A stretch of DNA of 64,000 bases from Micromonospora sp. RHAY321. GTDB lineage: Bacteria > Actinomycetota > Actinomycetes > Mycobacteriales > Micromonosporaceae. Position numbers and translations under genes: made by a program. Shown piece by piece: positions 1 to 64,000 of this stretch (the stretch's first letter is position 1; every line of letters begins with the position of its first letter). The DNA is taken from contig NZ_JAMHIW010000022.1 of NCBI RefSeq assembly GCF_023896955.1, positions 1-64,000 of the forward strand, read 5' to 3'. A model generated the notes under the pieces. That model saw only the letters and a program-made list of their open reading frames with translations, was not told where the DNA came from and did not search any database.

Positions 1-1125
1 ATGAACCTCGCGATCACCGGCGCCGGCGGTTTCCTCGGCTGGCACACACGGGTCCTGGCCCGGGCGCTCGGCTGGCCGGAGCCGACCGTTCTGACCCGGG
101 CCGACCTGGCTGATCCCGAGGCGGTCGCCGCGAAGGCGGCCGGCGTCGACCGGGTGTTGCACCTCGCCGGCGTCAACCGCGGCGACCCGGTCGAGGTGGC
201 GACCGGCAACGTCGAGATCGCCGCCGCCCTCGCCCGCGGCCTGAAGCGGTGCGCCGCGCCGCCCCGGACAGTCGTCTTCGCCAACTCGGTCCAGGCCGGC
301 AACGGCACCCCGTACGGCGATGCCAAGGCGGTCGCGGCGCAGACCCTCGCCAGCACCGGGCTGAATGTCGTCGATGTCAAACTGCCGAACCTCTACGGCG
401 AGCACGGGCGGCCCTTCTACAACTCGGTGGTGGCGACGTTCTGCCGGTTGCTCGCCGACGGCGGTCGGCCGGAGGTGCACGAGGACCGGGAGCTGCGTCT
501 GGTGCACGTCACCGATGCCGCTGCCCACCTGCTGGGGGTGTCCACGACGGGCAGTTGGGACGCCACCATGCCGGAGCTGCGGACCGGGGTACGCGAGGTG
601 GCCGACCGGCTCACCGCGTACGCCGCGCTCTACCGGGCCGGCGAGATCCCGGCGCTGCCCGACCGGCACGCGGTACGCCTGTTCAACTCCTACCGTTCAC
701 ACTGCTTCCCCGCGCACTACCCGCTGCCGCTGCCGCGGCACGCCGACGCCCGCGGCGAGCTGACCGAGGTGGTCAAGTCGTACGGCGGGCAGGGACAGAC
801 CTTCTGTTCCACGTCCCACCCCGGCATCACCCGGGGCGAGCACTTCCACCTGGCCAAGGTGGAACGCTTCGCGGTCGTCCGGGGCAGCGCCGAGATCAGC
901 CTTCGCCGGGTCGGCCACGACGAGGTGGTCCGCTTCCCGGTCGACGGCGACTCGCCCGTGGTGGTGGACATGCCGACCATGTGGGCCCACAAGATCGTGA
1001 ACACCGGCCCCGGCGAGCTGCTGACCCTCTTCTGGACCAACGAACTCTTCGATCCGCAGCGGCCTGACACGTACGCCGAGCCGGTCGAGAGCGCGCTGCG
1101 CGAGCCGGTGGAGTCGGCGGCATGA
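1..1125 (+). CDS. CapF-type UDP-sugar reductase/epimerase (SDR + cupin)
   Basis: A 374-residue two-domain protein of surface-polysaccharide synthesis. The N-terminal half is a short-chain dehydrogenase-type Rossmann domain with the nucleotide-binding GAGGFLG loop at residues 7-13 and a Y105-x3-K109 catalytic pair. The C-terminal part, from about residue 245, is a cupin with the metal-ligand pattern HFH at 281-283. This order (SDR then cupin) is that of CapF/WbjC, which in the CapE-CapF-CapG route to UDP-N-acetyl-L-fucosamine epimerises C3 and reduces the 4-keto sugar. The next gene encodes a CapG/WecB-like 2-epimerase, which supports the assignment. No CapE-like gene is visible in the window; it may lie to the left. 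The exact sugar product is inferred. The ATG is the first base of the window, so any upstream start or RBS cannot be checked. Confidence 0.85.
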   Translation: MNLAITGAGGFLGWHTRVLARALGWPEPTVLTRADLADPEAVAAKAAGVDRVLHLAGVNRGDPVEVATGNVEIAAALARGLKRCAAPPRTVVFANSVQAGNGTPYGDAKAVAAQTLASTGLNVVDVKLPNLYGEHGRPFYNSVVATFCRLLADGGRPEVHEDRELRLVHVTDAAAHLLGVSTTGSWDATMPELRTGVREVADRLTAYAALYRAGEIPALPDRHAVRLFNSYRSHCFPAHYPLPLPRHADARGELTEVVKSYGGQGQTFCSTSHPGITRGEHFHLAKVERFAVVRGSAEISLRRVGHDEVVRFPVDGDSPVVVDMPTMWAHKIVNTGPGELLTLFWTNELFDPQRPDTYAEPVESALREPVESAA

Positions 1126-1181
1126 CCGTCGCCAACCGGATCGAGGACATGATGCCCACGCTGACTGCGGGACGGAGTTGA
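1122..1181 (+). CDS. possible 19-codon coupling ORF between capF- and capG-like genes
   Basis: An ATG overlaps the stop of the CapF-like gene (ATGA) and opens a 19-residue frame beginning MTVANRIEDMM. Its stop lies 2 nt before the ATG of the 2-epimerase gene. It could be a translational-coupling peptide or the stub of a deleted gene. No family is recognised and it may have no function of its own. Confidence 0.25.
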   Translation: MTVANRIEDMMPTLTAGRS

Positions 1182-1183
1182 CG

Positions 1184-2308
1184 ATGACCCGGATCATGAC
1201 GGTGGTCGGTACCCGGCCGGAGATCATTCGGTTGTCCCGGGTGCTGGCCAGGCTCGACGAGACGGTCGACCACGTGCTGGTGCACACCGGGCAGAACTGG
1301 GACCCGACCCTGTCCGACGTCTTCTTCACCGAGCTGCGGCTGCGCCAGCCGGACCGGTTCCTGGAGGTCGACACCTCCTCGCTCGGTCGGGTCCTCGGCG
1401 GCGTGCTGGTCGGCATGGAGCAGGCGATCGCCGAGCTGCGGCCGGACGCGCTGCTCGTGCTGGGCGACACCAACAGCTGTATCGCCGCGCTGATGGCGCG
1501 GCGGATGCGGGTGCCGGTCTACCACATGGAGGCCGGGAACCGCTGCTTCGACCTGAACGTGCCGGAGGAGACCAACCGGCGGCTCGTCGACCACGTGGCG
1601 GACTTCAACCTGGTCTACACCGAACACGCCCGGCGCAACCTGCTCGCCGAGGGCCTGCACCCGCGCCGGATCCTGCACACCGGCTCGCCGATGCGGGAGG
1701 TGCTGGAGCACTACCGGGCGCCGATCGCCAGCTCGACCATCCTGCGCCGGTTGGAGCTGGATCGGGGCGGGTACTTCCTGGTCAGCGCGCACCGGGAGGA
1801 GAACGTGGACCGGCCCGACCGGCTCCGTCGACTGCTGGACTGCCTGGTCGCGGTGCGCGACCGGTGGGGCCTGCCCGTGCTGGTCTCCACCCACCCGCGG
1901 ACCCGTAAACGGCTGGAGACGCTCGCCCCGGACGCCACCGCGTTGGACGGCATCGCCTTCCACGAGCCGTTCGGCCTGCTCGACTACGTGCACCTGCAGA
2001 CGAAGGCGTACTGCACGCTGTCGGACAGCGGGACGATCAGCGAGGAGTCCGCCATCCTCGGCTTCCCCGCGGTGACCCTGCGCGAGTCGATCGAGCGTCC
2101 GGAGGCGCTCGACGCCGGCGGCATCATCATGACCGGCCTCGACCCGCAGGGTGTGGTCGAGGCGGTCGAGGTGACCGTGGCCCAGGTCGCCGCGCAGGGG
2201 GTGCCCTGCCCAATCGACTACCAGGTGCCGGACACCTCCCGGAGGGTGGTCGACTTCATCCTCTCCACCGTCCGCCGGCATCACGACTGGGCCGGCATTC
2301 GCCGCTGA
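1184..2308 (+). CDS. non-hydrolysing UDP-sugar 2-epimerase (WecB/CapG family)
   Basis: A 374-residue GT-B-fold epimerase of the UDP-GlcNAc 2-epimerase family. It has the signature GTRPE near the N-terminus, the HTGQN and GDTNS segments, the HMEAGNRCFD / PEETNRRLVDHVAD acidic-and-histidine active-site region, and the UDP-binding LSDSGTISEES near residue 285. After a CapF-like enzyme it most likely acts as CapG, inverting C2 of the 6-deoxy-hexosamine nucleotide to give UDP-L-FucNAc. A plain UDP-GlcNAc to UDP-ManNAc role cannot be excluded from sequence alone. I take the ATG at 1184 rather than the in-frame TTG at 1178, because GGACGGAG lies at a suitable distance before the ATG and too close to the TTG. 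A strong hairpin follows its stop. Confidence 0.88.
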   Translation: MTRIMTVVGTRPEIIRLSRVLARLDETVDHVLVHTGQNWDPTLSDVFFTELRLRQPDRFLEVDTSSLGRVLGGVLVGMEQAIAELRPDALLVLGDTNSCIAALMARRMRVPVYHMEAGNRCFDLNVPEETNRRLVDHVADFNLVYTEHARRNLLAEGLHPRRILHTGSPMREVLEHYRAPIASSTILRRLELDRGGYFLVSAHREENVDRPDRLRRLLDCLVAVRDRWGLPVLVSTHPRTRKRLETLAPDATALDGIAFHEPFGLLDYVHLQTKAYCTLSDSGTISEESAILGFPAVTLRESIERPEALDAGGIIMTGLDPQGVVEAVEVTVAQVAAQGVPCPIDYQVPDTSRRVVDFILSTVRRHHDWAGIRR

Positions 2309-2319
2309 ACCAGCGAGCC

Positions 2320-2358
2320 AACAGGGCCGGGACCGCGAAGCGCGGTCCCGGCCCTGTT
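2320..2358. terminator. bidirectional terminator hairpin
   Basis: Perfect 18-bp stem (AACAGGGCCGGGACCGCG and its complement) with a 3-nt loop, placed between the convergent 2-epimerase and PglF-like genes. No long U-tract on either strand. Confidence 0.8.
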
Positions 2359-2386
2359 CCGTTCGTCCGACCCGCCTGGTGGTCGG

Positions 2387-4258
2387 TCAGCGGGACTGCA
2401 GCGGTACGCCCAGCGGGCCGCCCACCGGGTCGGTCGGCTGGGTGCAGAGCAGCGCGAGGTGTTCGACGACCTTCGCCGCGTCGTCGTACGGGTCGAGCCC
2501 GCTCACCTCCATGGGGTCGAGCGCCGGCACGGCCACGTGGGACACCAGAGGGTGGAACGGCCGGGTGTCGACCTCGCCGGTCCCGAGCAGGTCCTCGTGG
2601 AGCTTCTCGCCGGGCCGCAGGCCGGTGTAGACGATCGGCACGGAACTGGACGCCTGGTCGGCCATCTGACGAGCGAGGTCGACGATCCGGACCGGCTCGC
2701 CCATGTCGAGCACCAGCGCCTCCCCGTCCCGGCCGATCTCGGCGGCCTGGAGCACCAGGTGGACGGCCTCCTGCAGGGTCATCAGGTAGCGGCTGACGTC
2801 CGGGTGGGTGACGGTCAACGGCCTCCCGGTCTCGATCTGCCTCTGGAACGCCGTCACCACCGAGCCGCGGCTGCTCAGCACGTTGCCGAACCGGACGCTG
2901 AGGAACGTCCCCGGGAACCGGGATGCGGCGTGCGCGGTCAACCGTTCGGTGATCCGCTTCGAGTAGCCGAGGACGCTGATCGGGTCCGCTGCCTTGTCGG
3001 TGGAGATGTTGACGAACTTCGCCACGTCCTGGCAGGCGTCCAGCACCGAGAGTGTGCCCCAGACGTTGGTCTTGATCGCCTCGCCCGGGTGCCGTTGCAG
3101 CAGCGTCAGGTGCTTGAGCGCCGCCGCGTGGAAGATGATCTCCGGGCGGCGTTCCCGGATGATCCGTCGGATCCCCTCGTCGTCCCGGAGGTCGGCGAGG
3201 ATCAGCTCGGGGCCGTCCAGCATGGCCCGCCCGGCGAGCGACATCTGGAGGCTGTGCAGGGCCGACTCGTCGCGGTCCAGCATCATCAGCTCACCGGGGT
3301 TGACTTTCATCACCTGCCGGCAGAGTTCGGAGCCGATGGACCCTCCGGCACCGGTGACCAGGATCCGCCGCCCGGTCAGGCTGTTGCTGCTCAGCGGCAG
3401 GTCACCGATCACCTGGCGTCGGCCGAGCAGGTCGCTGACCTGTACGTCCCGGACGTCGGTGACGGTGATCCGGTGGTCGACCAGGTCCCGCACCGGGGGC
3501 AGCACCTTGAAGACCGCGCCGGCGTCGAGGGTCGCCTCGCGGATCTGGCGGATGAGCGCGGCGTCGGCGTTGGCCACCGAGAAGATGACGGTGGTGGCGC
3601 CGGTACGCCGGACGGAGGCGGCCACGTCGTGCCGTCCGCCCAGCACGCGCACCCGGCCGATGCGCAGGTCGCGCTTGTCCGGGTCGTCGTCCAGCGCGCC
3701 GACCGGCAGGTACCGCCCGCGCGGGTCGCCGAGCATGGCGCGGAGCAGCCCCTGCCCGGCGTCACCCATCCCGAACAGCAGCACCGGCGTCGACGACCGG
3801 ACGTCCGGACGCATGGCGAGGTCGCGCCGGTGCCGGTACGCGAACCGGGCGCCCAGCATGAACAGCAGGGCGAGCGCGCCGCCGACCAGCGGGGTGCTCG
3901 CCGGGACCGGCCGGTCGTCGGACGGCAGCAGGCCGAGCAGCACGATGGCGGCCGTCGTGATGGTGGTGCCGGCGACGCCCTGGACCTCCTGGAGGCTGCC
4001 CAGCGGGTGCCGTCCGGAGTAGAGCCGGCGCAACGCCGCCACCGCCACGTGCACGACCGCCGCGACGATGCCGACGGCCGCCGCCCGGCCCAGTTGGCCC
4101 TGGGGAAGCTCGAGCTCGAACCGGGTCCACGCGGCCGCGACGAACCCGCCGATCCAGGCGGTGGTGTCGGTGGCGAGGAATCCGACGGTGCGTCGGCGGG
4201 CCCTCGCCCGTCGCGTCCGCCGGTCCGCGTCCTGCCTGTTCTCGGTGTCCTGCGGCAT
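2387..4258 (-). CDS. PglF/CapD-type UDP-GlcNAc 4,6-dehydratase (membrane)
   Basis: A 623-residue polysaccharide-biosynthesis protein of the WbpM/FlaA1/PglF long-form family. The N-terminal third is hydrophobic, with about four membrane helices. A first Rossmann-like region follows. The catalytic SDR domain carries the GAGGSIG nucleotide-binding loop, the NISTDKA active-site block and LGYSKR where the family has Y/MxxxK. It is expected to make UDP-4-keto-6-deoxy-GlcNAc, the entry step to bacillosamine-type sugars, at the inner face of the membrane. The aminotransferase and acetyltransferase that would act next lie immediately upstream on the same strand. The start at 4258 is chosen because AGGGGAG precedes it at normal spacing; the frame is open for 31 more codons but that stretch has no family features. 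Confidence 0.88.
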   Translation of the reverse strand: MPQDTENRQDADRRTRRARARRRTVGFLATDTTAWIGGFVAAAWTRFELELPQGQLGRAAAVGIVAAVVHVAVAALRRLYSGRHPLGSLQEVQGVAGTTITTAAIVLLGLLPSDDRPVPASTPLVGGALALLFMLGARFAYRHRRDLAMRPDVRSSTPVLLFGMGDAGQGLLRAMLGDPRGRYLPVGALDDDPDKRDLRIGRVRVLGGRHDVAASVRRTGATTVIFSVANADAALIRQIREATLDAGAVFKVLPPVRDLVDHRITVTDVRDVQVSDLLGRRQVIGDLPLSSNSLTGRRILVTGAGGSIGSELCRQVMKVNPGELMMLDRDESALHSLQMSLAGRAMLDGPELILADLRDDEGIRRIIRERRPEIIFHAAALKHLTLLQRHPGEAIKTNVWGTLSVLDACQDVAKFVNISTDKAADPISVLGYSKRITERLTAHAASRFPGTFLSVRFGNVLSSRGSVVTAFQRQIETGRPLTVTHPDVSRYLMTLQEAVHLVLQAAEIGRDGEALVLDMGEPVRIVDLARQMADQASSSVPIVYTGLRPGEKLHEDLLGTGEVDTRPFHPLVSHVAVPALDPMEVSGLDPYDDAAKVVEHLALLCTQPTDPVGGPLGVPLQSR

Positions 4259-4367
4259 CTGCTGGCTCCCCTGTCCCGTCCCGACTGCTTCCGCCGACGC
4301 GGCAGGAAGGAGTACTAGGCTCTTTGTCCTTGTTACATGGCAAAGCAGCACCGTTGGGCGTTTTTGG

Positions 4368-4386
4368 GCTTAAGCGGTGATTAAGC
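4368..4386. promoter_or_regulatory. AT-rich inverted repeat upstream of the pglF-like gene
   Basis: GCTTAA-N7-TTAAGC in an unusually AT-rich patch (about 4320-4395) between the acetyltransferase stop and the dehydratase start. It may be an operator or a processing or termination element. No regulator is assigned. Confidence 0.3.
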
Positions 4387-4404
4387 TGTCTGTCCCGGCT
4401 GCTC

Positions 4405-5049
4405 TCAGCGGGCCGGAACACCCTTGACGGTCATCTGATCGGGCACATCCCGGACGACGCAGGCCCCGGCACCGACCGTGCTGTCCCGCCCGACCCGCAG
4501 GCCCTGCAGCACCGCCGCGGTGGTCCCGATCAGCACGCCCTCGGCCAGGTGACAGTCACCGGACACCGCGGCCAGCGGGTTGACGGAGACGAAGTCGGCG
4601 AGGCTGCTGTCATGCCCGACGGTGGCGTTCTGGTTGAGGTGCACGTGCCGGCCGATGGTGACGTTCGTGGTGACGCGGGCGCCCGGAAAGGCGACGAACC
4701 CCGGCCCGTGCTCGGTGTCCGGTCCGATGGTGGCGTCCGGGTGGACGAGGCTCGCGGCGGGGATGCCGTACCCGTCGATCCGCCTTTCGACGGCTCGGCG
4801 GACCCGGGGGTCTCCGATACCGATGACGTACCGGGTGCCGGGGGGCGCGTCGCGCAACCAGGCCACGTCCCCGAGGTACGGCACGTCGAGCCGCTGCAGC
4901 CGCTTCAGGTTCTCCTCGGAGGCGCGGTCGTCGACGACGCCCAGCAGCTCCCAGACCGGCCCACCGGCGGCCTCGCTCACCGCCCGGGCGATCGTGAGCA
5001 CCTCCCGGCCGTGCCCGCCGCAGCCGGCCACCACCAGTCCCGTGGTCAC
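4405..5049 (-). CDS. PglD/NeuD-family sugar O/N-acetyltransferase
   Basis: A 214-residue protein with an N-terminal nucleotide-sugar-binding Rossmann fold (VVAGCGGHGREV) and a C-terminal left-handed beta-helix of hexapeptide repeats. The segment NATVGHD carries the histidine that is catalytic in PglD. Members acetylate the C4 amino group of UDP-4-amino-sugars with acetyl-CoA. The GTG start at 5049 overlaps the stop of the aminotransferase gene by 4 nt (GTGA), a classic coupled arrangement, so the amino group made by one enzyme is acetylated by the next. The predicted product is UDP-2,4-diacetamido-2,4,6-trideoxyhexose. Length matches the family (about 200-215 aa). A serine-acetyltransferase-like function is less likely given the neighbours. 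Confidence 0.85.
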   Translation of the reverse strand: MTTGLVVAGCGGHGREVLTIARAVSEAAGGPVWELLGVVDDRASEENLKRLQRLDVPYLGDVAWLRDAPPGTRYVIGIGDPRVRRAVERRIDGYGIPAASLVHPDATIGPDTEHGPGFVAFPGARVTTNVTIGRHVHLNQNATVGHDSSLADFVSVNPLAAVSGDCHLAEGVLIGTTAAVLQGLRVGRDSTVGAGACVVRDVPDQMTVKGVPAR

Positions 5050-6194
5050 GCCGCGGACCCTCCCGTCCGGACGGTCAGGAACTCGTCGATCGCGGCGAAC
5101 ACCCGGGCGATCTGCGGCTCGGTCAGGGCACTCCCGCTGGGCAGGGTGAGCCCGTCGGCGAAGAGCCGCTCCGCCGCGCCGGTGAGCAGGCTCTCCGCGC
5201 CGACGTGCATGGGTTGCAGGTGCATCGGCTTCCACACCGGTCGGGTCTCGATGTCGCGCTCGGCCAGGTGGGCCGCCAGGTCGTCCGCACGCCAACCGCA
5301 CCGCTCCCGGTCCACGGTGATGACGGTGAGCCAGCAGTTCGACTCGGTGTCCTCCGCGCCGAGCAACTCGACGCCCGGCACCGGGGCGAAGAGCTTGGCG
5401 TAGTGGTCGCGCAGTTGACGGCGTCGCGTGATCATCCCGTCCAGCCGGAGCAACTGGGCCCGGCCGAGCGCCGCCAGGAGGTTGCTGAGCCGGTAGTTGT
5501 AACCGGTCTCGCGGTGCTCGTAGTGCCGCGCCGGTTCGCGGGCCTGCGTGGAGAGGTGGCGAGCGCGGTCGAGGAGCGCGGTGTCGTCGGACACCAGCAT
5601 TCCGCCACCGGACGTTGTCATGATCTTGTTGCCGTTGAAGGAGAGGACACCGACCTGCCCGAAGGAGCCGGCCGCCTGCCCCCGGTGGCTGGCGCCGAGG
5701 GCCTCCGCGGCGTCCTCCACCAGCGGGACGCCGGCCTCGGCGCAGACCGGGACCAGGGCCTCGTAGTCGGCGCAGCTGCCGAACATGTCCACCGGCACGA
5801 CCGCGCCGACCCGCTCCCCGCGCGATCGCAGCCGGCCCAGCAGGTCGGCGACGAGGTCGACGTCGACGTTGCCGGTCCGGGGGTCGCAGTCGACGAAGAC
5901 CGCTCGTGCGCCGATGTACCGGACCGCGTTCGCGGTCGCCACGAACGTGAGCGTGGGCACGACGACCACGTCGCCGGGCCGCACCCCGACGCCGAGCAGA
6001 GCCAGGTGCAGGGCGGCGGTGCCGGAACTGACCGCGACGGCTCCGCCGGTGCCGACCCGCTCGGCGATGTCGCGTTCGAACCCCCGCAGATCCGGGCCGG
6101 CCGGCGCCACCCAACCCGAGCGCAGGGCCGCGATCAGGTACGACTCCTCGAGCGGCCCGACGTCGGGCGGGGACAGGTGGATGGTCTGGCTCAT
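5046..6194 (-). CDS. PglE/DegT-type PLP sugar aminotransferase
   Basis: A 382-residue DegT/DnrJ/EryC1/StrS-family enzyme. The PLP lysine is K190 in SFNGNKIMTT, the cofactor-ring aspartate lies in the EDAAEALG segment near residue 161, and the phosphate-binding SSGTAALHLAL motif is at 56-66. The family transfers an amino group from glutamate to 4-keto or 3-keto nucleotide sugars. With a PglF-like dehydratase, a PglD-like acetyltransferase and a PglC-like transferase around it, the substrate is most simply UDP-4-keto-6-deoxy-GlcNAc. It starts 22 nt after the PglC-like gene and overlaps the acetyltransferase by 4 nt, so the three form one operon. Confidence 0.9.
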   Translation of the reverse strand: MSQTIHLSPPDVGPLEESYLIAALRSGWVAPAGPDLRGFERDIAERVGTGGAVAVSSGTAALHLALLGVGVRPGDVVVVPTLTFVATANAVRYIGARAVFVDCDPRTGNVDVDLVADLLGRLRSRGERVGAVVPVDMFGSCADYEALVPVCAEAGVPLVEDAAEALGASHRGQAAGSFGQVGVLSFNGNKIMTTSGGGMLVSDDTALLDRARHLSTQAREPARHYEHRETGYNYRLSNLLAALGRAQLLRLDGMITRRRQLRDHYAKLFAPVPGVELLGAEDTESNCWLTVITVDRERCGWRADDLAAHLAERDIETRPVWKPMHLQPMHVGAESLLTGAAERLFADGLTLPSGSALTEPQIARVFAAIDEFLTVRTGGSAA

Positions 6195-6216
6195 CGGCCG
6201 GCTCCCTGGTGGATCG

Positions 6217-6909
6217 TCATGCCGGTGTCCGGTCCCGCTGCGGCGGGGCCGGGCGTCGCTGCGTACCGAGGAATTCCGGGGCGGTGGCGGACCCGGCCGC
6301 GTTGATGCCCTCGCGGCGCAGCACGGTGCGCGCGGTCGTGACCAGGATCGACAGGTCGAGCCGGAGGTTCCGGCTGTCCACGTACCGGACGTCGAGGTCG
6401 AGCTTCTCCTCCCAGCTCAGGCTGTTGCGCCCGCGTACCTGTGCCAGGCCGGTGATGCCGGGCCGCACCTCGTGCCGGCGTGCCTGGTCGGGGGAGTAGC
6501 GATCGAGGTATTCCGGCAGCAGCGGGCGCGGGCCCACGAGGCTCATGTCGCCGCGCAGCACGTTCCAGAGCGTGGGCAGTTCGTCCAGGCTGGTGGCGCG
6601 CAGCCAGCGCCCCAGCGGGGTGAGTCGGTCGCCGTCGCCGACCAGGCCGCGGCCGTGGTTGGGCGGTCGCATGGTGCGGAACTTGACCACCTCGAAGGGG
6701 CGGCCGTGCAGGCCGGCGCGGCACTGGCGGAACAGCACGGGACGGCCGAGGCCCACCATGACCAGGACCGCCACCACCACCAGCACCGGCGCGACCAGCA
6801 CCAGCAGCACCGCCGCGAGGACCGCGTCGAAGATGCGCTTGCCGGGTGCGGGTCGGGGCAGCAGCAGGGGGTGTTCGGGGGCGTTCGCGAGACCACCAGG
6901 CACCGGCAC
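6217..6909 (-). CDS. PglC/WcaJ-type phosphoglycosyl transferase (initiating)
   Basis: A 230-residue monotopic bacterial sugar transferase. One N-terminal hydrophobic segment (about residues 20-48) is followed by the family core: FRQCRAGLHGRPF, KFRTMR, the catalytic Asp-Glu pair in TSLDELPTLWNVLRGDMSLVGPRP, and RPGITGLAQVRGRN. It should move a sugar-phosphate from the UDP-sugar onto polyprenyl phosphate at the cytoplasmic membrane, starting glycan assembly. An in-frame TTG at 6939 is possible, but it touches a promoter -10 box and has no RBS. GTG at 6909 is preceded by GGAGG at good spacing and is preferred. First gene of the operon with the aminotransferase and acetyltransferase. Confidence 0.9.
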   Translation of the reverse strand: MPVPGGLANAPEHPLLLPRPAPGKRIFDAVLAAVLLVLVAPVLVVVAVLVMVGLGRPVLFRQCRAGLHGRPFEVVKFRTMRPPNHGRGLVGDGDRLTPLGRWLRATSLDELPTLWNVLRGDMSLVGPRPLLPEYLDRYSPDQARRHEVRPGITGLAQVRGRNSLSWEEKLDLDVRYVDSRNLRLDLSILVTTARTVLRREGINAAGSATAPEFLGTQRRPAPPQRDRTPA

Positions 6910-6939
6910 CGTTCCGACCTCCGAGAAGAAGCGACGCAA

Positions 6940-6968
6940 TAACTACTTAAAGGGTTTTACCAGCTCAA
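6940..6968 (-). promoter_or_regulatory. promoter of the pglC-E-D-like operon
   Basis: On the minus strand a -35 TTGAGC and a -10 TAGTTA are separated by 17 nt. The expected transcript start near 6933 lies downstream of the TTG at 6939, which supports translation from GTG 6909. Confidence 0.5.
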
Positions 6969-7105
6969 GACGGGCGGCAGCTCCGAATGCCGACAGTCAG
7001 GCTGCTTCGCCCCGATCAACCCCGAAAAGCCGCGGAGGGACACGGCCTCACCGTGCGCCCTCCTGCCGTGGGTGCCCGCTCCGGTCGAGCGGTAGAGTCG
7101 CGACC

Positions 7106-7147
7106 GGCCGGTCGGGCGAGGGGAGAACTGGCCGGTCGGGCGAGGGG
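7106..7147 (+). repeat. 24-bp spaced tandem repeat in the DUF389 leader
   Basis: GGCCGGTCGGGCGAGGGG occurs twice, at 7106-7123 and 7130-7147, just before the DUF389 start. A TAGAGT -10-like box lies at about 7094. The second copy ends in the purine-rich ribosome-binding region, so the duplication changes the leader and duplicates an RBS-like GAGGGG. Confidence 0.6.
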
Positions 7148-7153
7148 GAGACC

Positions 7154-8101
7154 GTGCTGCACCTGAGGGTGATCGCTCCGCCGGACCAGTCGGCGGCGGT
7201 GGTCGACCTGCTGGCCGCCGAGCCGGGGGTGACCCACCTGGTGGTGCTGCCCGGCGTCGCCCGGCAGCCCCGCGGCGACCTCATCCAGTGCGACGTGGTC
7301 CGGGAGAGCGCCGACAGCGTTCTGCAGGGACTGCAACAGCTCGGTGTGGAGGCGCACGGCGGAATCGCCGCCGACGACGTCGAGTTGACCATCTCCGCCG
7401 CGGCCGACCGCGCGGCGGAGGTGGCGCCCGGCAGCGGCGCCGACGCGGTGGTCTGGGACGAGATCGCGGCGAAGACCGGCGAGCAGACCGAACTCTCCGG
7501 CACCTACCTGGTGCTGATCATCGTCGCCACCATGATCGCCGGCATCGGCGTCCTACTGGACCAGCCGATCCTCATCGTCGGGGCGATGGTGGTCGGTCCG
7601 GAGTTCGGCCCCCTCGCCGCGCTCTGCGTGGCGCTGCTGCGCCGGCGGCTCGGCGTGATCGGGCGGTCCGTGCAGGCCCTCGCGGTCGGCTTCCTGGCCG
7701 CGATGATGGCAACCGTGCTGAGCACCTGGGCGCTGACCGCCGTAGGGCTGGTCAGTAAGGAGATGCTGCTCGCCGAGCGCCCGCTCACCGACTTCATCTG
7801 GCGGCCCGACGCGCTGTCCTGGGTGGTCGGCCTGCTCGCCGGGGTGGCCGGCATGCTGTCGCTGACCTCGAAGAAGTCGGGCAGCCTGGTCGGGGTGCTG
7901 ATCTCGGTGACCACGGTGCCGGCCGCCGCCAACGTGGCGGTGGCCGCCTCCTACGGGGTGTGGCACGAGGCGGCCGGGTCGGCCCTCCAGTTGGTGATCA
8001 ACCTGTGCGCGATCGTCGTGGCCGGGCTGCTCACCCTCGTGGTGCAGCAGGTCGGGTGGTGGAATCTCGCCCGCCGGTCCCGTCCTCCAAGAGCCGGGTG
8101 A
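7154..8101 (+). CDS. DUF389 family multi-spanning membrane protein
   Basis: A 315-residue protein with a soluble N-terminal domain of about 115 residues (an ACT/regulatory-like alpha-beta region beginning MLHLRVIAPP) and then about six hydrophobic helices. It includes the family-typical segment GAMVVGPEFGPLAAL near residue 140. This is the DUF389/TIGR00341 architecture. No biochemical role is established for the family; transport has been suggested. The GTG at 7154 follows GAGGGGGAG and is the only start consistent with the domain; the frame upstream is open but low-complexity. The 3' end overlaps a convergent gene by 71 nt. Confidence 0.8.
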   Translation: MLHLRVIAPPDQSAAVVDLLAAEPGVTHLVVLPGVARQPRGDLIQCDVVRESADSVLQGLQQLGVEAHGGIAADDVELTISAAADRAAEVAPGSGADAVVWDEIAAKTGEQTELSGTYLVLIIVATMIAGIGVLLDQPILIVGAMVVGPEFGPLAALCVALLRRRLGVIGRSVQALAVGFLAAMMATVLSTWALTAVGLVSKEMLLAERPLTDFIWRPDALSWVVGLLAGVAGMLSLTSKKSGSLVGVLISVTTVPAAANVAVAASYGVWHEAAGSALQLVINLCAIVVAGLLTLVVQQVGWWNLARRSRPPRAG

Positions 8102-8498
8102 GCAGGGTCCGCAACGGGATCGACTCGCCGTCGCGGCCGCCCGCCCCGACGACCAGCGGCGCCGGGCTGGGCTGCGGGTCCGCTCCGAACAGCCGGGCAC
8201 GGAGGCCGCCCCGCACGGTCAGCAGGTGGAACCGGCCCGCAACGTCCACGGCCCGTTCTCCGGCCCGGTCGACGTACCAGCCGGTCAGCCCGGTCCGGTA
8301 ACGTCCGCGCCCGTCGTAGCCCCGGGCGGTCAGCCGGGTGGTGGGCAGCCCTCGTCGGGTCGCCTCGGCCACGAACCAGGCCACCAGCTCCGCCGCCTCG
8401 GCCTGCTCGGCGGCCCGCCGCCGCGCGTCCGCGTCGGCGTGCGCCCGCACCGCCTGCCGCTGCCGCTCCCGCCACTCCTGGCCGTCCCGCTCACTCAC
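8031..8498 (-). CDS. conserved-looking hypothetical protein, 155 aa
   Basis: No family recognised. The N-terminus is a charged, Ala/Arg-rich helical stretch (about residues 5-35). An alpha/beta region follows with several aromatic positions (RGYDGRGRYRTGLTGWYVD, then a hydrophobic strand DVAGRFHLLTV). The C-terminus is Gly/Pro/Arg-rich and probably disordered. No signal peptide or membrane segment. The GTG at 8498 is chosen because a TACCGT -10-like box ends 7 nt before it, the leaderless pattern seen repeatedly in this window. Coding-type third-position GC is kept to the end, and the gene overlaps the convergent DUF389 gene by 71 nt. Confidence 0.6.
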   Translation of the reverse strand: MSERDGQEWRERQRQAVRAHADADARRRAAEQAEAAELVAWFVAEATRRGLPTTRLTARGYDGRGRYRTGLTGWYVDRAGERAVDVAGRFHLLTVRGGLRARLFGADPQPSPAPLVVGAGGRDGESIPLRTLLTRLLEDGTGGRDSTTRPAAPRG

Positions 8499-8630
8499 GA
8501 CGCCGACGGTACGCCCGCGCGTGCGACCGGGCTCAGTCGAGTACGCCAGCAGGGTCCGCCGGGCGATGGCTGGACCGCCACCTGGCTCCGCCGACCGGAC
8601 CGGCGGCCACAGAGGCGAGAAGCGCCCCGG

Positions 8631-8668
8631 CGCTCGGGATGCGCCCGTGCGGAGCGGCATCCCGAGCG
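8631..8668 (-). terminator. terminator hairpin downstream of tex
   Basis: Perfect 11-bp inverted repeat CGCTCGGGATG / CATCCCGAGCG with a 16-nt loop, about 20 nt past the tex stop on the minus strand. Confidence 0.6.
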
Positions 8669-8689
8669 AAGTCCCGCAAGGGCGGGCGG

Positions 8690-11182
<2,493 letters not shown>

Positions 11183-11294
11183 GATCTCGATCCGCCTTCG
11201 GAAGTGGGTACCGCCCTGCATTGTGCCGGGCGGCCCGGGGCGCTGTCGCCGCGCCCGGCCGGGCGACCCGGCGGCGCGCCCGCCGAGCCTGCGC

Positions 11295-11300
11295 TAGCGT
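11295..11300 (+). promoter_or_regulatory. -10 box of leaderless dgt transcript
   Basis: TAGCGT ends 7 nt before the dgt ATG, so the transcript would begin at or within a base or two of the start codon. No Shine-Dalgarno sequence is present. Confidence 0.5.
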
Positions 11301-11307
11301 GGCGATC

Positions 11308-12819
11308 ATGGAAACAGCTGCGGAGCCGCGCGCCCGGCGGCTCTTCGGCGGCAGCGCCCGGGCCCTCGGTGACCTCACCGGCAACCCGTTCCGCGCCGAC
11401 CGGGACCGCATCGTCGGCTCGCCGTTCTTCGCCCGCCTCGGTGGTGTCACCCAGGTGATCAGCCCGGTGGGCTCCGGCCTGCTGGTGCACAACCGGCTCA
11501 CCCACAGCCTGAAGGTCGCGCAGGTGGCACGTGCGGTCGCCGAGCGGCTGACGGCCGACGAGCGGTGGCGCGAGCTGCTGGACAAGCTCGGCGGTTGCGA
11601 CCCGGACGTCGTGGAGGCCGCGGCGCTCGCCCACGACCTCGGCCACCCGCCGTTCGGGCATCTGGGGGAGCGGGTGCTGGACCGGCTGGCCCGGCAGCGA
11701 CTCGGCCTCACCGACGGCTTCGAGGGCAACGCCCAGTCGTACCGGATCGTCACCAGCACCGAGATCCGGGGCGCGGCCACCACCGGGCTGGACCTGACCG
11801 CCGCGGTCCGCGCGGCGATGCTGAAGTACCCGTGGACCCGGCTGGACCACCCCGACCCGCACCCGCGCACGATGGACCCGCCACCGCGTGGGGCCACCCC
11901 GCCGCCGGACGATCCGGAGAGCGGCTCGTCGAAGTTCGGCGCGTACCGGACCGAACTCGACGACCTGCGCCAGGCCCGGGAGCCGTTCGCCGGCCGCATC
12001 CCGGACTGGCAGCAGACCGTGGAGGCGTCCGTGATGGACACCGCCGACGACATCGCGTACGCCATCCACGACGTGGAGGACTTCTACCGGGTCGGTGTGC
12101 TCCAGCAGGGCGCGGTCTCCGCCGAGCTGATGGCCTGGCAGCGGGAGAGTGGGCACTTCCGGGCGATCACCGACGCGGCGCTGGTCACGGCGGCCCGGCG
12201 GCCCGGCGCGGCCATCGAGCGGCTGCGCCGGCAACTGCACCGCAAGGACGCCTGGATCGCCGACGACGACGCGTTCGCCGCCGCCGTCGAGCACGTCCGG
12301 GAGGAGCTGGTCGACGGGCTGCTGGCGATGCCGTTCGACGGCTCGATCGAGGCCGAGCAGTACGTGGCGAGGTTCTCCGCCCGCTGGTCCACCCGCTTCG
12401 TCGAGGCGATCACGGTCACCGACGAGCCGTCGGTGCGCTCGGGCCACGTGCTGCTGGGCTGTGCCCAGTGGCACGAGGTGCAGGTGCTCAAGTTCGTCCA
12501 CCACCGGTTCGTGCTGGCCCGCCCGGATCTCGCCCTGCACCAGCGGGGCCAGGCCCGGCTGCTGGGCACGTTGGTGGAGGCGCTGTGGGAGTGGCTGCTC
12601 GACCCGGAGGAGGAGTCCCGGCTGCCCCGGCGGCTGCACGACCTGGTCGAGTTGGCCGAGGCGGAGCTGCACCCGCGTACCCCGGATCGGATCGGCCGGG
12701 CCCGGGGGCGGGCCATCGTGGACTTCGTGGCCCAGCTCACCGACGGTCAGGCGGTGGCCATGCTGGACGCGCTCTCCGGCCGCTCCGGCGCGCTCTGGAC
12801 GGACGCCTTCGTGCTCTGA
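11308..12819 (+). CDS. dgt: dGTPase-like HD-domain dNTP triphosphohydrolase
   Basis: A 503-residue deoxyguanosinetriphosphate triphosphohydrolase-like protein that would cleave dNTP to the deoxynucleoside plus tripolyphosphate. HD-domain metal ligands are seen in HNRLTHSLKVAQVAR (H) and LAHDLGHPPFGHLGE (HD), with a later aspartate in VMDTADDIAYAIHDVEDF. The N-terminal RRLFGGSARALGDLTGNPFRADRDRI and a long C-terminal helical region match the family. The ATG is preceded directly by a -10 box, indicating leaderless expression; a GTG three codons earlier lies inside that box. Monocistronic and divergent from tex. Confidence 0.9.
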   Translation: METAAEPRARRLFGGSARALGDLTGNPFRADRDRIVGSPFFARLGGVTQVISPVGSGLLVHNRLTHSLKVAQVARAVAERLTADERWRELLDKLGGCDPDVVEAAALAHDLGHPPFGHLGERVLDRLARQRLGLTDGFEGNAQSYRIVTSTEIRGAATTGLDLTAAVRAAMLKYPWTRLDHPDPHPRTMDPPPRGATPPPDDPESGSSKFGAYRTELDDLRQAREPFAGRIPDWQQTVEASVMDTADDIAYAIHDVEDFYRVGVLQQGAVSAELMAWQRESGHFRAITDAALVTAARRPGAAIERLRRQLHRKDAWIADDDAFAAAVEHVREELVDGLLAMPFDGSIEAEQYVARFSARWSTRFVEAITVTDEPSVRSGHVLLGCAQWHEVQVLKFVHHRFVLARPDLALHQRGQARLLGTLVEALWEWLLDPEEESRLPRRLHDLVELAEAELHPRTPDRIGRARGRAIVDFVAQLTDGQAVAMLDALSGRSGALWTDAFVL

Positions 12820-12834
12820 GCGGGCGAGTCCCGG

Positions 12835-13977
12835 TCAGGCGACGGCCTGCCACCAGCCGTCCACGGCCGGCGGGTCGTCGACCACGACCCGTTCACCCGG
12901 GCGGGGCACCGCCAGCCGGACGTCGCGGGCCTTCGCCTCGGCCCACAGGCGGTTCACCGGCTCGGCCCAGTCGTGCAGGGCCAGGTTGAACGTGGCCCAG
13001 TGCACCGGGATGAACAGCCCGCCACGCAGGTCGAGGTGGGCGTTGACCGCCTCCTCGGGGAACATGTGGATGCTCGGCCACGCCCGGTCGTACGCGCCGA
13101 TCTGCATCAGCGTGACGTCGAAAGGCCCGTGCTCGGCCCCGATGGCGGCGTAACCGTCGAAGTAGCCGGAGTCGCCGGTGTAGAAGACCTTGCGTCGGGC
13201 ACCGGCGACCACCCAGGAACTCCAGAGCGTGCCGTCGCGGCGCAGCCCCCGGCCGGAGAAGTGCTGTGCGGCGGTGGCGGTGATCTCCAGCCCGGCGACC
13301 CGGTGTGACTCGGCCCAGTCCAGCTCGATGATCCGGTCGGCGGGTACGCCCCACCGGTCCAGGTGCGCGCCCACCCCGAGCGGCACCAGGAACGGTGCGG
13401 ACTGCCCGACCAGCAGCTCTCGGACGGTCGCCATGTCCAGGTGGTCGTAGTGGTCGTGGGAGATCAGGATGGCGTCCAACGGCGGCAGCTCGTCCAGGCG
13501 CACCGGCGGCTCGTGCAGCCGGCGGGGACCGACCAGGCCCGACGGCGAGCAGCGCTCGCTCCAGACCGGGTCGAGCAGCACCCGCCGACCCTCGATCTCG
13601 ATCAGCGCCGAGGCGTGGCCGTACCAGACGATGGTGAGCTCGTCCGTGGCGTCGGCGGCCTGCGGTGCGCTGGGGCGCAGCAGCGGCACCGCGGTGCTGG
13701 GACGCCGCTTCTGCTTGCCGAAGATCAGCTCCCGCAGCAGGTTGCGACCCGGGTCGGCGACCATCGTGCGGGTGCCGGCCTGGTTGTGGAAGGTGCCGTC
13801 GCGGAACTGGGGCGAGCGGGCGGCCCGTTCGGCGCGGGCTCCGGTGAGCCGGCCGCCGAGTGCCGCCGGCACGTCCCGGGCCACCCAGGCCAGGCCGGCG
13901 AGTGCGGCCAACCCCGCCGCGCCGCGCATGCGTCGCCCGAGCGACCGTTCGACGTCCGTGCGTTCCGCTGGTGCCAT
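12835..13977 (-). CDS. membrane-anchored MBL-fold metallohydrolase
   Basis: A 380-residue metallo-beta-lactamase-fold hydrolase with the zinc-binding signature HDHYDHLD near residue 165 and further histidines and aspartate in AAQHFSG, YTGDSGYFDG and IPVHWATFNL. An N-terminal hydrophobic segment (about residues 18-36) preceded by arginines suggests a signal anchor. The arrangement resembles the NAPE-hydrolysing phospholipase D-like or UlaG-like branch of the superfamily; the real substrate is unknown. RBS GGAGGG precedes the ATG. Convergent with dgt, 15 nt apart. Confidence 0.8.
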   Translation of the reverse strand: MAPAERTDVERSLGRRMRGAAGLAALAGLAWVARDVPAALGGRLTGARAERAARSPQFRDGTFHNQAGTRTMVADPGRNLLRELIFGKQKRRPSTAVPLLRPSAPQAADATDELTIVWYGHASALIEIEGRRVLLDPVWSERCSPSGLVGPRRLHEPPVRLDELPPLDAILISHDHYDHLDMATVRELLVGQSAPFLVPLGVGAHLDRWGVPADRIIELDWAESHRVAGLEITATAAQHFSGRGLRRDGTLWSSWVVAGARRKVFYTGDSGYFDGYAAIGAEHGPFDVTLMQIGAYDRAWPSIHMFPEEAVNAHLDLRGGLFIPVHWATFNLALHDWAEPVNRLWAEAKARDVRLAVPRPGERVVVDDPPAVDGWWQAVA

Positions 13978-14049
13978 CGCCGTCCCTCCGCCGTGTCCCG
14001 CACTACACGGTAGTCACCCGCGACGGCTCGCGCCCCGGCGGTCGCCCCA

Positions 14050-14082
14050 CCGGATCGGTCGCCATCTCGACGACCGATCCGG
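14050..14082 (-). terminator. terminator hairpin downstream of the serine hydrolase
   Basis: Perfect 12-bp stem CCGGATCGGTCG / CGACCGATCCGG with a 9-nt loop, 9 nt past the stop of the minus-strand serine-hydrolase gene. Confidence 0.65.
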
Positions 14083-14090
14083 GATCGGGC

Positions 14091-15119
14091 TCAGCCGCCG
14101 TTGCTGGGCTGCCGTGGTGCCACCCGGTACGCCGTTCCAGCGCCGGTGAGCTGGTCCACGGCCTTCAGGAACCGGGGGCCCATGGCGGCCCGGGCCTGCA
14201 CCGCCGGGTGGGTGGCGCCGAAGTCGTCGGCGTCGGCCTGCCCGTCGGCGAAGAGCGCGTAGGTGAGCACCGCGGCGCCGGACCGGTCGAAGATGATCCC
14301 TGCCTCGTGCCGGGCGTCGGCGAACCAGCCGGCCTTCGTGGCGATCCGGGCCCGCTCCTCGGAGGACATGGTGCGCCGGATGCCGTCGGTGAACGCCACC
14401 GGGGCGCGCAGCAGCCCGAGGAGGAACGCCGTCGAGGTGGGGGAGAGCAGGGTGCCGGCGACCAGGGCGCGCAGCAGGTCGTGCGTCTCCCGGGGCGTGC
14501 TGGTGCCGAGGAAGAACCGGTTCGGGTTGGCGACCGGCTCGACCTGGGTGTTCGGGAAGCCCTTGGCTACCAGGATGGAGTTGATCTCGGCGGCCGGGGC
14601 GACCAGCCCGCACAGCCGCACGGCCGTGTCGTCGGAGACGGTCAGCAGATTGGCCAGCACGTGCCCGAGGGTCACGCTGCTGGGGTACGCGCCGTCGAGG
14701 CTGAAGATGCCGTCGCCGCCCGGCACCACGATCGCCGCCGTCACCTCGACCCGCTGGTCCAGGGTGAGCAGCCCTCGGTCGACCTTGTCCAGCACGGCCG
14801 TGGCGACCGCGATCTTGTTGACGCTGTACGCCTCGATCCGCCGGTCCGCCTCGTCCGTCACCGCCACCACCGGCGGGCCGGCCGGGTCAGCCACGCTGAT
14901 GTACGCCTGCCAGTTGCCGCCGGCCCCCGTGCTGTACCGGGTGTAGCTGGCGGCGACCAGGTCGGCGGGCTGGGCCGGAGTGCTGGGGTAGACGCCAGGG
15001 GCCGGTCGGGAGCCCGGGCGTTCGGCGGCGCTCGCCGGGGTGGCGGCGCCGAGCACCGTGCCGGCCGTGGCCACCGTGCCCAGCCCGAGTGCCGTCCTGC
15101 GGTTCAGTCGGATGGTCAA
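14091..15119 (-). CDS. Tat-exported class A beta-lactamase-like serine hydrolase
   Basis: A 342-residue secreted protein. The N-terminus carries a twin-arginine signal (RRTALG at 7-12, a hydrophobic Ala/Gly stretch, cleavage near ATPASAA). The mature part is of the class A beta-lactamase-related fold: S99-V-N-K102 as the SxxK nucleophile motif, a TVSDD segment at the SDN position, and ATKAG in place of KTG. The KTG to KAG change and lack of a clear omega-loop glutamate make true beta-lactamase activity uncertain. It could be a penicillin-binding or esterase-type serine hydrolase. The TTG start at 15119 has GGGGGAG at the right distance; a TAGGGT box lies about 45 nt upstream. Confidence 0.75.
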   Translation of the reverse strand: MTIRLNRRTALGLGTVATAGTVLGAATPASAAERPGSRPAPGVYPSTPAQPADLVAASYTRYSTGAGGNWQAYISVADPAGPPVVAVTDEADRRIEAYSVNKIAVATAVLDKVDRGLLTLDQRVEVTAAIVVPGGDGIFSLDGAYPSSVTLGHVLANLLTVSDDTAVRLCGLVAPAAEINSILVAKGFPNTQVEPVANPNRFFLGTSTPRETHDLLRALVAGTLLSPTSTAFLLGLLRAPVAFTDGIRRTMSSEERARIATKAGWFADARHEAGIIFDRSGAAVLTYALFADGQADADDFGATHPAVQARAAMGPRFLKAVDQLTGAGTAYRVAPRQPSNGG

Positions 15120-15204
15120 TCGTCTCCCCCATCGTGGTGCGCCGGAGCGCTTGCCGGACCACCACCCTAGGCGAGTTGATCGATGCAAGATGCCCCCCGA
15201 CCGC

Positions 15205-16134
15205 TCACCCGAGCCGCCGGCGCAGCACGGCGCCGGCGGGCCCGGGCAGGCTGCGGGCGAGTTGCCGCAGGTCGGGGAGGTATCCCCCGCGCACCGCCTC
15301 GCCGGCCGGGTTCGGGGCGAAGACCGTGCCGTCGTGCGCGGCGACCGACTGTCCGCTCAGGCCGGCCAGCCGCATCAGCGGCCCGACGAGGACGTCGTAG
15401 AGGCCCGGCACCACGGTGAAGCCGACGCGCATCACCGCGTTCAGTCGACCCACGGAGATCTCGCGGCGCGGCCGGTCCACGCAGTCCACGATGGCCCGGG
15501 CCACCCGCTGCGGCCCACTGATCGGCGGTGGGGGCCGGCCGATCCGGCCCAGATAGTTGGCCGCCTGCCGGTACACGGGGGTGTCGACGCTGCCGGGGTT
15601 GACCAGGCACAGCCGGATTCCGGGGCTGTCGCGCAGCTCCTGCTGGACCGCCCGGGCCAACCCCCGCAAACCCCACTTGCTGGCCACGTAGGCGCTCATG
15701 TACGGCGCGGTGATGTACCCGAGCACCGAGTTGGTGAGGATCAGGGTGCCGGCACCGGTGGCCCGGAAGTGTCGCAACGCCACCCGTGCCGCGCCGGCGG
15801 CAGCCAGCAGATCGGTCCGCACCACCTGGTCGAAGACCCGCTCGGGCAACTCGTCGAAACGACCGTAGGCCATCACCGCGGCGGTGTGCACCCAGACGTC
15901 GATGCGGCCGAACCGGTCGACGGCCGCGTCCGCGAGTGCGTCCAGCGCCCCCGGCCCGGTGACGTCGGTCGGCACGGTCAGCACGTCGACGTCGGGGCAC
16001 TCCGCGCGTACCTCGGCCAGGGTTTCCGCGGCGCGGGCGGCGAGGACGAGGCGGTCGCCGCGCTCGGCGAACGCCCGGGCCGTCGCCCGACCGATCCCGC
16101 TGGTCGCGCCGACGATCACCACCACCCGGCTCAC
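15205..16134 (-). CDS. SDR-family NAD(P)-dependent oxidoreductase
   Basis: A 309-residue classical short-chain dehydrogenase: cofactor loop GATSGIGRA (about 9-17), a helical dimer interface, catalytic S in LTNSVLGYITAPYMSAYVASKWGL with Y-x3-K (YVASK), and a long C-terminal extension that may contact the membrane. The GTG at 16134 overlaps the stop of the alcohol dehydrogenase gene by 4 nt (GTGA), so the two enzymes are translationally coupled and probably work on the same carbonyl or alcohol intermediate. The substrate cannot be deduced. Confidence 0.85.
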   Translation of the reverse strand: MSRVVVIVGATSGIGRATARAFAERGDRLVLAARAAETLAEVRAECPDVDVLTVPTDVTGPGALDALADAAVDRFGRIDVWVHTAAVMAYGRFDELPERVFDQVVRTDLLAAAGAARVALRHFRATGAGTLILTNSVLGYITAPYMSAYVASKWGLRGLARAVQQELRDSPGIRLCLVNPGSVDTPVYRQAANYLGRIGRPPPPISGPQRVARAIVDCVDRPRREISVGRLNAVMRVGFTVVPGLYDVLVGPLMRLAGLSGQSVAAHDGTVFAPNPAGEAVRGGYLPDLRQLARSLPGPAGAVLRRRLG

Positions 16135-17315
16135 GGTTCGAGCACGACCTTGATGCAGCCGTCCTCCTTCTTCTGGAACATCTCGTACGCCTGCGGCGCC
16201 CGAGCCAGCGGCACCCGGTGGGTCCGCAGGTCCTCCACGCCCAGCGGGTCGTCGTCGCCGGACAGCAGCGGCAGGATCTCGTCGGTCCACCGGCGCACGT
16301 GGCACTGCCCCATCCGTAGTTGGATGCCCCGGTCGAACATCTCCATCAGCGGCATCGGGTCCGCCTCACCGCCGTAGACACCGGACAGCGAGACGGTCCC
16401 GCCACGGCGGACCGCCTTGATCGCGGCGTGCAGGACAGAGAGCCGGTCCATGCCGACCCGGTCGGTCATCGTCTGGGCCAGCTTGTCCGGCAGCAGTCCG
16501 ACGGCGGCGTGCGCCAGTTTGCCGACCGGCGAGCCGTGCGCCTCCATGCCGACGGCGTCGATCACCGCGTCCGGACCGCGCCCGTCGACCAGGTCGATGA
16601 GGGCGCCCGGTACGTCGTCCAGCTCGCGGACGTCGAGCACCTCGATGCCGTGCCGGCGGGCCATCTCCAGCCGCTCGGGCACCAGGTCCAGACCGATCAC
16701 CCGGCCGGCGCCGAGGTGCCGGCCGATCCGGGCGCAGAACTGGCCCACCGGGCCCAGCCCGAACACGGCCAGGGTGCCGCCGGGCGGGGTGTCGGCGTAC
16801 TTCACCGCCTGCCAGGCGGTGGGCAGGATGTCGGAGAGGTAGAGGTAGCGCTCGTCGGCGCCGGTCTGCGGGATGGTGATCGGCCCGAACTGGGCCTGCG
16901 GGACACGCAGGTACTCGGCCTGCCCGCCGGGGACCGAGCCGTAGAGGGAGGTGTAGCCGAACAGGGCCGCGCCCTTGCCCTCGCTGCTGACCTGGGTGGT
17001 CTCGCACTGGGCGTAGAGCTGGCGCTGGCACATCCAGCAGCTGCCGCAGGAGATGTTGAACGGCACCACCACCCGGTCGCCGGGCTTGAGCCGGGTCACG
17101 CCCGATCCGACCTCCTGGACGATGCCCATCGGCTCGTGACCGAGGATGTCGCCGGGCTTCAGGTACGGCCCCAGCACCTCGTACAGGTGCAGGTCGGAGC
17201 CGCAGATCGCGGTCGACGTGATCTTCACGATCGCGTCGGTCGGCTCCTCGATGCGAGGGTCCGGCACCTCCTCGACCCGTACGTCCCGCTTGCCCTGCCA
17301 GGTCAACGCCTTCAT
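16131..17315 (-). CDS. zinc-dependent alcohol dehydrogenase (formaldehyde DH-like)
   Basis: A 394-residue medium-chain dehydrogenase. The catalytic zinc site is seen in STAICGSDLHLYE and GHEPMGIVQEVG. The structural-zinc loop has CGSCWMCQRQLYAQC, and the NAD-binding motif GLGPVGQFCARIG is near residue 205. The sequence style fits glutathione-independent formaldehyde dehydrogenase and related threonine or sorbitol dehydrogenases. It is preceded by a strong RBS (GGGAGGAAA) and heads a two-gene operon with the coupled SDR gene. Physiological substrate unknown. Confidence 0.88.
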   Translation of the reverse strand: MKALTWQGKRDVRVEEVPDPRIEEPTDAIVKITSTAICGSDLHLYEVLGPYLKPGDILGHEPMGIVQEVGSGVTRLKPGDRVVVPFNISCGSCWMCQRQLYAQCETTQVSSEGKGAALFGYTSLYGSVPGGQAEYLRVPQAQFGPITIPQTGADERYLYLSDILPTAWQAVKYADTPPGGTLAVFGLGPVGQFCARIGRHLGAGRVIGLDLVPERLEMARRHGIEVLDVRELDDVPGALIDLVDGRGPDAVIDAVGMEAHGSPVGKLAHAAVGLLPDKLAQTMTDRVGMDRLSVLHAAIKAVRRGGTVSLSGVYGGEADPMPLMEMFDRGIQLRMGQCHVRRWTDEILPLLSGDDDPLGVEDLRTHRVPLARAPQAYEMFQKKEDGCIKVVLEP

Positions 17316-17450
17316 GTCTGATTTCCTCCCTCTCTCCCTGCCTGACTGCTACCCGGGGAAGGGGAGTTGAACCGGCGGCGAGTGTCCTTCCCGACGTGCT
17401 GGCCGGAGTCGGAGGTGCTCGTGCCGGCTCGGCATTTGTGAGACCAGATG

Positions 17451-17488
17451 CCGACCGCCGCACCCCCGGCAGGAGGTACGGCGGTCGG
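17451..17488 (-). terminator. terminator hairpin of the sdhCAB operon
   Basis: Perfect 10-bp inverted repeat CCGACCGCCG / CGGCGGTCGG with an 18-nt loop, about 34 nt past the sdhB stop. Confidence 0.6.
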
Positions 17489-17521
17489 TGCGGGCCGTGG
17501 CGGGCGGACCCGCCGGCCGGC

Positions 17522-18279
17522 TCAGGAGCCGGGGGTGTCGCCGCGGGTGGCGGTCGCCCGAAGGTAGTCGCGGTTGAGCCGGCCGATGGTGTTCAGCGGG
17601 ATGCCCTTCGGGCAGGCCGGGGTGCACTCGCCGGCGTTGGTGCAGCCGCCGAAACCGGCCTCGTCGTGCGCGTCGACCATGCCGATCACCCGGGTGTACC
17701 GCTCCGGCTGGCCCTGCGGCAGCAGCGAGAGCTGGGTGAGCTTGGCGGCGGTGAAGAGCATGCCGGACCCGTTCGGGCAGGCCGCCACGCACGCGCCGCA
17801 GCCGATGCAGGCCGCCGACTCGAAGGCGGCGTCCGCGTTGGCCTTGGCCACCGGGGTGGAGTGCGCCTCGGGCGCGCTGCCGGTCGGCGCGGTGATGTAG
17901 CCACCGGCGGCGATGATCTTGTCGAAGGCGCCCCGGTTGACCACCAGGTCCTTGATGACCGGGAAGGCGCTGGCCCGCCACGGCTCGATGTCGATCGTCT
18001 CGCCGTCGGTGAACTGCCGCATGTGCAGCTGGCAGGCGGTGGTGCCGCGTTGCGGCCCGTGCGCGTCACCGTTGATCATCAGACCGCACATGCCGCAGAT
18101 GCCCTCGCGGCAGTCGTGGTCGAACGCCACCGGGTCCTCGCCGGCGAGGATCAGCCGTTCGTTGAGCACGTCGAGCATCTCCAGGAACGACATGTCCGGA
18201 GACACGTCGTCGACCGGGTAGGTCACCATCCGACCCTTGTCCTCAGGGCCCTTCTGGCGCCAGATGCGCAGGGTCAGGT

Positions 18280-18283
<4 letters not shown>
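17522..18283 (-). CDS. sdhB: succinate dehydrogenase iron-sulfur subunit
   Basis: A 253-residue SdhB. The ferredoxin-type [2Fe-2S] cysteines lie in [17 protein letters not shown] and TACQ. The second domain has [12 protein letters not shown] and [15 protein letters not shown], ligands for the [4Fe-4S] and [3Fe-4S] centres. It carries electrons from the flavoprotein SdhA to quinone at the membrane subunit. The GTG start overlaps the sdhA stop by 4 nt (GTGA). Last gene of sdhCAB; a hairpin follows. Confidence 0.95.
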
Positions 18284-20217
<1,934 letters not shown>

Positions 20218-20218
20218 G

Positions 20219-20908
20219 TCAGGACACCAATCCGGTGAGTACGGCGAACGGGACCACCAGGTATCCGGCGCAGAGCGCCACGGCGAAGACCAGCGCGGCG
20301 GCGCGCGCCCGGCGCTCACCGCGCGGGGTCTGCTGACCGAGGCTGCGGAACGCGCTGAAGGCACCGTGCCGCAGGTGGAAGCCCACCGTGACGATGGCGA
20401 GGGTGTAGAAGAGCGTGACGTACCAGCGCTCCGGCGCGAAGTCGGCGACGACGTTGCCGTACGGCTTGCTGGCGTCACCGACCGGGTTCAGCGTGCCGGT
20501 GGTCAGGTCCAGGATGTGGTAGATCACGAACAGCAGGATGATCACCCCGCCCCAGCGCATCGTGCGGGCCGCGTAGCTGCCGTTGATCTTCTTGCGGTGG
20601 GCGTACTTCACCGGGCGGGCCGCGCGGGCGCGCCGGGCCAGGACGGTCGCGGCCACGATGTGCGCGACGACGGCCACCACCAGCACGGTGCGCAGGATCC
20701 ACAGGAACCAGACGCCGGGCAGCAGCGGCTTGCCGATGTCGCGCAGCCAGTGCGCGTAGTGGTCGAACGACGTCGCGCCCGTGAACACCTTCAGGTTTCC
20801 GAGCATGTGCGCGATCAGGAACAGGGCCAGCAGGATGCCCGTCACCGCCATGACGGCCTTGAGGCCGACGTTCGAGCGGATGGGCGACCGAGTTTTCGTG
20901 ATTACCAC
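20219..20908 (-). CDS. sdhC: succinate dehydrogenase cytochrome b558 subunit
   Basis: A 229-residue integral membrane protein with about five helices: [23 protein letters not shown], a helix near [19 protein letters not shown], one at [16 protein letters not shown], one at [19 protein letters not shown], and a last one at [15 protein letters not shown]. Histidines in three of the helices are candidates for haem b ligation. This is the single-subunit SdhC/FrdC b558 type. The GTG at 20908 is chosen because TAGCGT ends 7 nt before it, with TTGGAC 18 nt further up: a leaderless start. An ATG at 20974 is in frame but would place the start beyond that promoter and almost touch the divergent lysR gene. 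Confidence 0.9.
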
Positions 20909-20915
20909 ACGACCG

Positions 20916-20945
20916 ACGCTAGGAGCACTTGATTCAGTCGTCCAA
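20916..20945 (-). promoter_or_regulatory. sdhCAB promoter
   Basis: Minus-strand -35 TTGGAC (20945-20940) and -10 TAGCGT (20921-20916) with an 18-nt spacer. The GTG of sdhC begins 7 nt past the -10 box, so the mRNA is probably leaderless. Confidence 0.65.
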
Positions 20946-20966
20946 TGCATCGAAGTCGTAGTCTTG

Positions 20967-20981
20967 ATAGCCATAAGCTAT
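20967..20981. promoter_or_regulatory. LysR-type operator (T-N11-A palindrome)
   Basis: ATAGC-CATAA-GCTAT, a dyad containing the T-N11-A pattern of LysR-family sites. It lies between divergent sdhC and lysR, overlaps the TAAGCT -10 box (20974-20979) of lysR, and is 22 bp from the sdh -35. Expected to mediate lysR autoregulation and sdh control. Confidence 0.6.
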
Positions 20982-20985
20982 GTAG

Positions 20986-21915
20986 ATGCAGCTCCATCAG
21001 CTCCGGTACTTCGTCGCGGTGGCCGAAGTACGACATTTCACCCAAGCCGCCGACATCGTGGGGATAACCCAGCCCTCACTCAGTAAGCAAATTCACGCTC
21101 TGGAGACCGACCTCGGGGCGCCCCTGTTCGAACGGGTACGGGGCAACATCGCCCTCACCGCGGCCGGGGAGGTGCTGCTGCCGCTGGCCACCCGGATCCT
21201 CGCCGACGTGGACACCGCGACCCGGGAGGTCCAGGAACTGGTCGGGCTGCGCCGCGGTCGGGTCCGGCTCGGCGCCACCCCGAGCCTGGCCACCTCGCTC
21301 GCCCCACCCGTGCTGCGCCGGTTCCGCGACGCGCACCCCACCGTCGACCTCAAGGTCGAGGAGGGCGGATCCCAGGACCTGGTGCGCGACCTGCTGCGCG
21401 GCGACCTCGACCTGGCTCTGATCATCATGCCGGCCCAGGGCGCCGACCCCGGGCTGCGCGTCGACCCGATCCTGCGGGAGAGCCTCGTGGTGGCCTCGGT
21501 GGCGGAGGTGCCGACCGCCTCGGCAACCGGCGAACTGCGCATCACCGACCTGCGTGACCAGCCGATGGTGATGTTCCGCGAGGGCTACGACCTGCGCGAC
21601 GCCACCATCCAGGCGTGCCGGGAGGCCGGCTTCGAACCGGCCTTCGCGGTGGACGGCGGCGAGATGGACGCGGTGCTCAGCTTCGTCGAGGCGGGGCTCG
21701 GCATCGCACTGGTGCCCGGCATCGTCCTGGCCCGCCGACCCGGCGTACGGATCACCCCGCTGGCGCCACCCGGGGTGCGGCGGACCATCGCGGTTGCCCG
21801 CCGGCGCGACGTCGTGCCGACCCACGCCGGCCGGGAGCTTCGCCGGATCCTGCTCGACTACATCCAGACGGCGATCGACCGCGACGACCTCCCGCCGGGC
21901 GTGGACCCGCTCTGA
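20986..21915 (+). CDS. LysR-family transcriptional regulator, divergent from sdhCAB
   Basis: A 309-residue LTTR. The N-terminal winged helix-turn-helix (MQLHQLRYFVAVAEVRHFTQAADIVGITQPSLSKQIHALE region, residues 1-60) is followed by a linker helix and a periplasmic-binding-like effector domain (LRLGATPSLATSLAPPVL onward). The ATG lies 6 nt after a TAAGCT -10 box, so the transcript is probably leaderless. The 77-bp spacing to the sdhC start and the T-N11-A palindrome between them suggest that it controls the succinate dehydrogenase operon, perhaps in response to a dicarboxylate or redox signal. The effector is not deducible. Confidence 0.88.
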   Translation: MQLHQLRYFVAVAEVRHFTQAADIVGITQPSLSKQIHALETDLGAPLFERVRGNIALTAAGEVLLPLATRILADVDTATREVQELVGLRRGRVRLGATPSLATSLAPPVLRRFRDAHPTVDLKVEEGGSQDLVRDLLRGDLDLALIIMPAQGADPGLRVDPILRESLVVASVAEVPTASATGELRITDLRDQPMVMFREGYDLRDATIQACREAGFEPAFAVDGGEMDAVLSFVEAGLGIALVPGIVLARRPGVRITPLAPPGVRRTIAVARRRDVVPTHAGRELRRILLDYIQTAIDRDDLPPGVDPL

Positions 21916-21921
21916 GCGCCG

Positions 21922-24900
21922 TCAGCGGCCCTCGGCGTCGTCCATCGCCCGGTAGATCCGCTGCTCCGAGACCGGGTACGGGGTGCCCAGCGCCTGGGCG
22001 AAGACGTTCACCCGCAACTCCTCGATCATCCAGCGGATCTGCCGGACGGCCGTCTCCTGCCGCCGGGCCGGCGGCAGCGCGGCGAGCAGGTCGGCGTACT
22101 CCTTCTGCACCGCCGCGATCCGGTCCTGCTGCTGGCGGTCCCGCTGCGGGTTGCCCCCGAGCCGGTCCATCCGGCGCTCGATGGCGGTGAGGTAGCGCAG
22201 CAGGTCTGGCAGCCGCGCGTACCCGGCCTCGGTGATGAAGCCGGCGTGCACCAGCCCGGCGAGCTGGTTACGGATGTCGGCCAGCGCGGCCACCACGGCG
22301 AGGTTCCGGGTGGCACCGAGCCGCTGCTCGACGGCGTACGCGGCGGCGAGCACCTTGCGCGCCCGGTCCATCACCTCGACCACGGTGTCGACCAGGTCGG
22401 CGCGAACCTTCTCGCGCAGCGCCGCGAACCCCTCGGCGTCCCAGGCCGGCCCGCCGGCCTCGCCGATCAGCCGGTCGATGGCCGCCCCGGCCGCGTCCTC
22501 GATCAGCTGCTGTACGCCGCCGTGCGGGTTGCGGCTCAGCGCCAGCTTCGCCTCGTTGCTCAACCGGCCCTGCAGGAACCGCGCGGGGGACGGCACGGTG
22601 AGCCGCAGCAGCCGTCGGGTGCCGGCCCAGTGCGCCGCCTCCGCCTCGGCCGGGGTGTCGAAGACCCTCACGCCGACCGTGGTGCCCTCGTCGACCAGCG
22701 CCGGGTACGCGGTCACCGCGTAACCGGCGCGGACCTGCTCGATGGTGCGAGGAAGATCCCCGATGCTCCACTCACGGAGGCCCGTCCGGGCGACCTCCGG
22801 TGCGGCGGCCGCCACCACCTGGCGTACCTCCTGGCGGAGCTGGCGTTGCAGGGCCGTCAGATCCTTGCCCTCGGCGACCGGCTTCTCGTCGTCGCCGAGG
22901 ACCCGGAAAGTCACCCGCAGGTGCGCCGGGAGCTTGCCGGGTTCCCAGGCGTCGCGGGGCACGGTGACCCCGGTCATCCGGCGCAGCTGCCCGGTGAGCG
23001 CGTCCAGCAGCGGTTCCTCGCCCGGCGTGATCGCCGCGAGGGCGGCGCGGGCGTAGTCGGGCACCGGGACGAAGTTGCGGCGGATCGCCTTGGGCAGCGT
23101 TCGGATCAGCGCGATCACCGTCTCCTCGCGCAGCCCCGGCACCTGCCAGTCGAAGGTCTCCGCCGGCACCTGGTTGAGCAGCGGCAGCGGAATGTCCACG
23201 GTGACGCCGTCGGTCGGCGTGCCGGGCTCGAACCTGTAGGTCAGCGGCAGGGTCACCCCGTCGGCCCGCCACTCGTCCGGGTAGTCGGCCTCGTCCACCC
23301 CCGCCCGCCCGTCGTTGACCAGCAGGTCGCGGGTGAAGGTCAGCAGGTCGGGCTGGTCCCGGCGGGTCTTCTTCCACCAGGAGTCGAAGTGCCGGCCGGA
23401 GACCACGTCGGCCGGGATCCGCTGGTCGTAGAAGCCGAAGATGGTCTCGTCGTCGACCAGGATGTCCCGGCGCCGGGCCCGGCTCTCCAGCTCCTCGATC
23501 TCGGCCAGCAGCCGCTTGTTGTCGGCCCAGAACTGGTGGTGGGTCTGCCAGTCGCCCTCCACGAGAGCGTGCCGGATGAACAGCTCCCGGCTCAACGCCG
23601 GATCGATCCGCCCGAAGTTGACCTTGCGAGAGGTGACCAGCGGCACGCCGTACAGGGTGACCTTCTCGTAGGCCATCACCGCGGCCTGCTTCTTCTCCCA
23701 GTGCGGCTCGCTGTAGCTGCGCTTGACCAGGTGCTGCGCGAGCGGTTCGACCCACTCCGGCTCGACCCGGCCGGCGATCCGGCCCCACAGCCGGGAGGTC
23801 TCCACCAGCTCGGCGGCCATCACCCAGCGCGGCGGCTTCTTGAACAGCGCCGAGCCGGGGAAGAGCGCGAACTTAGCGCCCCGGGCACCCAGGTACTCGT
23901 GCTTCTGCGCGTCCTTCAGGCCGATGTGCGACAGCAGGCCGGGCAGCAGCGACTGGTGCACCTTCGGGGTGTCGATCTCCTCCGGCAGGTCCGCGCCGCC
24001 ACGGCGGCCCCGGCCGGCGTCCGCGTCGTCCGAGGTGTCGCGCGCCGGCCGCCCACCCCGCCGGTCGCCCTCCTGCGGGGTACGCAGCACCTGCCGCAGT
24101 TGGCTGACGATGTCCTGCCACTCGCGGATCCGCAGGTAGTTCAGGTACTCCGCCTTGCACATCCGGCGGAACGCGCTGGAGGAGAGCTCCCGCTGCTGCT
24201 CCCGCAGGTAGCGCCACAGGTTGAGGTAGGCGACGAAGTCGGACTCCTTGTCGGCGAACCGGGCATGCGCCTGGTCGGCCTGGGCCTGCTTCTCCGCCGG
24301 CCGCTCGCGCGGGTCCTGGATGGAGAGCGCGGCGGCGATCACCAGCACCTCGGTGGCGCAACCGTTGCGTTCGCCCTCGACCACCATCCGGGCCAGGCGC
24401 GGGTCGACCGGCAACTGGGCCAGGCGCCGGCCCAGCGCGGTGAGCCGCTTCGCCGGGTCCGCCTCGGTCGGGTCCAACGCGCCCAGCTCGTGCAGCAGGT
24501 TGACGCCGTCGGTGATGTTGCGCTTGTCCGGTGGGTCGATGAACGGGAACGCGGCGAGGTCGCCGAGCCCGATCGCCGTCATCTGGAGGATGACCGACGC
24601 CAGGTTGGTGCGCAGGATCTCCGGGTCGGTGAACTCCGGCCGGGACAGGAAGTCCTGCTCGTCGTAGAGGCGGATGCAGATGCCGTCCGAGGTGCGGCCG
24701 CAGCGGCCCTTGCGCTGGTTTGCCGACGCCTGGGAGACCGGCTCGATCGGCAGCCGCTGCACCTTCAGGCGACTGGAGTAGCGGGAGATGCGGGCGGTGC
24801 CCGGGTCCACCACGTACTTGATGCCGGGCACGGTCAGTGAGGTCTCCGCGACGTTGGTGGCGAGCACCACCCGGCGCGAGGAGTGCGCGGCGAAGACCCG

Positions 24901-25986
24901 GTGCTGCTCGGCGGAGGACAGCCGGGCGTACAGCGGCAGGATCTCGGTGCCGAGCAGCGACCGCTTCTTCTGCACCAGCTTGCCCAGGGCGTCGGCGGTG
25001 TCTCGGATCTCCCGTTCCCCGCTGAGGAAGACGAGGATGTCGCCGGGGCCCTCGGCGGCCAGCTCCTCGACGGCGTCGCCGATCGCCTGGATCTGGTCGC
25101 GGACGTTCTCCTCGTCGCCGTCGCCGTCCTCCTCGCCCTCGGCGAGCTCGACCAACGGCCGGTAGCGCACCTCCACCGGATAGGTCCGCCCCGAGACCTC
25201 CACCACCGGCGCCGGTACGCCCTGCGGCTCGTCGCCGGTGGGCGGCCCGGCGAAGTGCCGCGCGAAGCGGTCGGTCTCGATGGTCGCCGACGTGATGATC
25301 ACCTTGAGGTCGGGTCGGCGGGGCAGCAGCTCCCGCAGGTACCCGAGGATGAAGTCGATGTTGAGGCTGCGCTCGTGCGCCTCGTCGATGATCAACGTGT
25401 CGTACTGGCGCAGCATCCGGTCGGTCTGCAACTCGGCCAGCAGGATGCCGTCGGTCATCAGCTTGACGAGGCTGCGCTCGCTGACCTGGTCGGTGAAGCG
25501 GACCTTGTAGCCGACCACGTCACCCAGTTCGGTGCCCAGCTCCTCGGCGATCCGGTCGGCCACCGTCCGGGCGGCCAGCCGCCGGGGCTGGGTGTGCCCG
25601 ATCAGCCCGTGCACCCCGCGGCCCAGCTCGAGACAGATCTTGGGGATCTGGGTGGTCTTGCCGGAGCCGGTCTCGCCGGCGACGATCACCACCTGGTGAT
25701 CACGGATGGCGGCGGCGATGTCGTCCTTGCGCTCACTGACCGGCAACCCCACCGGGTACGTGATGACGGGTACGGCTGCCCGCCGGGCGGCGATGTGCTG
25801 CTCGGCCCGGGCCAGGTCGGCGGTGATCTCGGCCAGCGCCGCCTCCCGGCGCTGCGGATCGCGCAGCTTGCGGGCACCGTCCAGTCGCCGTTGGAGGCGG
25901 CGCTGGTCGCGGAACATCAGAGGGGAGAGGCGGCGGTGCAGCTCGCGAACCGGGTCGGTCGCGGCGGAGGCGGCTGGATTCTGCAT
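21922..25986 (-). CDS. hrpA: ATP-dependent RNA helicase HrpA (DEAH box)
   Basis: A 1354-residue DEAH/RHA helicase. Walker A GETGSGKT at 104-111, DEAH at 201-204, SAT motif (IITSATIE), the QRKGRCGR motif VI, then the HA2/OB-fold region and the large DUF3418 C-terminal domain ending near the stop. Length matches bacterial HrpA (about 1300). It acts in RNA processing or ribosome rescue. The ATG at 25986 begins the family sequence; the open frame upstream is an artefact of GC-rich DNA. A TATCCT box ends 10 nt before the start. The stop is 6 nt from the convergent lysR stop. Confidence 0.93.
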   Translation of the reverse strand: MQNPAASAATDPVRELHRRLSPLMFRDQRRLQRRLDGARKLRDPQRREAALAEITADLARAEQHIAARRAAVPVITYPVGLPVSERKDDIAAAIRDHQVVIVAGETGSGKTTQIPKICLELGRGVHGLIGHTQPRRLAARTVADRIAEELGTELGDVVGYKVRFTDQVSERSLVKLMTDGILLAELQTDRMLRQYDTLIIDEAHERSLNIDFILGYLRELLPRRPDLKVIITSATIETDRFARHFAGPPTGDEPQGVPAPVVEVSGRTYPVEVRYRPLVELAEGEEDGDGDEENVRDQIQAIGDAVEELAAEGPGDILVFLSGEREIRDTADALGKLVQKKRSLLGTEILPLYARLSSAEQHRVFAAHSSRRVVLATNVAETSLTVPGIKYVVDPGTARISRYSSRLKVQRLPIEPVSQASANQRKGRCGRTSDGICIRLYDEQDFLSRPEFTDPEILRTNLASVILQMTAIGLGDLAAFPFIDPPDKRNITDGVNLLHELGALDPTEADPAKRLTALGRRLAQLPVDPRLARMVVEGERNGCATEVLVIAAALSIQDPRERPAEKQAQADQAHARFADKESDFVAYLNLWRYLREQQRELSSSAFRRMCKAEYLNYLRIREWQDIVSQLRQVLRTPQEGDRRGGRPARDTSDDADAGRGRRGGADLPEEIDTPKVHQSLLPGLLSHIGLKDAQKHEYLGARGAKFALFPGSALFKKPPRWVMAAELVETSRLWGRIAGRVEPEWVEPLAQHLVKRSYSEPHWEKKQAAVMAYEKVTLYGVPLVTSRKVNFGRIDPALSRELFIRHALVEGDWQTHHQFWADNKRLLAEIEELESRARRRDILVDDETIFGFYDQRIPADVVSGRHFDSWWKKTRRDQPDLLTFTRDLLVNDGRAGVDEADYPDEWRADGVTLPLTYRFEPGTPTDGVTVDIPLPLLNQVPAETFDWQVPGLREETVIALIRTLPKAIRRNFVPVPDYARAALAAITPGEEPLLDALTGQLRRMTGVTVPRDAWEPGKLPAHLRVTFRVLGDDEKPVAEGKDLTALQRQLRQEVRQVVAAAAPEVARTGLREWSIGDLPRTIEQVRAGYAVTAYPALVDEGTTVGVRVFDTPAEAEAAHWAGTRRLLRLTVPSPARFLQGRLSNEAKLALSRNPHGGVQQLIEDAAGAAIDRLIGEAGGPAWDAEGFAALREKVRADLVDTVVEVMDRARKVLAAAYAVEQRLGATRNLAVVAALADIRNQLAGLVHAGFITEAGYARLPDLLRYLTAIERRMDRLGGNPQRDRQQQDRIAAVQKEYADLLAALPPARRQETAVRQIRWMIEELRVNVFAQALGTPYPVSEQRIYRAMDDAEGR

Positions 25987-26106
25987 GTCGTGCCCAAGGA
26001 TAGGCAGCCCGGCGGCGCACCGCCGCTGGGTTACCGCGCGGGCGGTCCTTCGACGGCTGCACGGCGGTCTAGAGTTGGCGGCCGACGTCGAGCGCTGGGG
26101 GGCCGG

Positions 26107-26574
26107 ATGGAGCTGCGGGACACCGACCGGGCGCTGGTGCAGGCCGCCACGGCCGTGGCCAAGCTGCGCTGCCGCAGCGCGAACCACAGCGTGGCGGCGG
26201 CCGCCCGGACGGCCGACGGGCGGGTCTTCACCGGCGTCGACGTCCGCCACGTCACCGGCGACGCGTGCGCGGAGATCGTCACGGTCGGCACCGCCGCCAC
26301 CCAGGGCGTGACCGAGCTGGAAACCATCGTCGTCGTGGGGGACCGGGGGCGCGAGGTCGTATCGCCCTGCGGGCGGTGCCGGCAGGTGCTGCGCGACTAT
26401 TTCCCGGCCCTGCGCGTGATCGTCGGTCCGGTGGACGCCCTGCGCGTCGTCGCGATCGGTGAGCTGCCGCCGGAGACGGACGCCCGAGCCGACCAGCGGG
26501 TCGACCCGGGCGCATCCCTGGCCTCGGATGTGGTGCCGGTGGCGACGGCGCCGCCGGCTGACCGGGCCGGCTGA
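26107..26574 (+). CDS. blasticidin-S deaminase-like cytidine deaminase family protein
   Basis: A 155-residue zinc deaminase. The first 115 residues follow blasticidin-S deaminase closely: SVAAAARTADGRVFTGV, then HVTGDACAEIV, then SPCGRCRQVL. The zinc ligands fall at C54, C88 and C91 and the proton-shuttle glutamate at E56, which, as I recall it, is the numbering of the Aspergillus terreus enzyme. Ordinary cytidine deaminases have a different spacing and a FENAS-type substrate loop that is absent here. It may deaminate a cytosine nucleoside antibiotic, or be a nucleoside-salvage enzyme of the same subfamily. The C-terminal 35 residues are an Ala/Pro-rich extension. RBS GGGGGG precedes the ATG; a TAGAGT -10-like box lies near 26071. 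Confidence 0.8.
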   Translation: MELRDTDRALVQAATAVAKLRCRSANHSVAAAARTADGRVFTGVDVRHVTGDACAEIVTVGTAATQGVTELETIVVVGDRGREVVSPCGRCRQVLRDYFPALRVIVGPVDALRVVAIGELPPETDARADQRVDPGASLASDVVPVATAPPADRAG

Positions 26575-26590
26575 CCCCGCCGGAACCGGC

Positions 26591-26950
26591 TCAGTCGCCG
26601 GCCGCCGCCTCCAGCATCGACCGGGGCACCGGCACACCCTCGAACCGCAGGATGCCCTCCGGGAGCATCCAGCTCATCACCTGCACGGCCAGCCGGCCGG
26701 CCCGCACCGCCGGATCGTTGTGGTACAGCTCGCGGGCCGCCTCCGGGTCCACCGAGAGCACGACGAAGCCGCGCAGCCGCTCGTCGTCGGGGTTCAGGAA
26801 CGGGCCGGCCGCGAGCACGTGGCCCTGCTCCACCAGACCCGCCTGGTGGGCCAGGTGGGCGTCCTGCAACCGGTCGACCGCGTCCTGCGGCAGCTCCGGG
26901 GCGTCCGCCGGCCGGATCAGGAGTACGACCGTGTGCTGGTCGAATCGCAT
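26591..26950 (-). CDS. YciI-family protein
   Basis: A 119-residue protein with the YCII ferredoxin-like fold pattern: a first strand with TVVLLIRP, the central HLAHQAGLVEQGHVLAAGPF segment holding the conserved histidine, and a strand with RGFVVLSVDPEAA followed by DPAVRAG. Members are small stand-alone or fused enzymes of mostly unknown reaction (some dehalogenase-like). A TAGGGT box ends 6 nt before the ATG, so the mRNA is probably leaderless. Convergent with the deaminase gene, 16 nt apart. Confidence 0.8.
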   Translation of the reverse strand: MRFDQHTVVLLIRPADAPELPQDAVDRLQDAHLAHQAGLVEQGHVLAAGPFLNPDDERLRGFVVLSVDPEAARELYHNDPAVRAGRLAVQVMSWMLPEGILRFEGVPVPRSMLEAAAGD

Positions 26951-26956
26951 GCCCCC

Positions 26957-26962
26957 ACCCTA
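26957..26962 (-). promoter_or_regulatory. -10 box of leaderless yciI-like transcript
   Basis: TAGGGT on the minus strand, 6 nt before the ATG at 26950, with no RBS. Confidence 0.5.
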
Positions 26963-27027
26963 GGCGCGCGTGCCCCTCGGCGCGGGCGTCCGCCCTGGTC
27001 AGCCGCCCCCGGATCGATGAGCGCCAG

Positions 27028-27070
27028 TTAGGCGACCCTCAGCACGTCGGCTAAGGTAAGGCGAACCTAA
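27028..27070 (+). promoter_or_regulatory. iron-regulated promoter with IdeR/DtxR box
   Basis: TAAGGTAAGGCGAACCTAA (27052-27070) matches the 19-bp IdeR/DtxR iron-box consensus at 16 positions by my count. It overlaps a -10 TAAGGT (27052-27057); a -35 TTAGGC sits at 27028-27033 with an 18-nt spacer. Iron-loaded IdeR bound here would block the ferric-siderophore transporter operon that follows. Confidence 0.85.
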
Positions 27071-27091
27071 GCGCGAACGTGCAGGAGACTC

Positions 27092-28138
27092 GTGACCACC
27101 CTCGTCGCCCGGCCGACCCCGGCCCGCAACCGGACCGGCACCCGCACCGGCCGCCGGGTGGCAGTCACCGTCGCATCCGCGCTCGTGCTGCTGCTCACCG
27201 TGCTGGCCAGCTTCGCGCTGGGCAGCCGGCAACTCGGCATCGACCAGGTCTGGCACGCCCTCGTCGCTCCGGACGGCGGCGACGCCACCACCATCGTCCG
27301 CGAGTTGCGCATGCCGCGCACCGCGCTCGGCCTCGCTGTCGGCCTCGCGCTCGCCGTGGCCGGTGTGCTGTTCCAGGCGCTCACCCGCAACCCCCTGGCC
27401 GAACCGCGCATCCTCGGCATCAGCGCCGGCGCGTCGTTCGGCGTGGTTCTGGCCATCTCCGTCTTCGGCGTCGGCACGCTCGCCGGGTACGTCTGGTTCG
27501 GCATCGCCGGAGCGCTGCTCGCCGGGCTGCTGGTCTTCGCCATCGCCGCCCGGACCCGGGAGGGCGCCAGCCCGGTCACCCTCGCGCTGGTCGGCGCGGC
27601 GCTCGACGCCAGCCTCGCCTCCGGGGTGTACGCGCTGCTCAGCATCGACGCCCGGACCTTCGAGGAGTACCGGTTCTGGGTGGTCGGCGGGCTGGCCGGC
27701 CGGGACCTGTCGGTCGCCGCGCAGGTGCTGCCCTTCGTCCTCGCCGGGCTGGTGCTGGCCGCCCTGGTGGCCCGAGGCCTGGACGCGCTGGCCCTCGGCG
27801 ACGACGTGGCCCGCGGCCTCGGCAACCGGGTCGGCCTGGTCCGCCTCGGTGGTGGCCTCGCCGCCGTGCTGCTCACCGGTGCCGCGGTGGCGGCCGCCGG
27901 GCCGGTCGCCTTCGTCGGGCTGGCCGTGCCACACCTGGCCCGCGCCCTGGTCGGCGTCGACCACCGCTGGACCCTCACCGTCTCCGCCCTGCTCGGGCCG
28001 GCGCTGCTGCTCGGCGCCGACGTCGTCGGCCGGCTCGTCGCCCCGCCCGGCGAGATACCGGCCGGGATCATCACCGCCCTGATCGGCGCACCGCTGCTGG
28101 CCGTCCTGGTCCGCCGCGCCCGGGTGGTGACCGCGTGA
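27092..28138 (+). CDS. FecCD-family siderophore ABC transporter permease 1
   Basis: A 348-residue inner-membrane permease of the BtuC/FecCD/FepD family, with about nine to ten hydrophobic helices. Family landmarks are LRMPRTALGLAVGLALAVAGVLFQ, the NPLAEPRILGISAGA segment, and GPVAFVGLAVPHLAR, whose coupling-helix region contacts the ATPase. First gene of a four-gene operon behind an iron box; RBS AGGAG precedes the GTG at 27092. Pairs with permease 2 to form a heterodimeric channel for ferric-siderophore uptake. The siderophore type is not deducible. Confidence 0.92.
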   Translation: MTTLVARPTPARNRTGTRTGRRVAVTVASALVLLLTVLASFALGSRQLGIDQVWHALVAPDGGDATTIVRELRMPRTALGLAVGLALAVAGVLFQALTRNPLAEPRILGISAGASFGVVLAISVFGVGTLAGYVWFGIAGALLAGLLVFAIAARTREGASPVTLALVGAALDASLASGVYALLSIDARTFEEYRFWVVGGLAGRDLSVAAQVLPFVLAGLVLAALVARGLDALALGDDVARGLGNRVGLVRLGGGLAAVLLTGAAVAAAGPVAFVGLAVPHLARALVGVDHRWTLTVSALLGPALLLGADVVGRLVAPPGEIPAGIITALIGAPLLAVLVRRARVVTA

Positions 28139-29223
28139 GCATCATCGACCCCTCGACCATCCACGCCGACGTGTCGACCCGTACCGCCGGTGCACGGCTG
28201 CCCGGGCGGTCGCTGCTGCGGATCGGCCCGGTCAGCCTCCAGGTCCGCCGCCGCGCGGTGCTGGTGGCCGTCGCGCTGACCGTGCTGCTCCTGCTGGCCG
28301 TGGTGCTCAGCCTCTCCCTGGGCACGCCCTACGTCGCCCCGGCCGACGTGCTGCGCGCGCTCTCCGGCGCCGGCACCCCGTACGACCTTGTCGTCTTCGA
28401 CCTGCGGTTGCCCCGGATCGTGCTCGCCGCGGTGGCCGGAGCGGCGTTCGGGGTGGCCGGCACGCTCATCCAGAGCGTCGCGCGCAACCCCCTGGCCAGT
28501 CCCGACGTCATCGGCATCACCCAGGGCGCCGGGCTCGCCGCGACGGTGGCGTTGACCACCGGGATGGGCGCCGTGCTCGTGGCCCCCACCGCGCTGGTGG
28601 GCGGCCTGCTCGCCGCCGTGCTGCTGTTCGCCCTCGGCGCCCGGCACGGGCTGGCCGCGCAGCGGTTCGTGCTCGCCGGGGTGGCGGTCGCCTTCGCCTT
28701 CCGGGCGCTGACCGAGGTGGTCATGCTCAGCGCCGACCCGATCGACGGGCTGCGCGCGCAGATCTGGCTGATCGGCACCCTGGCCGGCAAGGGCTGGACC
28801 GAGGCCGCCTGGATCGCCGGCACCCTCCTGGTGCTGCTGCCGGTGCTGGCCTGGGCCGGCTGGGCTCTGAACAGCACCGCCGTGGACGACGACACCGCCC
28901 GCGGCGTCGGGCTGCGCCCGGTGGCCCGCCGGATCGGCCTCGCCGGCACCGGCGTACTCGTCGCCGCCATGGTCACCGCCCAGGTCGGTGCCGTCGACTT
29001 CGTGGCGCTGGTCGCCCCCCAGGTGGCCCGGCGGCTGGTCCGGGCCGAACGACCGCCGCTGGTCTGCGCCGCGCTGCTCGGCGCGCTGCTGCTGGTGCTC
29101 GCCGACCTGGCCGGCCGGCGGCTGATCGCGCCCACCCAACTCCCGGCCGGCGTGCTGACCGCCGCGATCGGCGGGCCGTACCTGATCTTCCTGCTGCTGC
29201 GCGGACGGCGGCGGTCCTCGTGA
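28135..29223 (+). CDS. FecCD-family siderophore ABC transporter permease 2
   Basis: A 362-residue partner permease. It has the family segments LRLPRIVLAAVAGAAFGVAGTLIQ, NPLASPDVIGITQGAG and GAVDFVALVAPQVARRLV. The N-terminal 35 residues before the first helix are longer than usual and hydrophilic. The GTG start overlaps the stop of permease 1 by 4 nt (GTGA), so translation is coupled. The upstream open frame on the same phase runs through permease 1 antiphase and is not part of the gene. Confidence 0.92.
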   Translation: MSIIDPSTIHADVSTRTAGARLPGRSLLRIGPVSLQVRRRAVLVAVALTVLLLLAVVLSLSLGTPYVAPADVLRALSGAGTPYDLVVFDLRLPRIVLAAVAGAAFGVAGTLIQSVARNPLASPDVIGITQGAGLAATVALTTGMGAVLVAPTALVGGLLAAVLLFALGARHGLAAQRFVLAGVAVAFAFRALTEVVMLSADPIDGLRAQIWLIGTLAGKGWTEAAWIAGTLLVLLPVLAWAGWALNSTAVDDDTARGVGLRPVARRIGLAGTGVLVAAMVTAQVGAVDFVALVAPQVARRLVRAERPPLVCAALLGALLLVLADLAGRRLIAPTQLPAGVLTAAIGGPYLIFLLLRGRRRSS

Positions 29224-29257
29224 CCGGCACCCGCCCCGGCCCTGTGAAGGAGTCGTG

Positions 29258-30175
29258 ATGCTCTCCACCCGCGACCTGGTCGCCGGCTACGACGAGCGGA
29301 CCGTGCTCGACGGGCTCGACCTGGACCTGCCCGCCGACGCGTTCACCGTGATCGTCGGGCCGAACGCGTGCGGCAAGTCCACCCTGCTGCGGACCATGGC
29401 CCGGCTGCTCACCCCCCGCCGCGGCACCGTGCTGCTCGACGGCAGCGCCATCCGCGACCTGCCGACCCGCGAGGTCGCCCGCCGGCTCGGCGTACTGCCG
29501 CAGAGCCCGCTGGTGCCCGAGGGCGTCACCGTGGCCGACCTGGTCGGGCGCGGACGGCAGCCGTACCAGCGGTGGTGGCGGCAGTGGTCGGCCGAGGACG
29601 GCGCGGCGGTCGACCAGGCGATGGCCCTGGCCGACGTGGCCGGCCTGGCCGACCGGCCGGTGGACAGCCTCTCCGGCGGTCAGCGGCAGCGGGTGTGGAT
29701 CGCCATGACGCTGGCCCAGGACACCGAGGCCCTCCTGCTGGACGAGCCGACCACCTTCCTCGACCTCGCCCACCAGGTGGAGGTGCTGGACCTGCTGCAC
29801 CGGCTGCGCGTCGAGCGGGGCCGCACCGTGGTGGCCGTGCTGCACGACCTGAACCAGGCCGCCCGCTACGCCGATCACCTGGTCGCGATGCGCGACGGTG
29901 CCGTGGTGGCCGCCGGGCCACCCCGGGAGATCCTCACCGCGGACCTGGTCCGCGACGTCTTCGGGCTGGCCTGCGTGGTCGTGCCCTGCCCGGTGACCGG
30001 AGCACCGCTGGTGGTGCCCGCCCACACCGGCGGCACCGCCCTCCGCGGCTCCGCCACCCCGTCCGCCGCCGCGGACGACTCCGATCCGTCGGGTGCCTCC
30101 GTGCCCGACGCCCGACCCGCCAGCGGCGATGCGGCCACCCCGCTCGCCGGCTCGTACCCCTCGAAAGGACTCTGA
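29258..30175 (+). CDS. siderophore ABC transporter ATP-binding protein
   Basis: A 305-residue ATPase of the FepC/FecE type. Walker A GPNACGKST (about 33-41; G-to-C substituted form GPNxCGKS common in this family), Q-loop VLPQSPLVPEG, signature LSGGQRQR, Walker B ALLLDEPTTFLDL and the H-loop AVLHDLNQAA. The last 55 residues after the family core are Ala/Ser/Asp-rich and probably disordered. ATG 29258 is chosen over GTG 29255 because GAAGGAG is 5 nt from the ATG and only 2 nt from the GTG. Confidence 0.93.
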   Translation: MLSTRDLVAGYDERTVLDGLDLDLPADAFTVIVGPNACGKSTLLRTMARLLTPRRGTVLLDGSAIRDLPTREVARRLGVLPQSPLVPEGVTVADLVGRGRQPYQRWWRQWSAEDGAAVDQAMALADVAGLADRPVDSLSGGQRQRVWIAMTLAQDTEALLLDEPTTFLDLAHQVEVLDLLHRLRVERGRTVVAVLHDLNQAARYADHLVAMRDGAVVAAGPPREILTADLVRDVFGLACVVVPCPVTGAPLVVPAHTGGTALRGSATPSAAADDSDPSGASVPDARPASGDAATPLAGSYPSKGL

Positions 30176-31122
30176 TGCGTCGTCTCGTCGCCGCCCTCAC
30201 CGCGGCCGTCGCCCTCGGCGTCGGACTCACCGCCTGCGGTGAGAGCGACCCGGTCGCCGGCTCCACCACCGGGGAGACCCGGGAGATCACCCACGCCATG
30301 GGCACCACCAAGGTCCCCGCCGAACCCAAGCGCGTCGTCGTCCTCGACACCGACAAGATCGACACGGCGCTCTCGCTGGGCGTCACGCCGGTCGGCGCGG
30401 CCACCGCCGGTGAGGCCAGGAGCTGGCCGACGTACTTCGGTGCCGAGAAGCTCACCGGCATCAAGGAGGTCGGGGTGCTCACCGAGCCCGACCTGGAGGC
30501 GATCAACGCGCTGAAGCCGGACCTCATCCTCGGCAGCAAGTTCCGCCAGGAGAAGTTCTACGACGAGTTGGCCGCCATCGCGCCCACCGTGTTCACCGAC
30601 AAGGTCGGCATCACGTGGAAGGAGAACTTCCTCCTCGACGGCAAGGCGCTCGGCCACGAGCAGCAGGCCAAGGACCTGCTCGCCGCGTACGAGAAGCGGG
30701 CCAAGGACTTCGGCGCGACGCTCGGCGACGCCGCCGCCCGCAAGGTGTCGATCGTCCGGTTCATGCCCGGCGCCATCCGCGTCTACGGCCCGGACTCGTT
30801 CTCCGGCATCGTCATCGGCGACACCGGCCTGGGCCGCCCCGAGCGGCAGATGCTCGCCGCCAAGGAGGACAAGCGCTTCGACCAGGTCAGCCCCGAGCGG
30901 ATCAACGAGGTCGACGGCGACGTCATCTTCGTGACCGCGTACGGCGACAAGGCCGCCGCCGAGCAGGCCAAGATGACCGGCGGCACCCTGTGGAAGGGCC
31001 TCGGCGCGGTCAAGGCCGGCAAGGCGTACCCCGTTGCCGACGAGGTCTGGATGACCGGCATCGGCGTCGGCGCCGCCAACAAGATCCTCGACGACCTCCA
31101 GAAGTACGTCCCCGCCGCCTGA
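30175..31122 (+). CDS. ferric-siderophore substrate-binding lipoprotein
   Basis: A 315-residue FepB/FhuD-type periplasmic-binding-like protein. It has a lipoprotein signal with lipobox GLTAC (acyl-Cys at 21), then a class III solute-binding fold: HAMGTTKVPAEPKRVVVLD, ALSLGVTPVG, and ALKPDLILGS. It would capture the ferric chelate outside the cytoplasmic membrane. The ATG shares one base with the TGA of the ATPase gene (TGATG), so it is coupled to it. It is the last gene of the iron-box operon, and a 39-nt hairpin follows about 70 nt later. Confidence 0.93.
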   Translation: MRRLVAALTAAVALGVGLTACGESDPVAGSTTGETREITHAMGTTKVPAEPKRVVVLDTDKIDTALSLGVTPVGAATAGEARSWPTYFGAEKLTGIKEVGVLTEPDLEAINALKPDLILGSKFRQEKFYDELAAIAPTVFTDKVGITWKENFLLDGKALGHEQQAKDLLAAYEKRAKDFGATLGDAAARKVSIVRFMPGAIRVYGPDSFSGIVIGDTGLGRPERQMLAAKEDKRFDQVSPERINEVDGDVIFVTAYGDKAAAEQAKMTGGTLWKGLGAVKAGKAYPVADEVWMTGIGVGAANKILDDLQKYVPAA

Positions 31123-31186
31123 CCGACCCGGCGCGCTCTCCGGGCGCCCGCGCCAGCGCGTCATGGCCCCAAGATCGCGCACGATC

Positions 31187-31246
31187 CATGAAGTAGTGGC
31201 CTTCCCCGGTAGGGGAGGCCACTACTTCTGTGTTTGAGCACGATCA
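31187..31246 (+). repeat. hairpin repeat R1 (terminator-like), copy flanking DUF559 gene
   Basis: A near-perfect stem at 31190-31228: GAAGTAGTGGCC-T-TCCCC, loop GGTA, then GGGGAGGCCACTACTTC, with one bulged T. It is followed 8 nt past CCACTAC by TTGAGCacGATC. R2 (32255-32314) shares GTAGTGGCC, the CCCC, CCACTAC, the 8-nt spacing and TTGAGCxxGATC. R1 lies between the siderophore operon and the DUF559 gene, whose stop codon falls inside its right end, so it can end both transcripts. Confidence 0.75.
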
Positions 31247-32152
31247 TCGTGTCCAGGGGGAGCGGGACCGTGCGCGCAGGGCGGCCCTGACCTCGGCGAG
31301 GAAGCCGTCGAAGTCCTCCCGGAGCCGCTTGGCAGTTGCGTGCAGGACGATCCACTCGCCGCCGAGCAGTCGGTTGAGCCGCCGGCGGTCCCGGTGGAAC
31401 TGCTCCGGATCGTCGTGCCAGAGCCCGTCATACTCCACCGCCACCTTGAACTGCGGCCAGGCCAGGTCCAGCCGGGCCACGAACCGGCCCTGGTCGGTGA
31501 CGATCCACTGCGTCTGTGGTCGGGGCAGTCCGGCGAGCACCAGCCGCACGCGGGTGCGGGACTCCTGTGGTGACTCCGCGCCCGCGTCGGCCAGGTCGAT
31601 CGCGCGCAGCAGGGACCGCCAGCCCCGCCGACCCGCCCGGCTCAGCGCGTATTCCCGCAACGCCGGCACGTCGGTGAGCCGGCTGGACAGCAGGGCGTCG
31701 ATGACGACCACCGCCTCGACCACCTGGAGCCACCGAGCGAGGTCCCAGCAGGTCCGCGCAGGGCTCGTCACCGTGACCCCCGCCCGGTTCACCGTGTCAC
31801 CGGGGTCGATCTCGCCGTGGTGGACCCGAAGGCCTGCGGTCGGCCCGATCCGGGTTTCCCGGGGCACCAGCACGTCGAGCGGCTCGCTCTGGCCTGGGGT
31901 CGCGCAGCCGTACAGGGCCGCCGCGGCACGCCCGGCGATGGCCGCGCCAGGCGGGATCAGCCAGCGTCCGACGGCGGCGCACCTGGTCCGGTGGGTGACT
32001 CTGACCCGAGCGTCGGCGTAGACGTCCCGGAAGAGCGGCCGCCACGCGGAGCTGCGGAGGTCGTTGCGGGTCAGCAGGCCTCGTGAGACGGCGACCGAGC
32101 CGCGGAAGATCCGACCGCGCAACTGCGGCGGCCGGCGAGGAGCTTTCGGCAT
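31244..32152 (-). CDS. DUF559-type protein with Vsr/PD-(D/E)xK nuclease-like C-terminus
   Basis: A 302-residue two-part protein. Residues 1-100 resemble the winged-helix N-terminus of AbiEi-like proteins (LLTRNDLRSSAWRPLFRDVYAD, then a PPGAAIAGRAAAALYG segment). The C-terminal 120 residues have the DUF559/Vsr-like endonuclease fold: VARLDLAWPQFKVAVEYDGLWHDDPEQFHRDR with the D, E and QFHRDRRR pattern, then WIVLHAT. Such genes are numerous in actinobacterial genomes; function is not established. It is bracketed by two related hairpin repeats (R1, R2). The annotated ATG at 32152 begins the basic N-terminus MPKAPRRPPQLRGR. Nuclease activity is inference. Confidence 0.8.
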   Translation of the reverse strand: MPKAPRRPPQLRGRIFRGSVAVSRGLLTRNDLRSSAWRPLFRDVYADARVRVTHRTRCAAVGRWLIPPGAAIAGRAAAALYGCATPGQSEPLDVLVPRETRIGPTAGLRVHHGEIDPGDTVNRAGVTVTSPARTCWDLARWLQVVEAVVVIDALLSSRLTDVPALREYALSRAGRRGWRSLLRAIDLADAGAESPQESRTRVRLVLAGLPRPQTQWIVTDQGRFVARLDLAWPQFKVAVEYDGLWHDDPEQFHRDRRRLNRLLGGEWIVLHATAKRLREDFDGFLAEVRAALRARSRSPWTR

Positions 32153-32254
32153 GGCCTCCAGGCTGACCGATCGCGCTGCCCCACGGCGCCCCTGTGGATA
32201 ACCGCGAACTCGGCGTCGGCGTCTGACCCCCCGGCACCCGGTGGTCTCGTCCGA

Positions 32255-32314
32255 ACATGGATGTAGTGGCCTCCCCGGGAACGGAAGACCACTACATCCA
32301 GGATTGAGCGTGAT
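32255..32314 (+). repeat. hairpin repeat R2, second copy flanking DUF559 gene
   Basis: Stem at 32259-32299: GGATGTAGTGG(CCTCC) with GGAAGACCACTACATCC; an 11-bp perfect outer arm and a partly paired inner arm. It is followed 8 nt past CCACTAC by TTGAGCgtGATC. Same orientation as R1. R2 lies in the 213-nt gap between the DUF559 start and the stop of the 214-aa gene, and can terminate the latter. Confidence 0.7.
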
Positions 32315-32365
32315 CTTGTCGGACGGGCCGCAGCGAACGGCCTTGCGGGCGGAGGGGTTGGTCCG

Positions 32366-33010
32366 TCAGGCGGCGGGGGACCAGATGGCGCGGAAGGCGG
32401 CGGCTTCGCCGGCCAGCCAGCGTTCGATCTGCTCGGGCTTGGCGTCGGTGGGCATGCGGTGGGTCTGGCCGCGCCGGACGTCGACCAGGACCGGCTCGGC
32501 GTGCGGCAGCACCGCGTCCATGTGTCGGGCCATCAGGTGCAGGGTGGCGAGCACCGACTCCTCACTCGGCGGGGTCTCGTCGAAGTGCAACCGGATCGCC
32601 TCGGCGTGGCCGTCGGCGTGCCGTACGCCGAAATGGGGGTTGATCTTGACCGGTAGGTCGCCCAGCATGGCCAGGGCGTCGCGGGTCTGGGCCAGGTCGA
32701 GGGCGGCCGGGTCGCCGAGGGAGTGCAGCCAGGCCGTGGCGCCGGGCACCAGCGCCTGGTAGAGGGGGCGCCAGCGTGGCTTGACCACGTCGACCACGCC
32801 GGCGAGGTGGGTGCCGCCGGTGTGGAAGGCGATGTCGGCCTTGAGCGCCTTGACGAACTGGCCGTGCGGGTTGAAGCCGGAGCGGCTGGCGCGCTGCTTG
32901 CGCAGCCCGCCCACGAAGGTCGCCTTGGTGGGGCCGTTGCGGTCGACGTAGCGGGTGAAGCCGAGCAGCGTGGCGTAGGGGGTGAGGGGCGTGGAGGCGG
33001 GCGCGGTCAC
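32366..33010 (-). CDS. unrecognised conserved-looking protein, 214 aa
   Basis: I do not recognise a family. The protein looks globular and well composed: TPYATLLGFTRYVDRNGPTK, a lysine/arginine-rich loop GLRKQRASRSGFNPHGQF, then VKALKADIAFHTGGTHL, VKPRWRPLY, a HFGVRHADGHAEAIRLHF strand region with several histidines, and a C-terminal helical part. No signal peptide or membrane segment. The many His/Asp/Lys residues in motif-like settings suggest an enzyme or nucleic-acid-binding protein, but no function can be assigned. RBS GGGAGG is 8-9 nt before the GTG at 33010. A 24-bp palindrome lies 40 nt upstream, so regulated expression is likely. Terminators separate it from both neighbours. Confidence 0.65.
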   Translation of the reverse strand: MTAPASTPLTPYATLLGFTRYVDRNGPTKATFVGGLRKQRASRSGFNPHGQFVKALKADIAFHTGGTHLAGVVDVVKPRWRPLYQALVPGATAWLHSLGDPAALDLAQTRDALAMLGDLPVKINPHFGVRHADGHAEAIRLHFDETPPSEESVLATLHLMARHMDAVLPHAEPVLVDVRRGQTHRMPTDAKPEQIERWLAGEAAAFRAIWSPAA

Positions 33011-33049
33011 GGGCGTCCTCCCGGGTCGTAATCCTGCAGGTCAGGAACT

Positions 33050-33073
33050 CGATTAGTACATACATTCTAATCG
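33050..33073. promoter_or_regulatory. 24-bp operator-like palindrome upstream of the 214-aa gene
   Basis: CGATTAG-N10-CTAATCG in an AT-rich island of otherwise GC-rich DNA. On the minus strand a -10-like TAGAAT (33070-33065) lies inside it. Spacing and base composition resemble MarR- or TetR-type operators. No regulator gene for it is seen nearby. Confidence 0.55.
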
Positions 33074-33121
33074 ACGGGTCTGACATCGCCCAGTGAAACC
33101 GGGGCTGCGGAAGACGCGACA

Positions 33122-33152
33122 AAGGGGGCCACCCGCGACGGGCGACCCCCTT
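33122..33152 (-). terminator. terminator hairpin of the Ski2-like helicase gene
   Basis: AAGGGGGCCACCCG / CGGGCGACCCCCTT: 12 of 14 pairs are Watson-Crick or G-T, 3-nt loop CGA. It lies 14 nt past the helicase stop and has a short A/T end. Confidence 0.7.
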
Positions 33153-33165
33153 CGGTGAGAACGCG

Positions 33166-35679
33166 TCAGAGCTGGCCGACGTCGGTGATCCGGACGACGG
33201 CCGCGCCCACCTCGTCCGAGGCGGCCAGGTCGACCTCGGCGCTGATGCCCCAGTCGTGGTCCCCGTCGGGGTCGTCGAAGATCTGCCGGACGGTCCACCG
33301 CTCCCGACCCTGCTCGATCATGAGCAGCGCCGGCCCGCGGGCGTCCGGTCCGACGCCGATCGAGTCGTACGCCTCGAAGTACGGCTTGAGCGCGTCGGAC
33401 CACGCGTCGTAGTCCCAGCCGTCCGCGGCGTCCAACTCGGCGAGCAGATCCCAGCGGCGCAGGGCGGCCAGCTCGACCCGGCGGAACAGCGCGTTGCGCA
33501 CCAGCACCCGGAACGCACGGGCGTTGCGGGTAACCGCCGGTGGCCGGTCGGTCAGGTTGGCGTGCGCCTGGGCCACCTCGGCCACGTCGGACGGGTTGCG
33601 CAGCCGCTCCCACTCGTCGATGAGGCTGGAGTCGACCTGGCGGACCAGCTCGCCCAGCCACTCGATGAGGTCGATCAGCTCCTCGGTCTTGGCGTCCTCG
33701 GGCACGGTCTGCCGCAGCGTCTTGTACGCGTCGGCCAGGTAGCGCAGGACGAGGCCCTCCGAGCGGGTCAGCCCGTAGAACTGCACGTACTCGGTGAAGG
33801 TCATGGCCCGCTCGTACATGTCGCGGACGACGGCCTTGGGGGAGAGCTGGTGGTCGGCGACCCAGGGGTGCCCCTGCCGGTACATCTCGTACGCGGCCTC
33901 CAGCAGCTCCGCGAGGGGCTTCGGGTGGGTCACCTCGTCGAGCAGTTCGAGGCGGGCCTCGTACTCGATGCCCTCGGCCTTCATCGCGGCGACCGCCTCG
34001 CCGCGTGCCTTGAACTGCTGCGCGGAGAGGATCTGCCGGGGGTCGTCGAGGATCGACTCGATCACCGAGAGGACGTCCAGGGCGTACGACGGGGACTCGG
34101 CGTCGAGCAGCTCGATGGTGGCCAGGGCCAGAGGGGAGAGCGGCTGGTTGAGCGCGAAGTCGAGCTGGAGGTCGACGGTGAGTCGGATCCGCCGGCCGGT
34201 CTCGTCCGGCTCGGGCAGTTCCTCGACCACGCCACCGGCCCGCAGTGCGCGGTAGATGGCGATCGCCCGGCGGATGTGCCGGCGCTGGGCGGCGGGCTCC
34301 TCGTGGTTGTCGGTGAGCAGGTGCCGCATCGCGGTGAAGGCGTCCCCGGGCCGGCCGATGACGTTGAGCAGCATCGAGTGGCTGACCTGGAAGCTGGAGG
34401 TCAGGGGCTCCGGCTCGGCGTCGACCAGCCGGTCGAAGGTGGGCTGACCCCAGCCGATCGAACCCTCCGGCGGCTTCTTGCGGACCACCTTGCGCCGCTT
34501 CTTCGGGTCGTCGCCGGCCTTCGCGAGGGCCTTCTCGTTGTCGATGACATGCTCGGGAGCCTGCACCACGACCCGGCCGATGGTGTCGTAACCGGCCCGG
34601 CCGGCCCGCCCGGCGATCTGGTGGAACTCCCGGTTCTTCAGCAGACGGGTGCGGACCCCGTCGTACTTGGACAGGCCGGTGAACAGCACGGTGCGGATGG
34701 GCACGTTGATGCCCACGCCGAGGGTGTCGGTGCCGCAGATGACCTTGAGCAGGCCGGCCTGCGCGAGAGTCTCCACCAGCCGGCGGTACTTGGGCAGCAT
34801 GCCGGCGTGGTGAACGCCGATACCGTGCCGGACCAGCCGGGACAGGGTCTTGCCGAAGCCCGAGGTGAAGCGGAAGCCGCCGATCGCCTCGGCGATCATG
34901 TCCTTCTCGGCGCGGGTGCAGACGTTGACGCTCATCAGCGCCTGGGCGCGTTCCAGTGCGGCGGCCTGGGTGAAGTGCACGACGTACACCGGGGCCTGCT
35001 TGGTCTCCAGCAGCTCTTCGAGCGTCTCGTGCAGCGGCGTCATCGCGTACGAGAAGATCAGCGGGACCGGCCGCTCGGCCGAGCGGACGACGGCGGTCGG
35101 CCGCCCGGTGCGCCGGGTCAGGTCGTCGACGAACCGGGTGGTGTCTCCCAGGGTGGCGGACATCAGGATGAACTGGGCCTGCGGCAGCTCGATGATCGGC
35201 ACCTGCCAGGCCCAGCCCCGGTCGGGCTCGGCGTAGAAGTGGAACTCGTCCATGATCACCTGGCCGACGTCGGCCCGGGCGCCCTCGCGCAGCGCCAGGT
35301 TGGCCAGGATCTCCGCGGTGCAGCAGATGATCGGGGCGTCGGCGTTGACGCTGGCGTCGCCGGTCAACATGCCGACGTTCTCGGCGCCGAAGACCTCGCA
35401 GAGGGCGAAGAACTTCTCCGACACCAAGGCCTTGATGGGCGCGGTGTAGAAGGTCGTCCGGCTGTCGGCCAGTGCCGCGAAGTGCGCGGCGACCGCCACC
35501 AGGCTCTTGCCCGAGCCGGTGGGCGTGTTCATGATCAGGTTGGCGCCGGAGACGATCTCGATGACCGCCTCCTCCTGATGGGGATAGAGGTCGAGGCCGC
35601 GCTCCTTCGCCCAGCCGGCGAACGCGTCGAAGAGGGTGTCGGGGTCGGCGCTTGTCGGCAGCGCGGCGGTGAGCGTCAT
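33166..35679 (-). CDS. Ski2-like DEAD/DEAH-box helicase (DUF3516 C-terminus)
   Basis: An 837-residue SF2 helicase. Walker A TPTGSGKS at 52-59, DEFH box in VIMDEFHFYAEPDRGWAW, SATLGD motif III, and HQIAGRAGRAGYD motif VI, followed by a winged-helix region and a C-terminal domain of the DUF3516 type. The layout is that of the actinobacterial Ski2/Mtr4-like helicases used in RNA turnover. ATG 35679 follows no strong RBS but is the first residue of the family N-terminus. A terminator follows the gene. An alternative DNA-repair role is possible. Confidence 0.9.
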   Translation of the reverse strand: MTLTAALPTSADPDTLFDAFAGWAKERGLDLYPHQEEAVIEIVSGANLIMNTPTGSGKSLVAVAAHFAALADSRTTFYTAPIKALVSEKFFALCEVFGAENVGMLTGDASVNADAPIICCTAEILANLALREGARADVGQVIMDEFHFYAEPDRGWAWQVPIIELPQAQFILMSATLGDTTRFVDDLTRRTGRPTAVVRSAERPVPLIFSYAMTPLHETLEELLETKQAPVYVVHFTQAAALERAQALMSVNVCTRAEKDMIAEAIGGFRFTSGFGKTLSRLVRHGIGVHHAGMLPKYRRLVETLAQAGLLKVICGTDTLGVGINVPIRTVLFTGLSKYDGVRTRLLKNREFHQIAGRAGRAGYDTIGRVVVQAPEHVIDNEKALAKAGDDPKKRRKVVRKKPPEGSIGWGQPTFDRLVDAEPEPLTSSFQVSHSMLLNVIGRPGDAFTAMRHLLTDNHEEPAAQRRHIRRAIAIYRALRAGGVVEELPEPDETGRRIRLTVDLQLDFALNQPLSPLALATIELLDAESPSYALDVLSVIESILDDPRQILSAQQFKARGEAVAAMKAEGIEYEARLELLDEVTHPKPLAELLEAAYEMYRQGHPWVADHQLSPKAVVRDMYERAMTFTEYVQFYGLTRSEGLVLRYLADAYKTLRQTVPEDAKTEELIDLIEWLGELVRQVDSSLIDEWERLRNPSDVAEVAQAHANLTDRPPAVTRNARAFRVLVRNALFRRVELAALRRWDLLAELDAADGWDYDAWSDALKPYFEAYDSIGVGPDARGPALLMIEQGRERWTVRQIFDDPDGDHDWGISAEVDLAASDEVGAAVVRITDVGQL

Positions 35680-35759
35680 ATCCCGTCCATGGTGCCTGGA
35701 TCATGACCCTTCGCGCCAACCGGTGGGCGGCCGGGGTGCCCACCGCGCCCGGAAGGGCC

Positions 35760-36467
35760 CTACCGGCGGCGGTAGATCAGGTCGGCCACCGGGCGGCCGG
35801 CCGTGAGCGCCCGCCGTTCGAACTTGGTCACCGGGCGGTGCGCCGGACGTGGTGCGAACCCGCCGTACGCGTCCACCAGCCCCGGGTCCGCGTCCAGGGT
35901 CTCCCGCATCGCCTCGGCGTACTCGGCCCAGTCGGTCGCGCAGTGCAACGTGCCGCCCGGGGCCAGCCGGGAGCGCAGCAGCGCCACGTGCGCCGGCTGG
36001 ATGATCCGCCGCTTGTGGTGGCGGGCCTTCGGCCACGGGTCTGGAAAGAAGACGTGCACGGCGTCGAGCGAAGCCTCCGGCAGGCCGTTGACCAGGTCCA
36101 ACGCGTCGCCGAGGGCCACCCGGACGTTGCCCAGGCCACCGCGGTCCACCAGGTCGAGCAGGTTCGCGATTCCCGGCGTGTGCACCTCGACCGCCAGATA
36201 ATCTCGATCCGGGTCGGCGGCGGCCATCGCGGCGGTGCTGTCGCCCATGCCCGAGCCGATCTCCAGCACCACCGGAGCCCGGCGGCCGAACAGGTCGGCC
36301 AGGTCGATCGGAGGGACCGGCCGACCGGGCACGTCCAGGCCGTACGTGGACCAGAGCCGGTCCAGCGCGTCGGTCTGCCGGCCGCTCATCCGGCCCCTGC
36401 GGGGGTGGAAGGTGCGGATCGTCCGGCTCGCGGGCGGGACGGCGGGGTCATGGTCGGTGGCGGTCAC
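35760..36467 (-). CDS. trmB: tRNA (guanine-N7-)-methyltransferase
   Basis: A 235-residue TrmB, which methylates G46 of tRNA with SAM. It has the SAM-binding EIGSGMGDST, the acidic EVH motif (YLAVEVHTPG), the catalytic-type segment FFPDPWPKARHHKRRI, and the C-terminal TKFERR signature that is a TrmB hallmark. The GTG at 36467 is chosen over the much longer open frame because the family sequence begins near there, and a TACGCT -10-like box ends 9 nt before it (leaderless). Confidence 0.93.
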   Translation of the reverse strand: MTATDHDPAVPPASRTIRTFHPRRGRMSGRQTDALDRLWSTYGLDVPGRPVPPIDLADLFGRRAPVVLEIGSGMGDSTAAMAAADPDRDYLAVEVHTPGIANLLDLVDRGGLGNVRVALGDALDLVNGLPEASLDAVHVFFPDPWPKARHHKRRIIQPAHVALLRSRLAPGGTLHCATDWAEYAEAMRETLDADPGLVDAYGGFAPRPAHRPVTKFERRALTAGRPVADLIYRRR

Positions 36468-36476
36468 AGCGACCCG

Positions 36477-36482
36477 AGCGTA
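36477..36482 (-). promoter_or_regulatory. -10 box of leaderless trmB transcript
   Basis: TACGCT on the minus strand, 9 nt before the GTG of trmB; no Shine-Dalgarno sequence in between. Confidence 0.45.
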
Positions 36483-36600
36483 CGCGACGCCGTCGGCGGA
36501 TCGGATGTGATGTGCGACCGGGAATGAGAGGATCGATCTGGTACGGCAGGTCGGGTGGTCCGCCGCCCGGTTCGGCCGCACGGCGTCGAGAGGGGGCATC

Positions 36601-37218
36601 GTGACAGTGACCCGCGGCGGCGTGACCCTGTCGGTGGTGACCGTGCTCGCCGGCCCCCTGCTGGCCGCCGCCCCCGCGCACGCCGCTCTCGTGCCCACCG
36701 GTCCGGTGGCCGCCCCTTCCGTGCTCGCCGCGCCGACGCCCGGGTCCCAGCCGGGAGGCCCGCCGGGCGGTGCACCGCAGCCCGCCCCGGTGGACGTCTT
36801 CGTCGAGGTGAGCCCCAGCACGGTGCAGCCCGGCTACCTGGTCGGCATCCGCGCCAGCTGCCGCGACAACTCGATCGGCGCCACCGTGGTCTCCGACGCC
36901 TTCGGCGCGGTCGGGGTGCAGCCGCAGCGTGGAGTGCTCACGGCCGCCCCGATGGTCCGAGACCGCACCCGCCCCGGCAACTACCGGGTCAAGCTGGAGT
37001 GCCGCGACGGCGAGACCGCCTCGACCATGCTGCAGGTGGTCAAGAAGGTCCCGGTCCAACCCAGTCGCGGGCCGGCCACCGGTTTCGGCGGCGGTGCCGG
37101 CGGGATCACCGGCAAGCTGCTGCTGCCCGGTGGCGCGGCGCTGACCATCACCGGGCTGATCCTCGCCGTGGTGGCCCTGCGCCGGCCGCGTACCGTCCGT
37201 GGCGTCGCCCGCCACTGA
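36601..37218 (+). CDS. exported, C-terminally membrane-anchored protein paired with sortase
   Basis: A 205-residue secreted protein of unknown function. It has an N-terminal signal peptide (VTLSVVTVLAGPLLAAAPAHA, cleavage near AHA), a Pro/Gly-rich linker to about residue 62, and an Ig-like or beta-sandwich domain of about 85 residues with two cysteines (ASCRDN and LECRDGE). It ends with a Gly-rich segment, a hydrophobic helix (LTITGLILAVVAL) and a positively charged tail RRPRTVRGVARH. The tail layout is that of a sortase substrate, but no LPxTG-like motif is obvious. The class F sortase gene starts 7 nt later. GTG 36601 is preceded by GAGAGGGGG. Confidence 0.75.
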   Translation: MTVTRGGVTLSVVTVLAGPLLAAAPAHAALVPTGPVAAPSVLAAPTPGSQPGGPPGGAPQPAPVDVFVEVSPSTVQPGYLVGIRASCRDNSIGATVVSDAFGAVGVQPQRGVLTAAPMVRDRTRPGNYRVKLECRDGETASTMLQVVKKVPVQPSRGPATGFGGGAGGITGKLLLPGGAALTITGLILAVVALRRPRTVRGVARH

Positions 37219-37225
37219 GGCCGCC

Positions 37226-37951
37226 ATGGAGATCTTCCGTCCCTCACCGCCGCCGGCCGGGCACCCGTCCGCCGAGCACCCGCCGGTGGCGTCCCGGCCG
37301 CCGACCGCTGTCGCGCCCCGGCGCAGCCGCCCGACGGGCCGGAGCCCGTGGTCGGTGCCCGTGGCCGTGCTGCTCGTGCTGGCCGGGGTCTTCGCGACCG
37401 GGGCGGGGCTGGGTCGCTCGGTGGGCCCGCTCGACTGGGTCGGGACGGGCGCTGACCGCGCGCCCCGCAGCGAGTCGGTCGGGCTGTCGGCCAGCCGTCC
37501 GGTGCGTCTCTCGGTGCCGGCGATCAAGGTCGCCGCACCCGTGGCGCCGGTCGGGCAGGCCCGGGACGGTTCGATCGCCGTACCGCCGCTGGAGCGGCAC
37601 AACGAGACGGGCTGGTACGACCGGGGTCCCACGCCCGGCGAGCCCGGCCCGGCGGTGATCGTCGGGCACGTCGACACCAAGAGCGGCCCTTCGGTCTTCT
37701 ACGAGCTGGGCAAGCTGCACCCCGGCGACCTGATCGAGGTGGCCCGGGCGGACAAATCGGTGGTGGTGTTCCGGGTCGACACAGTCGAGCACTTCCCGAA
37801 GGACCAGTTGCCCGCCGATCGGATCTACGGCCACGACGGGCCGCCGGGTCTGCGACTGATCACCTGCGGTGGCCAGTTCATCGGCGGCCGCACCGGCTAC
37901 GCCGACAACGTGATCGCCTTCGCCACCTACCAGAGCTCCCGCCCCGCCTGA
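37226..37951 (+). CDS. class F sortase
   Basis: A 241-residue sortase. It has a proline-rich cytoplasmic N-terminus, one membrane helix (about residues 43-63) and an extracellular sortase beta-barrel. The catalytic triad is H148 (VGHVDTKSGP), C214 (LITCGG) and R222 (GGRTGYADN). Sortases of class F occur mainly in actinobacteria and are poorly characterised. It follows an exported anchored protein by 7 nt, and the two probably form one operon. ATG 37226 is preferred over GTG 37199: a GAGG-type RBS precedes the ATG, and the GTG lies inside the upstream gene. Confidence 0.88.
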   Translation: MEIFRPSPPPAGHPSAEHPPVASRPPTAVAPRRSRPTGRSPWSVPVAVLLVLAGVFATGAGLGRSVGPLDWVGTGADRAPRSESVGLSASRPVRLSVPAIKVAAPVAPVGQARDGSIAVPPLERHNETGWYDRGPTPGEPGPAVIVGHVDTKSGPSVFYELGKLHPGDLIEVARADKSVVVFRVDTVEHFPKDQLPADRIYGHDGPPGLRLITCGGQFIGGRTGYADNVIAFATYQSSRPA

Positions 37952-37999
37952 CCATCCGGCCGGCCCGCCGCCCCTCGACACCGCCGATCCGGCGCGGCG

Positions 38000-38323
38000 C
38001 TAGGGCTGTGGGGTGGGGACGTGCAGAGCGACCTCGAACTCCAGCAGGCTGGCGCCGCTGGCTACCGGCGGCCGCTGCTGCTCGCCCGGCGCGGTGGCGT
38101 GTGCGGCGCGGGACGGACCGGCGGCCCACGCCTGGTACGCCTCCTCGGTCTCCCACCGCGTGTAGACGAAGTAGCGGGTCTCGCCGGCCACCGGCCGGAG
38201 CAGCTCGAAGCCGAGGAAGCCGGGGGAGTTCTCCACCGTCCCGGCTCGGGCGGCGAACCGCTTCTCCAGCTCCGCACCGGCGCCCGGCGGGACCTCGATC
38301 GCGTTGATCTTCACGACTGCCAT
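38000..38323 (-). CDS. mhuD: MhuD-type haem oxygenase (mycobilin-forming family)
   Basis: A 107-residue ABM-fold monooxygenase that I recognise as a close match of mycobacterial MhuD: MAVVKINAIEVPPGAGAELEKR start, ENSPGFLGFELLRP, RYFVYTRWETEEAYQAW and GASLLEFEV. The functional positions fall at the same numbers as in MhuD: N7, R22, W66 and H75 (the haem ligand). It would open the haem ring to release iron inside the cell without releasing CO. The TAGGGT -10 box ends 6 nt before the ATG, so the transcript is probably leaderless. With a siderophore transporter in the same window it adds a second iron source. Whether the product is mycobilin is inferred. Confidence 0.88.
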   Translation of the reverse strand: MAVVKINAIEVPPGAGAELEKRFAARAGTVENSPGFLGFELLRPVAGETRYFVYTRWETEEAYQAWAAGPSRAAHATAPGEQQRPPVASGASLLEFEVALHVPTPQP

Positions 38324-38329
38324 CTGCCC

Positions 38330-38335
38330 ACCCTA
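38330..38335 (-). promoter_or_regulatory. -10 box of leaderless mhuD transcript
   Basis: TAGGGT on the minus strand, 6 nt (gggcag) before the ATG. No IdeR-like box was found next to it. Confidence 0.5.
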
Positions 38336-38350
38336 GCCACGCCGCCGGGC

Positions 38351-39148
38351 TCAGAACGCCTCGACCACCGGTACCAGGTCGGCGTCGACCACGATCGGGG
38401 CGTGGTCGGACGGGCCTTTGCCCTTGCGGGCCTCCCGGTCGACGTACGCGGAGCGGACCGCGCGGGTGAACGGCGCCGAGGCGTACACCAGGTCGATCCG
38501 CATGCCCTTGTTCTGGTGGAACATCCCCGCCCGGTAGTCCCAGTAGGTGAAGGGGTGCGGCCCCTTCATCGGGGTCGGCACCACGTCGCTGAGCCCCAGG
38601 TCGCGCAGCGCCGCGAGGGCCGCCCGCTCGGCCGGGGTGACGTGCGTCGAGTGGGTGAAGACCGCCGGGTCCCACACGTCGGCGTCGGTCGGGGCGACGT
38701 TGAAGTCCCCGCAGACGGCCAGCGGGAGCCCACCGGCCAGCTCCGCGTCCAACGCGTCGCGCAGCGCGGCGAACCAGGCCAACTTGTACGCGTAGTGCGG
38801 GTCGTCCGGTGTGCGGCCGTTGGGCACGTACACCGACCAGACCCGCACCCCGTCGCAGGTGGCGGAGATGGCCCGGGCCTCCGGCTCGGGAAAGCCGGGC
38901 TCACCGGCGAACCCGACCCGGACGTCGGCCAGACCGACCCGGGACAGGATGGCCACCCCGTTCCACCGGCCGTCGCTGTGGCTCGCCACGGTGTAGCCCA
39001 GCTCGCCCACCTCGGCCACCGGGAAGGCGCCGTCCGGGCACTTGGTCTCCTGCAGGCAGACCACGTCCGGCCCGGTGCTGGCCAGCCACTCCAGCAGCCG
39101 GGGCAGCCGGGCCTTCACCGAGTTCACGTTCCAGGTCGCCAGGCGCAT
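38351..39148 (-). CDS. xthA: exodeoxyribonuclease III / AP endonuclease
   Basis: A 265-residue EEP-fold nuclease of base-excision repair. It has family blocks MRLATWNVNSVKARL, CLQETKCPD (metal-binding Glu), WSVYVPNGR (catalytic Tyr region), VCGDFNVAPTDADVWD (Asp/Asn), MRIDLVYAS and the catalytic SDHAPIV. ATG 39148 begins the family N-terminus; the ATG six codons upstream gives a non-family extension. A CAGGCT -10-like box lies 6 nt before it. Convergent layout is absent: the mhuD gene lies 28 nt further on the same strand. Confidence 0.93.
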   Translation of the reverse strand: MRLATWNVNSVKARLPRLLEWLASTGPDVVCLQETKCPDGAFPVAEVGELGYTVASHSDGRWNGVAILSRVGLADVRVGFAGEPGFPEPEARAISATCDGVRVWSVYVPNGRTPDDPHYAYKLAWFAALRDALDAELAGGLPLAVCGDFNVAPTDADVWDPAVFTHSTHVTPAERAALAALRDLGLSDVVPTPMKGPHPFTYWDYRAGMFHQNKGMRIDLVYASAPFTRAVRSAYVDREARKGKGPSDHAPIVVDADLVPVVEAF

Positions 39149-39185
39149 GTCCCCAGCCTGCCGCATCCGCCGCCGTGACGCCCGG

Positions 39186-40106
39186 TCAGCTGCCCGGGGT
39201 GTCGCCGGGACGGGTCTGTTCGGCCAGGAACCGTTCCAGCTCGGCGCCGAGTTCGTCGGCGGTGGGCAGCGGGCCGGCGTCCGGGGCGAGCAGGTTCTTC
39301 TCGCCGCGACCCCGGGCGAACGCGTCGTACTGCTCCTCCAGGGCCTGGACGAGGGCGGCCGCGTCCTCGGTCTGGGCGACCTGCCGGTCGATCTCCACCC
39401 GGACCACCTCGGCCGACGAGCGCAGCCCGTCGCCGGGCAGCAGCAGCCCCGTGCTCCGGGACACCGAGGTGAGCAGCACCTCGGCGGCGGCCGGGTACTC
39501 GGTCTGTGCCACGTAGTGGGGCACGTGGGCGGCGAAGCCGAGCGCGTCGCGGCCCTGCTCGCCGAGGCGGAACTCGAGCAGGTGGCCGACGCTGCCGGGC
39601 ACCTGGACCCGCTGCAGCCAGGGCTCGTACCCGGCGATCAGCTCCGGTCGCGTGGCGTGCGCGGTCACCCCGGTCGGCCGGGTGTGCGGCACCGCCATCG
39701 GGATCGAGTTGAGGCCCACGGTGAGGCGGACGTCCAGCCGGGCGGCGAGCCCGGCGACGGCGGCCACGAACCGCTCCCACTGCAGATCCGGCTCGGGGCC
39801 GGTGAGCAGCAGGAACGGGGTCTCGTCGTCGTCGTGCAGCAGGTGCAGCTCCAACTGGGGGGCGTCGACGCTCTCCCAGTGGTCCTCGACGAACGTCATG
39901 ACGGGCCGTCGCGAGCGGTAGTCGAACAGCTGGTCCACGTCGAAGGTGGCGATCGGCCGACTCTCCAGCGAGGTGAGCAACTGCTCGCGGGCCAGCCGGC
40001 TGGCGTTGCCGGCGTCCACGAACCCGGTGAGGGCCTGGATCATGACCGGTTGCCCGAGGTCGGGCAGATCATCGGTGAGCTGGTAGAGCTCGTGTGGGTC
40101 GAGCAC
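39186..40106 (-). CDS. PAC2-family (proteasome assembly chaperone-like) protein
   Basis: A 306-residue PAC2-family protein. Family segments are PVMIQALTGFVDAGNA near the N-terminus, LLLTGPEPDLQWERF at about residue 110, GLNSIPMAVPHTRPTGV and a central GFAAHVPHYVAQTEYPAAA. The last 60 residues are a helical, acidic tail. Actinobacteria have a 20S proteasome, and PAC2 proteins are suspected assembly or quality factors, but this is not proven for the bacterial branch. The start GTG 40106 is preceded by GGGAGG; the longer open frame upstream lacks family features. Confidence 0.85.
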   Translation of the reverse strand: MLDPHELYQLTDDLPDLGQPVMIQALTGFVDAGNASRLAREQLLTSLESRPIATFDVDQLFDYRSRRPVMTFVEDHWESVDAPQLELHLLHDDDETPFLLLTGPEPDLQWERFVAAVAGLAARLDVRLTVGLNSIPMAVPHTRPTGVTAHATRPELIAGYEPWLQRVQVPGSVGHLLEFRLGEQGRDALGFAAHVPHYVAQTEYPAAAEVLLTSVSRSTGLLLPGDGLRSSAEVVRVEIDRQVAQTEDAAALVQALEEQYDAFARGRGEKNLLAPDAGPLPTADELGAELERFLAEQTRPGDTPGS

Positions 40107-40527
40107 CGGTGCGGACCTCCCTGAAATGTGCCTACGGGATGCCGACGCGACGGACGGCACCCGGTTCGGGCAACGTACCCGCCATCCTGGTGCATTCCTG
40201 CGGCGGGCGATTCGTCGCCCGGCCGATGGGCACGACAGGACCAATCACCCGATTACCCCGCCCGGGTCGGCATCGTGGGCCGATCGGGGGAGGGCGGTTC
40301 GGCCCAAAGGCCGAGTTTGTCGATCATGTCGGTTCGCGGGGCCGGATGTCCGCCGGTGTCGCCGCCCGTGCCGACCTGCGTTCCGCGCCGGCTTCATCCG
40401 GTACGCGAGGTCCGTTCCCCGGGCGGGTCGACCCGCCCCGGTCGTCCACCGGAACACCCCGATTCTGTGGCGATCGCCACGTGATCACCGTGCGTGATCG
40501 GGCTTTCCATCTGCCTAGCCTCGGCTG
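40107..40527. other. 421-nt gene-free region upstream of the muramidase-fold gene
   Basis: No credible ORF: frames on both strands are short and lack coding composition. I looked for a c-di-AMP (ydaO) element because such elements precede cell-wall hydrolase genes in this group, but saw no convincing conserved core. The only element supported is TAGCCT at 40516-40521 next to the following ATG. Confidence 0.4.
40516..40521 (+). promoter_or_regulatory. -10 box of leaderless muramidase-fold gene
   Basis: TAGCCT ends 6 nt (cggctg) before the ATG at 40528; no RBS. Confidence 0.5.
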
Positions 40528-41379
40528 ATGCGTGACGACGGCACCCTCGACGACCCGAACGCCCCGAGCAGCCCCACTACCGATATGGAGGATGGCACCT
40601 CAGCCGAACGGACAACCGCCGCGAGCCGGCTCCGGGCGTACGCCAGGGACCTGACCGGTCGACGCCGGGCCCAGGTGGCTCTGGCCACCGGCGTGGTCTG
40701 CTGCCTCGGCCTGGCCGCCGTCGCACAGGTTCGTGACGACTCCGCCGGCGCGGCTGGCCGGGTCGATCCGCTCGCCAGCAGCTCCGAGCTGCTCCAGCGA
40801 GCCGAGCAGCAGCGGGCCTCCCGTGGCCTCGACCGTGTCGCCGCCCCCAGCACCCCCTCCGCCGCCGCGACCTCCAGCGACCCGGACACCAGCTCGCGCA
40901 CCCGCAAGGCCGCGCCCGCGCGCCCGACCGACCCGGCGCCGGTCGCCGGGCTGGACAATGACCAGATGGAGAACGCCGAGGCGATCGTCCGCACCGGCCG
41001 CGAGATGGGCGTGCCCCGCCGTGGCCTGGTGATCGCGGTGGCCACCGCCATGCAGGAGAGCAACCTGTACAACGTCGCCAGCGGCGTGCTGCCCGAGTCG
41101 CAGGACCACCCGCACCAGGGTGTCGGCTGGGACCACGACTCCGTCGGGCTGTTCCAGCAGCGCTCCAGCAGCGGCTGGGGCCCGGTCGGGCGGCTGATGG
41201 ACCCCGAGTTCGCCACCCGGCAGTTCCTCACCGCTCTTGAGCAGGTGCCCGGCTGGCAGCACATGCGGCTCACCGACGCCGCCCAGGCGGTGCAGGTCTC
41301 CGCGTACCCCGAGCACTACCAGCAGCACGAGTGGCGCGCCACCAGGGTCGTCGAAGCCATCGTGCCGAGCGGGCGGTAA
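40528..41379 (+). CDS. membrane-anchored muramidase/transglycosylase-fold protein
   Basis: A 283-residue protein. The hydrophilic N-terminus (about 45 residues) is followed by one membrane helix (VALATGVVCCLGLAAVA) and a Ser/Ala/Pro-rich linker. The lysozyme-like domain starts near residue 150: ENAEAIVRTGREMGVPRRGLVIAV, TAMQESNLYNVASG (a glutamate in the position of the transglycosylase acid) and SVGLFQQRSSSGWG, which is the GLxQ-type substrate-binding motif. It likely cleaves or binds peptidoglycan outside the membrane. A leaderless start is indicated by TAGCCT 6 nt before the ATG. Confidence 0.75.
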   Translation: MRDDGTLDDPNAPSSPTTDMEDGTSAERTTAASRLRAYARDLTGRRRAQVALATGVVCCLGLAAVAQVRDDSAGAAGRVDPLASSSELLQRAEQQRASRGLDRVAAPSTPSAAATSSDPDTSSRTRKAAPARPTDPAPVAGLDNDQMENAEAIVRTGREMGVPRRGLVIAVATAMQESNLYNVASGVLPESQDHPHQGVGWDHDSVGLFQQRSSSGWGPVGRLMDPEFATRQFLTALEQVPGWQHMRLTDAAQAVQVSAYPEHYQQHEWRATRVVEAIVPSGR

Positions 41380-41485
41380 CCTACCGCCCACTGTGGACTG
41401 TCGGGGTTGAGCCTGTCGCGTCCCGGGTACATCCGTTGCGGGTTCGGGGTACACATGACAGCAGGACCACCGACAGGAGGACGTT

Positions 41486-41632
41486 ATGTCACTGATGCAG
41501 CGGATCAGCGCGTTTCTGAAATCACCGAAGGGGCAGCAACTGGTCGACCGGGGCCGGCGCGAGATGGCCAAGCCCGGCAACCAGCAGAAGCTCAAGGGGT
41601 TGGCGGCCCGGTTCTCCAACCGACGCCGCTGA
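41486..41632 (+). CDS. small basic protein, 48 aa
   Basis: A short frame of 48 residues with AGGAGG 5 nt before its ATG. It starts MSLMQRISAFLKSPKGQQ, continues with DRGRREMAKPGNQQKL and ends in FSNRRR. It is highly basic and lacks a signal peptide or membrane segment. The strong RBS, coding-type codon use and compact hydrophilic sequence make it real, but I assign no function. The EcsC-like gene begins 49 nt later and the two may be cotranscribed. It could bind nucleic acid. Confidence 0.6.
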   Translation: MSLMQRISAFLKSPKGQQLVDRGRREMAKPGNQQKLKGLAARFSNRRR

Positions 41633-41681
41633 GCGCTGCGCCGGCCGTCCTGCCCGCCGTACCGACCCCTGGGGAGACCCG

Positions 41682-42440
41682 GTGACCGACACCCCACCCG
41701 TCGGCGGCTCGCCCGCCGTGCCCACCCCCCAGCCGTCCGCCGGCCTGCCGGCCGGGCCGGTGGACGCGCCCGAGGGCCCGCCGGCCCGGCTCTGGGACCG
41801 GATGCGCGACGACCCGCAGTACGCCCCGGAGCACCTCGCCCTGGAGGCGGTGCGCCGGCTCGGGCCGGAGGCCGCACAGTGGGCCGCCCGCGCCCGGGCC
41901 GATCAGCCCGGTGTCTCGGCCGACGCCCTCGCCGACCAGGCCACCCGTAAGTTCGTCAACCTGGCCCGCCTCTCCGGTGCGGTGTCGGGCGCGGCAGGGC
42001 TGCCCGGCGCGGTGCTCGACGTGGGCGTGCTGGCCTGGACCCAGGCGCGGATGGTGCTGCACATCGCCGCCGCGTACGACGTCGACCCGCTGCACAACGA
42101 CCGTGCCACCGACCTGCTGGTGCTCCAGCGGGTGCACAAGGTCGCCGAGAGCGCCCGGCTGGCGCTCGGGGTGGCCGCCGGCCGGGAGCGCGCCGACGCG
42201 CTCTTCGGCCTGGGTGGGCGCCAGCGCCCGCTCGGCCAGGTCATGCTGAAGCTCGGTGTCCGGCTGGCGCAGATGGCCGGTGTCCGGGCGGCCAAGCGGA
42301 TGGTCGCCAAGATCGTGCCCGGTGCCGCGATCGTGCTCGGCACCTGGGCGAACTCGTCGGCCACCAAGGATCTGGCGGGGCGCTCCCGGGCGCTCTACCG
42401 CCCCCGCGGCACGACCGTGCCGGAGCCCCGCCGCTCCTGA
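41682..42440 (+). CDS. EcsC-family protein
   Basis: A 252-residue protein with a Pro-rich N-terminal tail (about 35 residues) and an EcsC domain from about 75: GAVSGAAGLPGAVLDVGVLAWTQARMVLHIAAAYDVD, then the family core KVAESARLALGV and a hydrophobic helical C-terminus ending VPGAAIVLGTW. EcsC was first noted with the EcsAB ABC transporter; it has no enzymatic assignment. GTG 41682 follows a GGGGAG RBS. It lies 49 nt after a 48-aa basic protein. Confidence 0.8.
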   Translation: MTDTPPVGGSPAVPTPQPSAGLPAGPVDAPEGPPARLWDRMRDDPQYAPEHLALEAVRRLGPEAAQWAARARADQPGVSADALADQATRKFVNLARLSGAVSGAAGLPGAVLDVGVLAWTQARMVLHIAAAYDVDPLHNDRATDLLVLQRVHKVAESARLALGVAAGRERADALFGLGGRQRPLGQVMLKLGVRLAQMAGVRAAKRMVAKIVPGAAIVLGTWANSSATKDLAGRSRALYRPRGTTVPEPRRS

Positions 42441-42461
42441 TCCCGGGCGCGCGCGGGGCGC

Positions 42462-43313
42462 TCAGTCGGCGAGGCCGGAGGAGCGCCAGGTCACCTCGGC
42501 GAGCCGACCCTGCCCGCTGACGTTGGGGTGGAACCAGTCCAGCGGGTTGAGCATGTCGAGGCTGAACCGGACCTTGTGCACCGCTCCGCCGTCGTGCCGG
42601 CAACGCGAGCCGTACGCCCGGCACGCGGCCACCAACTGCGTGTTGTACGCGTCGATCCGGTCCCGAACGGCGGCCCGACGGGCCCGGTCGGCCGGCGCGG
42701 TGGAGGTCGCCTCGGCCAGCAGGGCCGGGCAGACGCCCCGCTTCCAGGCGCGCACCGCCCGCGAGTCGCCGTGCCCGACCTCCCAGAGCCGGTACAGGTC
42801 CGGAATGCTCACCACCAGCACCCGGGCCTTCGGTCGGCCGGTCCGCAGCACGCGCAGGCCCCGGTCGACGTCGGCCCGGAACTGCGCCACCGGCGTCATC
42901 GCGTCCACCCCGCCCCGGCAGGCGTCGTTGGCGCCGATCAGCACGGTGACGTAGTCGGCGCGGTCGCGTACCGCTGCCTTGGCCTGGCCTTCCAGCGCGT
43001 CGGCGCGCGCCCCCGGCCGGGCGTGGTTGTACCGCCGGTCGCGGATCGCGGAGTCCTGGTCGAGCAGCCGCCGGTAGTGGCTCCGCACCCGCAGGCCGTC
43101 GCCGGTCGACCAGGAGTTGCGTTCGCAGGAGGTCAGCACCAGGCAGGAGGCGAAGCCGGTGCTGATCGAGTCGCCGAGCGCGGCGATGCCGCCCGGCCCG
43201 CCGGGCTGTCCGCCGCTCGTGGTGGGGCGGGGTGTCGCCGAGGTGCCGCCCTCGCAGGCCAGCGCGACCAGCGCGGCGAGGCAGGCCAGGGCGGCGACCC
43301 AGCGTCGAGGCAT
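42462..43313 (-). CDS. SGNH/GDSL-family lipoprotein hydrolase
   Basis: A 283-residue secreted lipase/esterase-like protein. The lipobox is LVALAC with C20 as the acylated cysteine, so it is anchored at the outer face of the cytoplasmic membrane. It shows block I GDSIS (S49), the GxND block GANDACRGG, and the catalytic DWFHPN near the C-terminus. A cysteine-rich middle (CPALL, CRAYGSRC) suggests disulphides. The natural ester substrate is unknown. Confidence 0.85.
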   Translation of the reverse strand: MPRRWVAALACLAALVALACEGGTSATPRPTTSGGQPGGPGGIAALGDSISTGFASCLVLTSCERNSWSTGDGLRVRSHYRRLLDQDSAIRDRRYNHARPGARADALEGQAKAAVRDRADYVTVLIGANDACRGGVDAMTPVAQFRADVDRGLRVLRTGRPKARVLVVSIPDLYRLWEVGHGDSRAVRAWKRGVCPALLAEATSTAPADRARRAAVRDRIDAYNTQLVAACRAYGSRCRHDGGAVHKVRFSLDMLNPLDWFHPNVSGQGRLAEVTWRSSGLAD

Positions 43314-43396
43314 GACATCCCCCGTCTCGCAGCACAGAGCGACAGCGCGGTAACTCTATGCGTAGGACGTGGTTTTGCCCAGGCTCGACGGACCGC

Positions 43397-44047
43397 TCAT
43401 TCGTGCATGCCGCCCGGACGCCCGGCGGGACGGTTGGACGATCGCCGCCTCGGCGTGGGCCGTGGCTCGCCGTGCAGCCACCAGTGCAGCGCCCGGGTGA
43501 TCCGGGGCAGCACCAGGTAGGTCATCAGCGGGGTCAGGCAGAGCGTCATCAGCAGCACCCGGGCCGCCAGCGGCACGTCGGCGAGAAATCGGCTGGTCAG
43601 CAGGGTGGCGGTGAGGCTCAGCGGAAAGAACGCCAGCCAGATGGTCACCGCCTGCTTCCATCTCGGCGGCGACGCCGGTGGGATCGGCTCGACCGGGTCC
43701 ACCCAGTGCTCCATCGGCGGGTCGAACCAGCCCTCGATCCCGGTGCGCCGCTCGACCCGGGTGTGCTCGACGATGCCCTGCGCCGAGCTGAGCCACCAGT
43801 GTCGCTGCGGCGACTCCTCCCACCGGTGCAGCGTCTCGGCGTCGGCGAAGCGGTAGAGCATGTGCCACTCGGGCGAGCCCGGGCCGCTCTGCACCCAGCC
43901 CGCGCCGAGGAAGCCCGGGAACGCCTCGGCCAGCGCGGTGCCCGCCCGCATCCAGGCCACCATCTCGCTGGCCCGGGCCGGATCGGCGCGGCGGGCGATG
44001 GCGACGGTCACCGGCACGGCCTCGGTCATGCTCGTGGACATGGACAT
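43397..44047 (-). CDS. antibiotic biosynthesis monooxygenase-domain membrane protein
   Basis: A 216-residue protein. It has an N-terminal ABM-like ferredoxin-fold domain (VPVTVAIARRADPARASEMVAWM onward, with SPEWHMLYRF and WEESPQRHWW, about residues 10-115). Two membrane helices follow (VTIWLAFFPLSLTATLL and VLLMTLCLTPLMTYLVL), ending in a basic, Arg-rich tail. This ABM-plus-two-TM layout is known in bacteria, but no substrate is established. The ATG at 44047 lies 6 nt after a CAGGAT box; later ATGs at 44041 and 44029 are also in frame. Confidence 0.7.
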   Translation of the reverse strand: MSMSTSMTEAVPVTVAIARRADPARASEMVAWMRAGTALAEAFPGFLGAGWVQSGPGSPEWHMLYRFADAETLHRWEESPQRHWWLSSAQGIVEHTRVERRTGIEGWFDPPMEHWVDPVEPIPPASPPRWKQAVTIWLAFFPLSLTATLLTSRFLADVPLAARVLLMTLCLTPLMTYLVLPRITRALHWWLHGEPRPTPRRRSSNRPAGRPGGMHE

Positions 44048-44177
44048 GCGCCCATCCTGCGGGCGGCGGGGCTTCCGTGGCGAACGGATGTAAGCGAGCC
44101 CACCGTCGACGCTCGGCGCGACCGACCGCAGTGCCCCGGGCCGGTTAAGGCCGGCGATCGGGGGTAGGTCGGGGGGT

Positions 44178-44441
44178 ATGACGAGATCGCAGCCCCGGCG
44201 TGCCCGCGGCACGGTCGGCCACGCGAACAGCGCGCTGAACCTCCGGCTCACCCTCGCCGGCTTCGGGTTGGTGATCATGGTGCTCTTCGCGGTGCTGGCG
44301 TTCTGGGCCGGCATCGCCTGGCTCGGCGTGCTCTGCGCGATCTTCGCCGTGGTCGCCGTCGTCGACCTGGTCGTCATCCAGCGCCGCCGTGCCGCCCGCC
44401 GCCGCGAGGAGCCGGGCGTCAAGCACTCGCTGTTCGAGTGA
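44178..44441 (+). CDS. small DUF6343-like membrane protein, 87 aa
   Basis: An 87-residue protein with a basic N-terminus (MTRSQPRRARGTVGHANSALN), two hydrophobic helices (LAGFGLVIMVLFAVLAFWAG and LGVLCAIFAVVAVVDLVVI) and a basic, then acidic tail. It resembles the small DUF6343 membrane proteins of actinomycetes; this is a moderate match. No function is known. It sits 12 nt before the aldehyde dehydrogenase gene on the same strand. Its stop is directly followed by an RBS (ACAGGAGG) for that gene. Confidence 0.6.
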   Translation: MTRSQPRRARGTVGHANSALNLRLTLAGFGLVIMVLFAVLAFWAGIAWLGVLCAIFAVVAVVDLVVIQRRRAARRREEPGVKHSLFE

Positions 44442-44453
44442 CAGGAGGACGAG

Positions 44454-45869
44454 ATGCCCATCGCCACCACCAACCCCGCCACCGGCCAGGTGCTCAAGAC
44501 CTACGAGGCGATGTCCACCGAGCAGCTCGACGACGCCATCGAGCGCACCGACCTCGCGTACCAGCAGCTCCTCGGGACCACCGTCGAGCAGCGCGCCGGG
44601 TGGATGAACGCCGCCGCCGACCTGCTGGAGGGCGACCGGGACGAGATCGCCCGGATCATGACCACGGAGATGGGCAAGACGTACGTCGCGGCGCAGGCCG
44701 AGGTGACCAAGTGCGCCTCCGCCTGCCGGTTCTACGCCGACCGGGCGCCGTCGTTCCTCGCCGACGAGCCGGCCGACGCCACCGCCGTCAAGGCGACCCG
44801 GGCGTTCGTCCGCTACCAGCCGATCGGCGTGGTGCTCGCGGTGATGCCGTGGAACTTCCCGCTCTGGCAGGTGATCCGCTTCGCCGCGCCGGCGCTGATG
44901 GCCGGCAACACCGGCCTGCTCAAGCACGCCTCGAACGTGCCGCAGACCGCGCTGCTGCTGGAGGACGTGTTCCGTCGGGCCGGCTTCCCCGAGGGGGCGT
45001 TCACCGCCCTGCTGGTCGGCTCGGACGCCGTCGACCGGATCCTCAGCGACCCCCGGGTACGCGCCGCCACGCTCACCGGCAGCGAGCGCGCCGGCCGCTC
45101 CATCGCCCAGTCCGCCGGCCGGGAGCTGAAGAAAACCGTGCTGGAGCTCGGCGGCAGCGACCCGTTCGTGGTGATGCCCTCGGCCGACCTGGACCGGGCC
45201 GCCGAGGTGGCCACCACCGCCCGCTGCCAGAACAACGGCCAGTCCTGCATCGCCGCCAAGCGGTTCATCGTGCACACCGACGTGTTCGACGCCTTCGCCG
45301 AGAAGTTCGCCGCCAACATGGCGGCGCTGCGGGTCGGCGACCCGATGGACACCGACACCGACGTGGGTCCACTGGCCAGCGAGGGTGGTCGCGACGAGGT
45401 GCACGCCCAGGTGCGCGACGCGGTGGACAACGGCGCGACGGTGCTCTGCGGCGGTGAGCCGCCGGCGGGTGAGGGCTGGTTCTACCCGCCGACGGTGGTC
45501 ACCGACCTCACCCCGCAGATGCGGATGTGGCGCGAGGAGGTCTTCGGGCCGGTCGCCGGCCTGTACCGGGTGTCGTCGTACTCCGAGGCGATCGAGGTGG
45601 CCAACGGCACGGCGTTCGGGCTCGGTTCGAACGCCTGGACCCGGGACCCGGCCGAGCAGGAGCGCTTCGCCACCGACCTGGACGCCGGAAACGTCTTCAT
45701 CAACGGCATGACGACCTCCTTCCCGGAGCTGCCGTTCGGCGGTGTGAAGAACTCCGGCTACGGCCGGGAGCTGTCCGCGCTGGGCATGCGGGAGTTCTGC
45801 AACACCAAGACGGTCTGGGTGGGCGACGGCGCGGCCGCCTCGGCCGGTGCCGGCGCGCACGCCGAGTAG
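44454..45869 (+). CDS. NAD(P)+-dependent (succinate-semialdehyde-type) aldehyde dehydrogenase
   Basis: A 471-residue ALDH-superfamily enzyme. It has the substrate-tunnel MPWNFPLWQVIRFAAPALMAGN, the general-base glutamate in LELGGSDPFVV, and the nucleophilic cysteine in CQNNGQSCIAAKRF. The cofactor loop is LTGSERAGRS, and the C-terminal EEVFGPVAGLYR and PFGGVKNSGYGRE complete the family set. The sequence style fits succinate-semialdehyde dehydrogenase (GabD) or a close relative, which would feed succinate to the TCA cycle. A strong RBS (AGGAGG) precedes the ATG. The last 15 residues are Ala/Gly-rich. Confidence 0.85.
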   Translation: MPIATTNPATGQVLKTYEAMSTEQLDDAIERTDLAYQQLLGTTVEQRAGWMNAAADLLEGDRDEIARIMTTEMGKTYVAAQAEVTKCASACRFYADRAPSFLADEPADATAVKATRAFVRYQPIGVVLAVMPWNFPLWQVIRFAAPALMAGNTGLLKHASNVPQTALLLEDVFRRAGFPEGAFTALLVGSDAVDRILSDPRVRAATLTGSERAGRSIAQSAGRELKKTVLELGGSDPFVVMPSADLDRAAEVATTARCQNNGQSCIAAKRFIVHTDVFDAFAEKFAANMAALRVGDPMDTDTDVGPLASEGGRDEVHAQVRDAVDNGATVLCGGEPPAGEGWFYPPTVVTDLTPQMRMWREEVFGPVAGLYRVSSYSEAIEVANGTAFGLGSNAWTRDPAEQERFATDLDAGNVFINGMTTSFPELPFGGVKNSGYGRELSALGMREFCNTKTVWVGDGAAASAGAGAHAE

Positions 45870-45919
45870 CGACGAGAGGGCGGTTCAGCCGGGCGCCGTC
45901 GTGGGTAGGAAGTGCACCC

Positions 45920-46885
45920 ATGACGGCGTTCGGCTTTCACGCGTCCCACGAGCAGATCCACCCTCGCGCCCTGCTGGAGGCGGTGATCCACGCCGAGCGG
46001 GCCGGCTTCGACGCGGCCATGTGCTCCGACCACTTCTCCCCGTGGAGCACCCGGCAGGGCGAGTCGGGCTTCGCCTGGTCGTGGCTCGGCGCCGCCCTGC
46101 AGGCCACCGGCATGTCGTTCGGCGTGGTCAACGCACCCGGCCAGCGCTACCACCCGGCGATCATCGCGCAGGCGATCGGCACGCTCGGCGCGATGTACCC
46201 GGGCCGGTTCTGGGCCGCGCTGGGCACCGGCGAGGCCAGCAACGAGCACATCACCGGCGACCCGTGGCCGCGCAAGGACGTGCGCGCGGCCCGGCTGCGC
46301 GAGTGCGTGGACGTGATCCGGGCGCTGCTGGCCGGCGAGGAGGTCAGCCACGACGGCCTGGTCCGGGTGGACCGGGCCCGGCTGTGGACGCGCCCCGAGG
46401 AACCACCGGCCCTGGTCGGCGCCGCGGTCAGCGTGGCCACCGCCCGGTGGTGCGCCGAGTGGGCGGACGGGCTGATCACCGTGAACGCCCCGGTGGCGCA
46501 CCTGCGCGAGATGATCGACGCGTACCGGGACGCCGGCGGGCGCGGGCCGCTGCACCTGCAGGTGCACGTCAGCTGGGCGCCGGAGCAGGCGCAGGCCGAG
46601 GCGATCGCGTACGACCAGTGGCGCAGCAACGTCTTCGCCCCGCCGGTCTGCTGGGACCTGGAGACCGTCGAGCACTTCGACGAGGTCTCGGCAGACGTAC
46701 CGGCGCAGCGGGTCGCCGAGGTGGTGAACATCTCGGCCGACCTCGGCCGGCACGTCGGCTGGCTGGAGGAGTACCTGGAGCTGGGCTTCGACCAGATCGC
46801 CCTGCACCACGTCGGGCAGGAGCAGCGCGGGTTCCTCGACGCGTTCGGCTCGGAGGTGCTGCCGAAGCTGCGGACGGCCGGGTGA
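45920..46885 (+). CDS. LLM-class flavin-dependent oxidoreductase
   Basis: A 321-residue luciferase-like monooxygenase-family TIM barrel. It starts MTAFGFHASHEQIHP, has ERAGFDAAMCSDHFSPW, the typical GTLGAMYPGRFWAALGTGEASNEHITG strand-loop region, and RLRECVDVIRALLAGEEV. The TIGR03885-type or F420-dependent branches of the family are both possible. The cofactor (FMN or F420) cannot be fixed from sequence alone. ATG 45920 is preceded by a TAGGAA box 8 nt away, possibly leaderless; the longer open frame upstream reads through the ALDH gene. Confidence 0.8.
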   Translation: MTAFGFHASHEQIHPRALLEAVIHAERAGFDAAMCSDHFSPWSTRQGESGFAWSWLGAALQATGMSFGVVNAPGQRYHPAIIAQAIGTLGAMYPGRFWAALGTGEASNEHITGDPWPRKDVRAARLRECVDVIRALLAGEEVSHDGLVRVDRARLWTRPEEPPALVGAAVSVATARWCAEWADGLITVNAPVAHLREMIDAYRDAGGRGPLHLQVHVSWAPEQAQAEAIAYDQWRSNVFAPPVCWDLETVEHFDEVSADVPAQRVAEVVNISADLGRHVGWLEEYLELGFDQIALHHVGQEQRGFLDAFGSEVLPKLRTAG

Positions 46886-46908
46886 TCGGGAACGCTTCCC
46901 CGGCCCCC

Positions 46909-46914
46909 TAGGCT
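46909..46914 (+). promoter_or_regulatory. -10 box of leaderless antiporter transcript
   Basis: TAGGCT ends 8 nt before the ATG at 46923; only a C-rich stretch lies between, no RBS. Confidence 0.5.
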
Positions 46915-46922
46915 CCTACCCC

Positions 46923-48494
46923 ATGGAAAGCCTGTTTCCGGTCGTCGTCTTCCTGGCGGTCGCCACCCTGGGCGCTGCGCTGGCGCGCCGGCTCGGCCTG
47001 CTCGCGCCGATCCTGCTCGTCGTACTCGGCCTGGCGTTCTCCTTCGTGCCGGGCTTCCCGCACGTCCGGCTCGACCCGGAGCTGGTGCTGGTCGGCATCC
47101 TGCCGCCGCTGCTCTACGTCGCGGCTCTGGAGACGTCGGTGCCGGCGTTCAAGAACAACATCCGGCCGATCCTGCTGCTCGCCGTGGGTCTGGTGCTGTT
47201 CACCGCGTTCGTGGTCGGCTTCGTCCTGCACCTGCTGCTGCCGCAGGTGCCGTTCGCGATCTGCCTGGCCCTCGGCGCGGTCGTCGCGCCACCCGACGCG
47301 GTGGCCGCCACGGCGGTCGCCCGGCGCGTCGGCCTGCCCCGCCGGGTGGTCACCATCCTGGAGGGGGAGAGCCTGATCAACGACGCGACCGCTCTGGTAC
47401 TGCTCCGGGTCGCGACGCTGGCCACCATCGGCTCTGCGGTCGGCACCGCCGAGGTCGCCGTCGAGGTGCTGCGGGCCACCGGCGGCGGCATCCTGATCGG
47501 CGCGCTCGGCGCGCTGGTCTTCGGCTTCCTGCACCGGCGGATCAACGATCCGCTGCTGGACAACGCGCTGTCGTTGATCATCCCGTTCGCGGTGGTGTTC
47601 GCCGCCGAGGAGGTGCACTCCTCCGGTGTGGTCGCGGTGGTGGTCACCGGGCTGGCGCTCGGCCACAAGCTGCCCCAGCTGCTGTCGGCGGCCTCCCGGT
47701 TGCAGATCGGCGCGTTCTGGAGGCTGGCCCGGTTCCTGCTGGAGGGGTTGGTCTTCCTGCTGGTCGGCCTCCAACTGCGGGAGGTCGTGCGGGACCTCGA
47801 CGAGCCGATCGGCTCGCTCACGCTGATCACCCTCGCGGTGCTCGCCACGGTCTTCCTCACCCGGTTCGTATGGCTCTTCCCGGCCACCTACCTGGCCCGG
47901 CTGGTGCCCCAGGTCCGCCGCCGGGACCCGGCCCCGTCGCTGAAGTTCCCGATCGTCATCGGCTGGGCCGGGATGCGTGGCGTCGTGACGCTGGCCGCCG
48001 CGCTGGCCCTCCCGCTGACCCTGGCCGACGACGCGCCGTACCCCCGGGCGCTGTTCATCTGGCTGGCCTTCGCGGTGATCGTGGTCACCCTGGTCGGCCA
48101 GGGAGCAACGCTTCCGCTGGTCGCCCGCAAGCTGAAGCTGCCGCAGGACGACCCGGTGCAGGACGCGCTGTCGGCCGCCGGGGTGCAGCAGCAGGCCAGC
48201 AGGGCCGCCCGGGAGCGCCTGGACGAGCTGGCCGACAGCGCACCCGACGCGGTGGTGGACCGGCTGCGCCGGGCGCTGGACGACCGCACCAACCTGGCCT
48301 GGGAACGGCTCGGTGGCGCCGAACGCGAGACCCCGTCCCAGGCGTACGGTCGGCTCCGACAAGAGATGATCGACGCCGAGCGGGACGTGTTCCGGGCTGC
48401 CCGGGACGCCGGTCGGATTCCCGAGGAGGTGCTGGTGCGGGCCTATCGTGACCTGGACCTGGAAGAGTCGTTGCTGCGGGAGGTCGAGAAGTGA
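46923..48494 (+). CDS. CPA1-family Na+/H+ antiporter
   Basis: A 523-residue monovalent cation/proton antiporter. About 12 membrane helices fill residues 5-410. It shows the family core LPPLLYVAALETS, VAPPDAVAATAVARRVGLP, LEGESLINDATALVL (the ND ion-binding pair) and a WAGMRGVVTLAAALALPL helix. The last 115 residues are a cytoplasmic, helical, charged domain. It would exchange protons for Na+ (or K+/Ca2+) for pH and salt tolerance. It is overlapped by 4 nt by a ZnF-UBP gene. A TAGGCT box 8 nt before the ATG points to leaderless expression. Confidence 0.9.
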   Translation: MESLFPVVVFLAVATLGAALARRLGLLAPILLVVLGLAFSFVPGFPHVRLDPELVLVGILPPLLYVAALETSVPAFKNNIRPILLLAVGLVLFTAFVVGFVLHLLLPQVPFAICLALGAVVAPPDAVAATAVARRVGLPRRVVTILEGESLINDATALVLLRVATLATIGSAVGTAEVAVEVLRATGGGILIGALGALVFGFLHRRINDPLLDNALSLIIPFAVVFAAEEVHSSGVVAVVVTGLALGHKLPQLLSAASRLQIGAFWRLARFLLEGLVFLLVGLQLREVVRDLDEPIGSLTLITLAVLATVFLTRFVWLFPATYLARLVPQVRRRDPAPSLKFPIVIGWAGMRGVVTLAAALALPLTLADDAPYPRALFIWLAFAVIVVTLVGQGATLPLVARKLKLPQDDPVQDALSAAGVQQQASRAARERLDELADSAPDAVVDRLRRALDDRTNLAWERLGGAERETPSQAYGRLRQEMIDAERDVFRAARDAGRIPEEVLVRAYRDLDLEESLLREVEK

Positions 48495-48748
48495 GCTGTC
48501 AGCACCTTGCCGAGGCCGGTGCCGTGGAGCCGGGCACCACCGAGGAGTGCCCGGACTGCGTCGCCATCGGCAACGACGACTGGGTGCACCTGCGGGCCTG
48601 CCTGACCTGCGGGCACGTCGGCTGCTGCGACTCGTCGCCCTACCAGCACGCGACGAAGCACTTCGAGTCCACCGGCCACCCCGTCATCCGTTCGGTGCAG
48701 CCCGGCGAGGCCTGGCGCTGGTGCTACGTCGACGAGGAGATCGGCTGA
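48491..48748 (+). CDS. UBP-type zinc-finger protein, 85 aa
   Basis: An 85-residue small protein with the ZnF-UBP fold pattern: CQHL near the start, ECPDCVAIGNDDWVHLRACLTCGHVGCCDSS, and HATKHFESTGHPVIRSV. The Cys/His ligands and the GHVGCC motif match zinc fingers that in eukaryotes bind the ubiquitin C-terminus. Bacteria without ubiquitin have many such domains, of unknown role. The GTG overlaps the antiporter stop by 4 nt (GTGA), so it is cotranslated and may regulate the antiporter. Whether it recognises a protein C-terminus is unknown. Confidence 0.8.
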   Translation: MSCQHLAEAGAVEPGTTEECPDCVAIGNDDWVHLRACLTCGHVGCCDSSPYQHATKHFESTGHPVIRSVQPGEAWRWCYVDEEIG

Positions 48749-48796
48749 CGGGCCCGACGACTGGAGACGGCCCGGCGTCAGCGTCGGGGCGAGCGG

Positions 48797-49330
48797 TCAA
48801 CCGAGCCGACGGATGAGCAACTGCCCGGGCCACGGGTCGCGTCCCGGTCGCGTGACCGTGAACGAGTCGGTGGCGGTGAAGCCGCAGCCCTCGTAGAAGC
48901 GGACCAGCGCCCGGTCATCGCCGCCGTAGCAGTCCACCCGCAGCAGGCCCAGCCCGCGCGCCCGGGCCAGGTCCGCGGCGTGCTCCAGCAGCCGCGCCCC
49001 GAGCCCCCGGCCGGTGTGCGCCCGGTCGGTGACCAGCAGCCGCACGTACAACTCCGGCTCGGTCGGCGGGGGTACGTCGTCGGTGGCGGCCCCAACCACC
49101 AGCGCGCCGACCGGCCTGTCGCCGAGCATCGCCAGGTGCAGGCCGCCGCCGGACGCCCAGTCGTCGGCCTGGGCGATCCGGCGCGGATCGGTCGACGCCG
49201 GCTCGGTGCCCCACTGGCCGGTCCGGCCGCGCGCCGCCAGCCACGCGGTCGCGCCGTCGAGCAGCCGCAGGACGGCCGCGGCATCGGCGGGACCACCGGG
49301 ACGAATGGTGACGCTCTGCTGGTCGGTCAT
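48797..49330 (-). CDS. GNAT-family N-acetyltransferase
   Basis: A 177-residue acetyltransferase. It starts MTDQQSVTIRPGGPADAAAVLRLLDG, has the acetyl-CoA-binding R/QxxGxG/A-type segment DRAHTGRGLGARLLEHAADLARARG, and the C-terminal RFYEGCGFTATDSF. The fold is clear; the substrate is unknown. ATG 49330 has a CAGCAT box 7 nt before it. A second ATG three codons upstream lies inside this box. It is convergent with the ZnF-UBP gene. Confidence 0.8.
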   Translation of the reverse strand: MTDQQSVTIRPGGPADAAAVLRLLDGATAWLAARGRTGQWGTEPASTDPRRIAQADDWASGGGLHLAMLGDRPVGALVVGAATDDVPPPTEPELYVRLLVTDRAHTGRGLGARLLEHAADLARARGLGLLRVDCYGGDDRALVRFYEGCGFTATDSFTVTRPGRDPWPGQLLIRRLG

Positions 49331-49501
49331 GCCCACCATGCTGCTACACCTCCGGGCGGTTGACCAACGCCCACCGGGTCAGCGCAGGGCTGGCCAGGCC
49401 AGCCATGATGCCGACGGTAGGCAGACCGGGCGACACGGGCGGTCCCGAACGACGCGAGGCCCGTCACACCCACCCCTGGCCCGGGTCCACGTGATCCGGA
49501 G

Positions 49502-49539
49502 GGCTGGTGGCCGCCCCCGAGGGGGAGCGGCCACCAGCC
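49502..49539 (-). terminator. terminator hairpin of the GH9 cellulase gene
   Basis: Perfect 13-bp stem GGCTGGTGGCCGC / GCGGCCACCAGCC with a 12-nt loop, 12 nt past the GH9 stop. Confidence 0.75.
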
Positions 49540-49551
49540 GTACCGGTCAGG

Positions 49552-52161
49552 TCAGGCCAGTGAGCAGGCCCCGCCGTTGACGGTGACCAGGCCCGGGTTG
49601 GGGTTCGCGCCGCCCCCGGTTGTCGCGTTGAAGCCGAACGTCACCGTCCCGCCAGGAGCGATCTTGGCGTTGTACGACTCGTTGCGCGCGGTCACCGTCG
49701 CGCCGGACTGGGTGACCTTCGCCAGCCACGCCTCGCGTACCCGCTGGTCCCCGGTGAACGCGAACCGCACGCTCCAGCCGTTGATGGCCGTGGCGCCGGT
49801 GTTGCGCACGGTCACCTGCGCGGTGAACCCGGTTCCGCCCTGCCAGGCGCCGTAGTTGGTGTAGCTCACCGCGCAGGTGCTGGCCGGCACCGCGCCGGCG
49901 TCACCCTGGTCGGCCAGGAACGAGGAGATCCAGGCCAGCGCGGAGTTCCAGTTGATGGCGACCTCGTTGGTCGCGTACGAGTTGATGTCGTCGACGTAGC
50001 AGAACATCGGCTTGCAGCCGGCGAGCAGTTGGGCGGCGAACGGGTCCTGGAGGGCTGCGTTCGGGCCACCGGCGAGGGAGCCGGCCGGAGGGCGCGGCAG
50101 GTTCGGGTCGAGCTGGTGGCCGAAGATGCGGCTGTGCTGGTTCTGCGCCGCGTGCTCGCCCCACCCGGTGACGTAGGAGATGTTCAGCGCGTTGCGGCCG
50201 AGCACGTAGTCCATCGCCTGCACGGCACCATCGCGGTAGACGGGATTGCGGGTCAGGTCGAAGGCGGTGGCCAGCACGACCGCGTTGTTGATGACGTTGC
50301 TGTTGCCGCCCCAGAAGTAGCTGTTGGCGTCCCCGGGCATCGGCAGTCCGTACGCCTGCCGGCGCAGCTCGGTGAGGTACGCGTCGGCGGCGGCGGTGAC
50401 CGAGGCGCGGACCCGGGCCAGATCGGCGGCGGGCAGCCCGTTCGGCACGGTGGCCAGGTCGAGGCGGCCGAGCGCGGCGACGCTCTGCCAGCCGAAGCCG
50501 CGCGGGTCGAACACGTCGCCGGTGTGGTGCGGCGAGGCGGTCAGGTCGGTCAGGTAGGTCTGCGCGCCGGTGGTCAGGTACAGCTCGGCCGCCGCCCAGT
50601 AGAACTCGTCGGTGACTCCGGTGTCGTCGTACGCGCCGCCGCCGGTGCTGTCGGCCGGGCTGGCGTACACCGCGGGGTGGGCCTTGGCCGCGGCGTAGGC
50701 CGTCTTCGCGGCGGTGGCGCAACGGCCGGCGAACGCCGCGTCGTAGGGGGCGAAGAGCCGCGCGCACTGGGCGGCGGTGGCGGCCAGGTTGAGCGTGGCC
50801 GCGGTCGACGGCGGGTGCAGCTCGCGCGGCTGCGGGTCGTCGTGCGGGGCGAGCGGCAGCCCGGTCCAGTTCCGATCGTGGATCTTGTGGTGGACCATTC
50901 CGGCGAGCGGCTTGCCGGCCGGCACCTGCATGCGCAGCAGGAACTCCAGCTCCCAGCGGGCCTCGTCGAGGATGTCCGGTACGCCGTTGCCGCGTTCCGG
51001 GACCCGCAGTGTGCTGTCACCCAGCGCGGCACCGCCGTCGGCGGTGGCCGCCGTTCTGGTCCGCTCGAAGGTGTTGAGCAGTTGGTAGGTGGCGATGCCG
51101 CCGTTGACGACGTACTTGCCGTGGTCGCCGGCGTCGTACCAGCCGCCGCGTACGTCCAGCGAGTAGTCGCAGACGCCCGGCTGGCACGGCACGTTGGTGT
51201 CGCCCTGGTTGGGTGCGACGCCGAGGTGGCCGGCGGGCCGGGCGTACTCGTCACCGATCAGGTCCCCGTCGATGGCGATGCCGCTGCGCTGGGCGTAGAA
51301 GAACTGCAGAGAGTCGGAGCGCAGCTGGTCGTAGAGGGTGCCGGAGACGTCGAACGGGTGGCTGTTCTCGCCGTCCACGGTCAGGGTCAGCCCGCTGCCC
51401 GGGGTGCGGTGGCTGGAGAAGTCGACCGTGTGCACGTTCTGTCCGGAGGCGGCGTCCACGCCGCGCGCCGTGGTGGTGCCGCTGGCGAGGACCGCGCCGC
51501 CGGCCGAGCGCAGCTGCCAGGGCAGCGGCTCGGTGGCCGTGGTGACCACGGTGGCGTTCTTCGGCCCGCCGGGCAGGTAGCCGACCTGGTTGACCCGTAC
51601 CCGTGGCCCGGTGTCCGGCTCGTACGGCTCGGGTGGCTCGCCGCCGCGCAGCGAGACGTCGTCCAGGCAGACGGTCTGCGACTCGGCGGCGCCACCGACC
51701 TGGAAGATCAGTTGGGCGGCGGGATTGTCGTCGGGGACGGTGAAGGTCTGCTCGACCCGCTGGGCGGTGCCGGTGGCGGCGGCGTCCACGGCGGCGTAGG
51801 TCGTGTAGGGGGCGCTGCCGAGTTGCAGGACGGCCTTGACGGCGGCACCCGGGGTGGCGGAGACGGTGAAGCCGAGGGTGTATTCGGCGCCGGCGATCAG
51901 GGGGACGCCGTCCTGGCCGATGCCGGCGTCCCACGGGTTGGCCAGCCCGCCGGGGACGGTGGTGCAGAGCCGGCCGTCGGTCACCGCGAGGGCGCCGGTG
52001 CCGAAGGAGAACCAGGGGCTCACACCGGCGCTGAAGTCGCCGTTGTCGATCTGCTCGGGGGCGTCCGGTGGCGGGTCGGCCTGGGCCGAGCCGGCGCCCG
52101 CGCCGGTGAGGGCCAGTGCGGTCGCCGCGGCCAGCAGGAGGCGGCGTCGGGATGGCGTCAC
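49552..52161 (-). CDS. secreted GH9 cellulase with CBM4/9-like and CBM2 modules
   Basis: An 869-residue modular endoglucanase. The signal peptide ends near AGSAQA (residue 28). A CBM4/9-type beta-sandwich follows (about 35-175, [14 protein letters not shown]). Then comes an Ig-like CelD_N module ([18 protein letters not shown]) and the (alpha/alpha)6 GH9 catalytic domain from about 290. Catalytic acids are in [13 protein letters not shown] (nucleophile-assisting Asp pair) and [13 protein letters not shown] (the general-acid Glu). The last 100 residues are a CBM2 cellulose-binding module with its framing cysteines (STCAVSY...GGACSLA). It cuts beta-1,4-glucan outside the cell. The operator upstream is a perfect CebR box. 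Confidence 0.93.
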
Positions 52162-52210
52162 GGGGAGTCCTTCCGGGACGAGAAAAGTGGGGACGGGTGG
52201 TGGTGGAAGC

Positions 52211-52224
52211 TGGGAGCGCTCCCA
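52211..52224. promoter_or_regulatory. CebR-type operator of the GH9 gene
   Basis: TGGGAGCGCTCCCA, a perfect 14-bp palindrome identical to the CebR box described in Streptomyces, where the LacI-family repressor CebR is released by cello-oligosaccharides. It lies just downstream of the GH9 promoter (-10 at 52242-52237), so a bound repressor would block it. Confidence 0.88.
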
Positions 52225-52236
52225 GGTGTCGGCTCG

Positions 52237-52265
52237 ATGTTTCCAGCGACGATGCCACCTGTCAA
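52237..52265 (-). promoter_or_regulatory. promoter of the GH9 cellulase gene
   Basis: Minus strand: -35 TTGACA (52265-52260), 17-nt spacer, -10 AAACAT (52242-52237). The CebR box begins about 12 nt downstream of the -10, covering the early transcribed region. Confidence 0.6.
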
Positions 52266-52420
52266 TCGATCCGCCTGGATGGCTTTCGGGGCGCTACGAG
52301 GGCCGCGGGTCGCAACGAGGACGGAACCGACGCCCGCGACGCGCCGATGCGGCACGTGAGATTGACCGCGCCACGCCCCGTCGTCCTGATCTCCTAGAGA
52401 CAACTGCGCCCTTCGCCTGG

Positions 52421-52426
52421 CAGGCT
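52421..52426 (+). promoter_or_regulatory. -10-like box of leaderless PP2C transcript
   Basis: CAGGCT ends 7 nt before the ATG at 52434; no convincing RBS. Weaker than the TA-type boxes elsewhere. Confidence 0.35.
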
Positions 52427-52433
52427 GCCTCCC

Positions 52434-53159
52434 ATGACCCTGAAGCTGCGTTCCGTGGGAACGAGCGACCGTGGGCTGATCCGCAGTGGAAACCAGGACG
52501 CCCTGCACGCCGGGACCTGGCTCGTCGCCGTCGCCGACGGCATGGGCGGGATGGCGGCCGGTGACCTGGCCAGCGCGCTCACCATCGACGCGGTCGCACC
52601 GCTGGACGTGGAGACCCCAGAGGACGCCCTGGTGGCCGCGCTCCAGGGCGGCATCGCCCTGGCCACCGCACGGATCCGGCAGGCCGTCGCCGAGGATCCC
52701 GAGCGCCAGGGCATGGGCACCACGTTGACCGCCCTGCTCTTCTCCCGTACAGGCAGTTGCCTGGCGCTGGCACACGTCGGCGACTCCCGGGCCTACCTGT
52801 TCCGCGAGGGCGTGCTCAAACAGGTCACCCGGGACGACACCTTCGTCCAGATGCTGGTGGACCAGGGTGTGATCACCGCCGACCAGGCGAGCAGCCACCC
52901 GCGGCGTGCGGTGGTCACCCAGGCGCTCCAGGGCGACGACGTCTCCCCGTCGTACGCGACGATGGTGCCCCGGGTCGGTGACCGGTGGCTGCTGTGCAGC
53001 GACGGGCTCTCCAACGTGGTCCGCCCGGACACCCTCGCCGAGGTGCTCACCGGCTACCCGGACCGCGCCGCCTGCGCCGGCAAGCTGATCGACCTGGCGC
53101 TGCACGCCGGTGGTCCGGACAACGTCACCGTGGTGGTGGCCGACGTGGTGGAGGAGTAA
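52434..53159 (+). CDS. PP2C-family serine/threonine phosphatase
   Basis: A 241-residue metal-dependent phosphatase of the PPM family. Motifs: SGNQDA (I), VADGMGGMAAGDLAS (II), GTTLTALL, HVGDSRAYLFR (V), LCSDGLSN (VIII) and the terminal GGPDNVTVVVADV (XI), with all metal-binding aspartates present. It is a short soluble form lacking a membrane helix. It would reverse Ser/Thr phosphorylation by a Hanks-type kinase; no kinase is in the window. The HrpB gene is convergent and its stop is 7 nt away. Confidence 0.92.
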   Translation: MTLKLRSVGTSDRGLIRSGNQDALHAGTWLVAVADGMGGMAAGDLASALTIDAVAPLDVETPEDALVAALQGGIALATARIRQAVAEDPERQGMGTTLTALLFSRTGSCLALAHVGDSRAYLFREGVLKQVTRDDTFVQMLVDQGVITADQASSHPRRAVVTQALQGDDVSPSYATMVPRVGDRWLLCSDGLSNVVRPDTLAEVLTGYPDRAACAGKLIDLALHAGGPDNVTVVVADVVEE

Positions 53160-53165
53160 CCGGCC

Positions 53166-55754
53166 TCAGCGCCGGCGAGGCGTGGCGCGTCGGGTGGGTG
53201 TCGCCGTGGACGGGTCCTCCGGCCACGGGTGCCGGGGATAGCGGCCGCGCAGCTCGCCGCGGACCTGCGGGTAGCCGGTGCGCCAGAACGACGCCAGGTC
53301 GGCGGTGACGGCCACCGGTCGCCCGGCGGGGGAGAGCAGGTGCAGCAGCACCGGCACCCGACCGGCGCCGATGCGTGGGGCCGCCGGCCAGCCGAACGTC
53401 TCCTGGAGCTTCACCGCCAGCACCGGCGCCGCCGGGTCGCTGTAATCCACGCGGATCCGTGAACCGCTGGGCACCTCGATCCGCTCCGGCGCCAACTCGT
53501 CGAGCTGGGCGGCCTGCTTCCAGGGCAGCAGCCGGCGCAGCGCCGAGGCGACGTCCACCCGGGCCAGGTCGGCGCGGCGCCGGGCGCCGGCCAGCTCCGG
53601 CCCGAGCCACGTCGGCGCGGTCGCGAGCAGCGCCTCGTCGCTGACGTCCGGCCAGTCGGCACCGAGATGGTGCCGGCCGAACGCCAGCCGCTCCCGCAGG
53701 GCCCGGGCCGCCGGCGTCCAGGACAGCAGGCCCAGCCCTTCCTGGCGCAGACCGGTCAGCAGCGCCTCGGCCACCTCCGCCCGCTCCGGGCGGTCCAGCC
53801 GGCGCTCCTGCAGCTCGATGGCCCCCAGCCGGGTCACCTCCCGCGCCACCACGTCCCCGCCGGACCAGCCGACCTCCCGGCGCGTGGACACCAGCGGCCC
53901 GGCAGCCTCCCGGGCCGTCGCCTCGTCCACCGGCGTCGCCCGGCGGATCCGGGCCGACGGCGCGCCGGGCGTGCGGTCCGCGACGGCCACCGCCAGCCAG
54001 TCCGCCCCGACCAGCCCCGACCCCGCCGCCAGCTCCGCGGCGGTCCCACCGGTCATCAGGTACGCGGACCCGCCCGGCCGCCGGACCCGCGCCAGCCGTT
54101 CCGGATACGCCAGTCCCACCAGCAGCCCGGCGGCCAGGTCGTCGGTGAGCCCTCCGGAGCCGGTACGCCCGCCACCTCCCGGACCGCCGGATCGGCCAAT
54201 CCGGTCGTCGTCGGCGCGGCCCCCGGGCGTGGAGCCGGCGGGCAGCGCGGCGCGCAGCCGGCGCACCTCGGCACGCCAGCGGGCCGTCGCTCCCGGGTCG
54301 ACACCGGTGCGCAACCGGCGCCAGCCGGCGACCAGGTCGTCGCCCGGGCCGGCCGCGCTCTCCTCGGCGAGCAGGGCGACCACCTCGGCCGCGCGGTCGG
54401 CGCCGACCCGACCGGCGCCGTCGAGCAGCGCCCGCGCCAGCCGGGGATGCGCGCCGGCGGCGGCGATGGCCCGTCCCCGCCCGGTGATCCGGCCGTCGGC
54501 GTTGACCGCGCCCAGGGTGGTCAGCGTCTCCCGGGCCACCGCCATCGCCGCCGCCGGTGGCGGGTCGGGCAGCGCGAGCCCGACGCCGTCCGGCTGCCCC
54601 CAGGCGGCCAGCTCCAGAGCGAAGCCGGTCAGGTCGGCGGTGGCGATCTCCGGCTCCGGCCGGGCGGGCAGGCGCTCGTGGGTCGCCGCGGACCAGCAGC
54701 GGTAGACGGAACCGGGGGCCTCCCGGCCGGCCCGGCCGGCCCGCTGGGTGGCGGCGGCTCGGGAGACCGGCACGGTGATCAGCGCACCCAGACCGCGGGC
54801 CAGGTCGACGCGGGGCACCCGGGACAGTCCGGCGTCCACCACCACCCGTACGCCGGGGACGGTCAGGCTGGTCTCGGCCAGCGCGGTGGCCAGCACCACC
54901 CGGCGACGGTCGGCCGGGCGCAGGGCGGCGTCCTGCTCGGCGCCGCGCTGCCGGCCGTGCAGCGGGAGCAGTGCGACGCTGTCCCGCAGGTCGGCCAGCC
55001 GGCCGGTGACCGCCGCGATCTCGCCGGCCCCGGGCAGGAAGACCAGCACGTCCCCGTCGTGCTCCCGCAACGCCCGCCGGACGGTGGCCGCCACGTGGTC
55101 GAGCAGGGCCCGGTCCACCGGCCCGGCCCCGGGCGGGGCGACCGGCCGGGGTGGCGGCGCCCAGATTCGCCGCACCGGGTGCAGCGCGGACTCGGCCCGT
55201 ACGACCGGAGCCGGGGCGGGCCCGCCGAGCAGCGCGGCGAAGCGGTCGGTGTCCGGAGTGGCGGACATCGCCAGCAGCCACAGGTCCGGCCGGAGGGTGG
55301 CCCGCGCCTCCACCGTGAAGGCCAGTGCGAGGTCGGCGTCGAGTTGCCGCTCGTGGCACTCGTCCAGCAGCACGGCGCCGGTGCCGGGCAGCTCCGGATC
55401 GTGGTGCAGCCGGCGGACCAGCAGGCCGGTGGTGACCACCTCCACCCGCGTGGCCGCGCTGACCCGGCGTTCACCGCGTACCGCGTAGCCGACGCGCTCG
55501 CCGACCCGCTCGCCGAGCAGCTCGGCCATCCGCCGCGCGGCGGCACGCGCGGCCACCCGCCGGGGCTGCGCGATCACGACCCGGCCGGTGACCCGGTCGG
55601 CCACGGCCAGCGGCGCGAGGGTGGTCTTGCCGGTGCCCGGCGGAGCCACCAGGACCCCGGCGCCGGCCGCGTCGAGCGCCGCGACCAGCGCGGGCAGCAC
55701 CGGGCGTACCGGCAGGTCCAGGGTCACGTCGGAGAGCACGGCCCAGTCTCGCAC
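53166..55754 (-). CDS. hrpB: ATP-dependent helicase HrpB (DEAH-type)
   Basis: An 862-residue SF2 helicase. Walker A PPGTGKT at about 38-44, DECH box in LLDECHERQLDADL, AMSATPD motif III, QRAGRAGR motif VI, HA2-like helical region, and the C-terminal HrpB domain ending near RYPRHPWPEDP. HrpB is a stand-alone bacterial helicase that binds RNA; its cellular role is not settled. The start is uncertain: GTG 55754 is used, GTG 55739 is also possible, and neither has a strong RBS. It lies 13 nt after the DUF397 stop, so it may be cotranscribed with that pair. Confidence 0.88.
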   Translation of the reverse strand: MRDWAVLSDVTLDLPVRPVLPALVAALDAAGAGVLVAPPGTGKTTLAPLAVADRVTGRVVIAQPRRVAARAAARRMAELLGERVGERVGYAVRGERRVSAATRVEVVTTGLLVRRLHHDPELPGTGAVLLDECHERQLDADLALAFTVEARATLRPDLWLLAMSATPDTDRFAALLGGPAPAPVVRAESALHPVRRIWAPPPRPVAPPGAGPVDRALLDHVAATVRRALREHDGDVLVFLPGAGEIAAVTGRLADLRDSVALLPLHGRQRGAEQDAALRPADRRRVVLATALAETSLTVPGVRVVVDAGLSRVPRVDLARGLGALITVPVSRAAATQRAGRAGREAPGSVYRCWSAATHERLPARPEPEIATADLTGFALELAAWGQPDGVGLALPDPPPAAAMAVARETLTTLGAVNADGRITGRGRAIAAAGAHPRLARALLDGAGRVGADRAAEVVALLAEESAAGPGDDLVAGWRRLRTGVDPGATARWRAEVRRLRAALPAGSTPGGRADDDRIGRSGGPGGGGRTGSGGLTDDLAAGLLVGLAYPERLARVRRPGGSAYLMTGGTAAELAAGSGLVGADWLAVAVADRTPGAPSARIRRATPVDEATAREAAGPLVSTRREVGWSGGDVVAREVTRLGAIELQERRLDRPERAEVAEALLTGLRQEGLGLLSWTPAARALRERLAFGRHHLGADWPDVSDEALLATAPTWLGPELAGARRRADLARVDVASALRRLLPWKQAAQLDELAPERIEVPSGSRIRVDYSDPAAPVLAVKLQETFGWPAAPRIGAGRVPVLLHLLSPAGRPVAVTADLASFWRTGYPQVRGELRGRYPRHPWPEDPSTATPTRRATPRRR

Positions 55755-55767
55755 CGGCCCCGGCGAC

Positions 55768-55968
55768 TCAGCGCGGGTGCACCTCGCCGACGCCGCGCAG
55801 GAAGGTACGCCAGGCCGACGGGCCGAAGGCGAGCACCGGGCCGGAGCGGTCCTTGCTGTCCCGGACGGCGACCTGACCGTCGGCTGTCGCGACCTCCACG
55901 CAGTTGCCGTTGCCACTGCTGCGCGTGCTGGTGCGCCAGTCCGCCCGGGTCAGGTCGAGCGCCGTCAT
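55768..55968 (-). CDS. DUF397 small protein
   Basis: A 66-residue DUF397 domain: WRTSTRSSGNGNCVEVA, VAVRDSKDRSGPVLAFGPSAWRTFL. The SGxxxCVEVA and VxVRDSKD blocks are diagnostic. DUF397 genes sit next to XRE-DUF5753 regulators in actinomycetes (whiJ/abaA-like loci of Streptomyces, involved in development and secondary metabolism). Here the regulator gene ends 41 nt upstream on the same strand. The pair may act as a switch or antitoxin-like couple. Confidence 0.88.
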   Translation of the reverse strand: MTALDLTRADWRTSTRSSGNGNCVEVATADGQVAVRDSKDRSGPVLAFGPSAWRTFLRGVGEVHPR

Positions 55969-56009
55969 CCGCCGTACCTCTCGTCTGCGTCAACGTGCCG
56001 CAGACGCGG

Positions 56010-56876
56010 TCACGCAAAGTTACGAGAAGCCTGCTCGAGGCGGGTCAGCGACGCCGCCGGATCGAGCGCCATGCGGCACAGCTCCTCGTGCAGAAGGCTA
56101 TACCCGAGCACCTGGTCGGCATCCTCCAGTGCCAGGCCCATCGTGAGGTTATCCAGGTAAACCACGGACGCGTCGGCCGCGTCGGCGAAGTTGAGGATCA
56201 CGTACGGCGTGCTCATCGCCGGGTGTCCACCGGCCGCGAACGGCAGTACCTGGATTGTGACGTTGGGTAACTGCGCGATGCGGCTCATGTGGACCAACTG
56301 TTCGGCCATCACGGCGGCGCCGCCGACCGGGCGCAACAGCACCGCCTCGTTGAGCACCACCGACAACTGGACCGGGTCGTCGCGGCGCAGCACCTCCTGC
56401 CGGTGCAGTCGGGCGGCCACCTTGCGCTCCAGTCCGTCCTCCCCGGCGGTGCGGCGGTAGATCTCCCGGGCGTACGCCTCGGTCTGCAACAGCCCGGGCA
56501 CCGACTCGGCCTCGTACGTGCGCAGCGCCGCGGCCTCGGCCTCCAGCCCGACGTAGAACTCGAACCACTCGGGCAGCACGTCGCTGTAGTTCTGCCACCA
56601 GCCGCGCTGCTGGGCGCCCCGGGCGATCTCGATGAGGGCCTCGGCGTCGGCTCCGGTCACCTCGTAGAGGGCCAGGGCCGCCCGGACGTCGCGCGGCTTG
56701 ATGCCGATCTGCGCGGTCTCGATGCGGGACAGGTTGCTCTTGGACATGTCGAGCTGACGGGCGGCCACATCGAGGGTCATGCCCGCGCGTTCCCGGAGCT
56801 GGCGGAGCTCCCGGGCGATGCGCCGACGGCGCACGGTGGGGCTGGCGGCGGGTCGATTGGCGGGCGTGGTGATCAC
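56010..56876 (-). CDS. XRE-family regulator with DUF5753
   Basis: A 288-residue regulator. The HTH_31/XRE domain lies at residues 20-75 (ARELRQLRERAGMTLDVAARQLDMSKSNLSRIETAQ). The DUF5753 sensor-like domain follows (about 100-280: YVGLEAEAAALRTYEAESVPGLLQTEAYAREIY, and VLPFAAGGHPAMSTPYVILNF). Its partner gene for a DUF397 protein follows 41 nt later. Streptomyces WhiJ is the best-known member; the ligand is unknown. The GTG at 56876 gives the family N-terminus. Confidence 0.9.
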   Translation of the reverse strand: MITTPANRPAASPTVRRRRIARELRQLRERAGMTLDVAARQLDMSKSNLSRIETAQIGIKPRDVRAALALYEVTGADAEALIEIARGAQQRGWWQNYSDVLPEWFEFYVGLEAEAAALRTYEAESVPGLLQTEAYAREIYRRTAGEDGLERKVAARLHRQEVLRRDDPVQLSVVLNEAVLLRPVGGAAVMAEQLVHMSRIAQLPNVTIQVLPFAAGGHPAMSTPYVILNFADAADASVVYLDNLTMGLALEDADQVLGYSLLHEELCRMALDPAASLTRLEQASRNFA

Positions 56877-57017
56877 CGTCCGAGTCTGTCACGACAAGAT
56901 CCGCAGGTCGCGCCTGCACGGAGTGCAACTTTCAAATCTGGGAGTTGCATTGCAGTAGCTGTCGGTGCATCCTTTCCCGGTCGCGATCACTGTGGACACA
57001 CCCGTGCGGGAGGACCG

Positions 57018-57644
57018 TTGCTCATCGCCGACGAGTTCTTCCTGATCGCTCACAACGACAGCCGTGGCAAGGCGAAGCTGCACCCGGCGGCGACCGGGCT
57101 CGGGCTGGCCGGCGGACTGCTCGGCGAACTGATCCTGTACGGACACGTCACCGTCTCGAACGGGCACGTCTCCGTCGTCGACCGGCGCCCGCCGGCCGAC
57201 GCTCTGGCGCACACCGTGCTCGACCAGCTGATCGGCGAGTCCCAGCACCGGGCAATCGGCACCTGGCTCAGCTTCCTGGCGCAGAGCGCGACGACGTCGG
57301 TGGGGGAGCGGCTGGCCCGGTCCGGCGTGCTGCGCCGCCAGGAGAGCCGCCGGCTGCTGCGCACCTCGGTCAGCTACCTGCCGATCGACCTCAACGCGGT
57401 GGCCTGGCCGGCCACCCGGCTGCGGGCACTGCTGGACCGGCCGGACCCGCCGAGCGTGCCGGACGCCCTGCTGCTCGGCCTGGTCGTGGCCGCCGGGCTG
57501 ACCCGGGAGGTGCTCTGGAGCGCCGGTCCCCGCGCCCACCACCGGTTGAACGTTCTCATCCCCGCGCTGCCGGCACCCCTGAAGGAACTCGTCGGGCACA
57601 CCGAGGCCGCCGTCGGCGCCGCCGTGCTGCGCGGCGTCCCCTGA
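57018..57644 (+). CDS. GPP34 (GOLPH3-like) family protein
   Basis: A 208-residue protein of the GPP34 family, related to eukaryotic Golgi phosphoprotein 3. It begins MLIADEFFLIAHNDSRGKAKLHP, has GLGLAGGLLGELILYGHV and then a helical core ending GHTEAAVGAAVLRGVP. In eukaryotes the fold binds phosphatidylinositol-4-phosphate; in actinobacteria it is common and has no proven role. Start TTG 57018 follows GGGAGGA; no ATG/GTG fits the family N-terminus as well. The APC permease gene starts 46 nt later. Confidence 0.85.
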   Translation: MLIADEFFLIAHNDSRGKAKLHPAATGLGLAGGLLGELILYGHVTVSNGHVSVVDRRPPADALAHTVLDQLIGESQHRAIGTWLSFLAQSATTSVGERLARSGVLRRQESRRLLRTSVSYLPIDLNAVAWPATRLRALLDRPDPPSVPDALLLGLVVAAGLTREVLWSAGPRAHHRLNVLIPALPAPLKELVGHTEAAVGAAVLRGVP

Positions 57645-57690
57645 TCCCCCCGGTAACCCCACCCCTCCCCTCGACAACCGGAGTAGTCGT

Positions 57691-59214
57691 ATGCCCACGA
57701 CATCGACAGTCGACCGACCCAGCAACGTCTCCGAATCCCTTGCCCGCGGCCGCCTCGGCGTCCCCTCGGTGATCTTCTTCGTCCTCTCCGCCGCCGCACC
57801 GCTGACCGTGGTGGCCGGTGTCGTCACCACCGGCTACGGCGTGATCGGCGTGACCGGCATCCCGCTGGCCTTCCTGGTGGTCGCCGCGGTGCTCGCCCTC
57901 TTCTCGGTGGGCTACGTGGCGATGTCCCGGCGGGTGGAGAACGCCGGTGCCTTCTACGCCTACATCTCCCGTGGCCTGGGCCGACCGGCCGGCGTGGGCG
58001 CCGCCTGGGTGGCGCTGATCGCGTACAACGCGCTGCAGGTCGGGCTCTACGGCACCATCGGCGTCGCCGCCGAGCCGGTGCTCGACCGGATCTTCGGCGG
58101 GCACCCGCACTGGGCGATCGTCGCCCTGGTGGCCTGGGCGCTGGTCGCCCTGCTCGGCCTGCTCCGGGTGGACATCAACGGCCTGGTGCTGGCAGCCCTG
58201 CTGGTCGCCGAGATCGTGGTGATCCTGATCTTCGACCTGGGACAGATCGGCAACCCGGCCGGCGGCGAGGTCAGCTTCGCGTCGTTCTCGCCGGACAACC
58301 TCTTCGTGCCCGGAGTGGGCGCGGTGCTGGTGCTGGCCATCCTCGGGTTCGTCGGCTTCGAGTCCGCGGTGGTCTTCAGCGAGGAGAGCAAGGATCCGAA
58401 GCGGACGGTGCCGCTGGCCACGTACCTCTCGGTGGCGATCATCGCGGCCCTGTACGCGCTCTCCTCCTGGACCATGGCGGTCGCCGTCGGGCCGGACCAG
58501 ATCGTCGCCGCGGCCGGCGAGCAGAGCGTCGGGCTGATCTTCAACCTGGCCGCCGAGCACCTCGGCGACACCGCCGTCACCATCGGTCAGGCGCTCTTCC
58601 TGACCTCGGTGCTGGCCGCGATGATCTCCTTCCACAACACCACGGCCCGCTACACGTTCGCGCTGGGTCGGGAGCGGGTGCTGCCGGCGGTGTTCGGGCA
58701 GACCTCGGCGCGCAGCGGCGCACCGCGGGCCGCCTCCCTGGCGCAGAGCGTCTTCGGCCTGCTGGTGATCCTGCTGTACGCGGTCAACGGCTGGGACCCG
58801 GTGGTCAAGCTGTTCTTCTGGGGCGGCACCACCGGCGGGTTCGGGGTCCTGCTGCTGATCGCCACGACCTCGGTGGCGGTGATCGCCTACTTCGTCCGCT
58901 CCGGTGCCGGCGAGACGCTCTGGCGGCGGGCCGTCGCGCCCGGCCTGGCCACCGTCGCGCTCTTCGTGATCATCTGGTTGGCCGTGTCGAACTTCGCCAA
59001 CCTGCTCGGCGTCGCGCCGGACTCGACCCTGCGCTGGGCTCTGCCCGCCGTGTACCCGGTGGCGGCCGCGCTGGGCGTCGCCTGGGCGCTGGTGCTGCGC
59101 AACAGTCGACCGGACACGTACGCCCGGATCGGCCTCGGCGCGGCGAGCGCCGTAGCCGCCGTGCGGCCGGCGGAGCAGCCGCCGGCACCCGCCGCGACGG
59201 AGGTGCCCCGATGA
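57691..59214 (+). CDS. APC-superfamily amino acid permease
   Basis: A 507-residue transporter with 12 or so membrane helices. It has the APC fold's helix-1 break (FFVLSAAAPLTVVAGVVTTGYGV), the helix-6 region ILGFVGFESAVVFSEES and SFHNTTARYTFALGRERVLP. The final 40 residues are an Ala/Pro-rich cytoplasmic tail. It should import an amino acid or amine using the proton motive force; the substrate is unknown. The next gene, a GNAT, overlaps it by 4 nt, which hints at a shared amine substrate. Confidence 0.9.
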   Translation: MPTTSTVDRPSNVSESLARGRLGVPSVIFFVLSAAAPLTVVAGVVTTGYGVIGVTGIPLAFLVVAAVLALFSVGYVAMSRRVENAGAFYAYISRGLGRPAGVGAAWVALIAYNALQVGLYGTIGVAAEPVLDRIFGGHPHWAIVALVAWALVALLGLLRVDINGLVLAALLVAEIVVILIFDLGQIGNPAGGEVSFASFSPDNLFVPGVGAVLVLAILGFVGFESAVVFSEESKDPKRTVPLATYLSVAIIAALYALSSWTMAVAVGPDQIVAAAGEQSVGLIFNLAAEHLGDTAVTIGQALFLTSVLAAMISFHNTTARYTFALGRERVLPAVFGQTSARSGAPRAASLAQSVFGLLVILLYAVNGWDPVVKLFFWGGTTGGFGVLLLIATTSVAVIAYFVRSGAGETLWRRAVAPGLATVALFVIIWLAVSNFANLLGVAPDSTLRWALPAVYPVAAALGVAWALVLRNSRPDTYARIGLGAASAVAAVRPAEQPPAPAATEVPR

Positions 59215-59801
59215 GTGTGGCCATCGAACGGCTGGGACCCGACGACACCGCGCTGGTGGCCGGCCGGATCGCCGAGGCGTTCACCGCGCTGGAGGTGACG
59301 CGCTGGTTGGTGCCCGACGCGAGCAAGCGGGAGGCCGTGCTGGCCGGGGACTTCGAGATCCTGGTCGGGCACGCGATGCGACACGGCCTCGTCCACGCCA
59401 CCGCGGACCGGGCCGCGGTCGCGGTCTGGTTCCCGTCGGTCGGCGAGCCGCCCGCGCCGCCGGTCGACTACGACGCCCGGCTCGCCGCCGCCTGCGGTGA
59501 GTGGACCGACCGGTTCCAGCATCTCGACGAGCTGTTCGAGGCCAACCACCCGCATGCGGACCACCACCACCTGGCCTTCCTGGCGACCCGGCCGGGCCGC
59601 CAGGGGCAGGGGCTGGGCACCGCGCTGCTGGAGCACCACCACGCCTGGCTGGACGAGACCGGGATGCCGGCCTACCTGGAGGCGAGCAGCCCTCGGAGCC
59701 GGGATCTGTACGCGCGGCACGGCTACCGGGCCGGTGAGCCCTTCCGGGTGCCCGACGGCACCCCGTTCTGGCCGATGTGGCGGGAGCCGGTCGGCCGCTG
59801 A
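59211..59801 (+). CDS. GNAT-family N-acetyltransferase coupled to the permease
   Basis: A 196-residue acetyltransferase: ERLGPDDTALVAGRIAEAF start, LAFLATRPGRQGQGLGTALLEHHHAWLDETG (acetyl-CoA loop), then LEASSPRSRDLYARHGYR. The ATG overlaps the permease stop (ATGA). Coupling suggests it acetylates an amine-bearing compound taken up or made with that permease, but this is inference. Two perfect hairpins follow it. Confidence 0.85.
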   Translation: MSVAIERLGPDDTALVAGRIAEAFTALEVTRWLVPDASKREAVLAGDFEILVGHAMRHGLVHATADRAAVAVWFPSVGEPPAPPVDYDARLAAACGEWTDRFQHLDELFEANHPHADHHHLAFLATRPGRQGQGLGTALLEHHHAWLDETGMPAYLEASSPRSRDLYARHGYRAGEPFRVPDGTPFWPMWREPVGR

Positions 59802-59851
59802 CCGGACCGGCCGGGCCGCTGCCCCGCAAGGGAAGCGACCCGGCCGGTCGG

Positions 59852-59881
59852 ACCGACTGTCACGTTCGCGTGACAGTCGGT
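59852..59881. terminator. terminator hairpin with UUCG loop
   Basis: Perfect 13-bp stem (ACCGACTGTCACG and complement) closed by a TTCG tetraloop, 50 nt after the GNAT stop; the first of two tandem hairpins between convergent genes. Confidence 0.75.
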
Positions 59882-59885
59882 GGTG

Positions 59886-59923
59886 CGGTTGAGGGCCGGG
59901 TCCGCCGACCCGGCCCTCAACCG
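59886..59923. terminator. second tandem hairpin, 17-bp perfect stem
   Basis: CGGTTGAGGGCCGGGTC paired exactly with its complement across a 4-nt loop (CGCC). It begins 4 nt after the previous hairpin and ends 8 nt before the sigma-factor stop codon, so it serves the minus-strand gene. Confidence 0.8.
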
Positions 59924-59931
59924 TGAACCGC

Positions 59932-60756
59932 CTAGTACGTGCCGTCGAGCTGGCCGCGCAGCTTGGTCAGCGCCCGCGCCAGCAGCCGGGAGACGTGCAT
60001 CTGCGAGACGCCGATCTGGTCGGCGATCTGCGACTGGGTCAGGTTGCCGTAGAACCGCAGGGTCAGGATCTTCTGCTCCCGCTCGTCGAGCGTGGCCAGC
60101 GCCGGGCCGAGGGCGACCCGCAGCTCGGCCAGCTCGAACTCGCTGTCCTCGCCGCCGAGCATGTCGCCCAGCTCGGTGGCCCGCTCGCCGTCGCCCGTCG
60201 GGGTGGACAGCGACACCGCGTTGTACGCGCGGGCGCCTTCCAGGCCCTCCAGGACCTCTTCCTCGGTGAGCTTGAGGTGGGCGGCGATGTCGGCGACCGT
60301 CGGCGACCGGCCGAGGGTCTGCAGCAGCGAGCTGTTGGCGTCGGAGATGGCGAGCCGCAGCTCCTGGAGCCGGCGGGGGACCCGGATGTCCCAGGTGCGG
60401 TCGCGGAAGTGCCGCTTGAGCTCACCGATGATGGTGGGGATCGCGTAGCCGGCGAAGTCGACGCCGCGGGACGGGTCGAACTTGTCGATCGCCTTGATCA
60501 GGCCGATCGCGGCGGTCTGCGAGAGGTCGTCGGTCGGCTCGCCCCGCCCGCTGTAGCGGTGGGCGAGGTGGTTGGCCAGCGGCAGCCAGGCCTCGATGGC
60601 CCGGTCCCGCAGCGCGGCACGCGACGGGTGGTTGGCGGGCAGCGCCGCCATGGCGTTGAGCAGGTCGGCGGCGCTGTCGGTGAGCGCCCGCGGGTCCAGC
60701 TTCGGGGTGCTCTCGGCTGTGGCGGTCGACTGCTCGCTGATCGTTGGCGCGGTCAT
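59932..60756 (-). CDS. SigB/SigF/SigG-family alternative sigma factor
   Basis: A 274-residue sigma-70-family factor of the general-stress/sporulation type. It lacks region 1.1. Region 2 is seen in YSGRGEPTDDLSQTAAIGLIKAIDKFDPSRGVDFAGYAIPTIIGELKRHFRDR (core binding and -10 recognition), region 3 in VPRRLQELRLAI onward, and region 4 in LDEREQKILTLRFYGNLTQSQIADQIGVSQMHVSRLL (HTH for -35). In the family it is usually held by an anti-sigma factor; none is next to it here. The ATG at 60756 follows AGGGAGGA. The further upstream ATG at 60789 gives a poor extension. Confidence 0.92.
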   Translation of the reverse strand: MTAPTISEQSTATAESTPKLDPRALTDSAADLLNAMAALPANHPSRAALRDRAIEAWLPLANHLAHRYSGRGEPTDDLSQTAAIGLIKAIDKFDPSRGVDFAGYAIPTIIGELKRHFRDRTWDIRVPRRLQELRLAISDANSSLLQTLGRSPTVADIAAHLKLTEEEVLEGLEGARAYNAVSLSTPTGDGERATELGDMLGGEDSEFELAELRVALGPALATLDEREQKILTLRFYGNLTQSQIADQIGVSQMHVSRLLARALTKLRGQLDGTY

Positions 60757-61132
60757 GGGTGGTCCTCCCTGCACCTCGTCCGCGGACAAAAAGACGTGAC
60801 GCTTTGGTTTAGCTTCGTATGGGCCGTTCGGGACTCACCTTAACCTGATCGTCTCGCCGAAATCTAGCCGAAAGGCTGATGTACTTAGGTGTGTCGCGCA
60901 ACAAAGGGCGCAAACTGGGCGGAAGTCGCACCACCTGTGAGGGCTGTTACCCGTTTCCTCGGCGAGGCCGTGCCATCCGGTCACCCCACCCGGCCCCGGC
61001 CGGTCGGTCAGCCCGGCGAGCCAAGCGGTCAACATGAAAACCGACATCAGGGCCGATGTGTCCACTATCCGTCCTTGTCCCGCCGGTGGGACCCGCCGTA
61101 GCGTTCGGGTACACACCCGCTTCGGAGGCACC
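60757..61132. other. 376-nt intergenic region between sigma and ADC-like genes
   Basis: No credible gene. It holds the sigma-factor leader and the promoter of the next gene. A short hairpin with a GNRA loop (AGCCgaaaGGCT) and a moderately AT-rich patch lie near 60860-60890. No clear SigB-type self-promoter (GTTT-N-GGGTA) was found. Confidence 0.4.
61075..61104 (+). promoter_or_regulatory. promoter of the ADC-like gene
   Basis: -35 TTGTCC (61075-61080) and -10 TAGCGT (61099-61104) with an 18-nt spacer. The start codon is 28 nt past the -10, with GGAGG between. Confidence 0.6.
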
Positions 61133-61888
61133 GTGCTCGATCCAGCCGCTCCCCAGCTCGTCGTGAACAGTCGCACGCTCTACTTCAGCTGGCTGCCGGC
61201 GGATCCCGACGCGGTCGCCGCCCTGGTCCCGGCAGGTCTGCGCCCCCGCCCCGACCGGCAGGTCTTCCTCAACCAGTACATCGTCGACGACGAGACGCAG
61301 ACCTCGGGCTTCGGCGCCTACTCGCTGACCTACCTCGGCGTCTCGCTGGTCGGTGTGGACGCGCCTGGCGGGCTCAACCCGGGCGGCTGGTGGACCCACT
61401 ACGTGGCCTCCAGCCGGCGGGTGCGGGAGTACGCCGCCGCCCGCGGTGCCCCGACGCTCGCCGGCCGGACGCGGATCGAGGTGAGTGGCGAGGACCTGCT
61501 CTCCGAGACCGAGGTCGACGGGGCACCGTTGATCCGGGCCCGGTCTCGGGTGGGGGAGACCGGCCACGTCATCAGCAGCGGCCACCACCGCTACTTCACC
61601 CGCCGCGACGGTCAACTGCTCAGCGCGGTCTACCCGTTCGTGGCGGAGCCGGTCGCGCCGTTCGAGATCGAGTCGGTGGAGTTCCTCCAGCCCACGCACC
61701 CGATGTACGCGCTACGCCCGGCCAACCCGCTGACCATCGGCTTCGGCTACTACTCGCCGCGATCCTCGTTCGCCTACCCGGGCGGGCTGAGCGTGCACCC
61801 GGGCGCGGCCGGCCCGCCGGAGCCGACCGGGTCGGCTCACCAGGTGCCGGCCAGCCTGGCCCGCAGCGGCCGGCCGTCCGGGTCGTAG
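61133..61888 (+). CDS. acetoacetate decarboxylase-like protein
   Basis: A 251-residue protein resembling the acetoacetate-decarboxylase fold: QLVVNSRTLYFSWLPADPDAVAALVPAGLRP, QVFLNQYIVDDETQTSGFGAYSLTYLGV and a C-terminal beta-rich part. I see no certain Schiff-base lysine, so decarboxylase activity is doubtful; it may be a related binding or ring-opening enzyme. GTG 61133 has RBS GGAGG. The 3' end overlaps the convergent phospholipase D gene by 52 nt. Confidence 0.65.
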   Translation: MLDPAAPQLVVNSRTLYFSWLPADPDAVAALVPAGLRPRPDRQVFLNQYIVDDETQTSGFGAYSLTYLGVSLVGVDAPGGLNPGGWWTHYVASSRRVREYAAARGAPTLAGRTRIEVSGEDLLSETEVDGAPLIRARSRVGETGHVISSGHHRYFTRRDGQLLSAVYPFVAEPVAPFEIESVEFLQPTHPMYALRPANPLTIGFGYYSPRSSFAYPGGLSVHPGAAGPPEPTGSAHQVPASLARSGRPSGS

Positions 61889-63552
61889 ACCAGCCGGTAC
61901 ACCGGCAACGCCCAGGTGCGGGTGAACCACGGCAGCCGCTCGGGGCGGTGCGGGCGCAGCCGGCCGGGCGGACGGTCGCCCACCTGGCCGTCGTCGTACC
62001 ACCGTTGCAGCCTGTCGGCGGCGGCCGTGACCGCCGCGACGGCGTCCGCCGGGTCGAGCAGGTCGGCATCGTCCGCGCCGTCCGGGTCGCGGTCCAGGTG
62101 TTCGCGCCAGAGCCGCAGCCGCAACTCCCGGGCGAAGACCCGTGCCCCGTCACCCTGACCGGAGGGGTCGGTGGGTCCCCGCTGGTCGCGGGTGCCGTCG
62201 AGCACCGCGCAGGACAACTCGCTGTCGTGCGTCCAGGAGCGCCGGTTGAAGTTGTCGCTGCCCACACTGGCCCATACGTCGTCGACCACGCACACCTTCG
62301 CGTGCACGTAGACCGGGTTGCCGGCGTGGTTCTCCACGTCGAACACGTGCACCCGCTCCGGCGCGGCCCGCTCGCACAGTGACAGCGCCTGTTCGCGGCC
62401 GACCATGTTCGGCGGCAGCGCGAGCCGGCCGTCCACGTCCGGGTGCCGGGGCACCACGGCGATCAGGTGCAGCTCCGGGTTGTCCCGCAGGGCGCGCGCG
62501 AACAGGTCGGCCACCTCGGTCGACCAGAGGTACTGGTCCTCCAAATAGATGAGCCGGCGCGCGCGGCGGACCGCCTTGGTGTAGCCCCGGGCGACGGTCC
62601 GCTCGCCGTCCGGCGCGAAGGAGTAGCGCGGCCGGACCGCGGGGTAGGTGCGCAGCACCTGGATCTGGTGCGGCCCGCAGGGCGGCGGTGCGGCCGGTTG
62701 CTCGGGCAGCGGGTCGGGGCGTAGGTCCGCGCCGCGCAGCCGGTCCCGCAGATAGGCCATCGGGTTCTCCGAGTCCAGCGGCATGGGGTCGGTCCAACGC
62801 TCCCGGAAGACCGTGTCCAGCGCGCCGACCACCGGGCCGCGCACCGCGAGCTGCACGTCGTGCCAGGGCGGGTTGGGGCCGTACCGGGGAGACATCGTCA
62901 CCGGCTGCGGGTCGCCCGCGTGCGCGGCGTCGTCCCGGCGACTGTGGCACAGGTCGATCCCGCCGGCGAAGGCGATGTCCCGTTCCGGGGCGCCGGGATG
63001 CCGCAGCACCACCAGCTTCTGGTGGTGCGAGCCGCCACGGCGCACCCGCTGGTCGAGCAGCACCTCCCCGCCGGCCGCGGAGATCACCTCGCTGAGGTTG
63101 CGGTTCTCGTCCTCGCTGTAGGCCAGCGTGTCGAGGTGTGAACGCCAGATCAGCCCCTTCACCACCACCCCGCGCTGGGCGGCCTGGGCGAAGAGCTGGG
63201 CGACGGTGGGGCCGTCCGGGCGCATCCGCTGGTCGGGATCACCCCGCCAGTCGGTGAAAAACAGATGGTCGCCCTCGGTGAGCGCCTCCACCTCGTCGAC
63301 CAGCCGATCGAAGTACGCCGCGCCGTGAATCAACGGCTCGGCGAGGTTTCCCGTGGTCCAGGTGGGTAACCCAGAGACCGGGTTGGCGCGTTCCTGCGCG
63401 GTGAGGAACCAGTCCTGCAATGGCAACGTCCAGCCCTCCCCGAGGTCGACAACGTCCTCACGGTAGGACCCCGGCCGTGGGTCCGCACGCCAGGTCGACG
63501 TAGCGGTGACCTGGCCGCCGCCATCCGTTCGACGCGAAACCGAGGAGGCCAC
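61837..63552 (-). CDS. phospholipase D-family protein
   Basis: A 571-residue PLD-superfamily protein with two HKD-type active sites: SHHQKL around residue 175-180 and VYVHAKVCVVDDVWASVGSDNFNRRS about residue 415-440. The second site is complete (HxKx4D with GSxN). The N-terminal domain contains WRGDPDQRM and a bacterial-type substrate loop. No signal peptide is evident, so it acts inside or on the membrane face; substrates could be phospholipids (cardiolipin-type) or phosphodiesters. The GTG at 63552 lies 3 nt from the start of the divergent 42-aa gene. Confidence 0.88.
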   Translation of the reverse strand: MASSVSRRTDGGGQVTATSTWRADPRPGSYREDVVDLGEGWTLPLQDWFLTAQERANPVSGLPTWTTGNLAEPLIHGAAYFDRLVDEVEALTEGDHLFFTDWRGDPDQRMRPDGPTVAQLFAQAAQRGVVVKGLIWRSHLDTLAYSEDENRNLSEVISAAGGEVLLDQRVRRGGSHHQKLVVLRHPGAPERDIAFAGGIDLCHSRRDDAAHAGDPQPVTMSPRYGPNPPWHDVQLAVRGPVVGALDTVFRERWTDPMPLDSENPMAYLRDRLRGADLRPDPLPEQPAAPPPCGPHQIQVLRTYPAVRPRYSFAPDGERTVARGYTKAVRRARRLIYLEDQYLWSTEVADLFARALRDNPELHLIAVVPRHPDVDGRLALPPNMVGREQALSLCERAAPERVHVFDVENHAGNPVYVHAKVCVVDDVWASVGSDNFNRRSWTHDSELSCAVLDGTRDQRGPTDPSGQGDGARVFARELRLRLWREHLDRDPDGADDADLLDPADAVAAVTAAADRLQRWYDDGQVGDRPPGRLRPHRPERLPWFTRTWALPVYRLVYDPDGRPLRARLAGTW

Positions 63553-63555
63553 ACC

Positions 63556-63684
63556 ATGCCCCGCGAGACGACGAACCCCGTGACCGAGTACCGCGAGCCG
63601 GCGGTGGAGAGCGAACGGGGTGCGCTGGTAGCGGTGTTGGTGATGGTGATTCTGGGGGTCGCGGGGATTTTCGCGGTCTCCTGA
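63556..63684 (+). CDS. 42-aa membrane peptide
   Basis: A short frame with GAGGAGG 8 nt before its ATG. The N-terminal half is acidic and hydrophilic (MPRETTNPVTEYREPAVESE), followed by a single hydrophobic helix (GALVAVLVMVILGVAGIFAV). It begins 4 nt from the divergent PLD start and is followed by a perfect hairpin, so it has its own transcript end. Function unknown; a single-pass small membrane protein. Confidence 0.65.
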   Translation: MPRETTNPVTEYREPAVESERGALVAVLVMVILGVAGIFAVS

Positions 63685-63694
63685 GGCGGCGCCC

Positions 63695-63720
63695 GCGCCC
63701 CCGTTGAGGAACGGGGGCGC
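63695..63720. terminator. terminator hairpin
   Basis: Perfect 11-bp stem GCGCCCCCGTT / AACGGGGGCGC with a GAGG loop, between the 42-aa gene and the convergent pirin gene. Confidence 0.7.
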
Positions 63721-63748
63721 CGACGCCGATCTCAGCGGTTGACCGTGG

Positions 63749-64000
63749 TCAGGGGCGGGCGCCCTGGCCGCCGGTGTGCGGCAGGCGCCCGGTGGGAATC
63801 ACGCCGAGCCGGCCGGCCTGGAAGTCCTCGAACGCCTGGATCAGCTCGTCGCGGGTGTTCATCACGAACGGGCCGTACTGCGCCACGGGCTCCCGGATCG
63901 GCTGGCCACCCATGATGTAGAGATCCAACGCCGGGGTGTTGCTGTCCTGCGTGGTGTCCGCGCCGAAGCGCAGCGCGTCACCGGCGCCGTGCACCGCGAG
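63749..64000 (-). CDS. pirin-family protein, 3' end only
   Basis: Only the last 80 or so residues are in the window; the gene continues past the right edge. The visible part has the pirin C-terminal cupin signature: [22 protein letters not shown], then [17 protein letters not shown]. Pirins are bicupin Fe(II) proteins; some act as quercetinases, others as redox-linked regulators. The last residues ([15 protein letters not shown]) are a flexible tail. Confidence 0.85.

Follow-up and report, generated by a model that had tools for sequence, protein, structure and literature searches.

In the 64,000-nt stretch of Micromonospora sp. RHAY321 DNA analysed here (the window), a gene for a protein with a predicted nuclease fold lies between R1 and R2, two copies of a sharp-edged 79-nt imperfect palindrome that is dispersed in Micromonospora genomes. 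We judge the chances slightly better than even that R1, the gene and R2 together form the locus encoding the protein of a two-part repeat system, one resembling REPIN/RAYT but run by an unrelated nuclease. The 79-nt palindrome would be the spreading unit, and the protein, a predicted AbiEi–Vsr fusion, would be its dedicated enzyme.

Two palindrome copies flank the gene

The gene occupies 31244–32152 on the minus strand and encodes 302 amino acids. R1 (31170–31248, plus strand) lies on its 3′ side and R2 (32240–32318, plus strand) on its 5′ side, with limits set by where conservation drops off in 69 other copies. Given the minus-strand orientation of the gene, its stop codon falls inside R1, as a preliminary description of this DNA had noted, and R2 lies about 88 nt upstream of its start. 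The same description had reported two repeats in the same orientation about 1.07 kb apart; they start 1070 nt from each other and are 70% identical over 71 nt. The core that it assigned to both, CCACTAC-N8-TTGAGC, is present in R1 and R2, and with a spacer of 5 to 12 nt these are its only two places in the 6.9-Mb genome. In the window, TTGAGCNNGATC occurs exactly twice, at R1 and R2, and with up to one mismatch it has 8 matches (2.05 expected). A covariance model built on 19 copies, R1 and R2 among them, matched R1 at 31168–31250 with 86.5 bits and R2 at 32238–32320 with 76.5 bits. Both also fold as the proposed hairpins when treated as DNA: R1 at −25 kcal/mol with a 17-bp stem (z = −7.1) and R2 at −17 kcal/mol (z = −2.5; 4 of 200 shuffles were as good).

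Alignment of the strict-pattern copies gave a consensus of approximately CAAGATCG(C/T)GCTCGATCC-N-GGATGTAGTGGCCTC, followed by a loop of about 10 nt and the reverse arm. For edge, pairing and context analyses we assembled 70 copies, of which one at a contig end (L281) was dropped, leaving 69 for the edge profile, arm pairing and duplication search; no two of the 69 have identical 15-base left flanks, and orthologous places may be among them. Across these 69 copies the edges are abrupt, with mostly 1–2 bits of information within the 79 nt and 0.1–0.7 bits in the 20 nt on either side, and the loop is free of conservation. Within the stem, model positions 17, 19 and 20 mostly lack a pairing partner. 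Own arms outpaired swapped arms in the 69 copies (1927 versus 1850.9, s.d. 11.8), a surplus in favour of a hairpin or a two-fold site, which subfamilies can also produce. RNAalifold, run on 19 copies, found both-sided change in 1 of 17 pairs, that is, almost no covariation. No signal above |z| = 3 for a target-site duplication appeared in the 69 copies (2–9 nt, five by five trims), and four Rfam matches (E = 1.4–4.6) all fell below the curators' cut-offs. On anatomical grounds we also weighed integron attC sites and set them aside, since their ends look different from the conserved ends of the 79-nt palindrome.

Predicted structure of the encoded protein

The AlphaFold model of the 302-residue protein (pLDDT 91.2) predicts an AbiEi-like module (residues ~8–189) fused to a Vsr/EDxHD-like nuclease fold (~194–297). 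In VIA-align, which re-aligns the list produced by Foldseek and on which the structural likeness rests, residues 8–189 of the predicted model matched the AbiEi antitoxin 6y8q (Z = 12.1, r.m.s.d. 5.7, 172 residues) and the Rv2827c structure 1zel (Z = 9.2). Residues 194–297 of the same model matched the catalytic domain of I-Bth0305I (3r3p; Z = 11.1, r.m.s.d. 3.4, 95 residues), tied with 3hrl (Z = 11.1), and Vsr itself (1cw0, Z = 8.9). Foldseek alone returned no match at E = 0.001 or better for this model, a sequence search of solved structures gave one weak match (7bqr, E = 0.016), and NCBIfam had no match for the protein.

PADLOC AbiEi models matched the window protein at E = 3.3e-10, one of them matching 27/27 relatives; in Pfam AbiEi_1 the window protein is below the cut-off (19.5 versus 22.2) and its relative L042 is above it (28.3). 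The DUF559 label originally given to the gene is sub-threshold for the window protein itself (16.8 bits against a cut-off of 20.6); a Vsr-like nuclease fold is nevertheless backed by the relatives and by the predicted fold. With E = 0.01 as the limit, MTES_1575 matches 25 of 27 relatives and DUF559 (PF04480) matches 20. Family matches of the window protein and its relatives comprise AbiEi, MTES_1575/DUF559 and other restriction-type families, with Y1_Tnp absent. In the alignment of relatives E197 is invariant, and E240, D242, H246 and D255 are kept in at least 90% of the 27 rows. By analogy with AbiEi proteins, the N-terminal part is likely the recognition module, and the modelled Vsr/EDxHD part is likely a nuclease.

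Three relatives look interrupted or frame-shifted, with a stop codon, a split match or a divergent end (L063 5001–5789, L049 5001–6284 and L069 5001–5867), from which decay of the gene may be common. Alignment A2 omits L010, whose left arm is partly missing, and L002, a duplicate of L001; A3 omits L063 on account of its internal stop.

Palindrome copies are dispersed in Micromonospora genomes

In its own genome the covariance model finds 13 places at 50 bits or more, including R1 and R2. The preliminary description had proposed a small mobile unit of hairpins and gene. A dispersed palindrome that varies in presence and absence agrees with this; most copies (11 of 13 in the own genome) lie beside unrelated genes, so we describe a gene accompanied by a family of repeats and not a strict hairpin–gene–hairpin unit. 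The strict pattern CCACTAC-N8-TTGAGC occurs in 20 copies in 14 of 101 Micromonospora genomes (reversed control, 1/101), and 2 of these 20 have a relative of the window protein nearby in the fetched DNA (up to 1.5 kb on each side). We named the type shared by R1 and R2 class 1. Its core is found in 61/101 genomes, with strict counts of up to 26 per genome; the reversed control is found in 3/101.

Class-1 copies are mostly solitary and mostly at gene 3′ ends. By crude gene calls, 55 of the 70 selected copies could be classified, as 32 convergent, 20 tandem and 3 divergent, and none of the 70 lies inside a gene. We picked 60 of the 70 as solitary (56 high-scoring and 4 core-pattern places) and deliberately left out copies at the gene, so that their lack of a DUF559 neighbour is by choice. 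The 56 came from a scan that scored 45 candidates per genome, for which reason its copy numbers do not enter the counts given here. At the intergenic region orthologous to that of one solitary own copy (L075), read by eye from 30 loci of which 10 are incomplete, relatives vary: some have nothing alike, others a class-1 palindrome, a class-2 palindrome, the two together, or palindromes of different kinds. A further palindrome, CGATCTTGCACTTTCTGTCC...GGAACTGCAAGATCG with one varying base, occupies this place in three species (L153, L155 and L159).

Other palindromes were encountered alongside. Loci L144 and L145 have an intergenic family of about 80–90 nt, CCGCCTTTGCTCTGCTTCA...TGAAGCAGAGCAAAGGCGG, with a similar one in L133, all in other species. 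Weaker second matches lie 100–170 nt from the class-1 copy in L263, L266, L290 and L291, which suggests that palindromes, perhaps of different classes, cluster in the same intergenic regions. Viral contigs searched with one exact class-1 core pattern gave 0 matches.

Related genes are bracketed by their own palindromes

A genome scan yielded 52 relatives, each taken with as much as 5 kb of DNA per side. The preliminary description had suggested looking for enrichment of the palindrome next to such genes, and long palindromes are indeed enriched there. Those scoring at least 15.5 numbered 74 in the 32.9 kb lying no more than 330 bp from the gene and 35 in the remaining 443.7 kb of these 52 loci, a 28.5-fold higher density near the gene, although many of these loci are orthologous and the number of independent cases is therefore smaller. 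At least one scoring palindrome was present at 44/52 loci, with palindromes on both sides at 28 and none at 8.

The palindrome differs by protein clade, with classes 1–3 in Micromonospora and unrelated ones in Mycobacterium/Mycolicibacterium and Modestobacter. At 26 of 35 loci the similarity of the flanking pair exceeded the 95th percentile for pairs taken from relatives below 60% identity, and palindrome similarity tracked protein identity (Spearman 0.66, permutation maximum 0.24); common descent alone also yields some of both the pair likeness and the correlation. Among distant paralogues (38–52% identity in the best stretch), 20 regions inspected by eye had another related palindrome type on both sides in 4 cases and on one side in 4.

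Distant AbiEi–DUF559 paralogues at L301, L311 and L313–L317 adjoin their own palindromes, which start near TTGATCGACTC or GATCAACTCGG, and palindromes of type AGACACCCATGGCGTTCCACTCG lie at most 400 nt from distant paralogues at L306, L307 and L310. Genes of the window protein's type (D1; 73–80% identity) at L233, L234, L236 and L237 are outside the slot described below and have a variant palindrome; its change of TGTAGTGG to TCGAGTGG or ACGAGTGG hints at coevolution in fine detail.

Gene and palindrome change together at one slot

One side of the slot is marked in relatives by the conserved neighbour p214 (32366–33010, minus strand; no Pfam match), which is present in 101/101 genomes of the genus. 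The other side is a substrate-binding protein gene (30175–31122, plus strand; Peripla_BP_2, PF01497, E = 1e-26) convergent with p214, so that the slot lies between convergent genes. With p214 in every genome, the DNA after it could be compared in 100 of 101, G031 being left out at a contig end; five cut slots (G004, G005, G054, G063 and G083) were set aside, leaving 95 loci.

The nuclease-fold gene is present in 41/95 slots. Protein types D1 to D4 were compared with palindrome classes through arm consensus letters, whose source genomes partly overlap the survey set. Seventeen slots combine D1 with class 1 only, 16 combine D2 or D4 with class 2 only, and in 5 a D3 gene occurs with nothing but class 3. 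The decision to pool D2 with D4 as class 2 was made once their palindromes had been seen; the D1 and D3 results are independent of it. One slot is mixed (G069, a D4 gene with class 3 and class 2), and two have a gene with no palindrome detected (G003 and G081). Thus, in 38/41 gene-holding slots every detected palindrome matches the protein class. Counted by palindrome, D1 slots have 33/33 of class 1, D2/D4 slots 30 of class 2 and 1 of class 3, and D3 slots 10/10 of class 3.

Orthologous loci without the unit, which the preliminary description had proposed to look for, do occur. Eight of the 95 slots hold a solo palindrome and no gene (class 1 in five, with one weak case; class 2 in two; class 3 in one), and a further 46 have neither gene nor palindrome at the threshold used; in many of these 46 the binding-protein gene is also not the neighbour.

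Class switching has occurred repeatedly at this slot. On the weakly resolved p214 tree, slot states need 40 changes (best tree), compared with a shuffled mean of 45.7, and supported branches alone force at least 6 changes for D1 with class 1 and at least 8 for D2 with class 2. D1-versus-other and class-1-versus-other agree in 5/5 independent pairs on supported branches (P = 0.0625, the minimum for five pairs). Slot states and concordant pairs together indicate that gene and palindromes change together while the neighbourhood is otherwise conserved.

Palindrome and gene classes across genomes

Genome lists for D1 (at least 73% identity) and D2 were drawn from among the matches listed and from the slot survey, with G081 in neither. 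Class-1 cores were present in 25/25 genomes with D1 among the matches listed versus 36/76 without (P = 5e-7), and showed no link to D2 among the matches listed (P = 0.64; 101 genomes). As this first test counts the gene's own flanking pair, we subtracted two copies per D1 genome; on the same lists, class 1 then remained in 20/25 D1 genomes versus 36/76 (P = 0.005; rank test, P = 3e-4). Class-2 arms were found in 18/23 genomes with D2-type genes among the matches listed versus 29/78 without (P = 7e-4) and had no relation to D1. Their link disappeared once the own arms were subtracted (10 or 7 of 23 versus 29/78, P = 0.63; D2 among the matches listed), which confines it to the locus as far as shown.

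In phylogenetically independent pairs the class-1 link pointed the predicted way without reaching significance, with 3.6 of 9 pairs concordant and 0 opposite (median P = 0.125); at a bar of 5 copies, 3.9 were concordant and 0.9 opposite (median P = 0.375). Of 20 genomes with at least 10 class-1 copies, 8 have no D1 gene among the matches listed, as expected after gene loss and also if another enzyme moves the palindromes. Seven of the 10 genomes without a relative of the gene at E = 1e-6 have neither a class-1 nor a class-2 palindrome.

Two palindromes were followed in Mycobacterium-type genomes. The exact arm of one is present in 5/5 genomes with its gene clade and in 0/7 others, with several copies away from the gene; the second is present in 2/2 genomes with its gene clade and in 0/10 others, and in one of the two every exact match is at the gene. 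The Y1 transposase (PF01797), found in 29/101 genomes and in 3/20 palindrome-rich ones, does not correlate with the palindromes across the 101 genomes (P = 0.18), and we rejected it as their mobilizer.

Possible mechanism and alternative readings

If the locus belongs to a two-part repeat system, the AbiEi-like module would bind the palindrome arms, as AbiEi proteins bind DNA repeats, and the Vsr/EDxHD-like domain would nick or cut the DNA at the palindrome or next to it, perhaps while the palindrome is extruded as a hairpin. Repair could then copy the palindrome into a new intergenic place. Alternatively, a solo palindrome might be cut and mended from a palindrome–gene–palindrome template, installing the gene in a homing-like manner. 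Recombination between the flanking copies would delete the gene and leave a solo palindrome, which fits the solo states at the slot, in a direction that they do not prove. What the genomes show is bracketing, class matching at one slot, sharp-edged dispersal, variation in presence and absence, and repeated class switching at the slot; we infer binding, cutting and copying by the fusion protein. The genome comparisons captured no movement of palindrome or gene in progress.

Autoregulation or a toxin–antitoxin-like arrangement seems to us fairly unlikely. Here the AbiEi-like module would use the palindromes as operators, and the protein, as a regulator or defence nuclease, would control its own gene. 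Passages of PMC7319586 describe AbiEi proteins that bind 23-bp inverted repeats at their promoters, the scored upstream palindromes begin 103–238 nt ahead of the point where the matched coding stretch starts, and AbiEi models match all 27 relatives. Operators would leave unexplained the copy at the 3′ end, the solitary copies among unrelated genes, the sharp 79-nt edges and the gene-less solo states, and no AbiEii toxin family is present among the scanned neighbours (p214, the PF01497 protein, an ABC ATPase, FecCD and a DUF3516 helicase).

Pure homing, whereby the nuclease installs only its own gene at solo palindromes that spread by other means, is close to the two-part reading and may be part of such a system; as the whole explanation we consider it unlikely. 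The best solved match of the nuclease domain, tied with 3hrl, is a homing endonuclease domain, and both the class turnover inferred on the best p214 tree and the solo states suit it. Against it, class-1 copy numbers accompany D1 (among the matches listed) beyond the gene's own pair, so that the palindrome itself seems to rely on the gene.

It is also conceivable, and in our estimate distinctly improbable, that an unrelated transposase moves the palindromes as MITE-like elements, with the gene as cargo caught between two copies. The prevalence of solitary copies, the palindrome-rich genomes that lack D1 among the matches listed and the loss of the class-2 genome-level link on subtraction would all follow. 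Cargo should vary, yet one protein family is bracketed by several unrelated palindromes, and the one transposase family examined, Y1, is uncorrelated with them.

That the palindromes are bidirectional terminators or mRNA ends accumulated at gene 3′ ends, with bracketing as a by-product, is very improbable: the gene context of the solitary copies, their absence from genes, the position of the slot between convergent genes and a match of R1 in a lax terminator scan are in keeping with it, but the T-run after R1 is poor (TGTGTTTGAG), most of the 79 nt show conservation of sequence and not of pairing alone, the palindrome class at an orthologous slot follows that of the protein, and REP elements have the same bias to gene 3′ ends.

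The operator, terminator and foreign-transposase readings explain parts of the data, and none of them accounts for both the class matching at the slot and the dispersal. Returning to the two-part repeat system, we can extend it tentatively, with more doubt than confidence, to actinobacterial AbiEi–Vsr fusions in general. These would be the engines of a separate class of mobile system that cut and spread palindromes specific to themselves, whose genes home into solo copies and which coevolve with their palindromes clade by clade. If so, many unexplained actinobacterial DUF559/AbiEi genes would be such engines, giving a role to genes that now have none. The three protein–palindrome pairs at one chromosomal slot offer a ready set for testing how repeats persist.

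Comparison with known systems

In the open-licence PMC literature, with few subscription papers covered, we found no description of AbiEi/DUF559 genes bracketed by palindromes. Several known systems share features with this one. Like MITEs, the palindromes are short non-coding inverted-repeat elements with presence/absence variation; unlike MITEs, they have no detected target-site duplication and, among the Y1 transposases examined, no parent transposon was found. The N-terminal two-thirds of the predicted model resembles AbiEi antitoxins of the AbiE type IV toxin–antitoxin system and Rv2827c, both of which are described in passages of PMC7319586 as binding inverted repeats. The locus differs from AbiE in its fused nuclease fold, in the lack of an AbiEii toxin gene among the scanned neighbours and in palindromes that lie on both sides and are also dispersed.

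With EDxHD/Vsr-like homing endonucleases such as I-Bth0305I, which according to a passage of PMC3943268 dimerises on a target of nearly 60 bp, the protein shares its predicted C-terminal fold and the locus its turnover at the same site. By contrast, no intron or intein is seen here, the gene lies between intergenic palindromes and an AbiEi-like module replaces the phage DNA-binding parts.

REPIN/RAYT is, to our knowledge, the case of scattered palindromes with a dedicated enzyme of such kind. Common to both are scattered extragenic palindromes, a gene flanked by its cognate repeats, several flavours each with its own gene and a bias to gene ends. Here, however, the protein is a predicted AbiEi–Vsr fusion and not a HuH/Y1 transposase related to IS200/IS605, the palindrome forms a single 79-nt unit, and its GTAG is found within the conserved stem, paired with CTAC, rather than unpaired at the foot of a hairpin. 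Strict counts reach 26 per genome, whereas REPIN copies often number hundreds. With a protein other than a HuH transposase, and with palindromes whose distribution does not follow that of Y1 transposases, the system would work like REPIN/RAYT without being a member of it. For REPINs, passages of PMC3116915 describe the tie to RAYTs through scattered palindromes, a gene beside its own palindromes and several flavours each with its own gene; a survey of GTAG REP elements (PMC3733652) names other phyla and uses none of the words Actinobacteria, Micromonospora or Mycobacterium. A second such system built on an unrelated nuclease fold would, if our reading is true, mean that this arrangement of palindromes and dedicated enzyme arose more than once.
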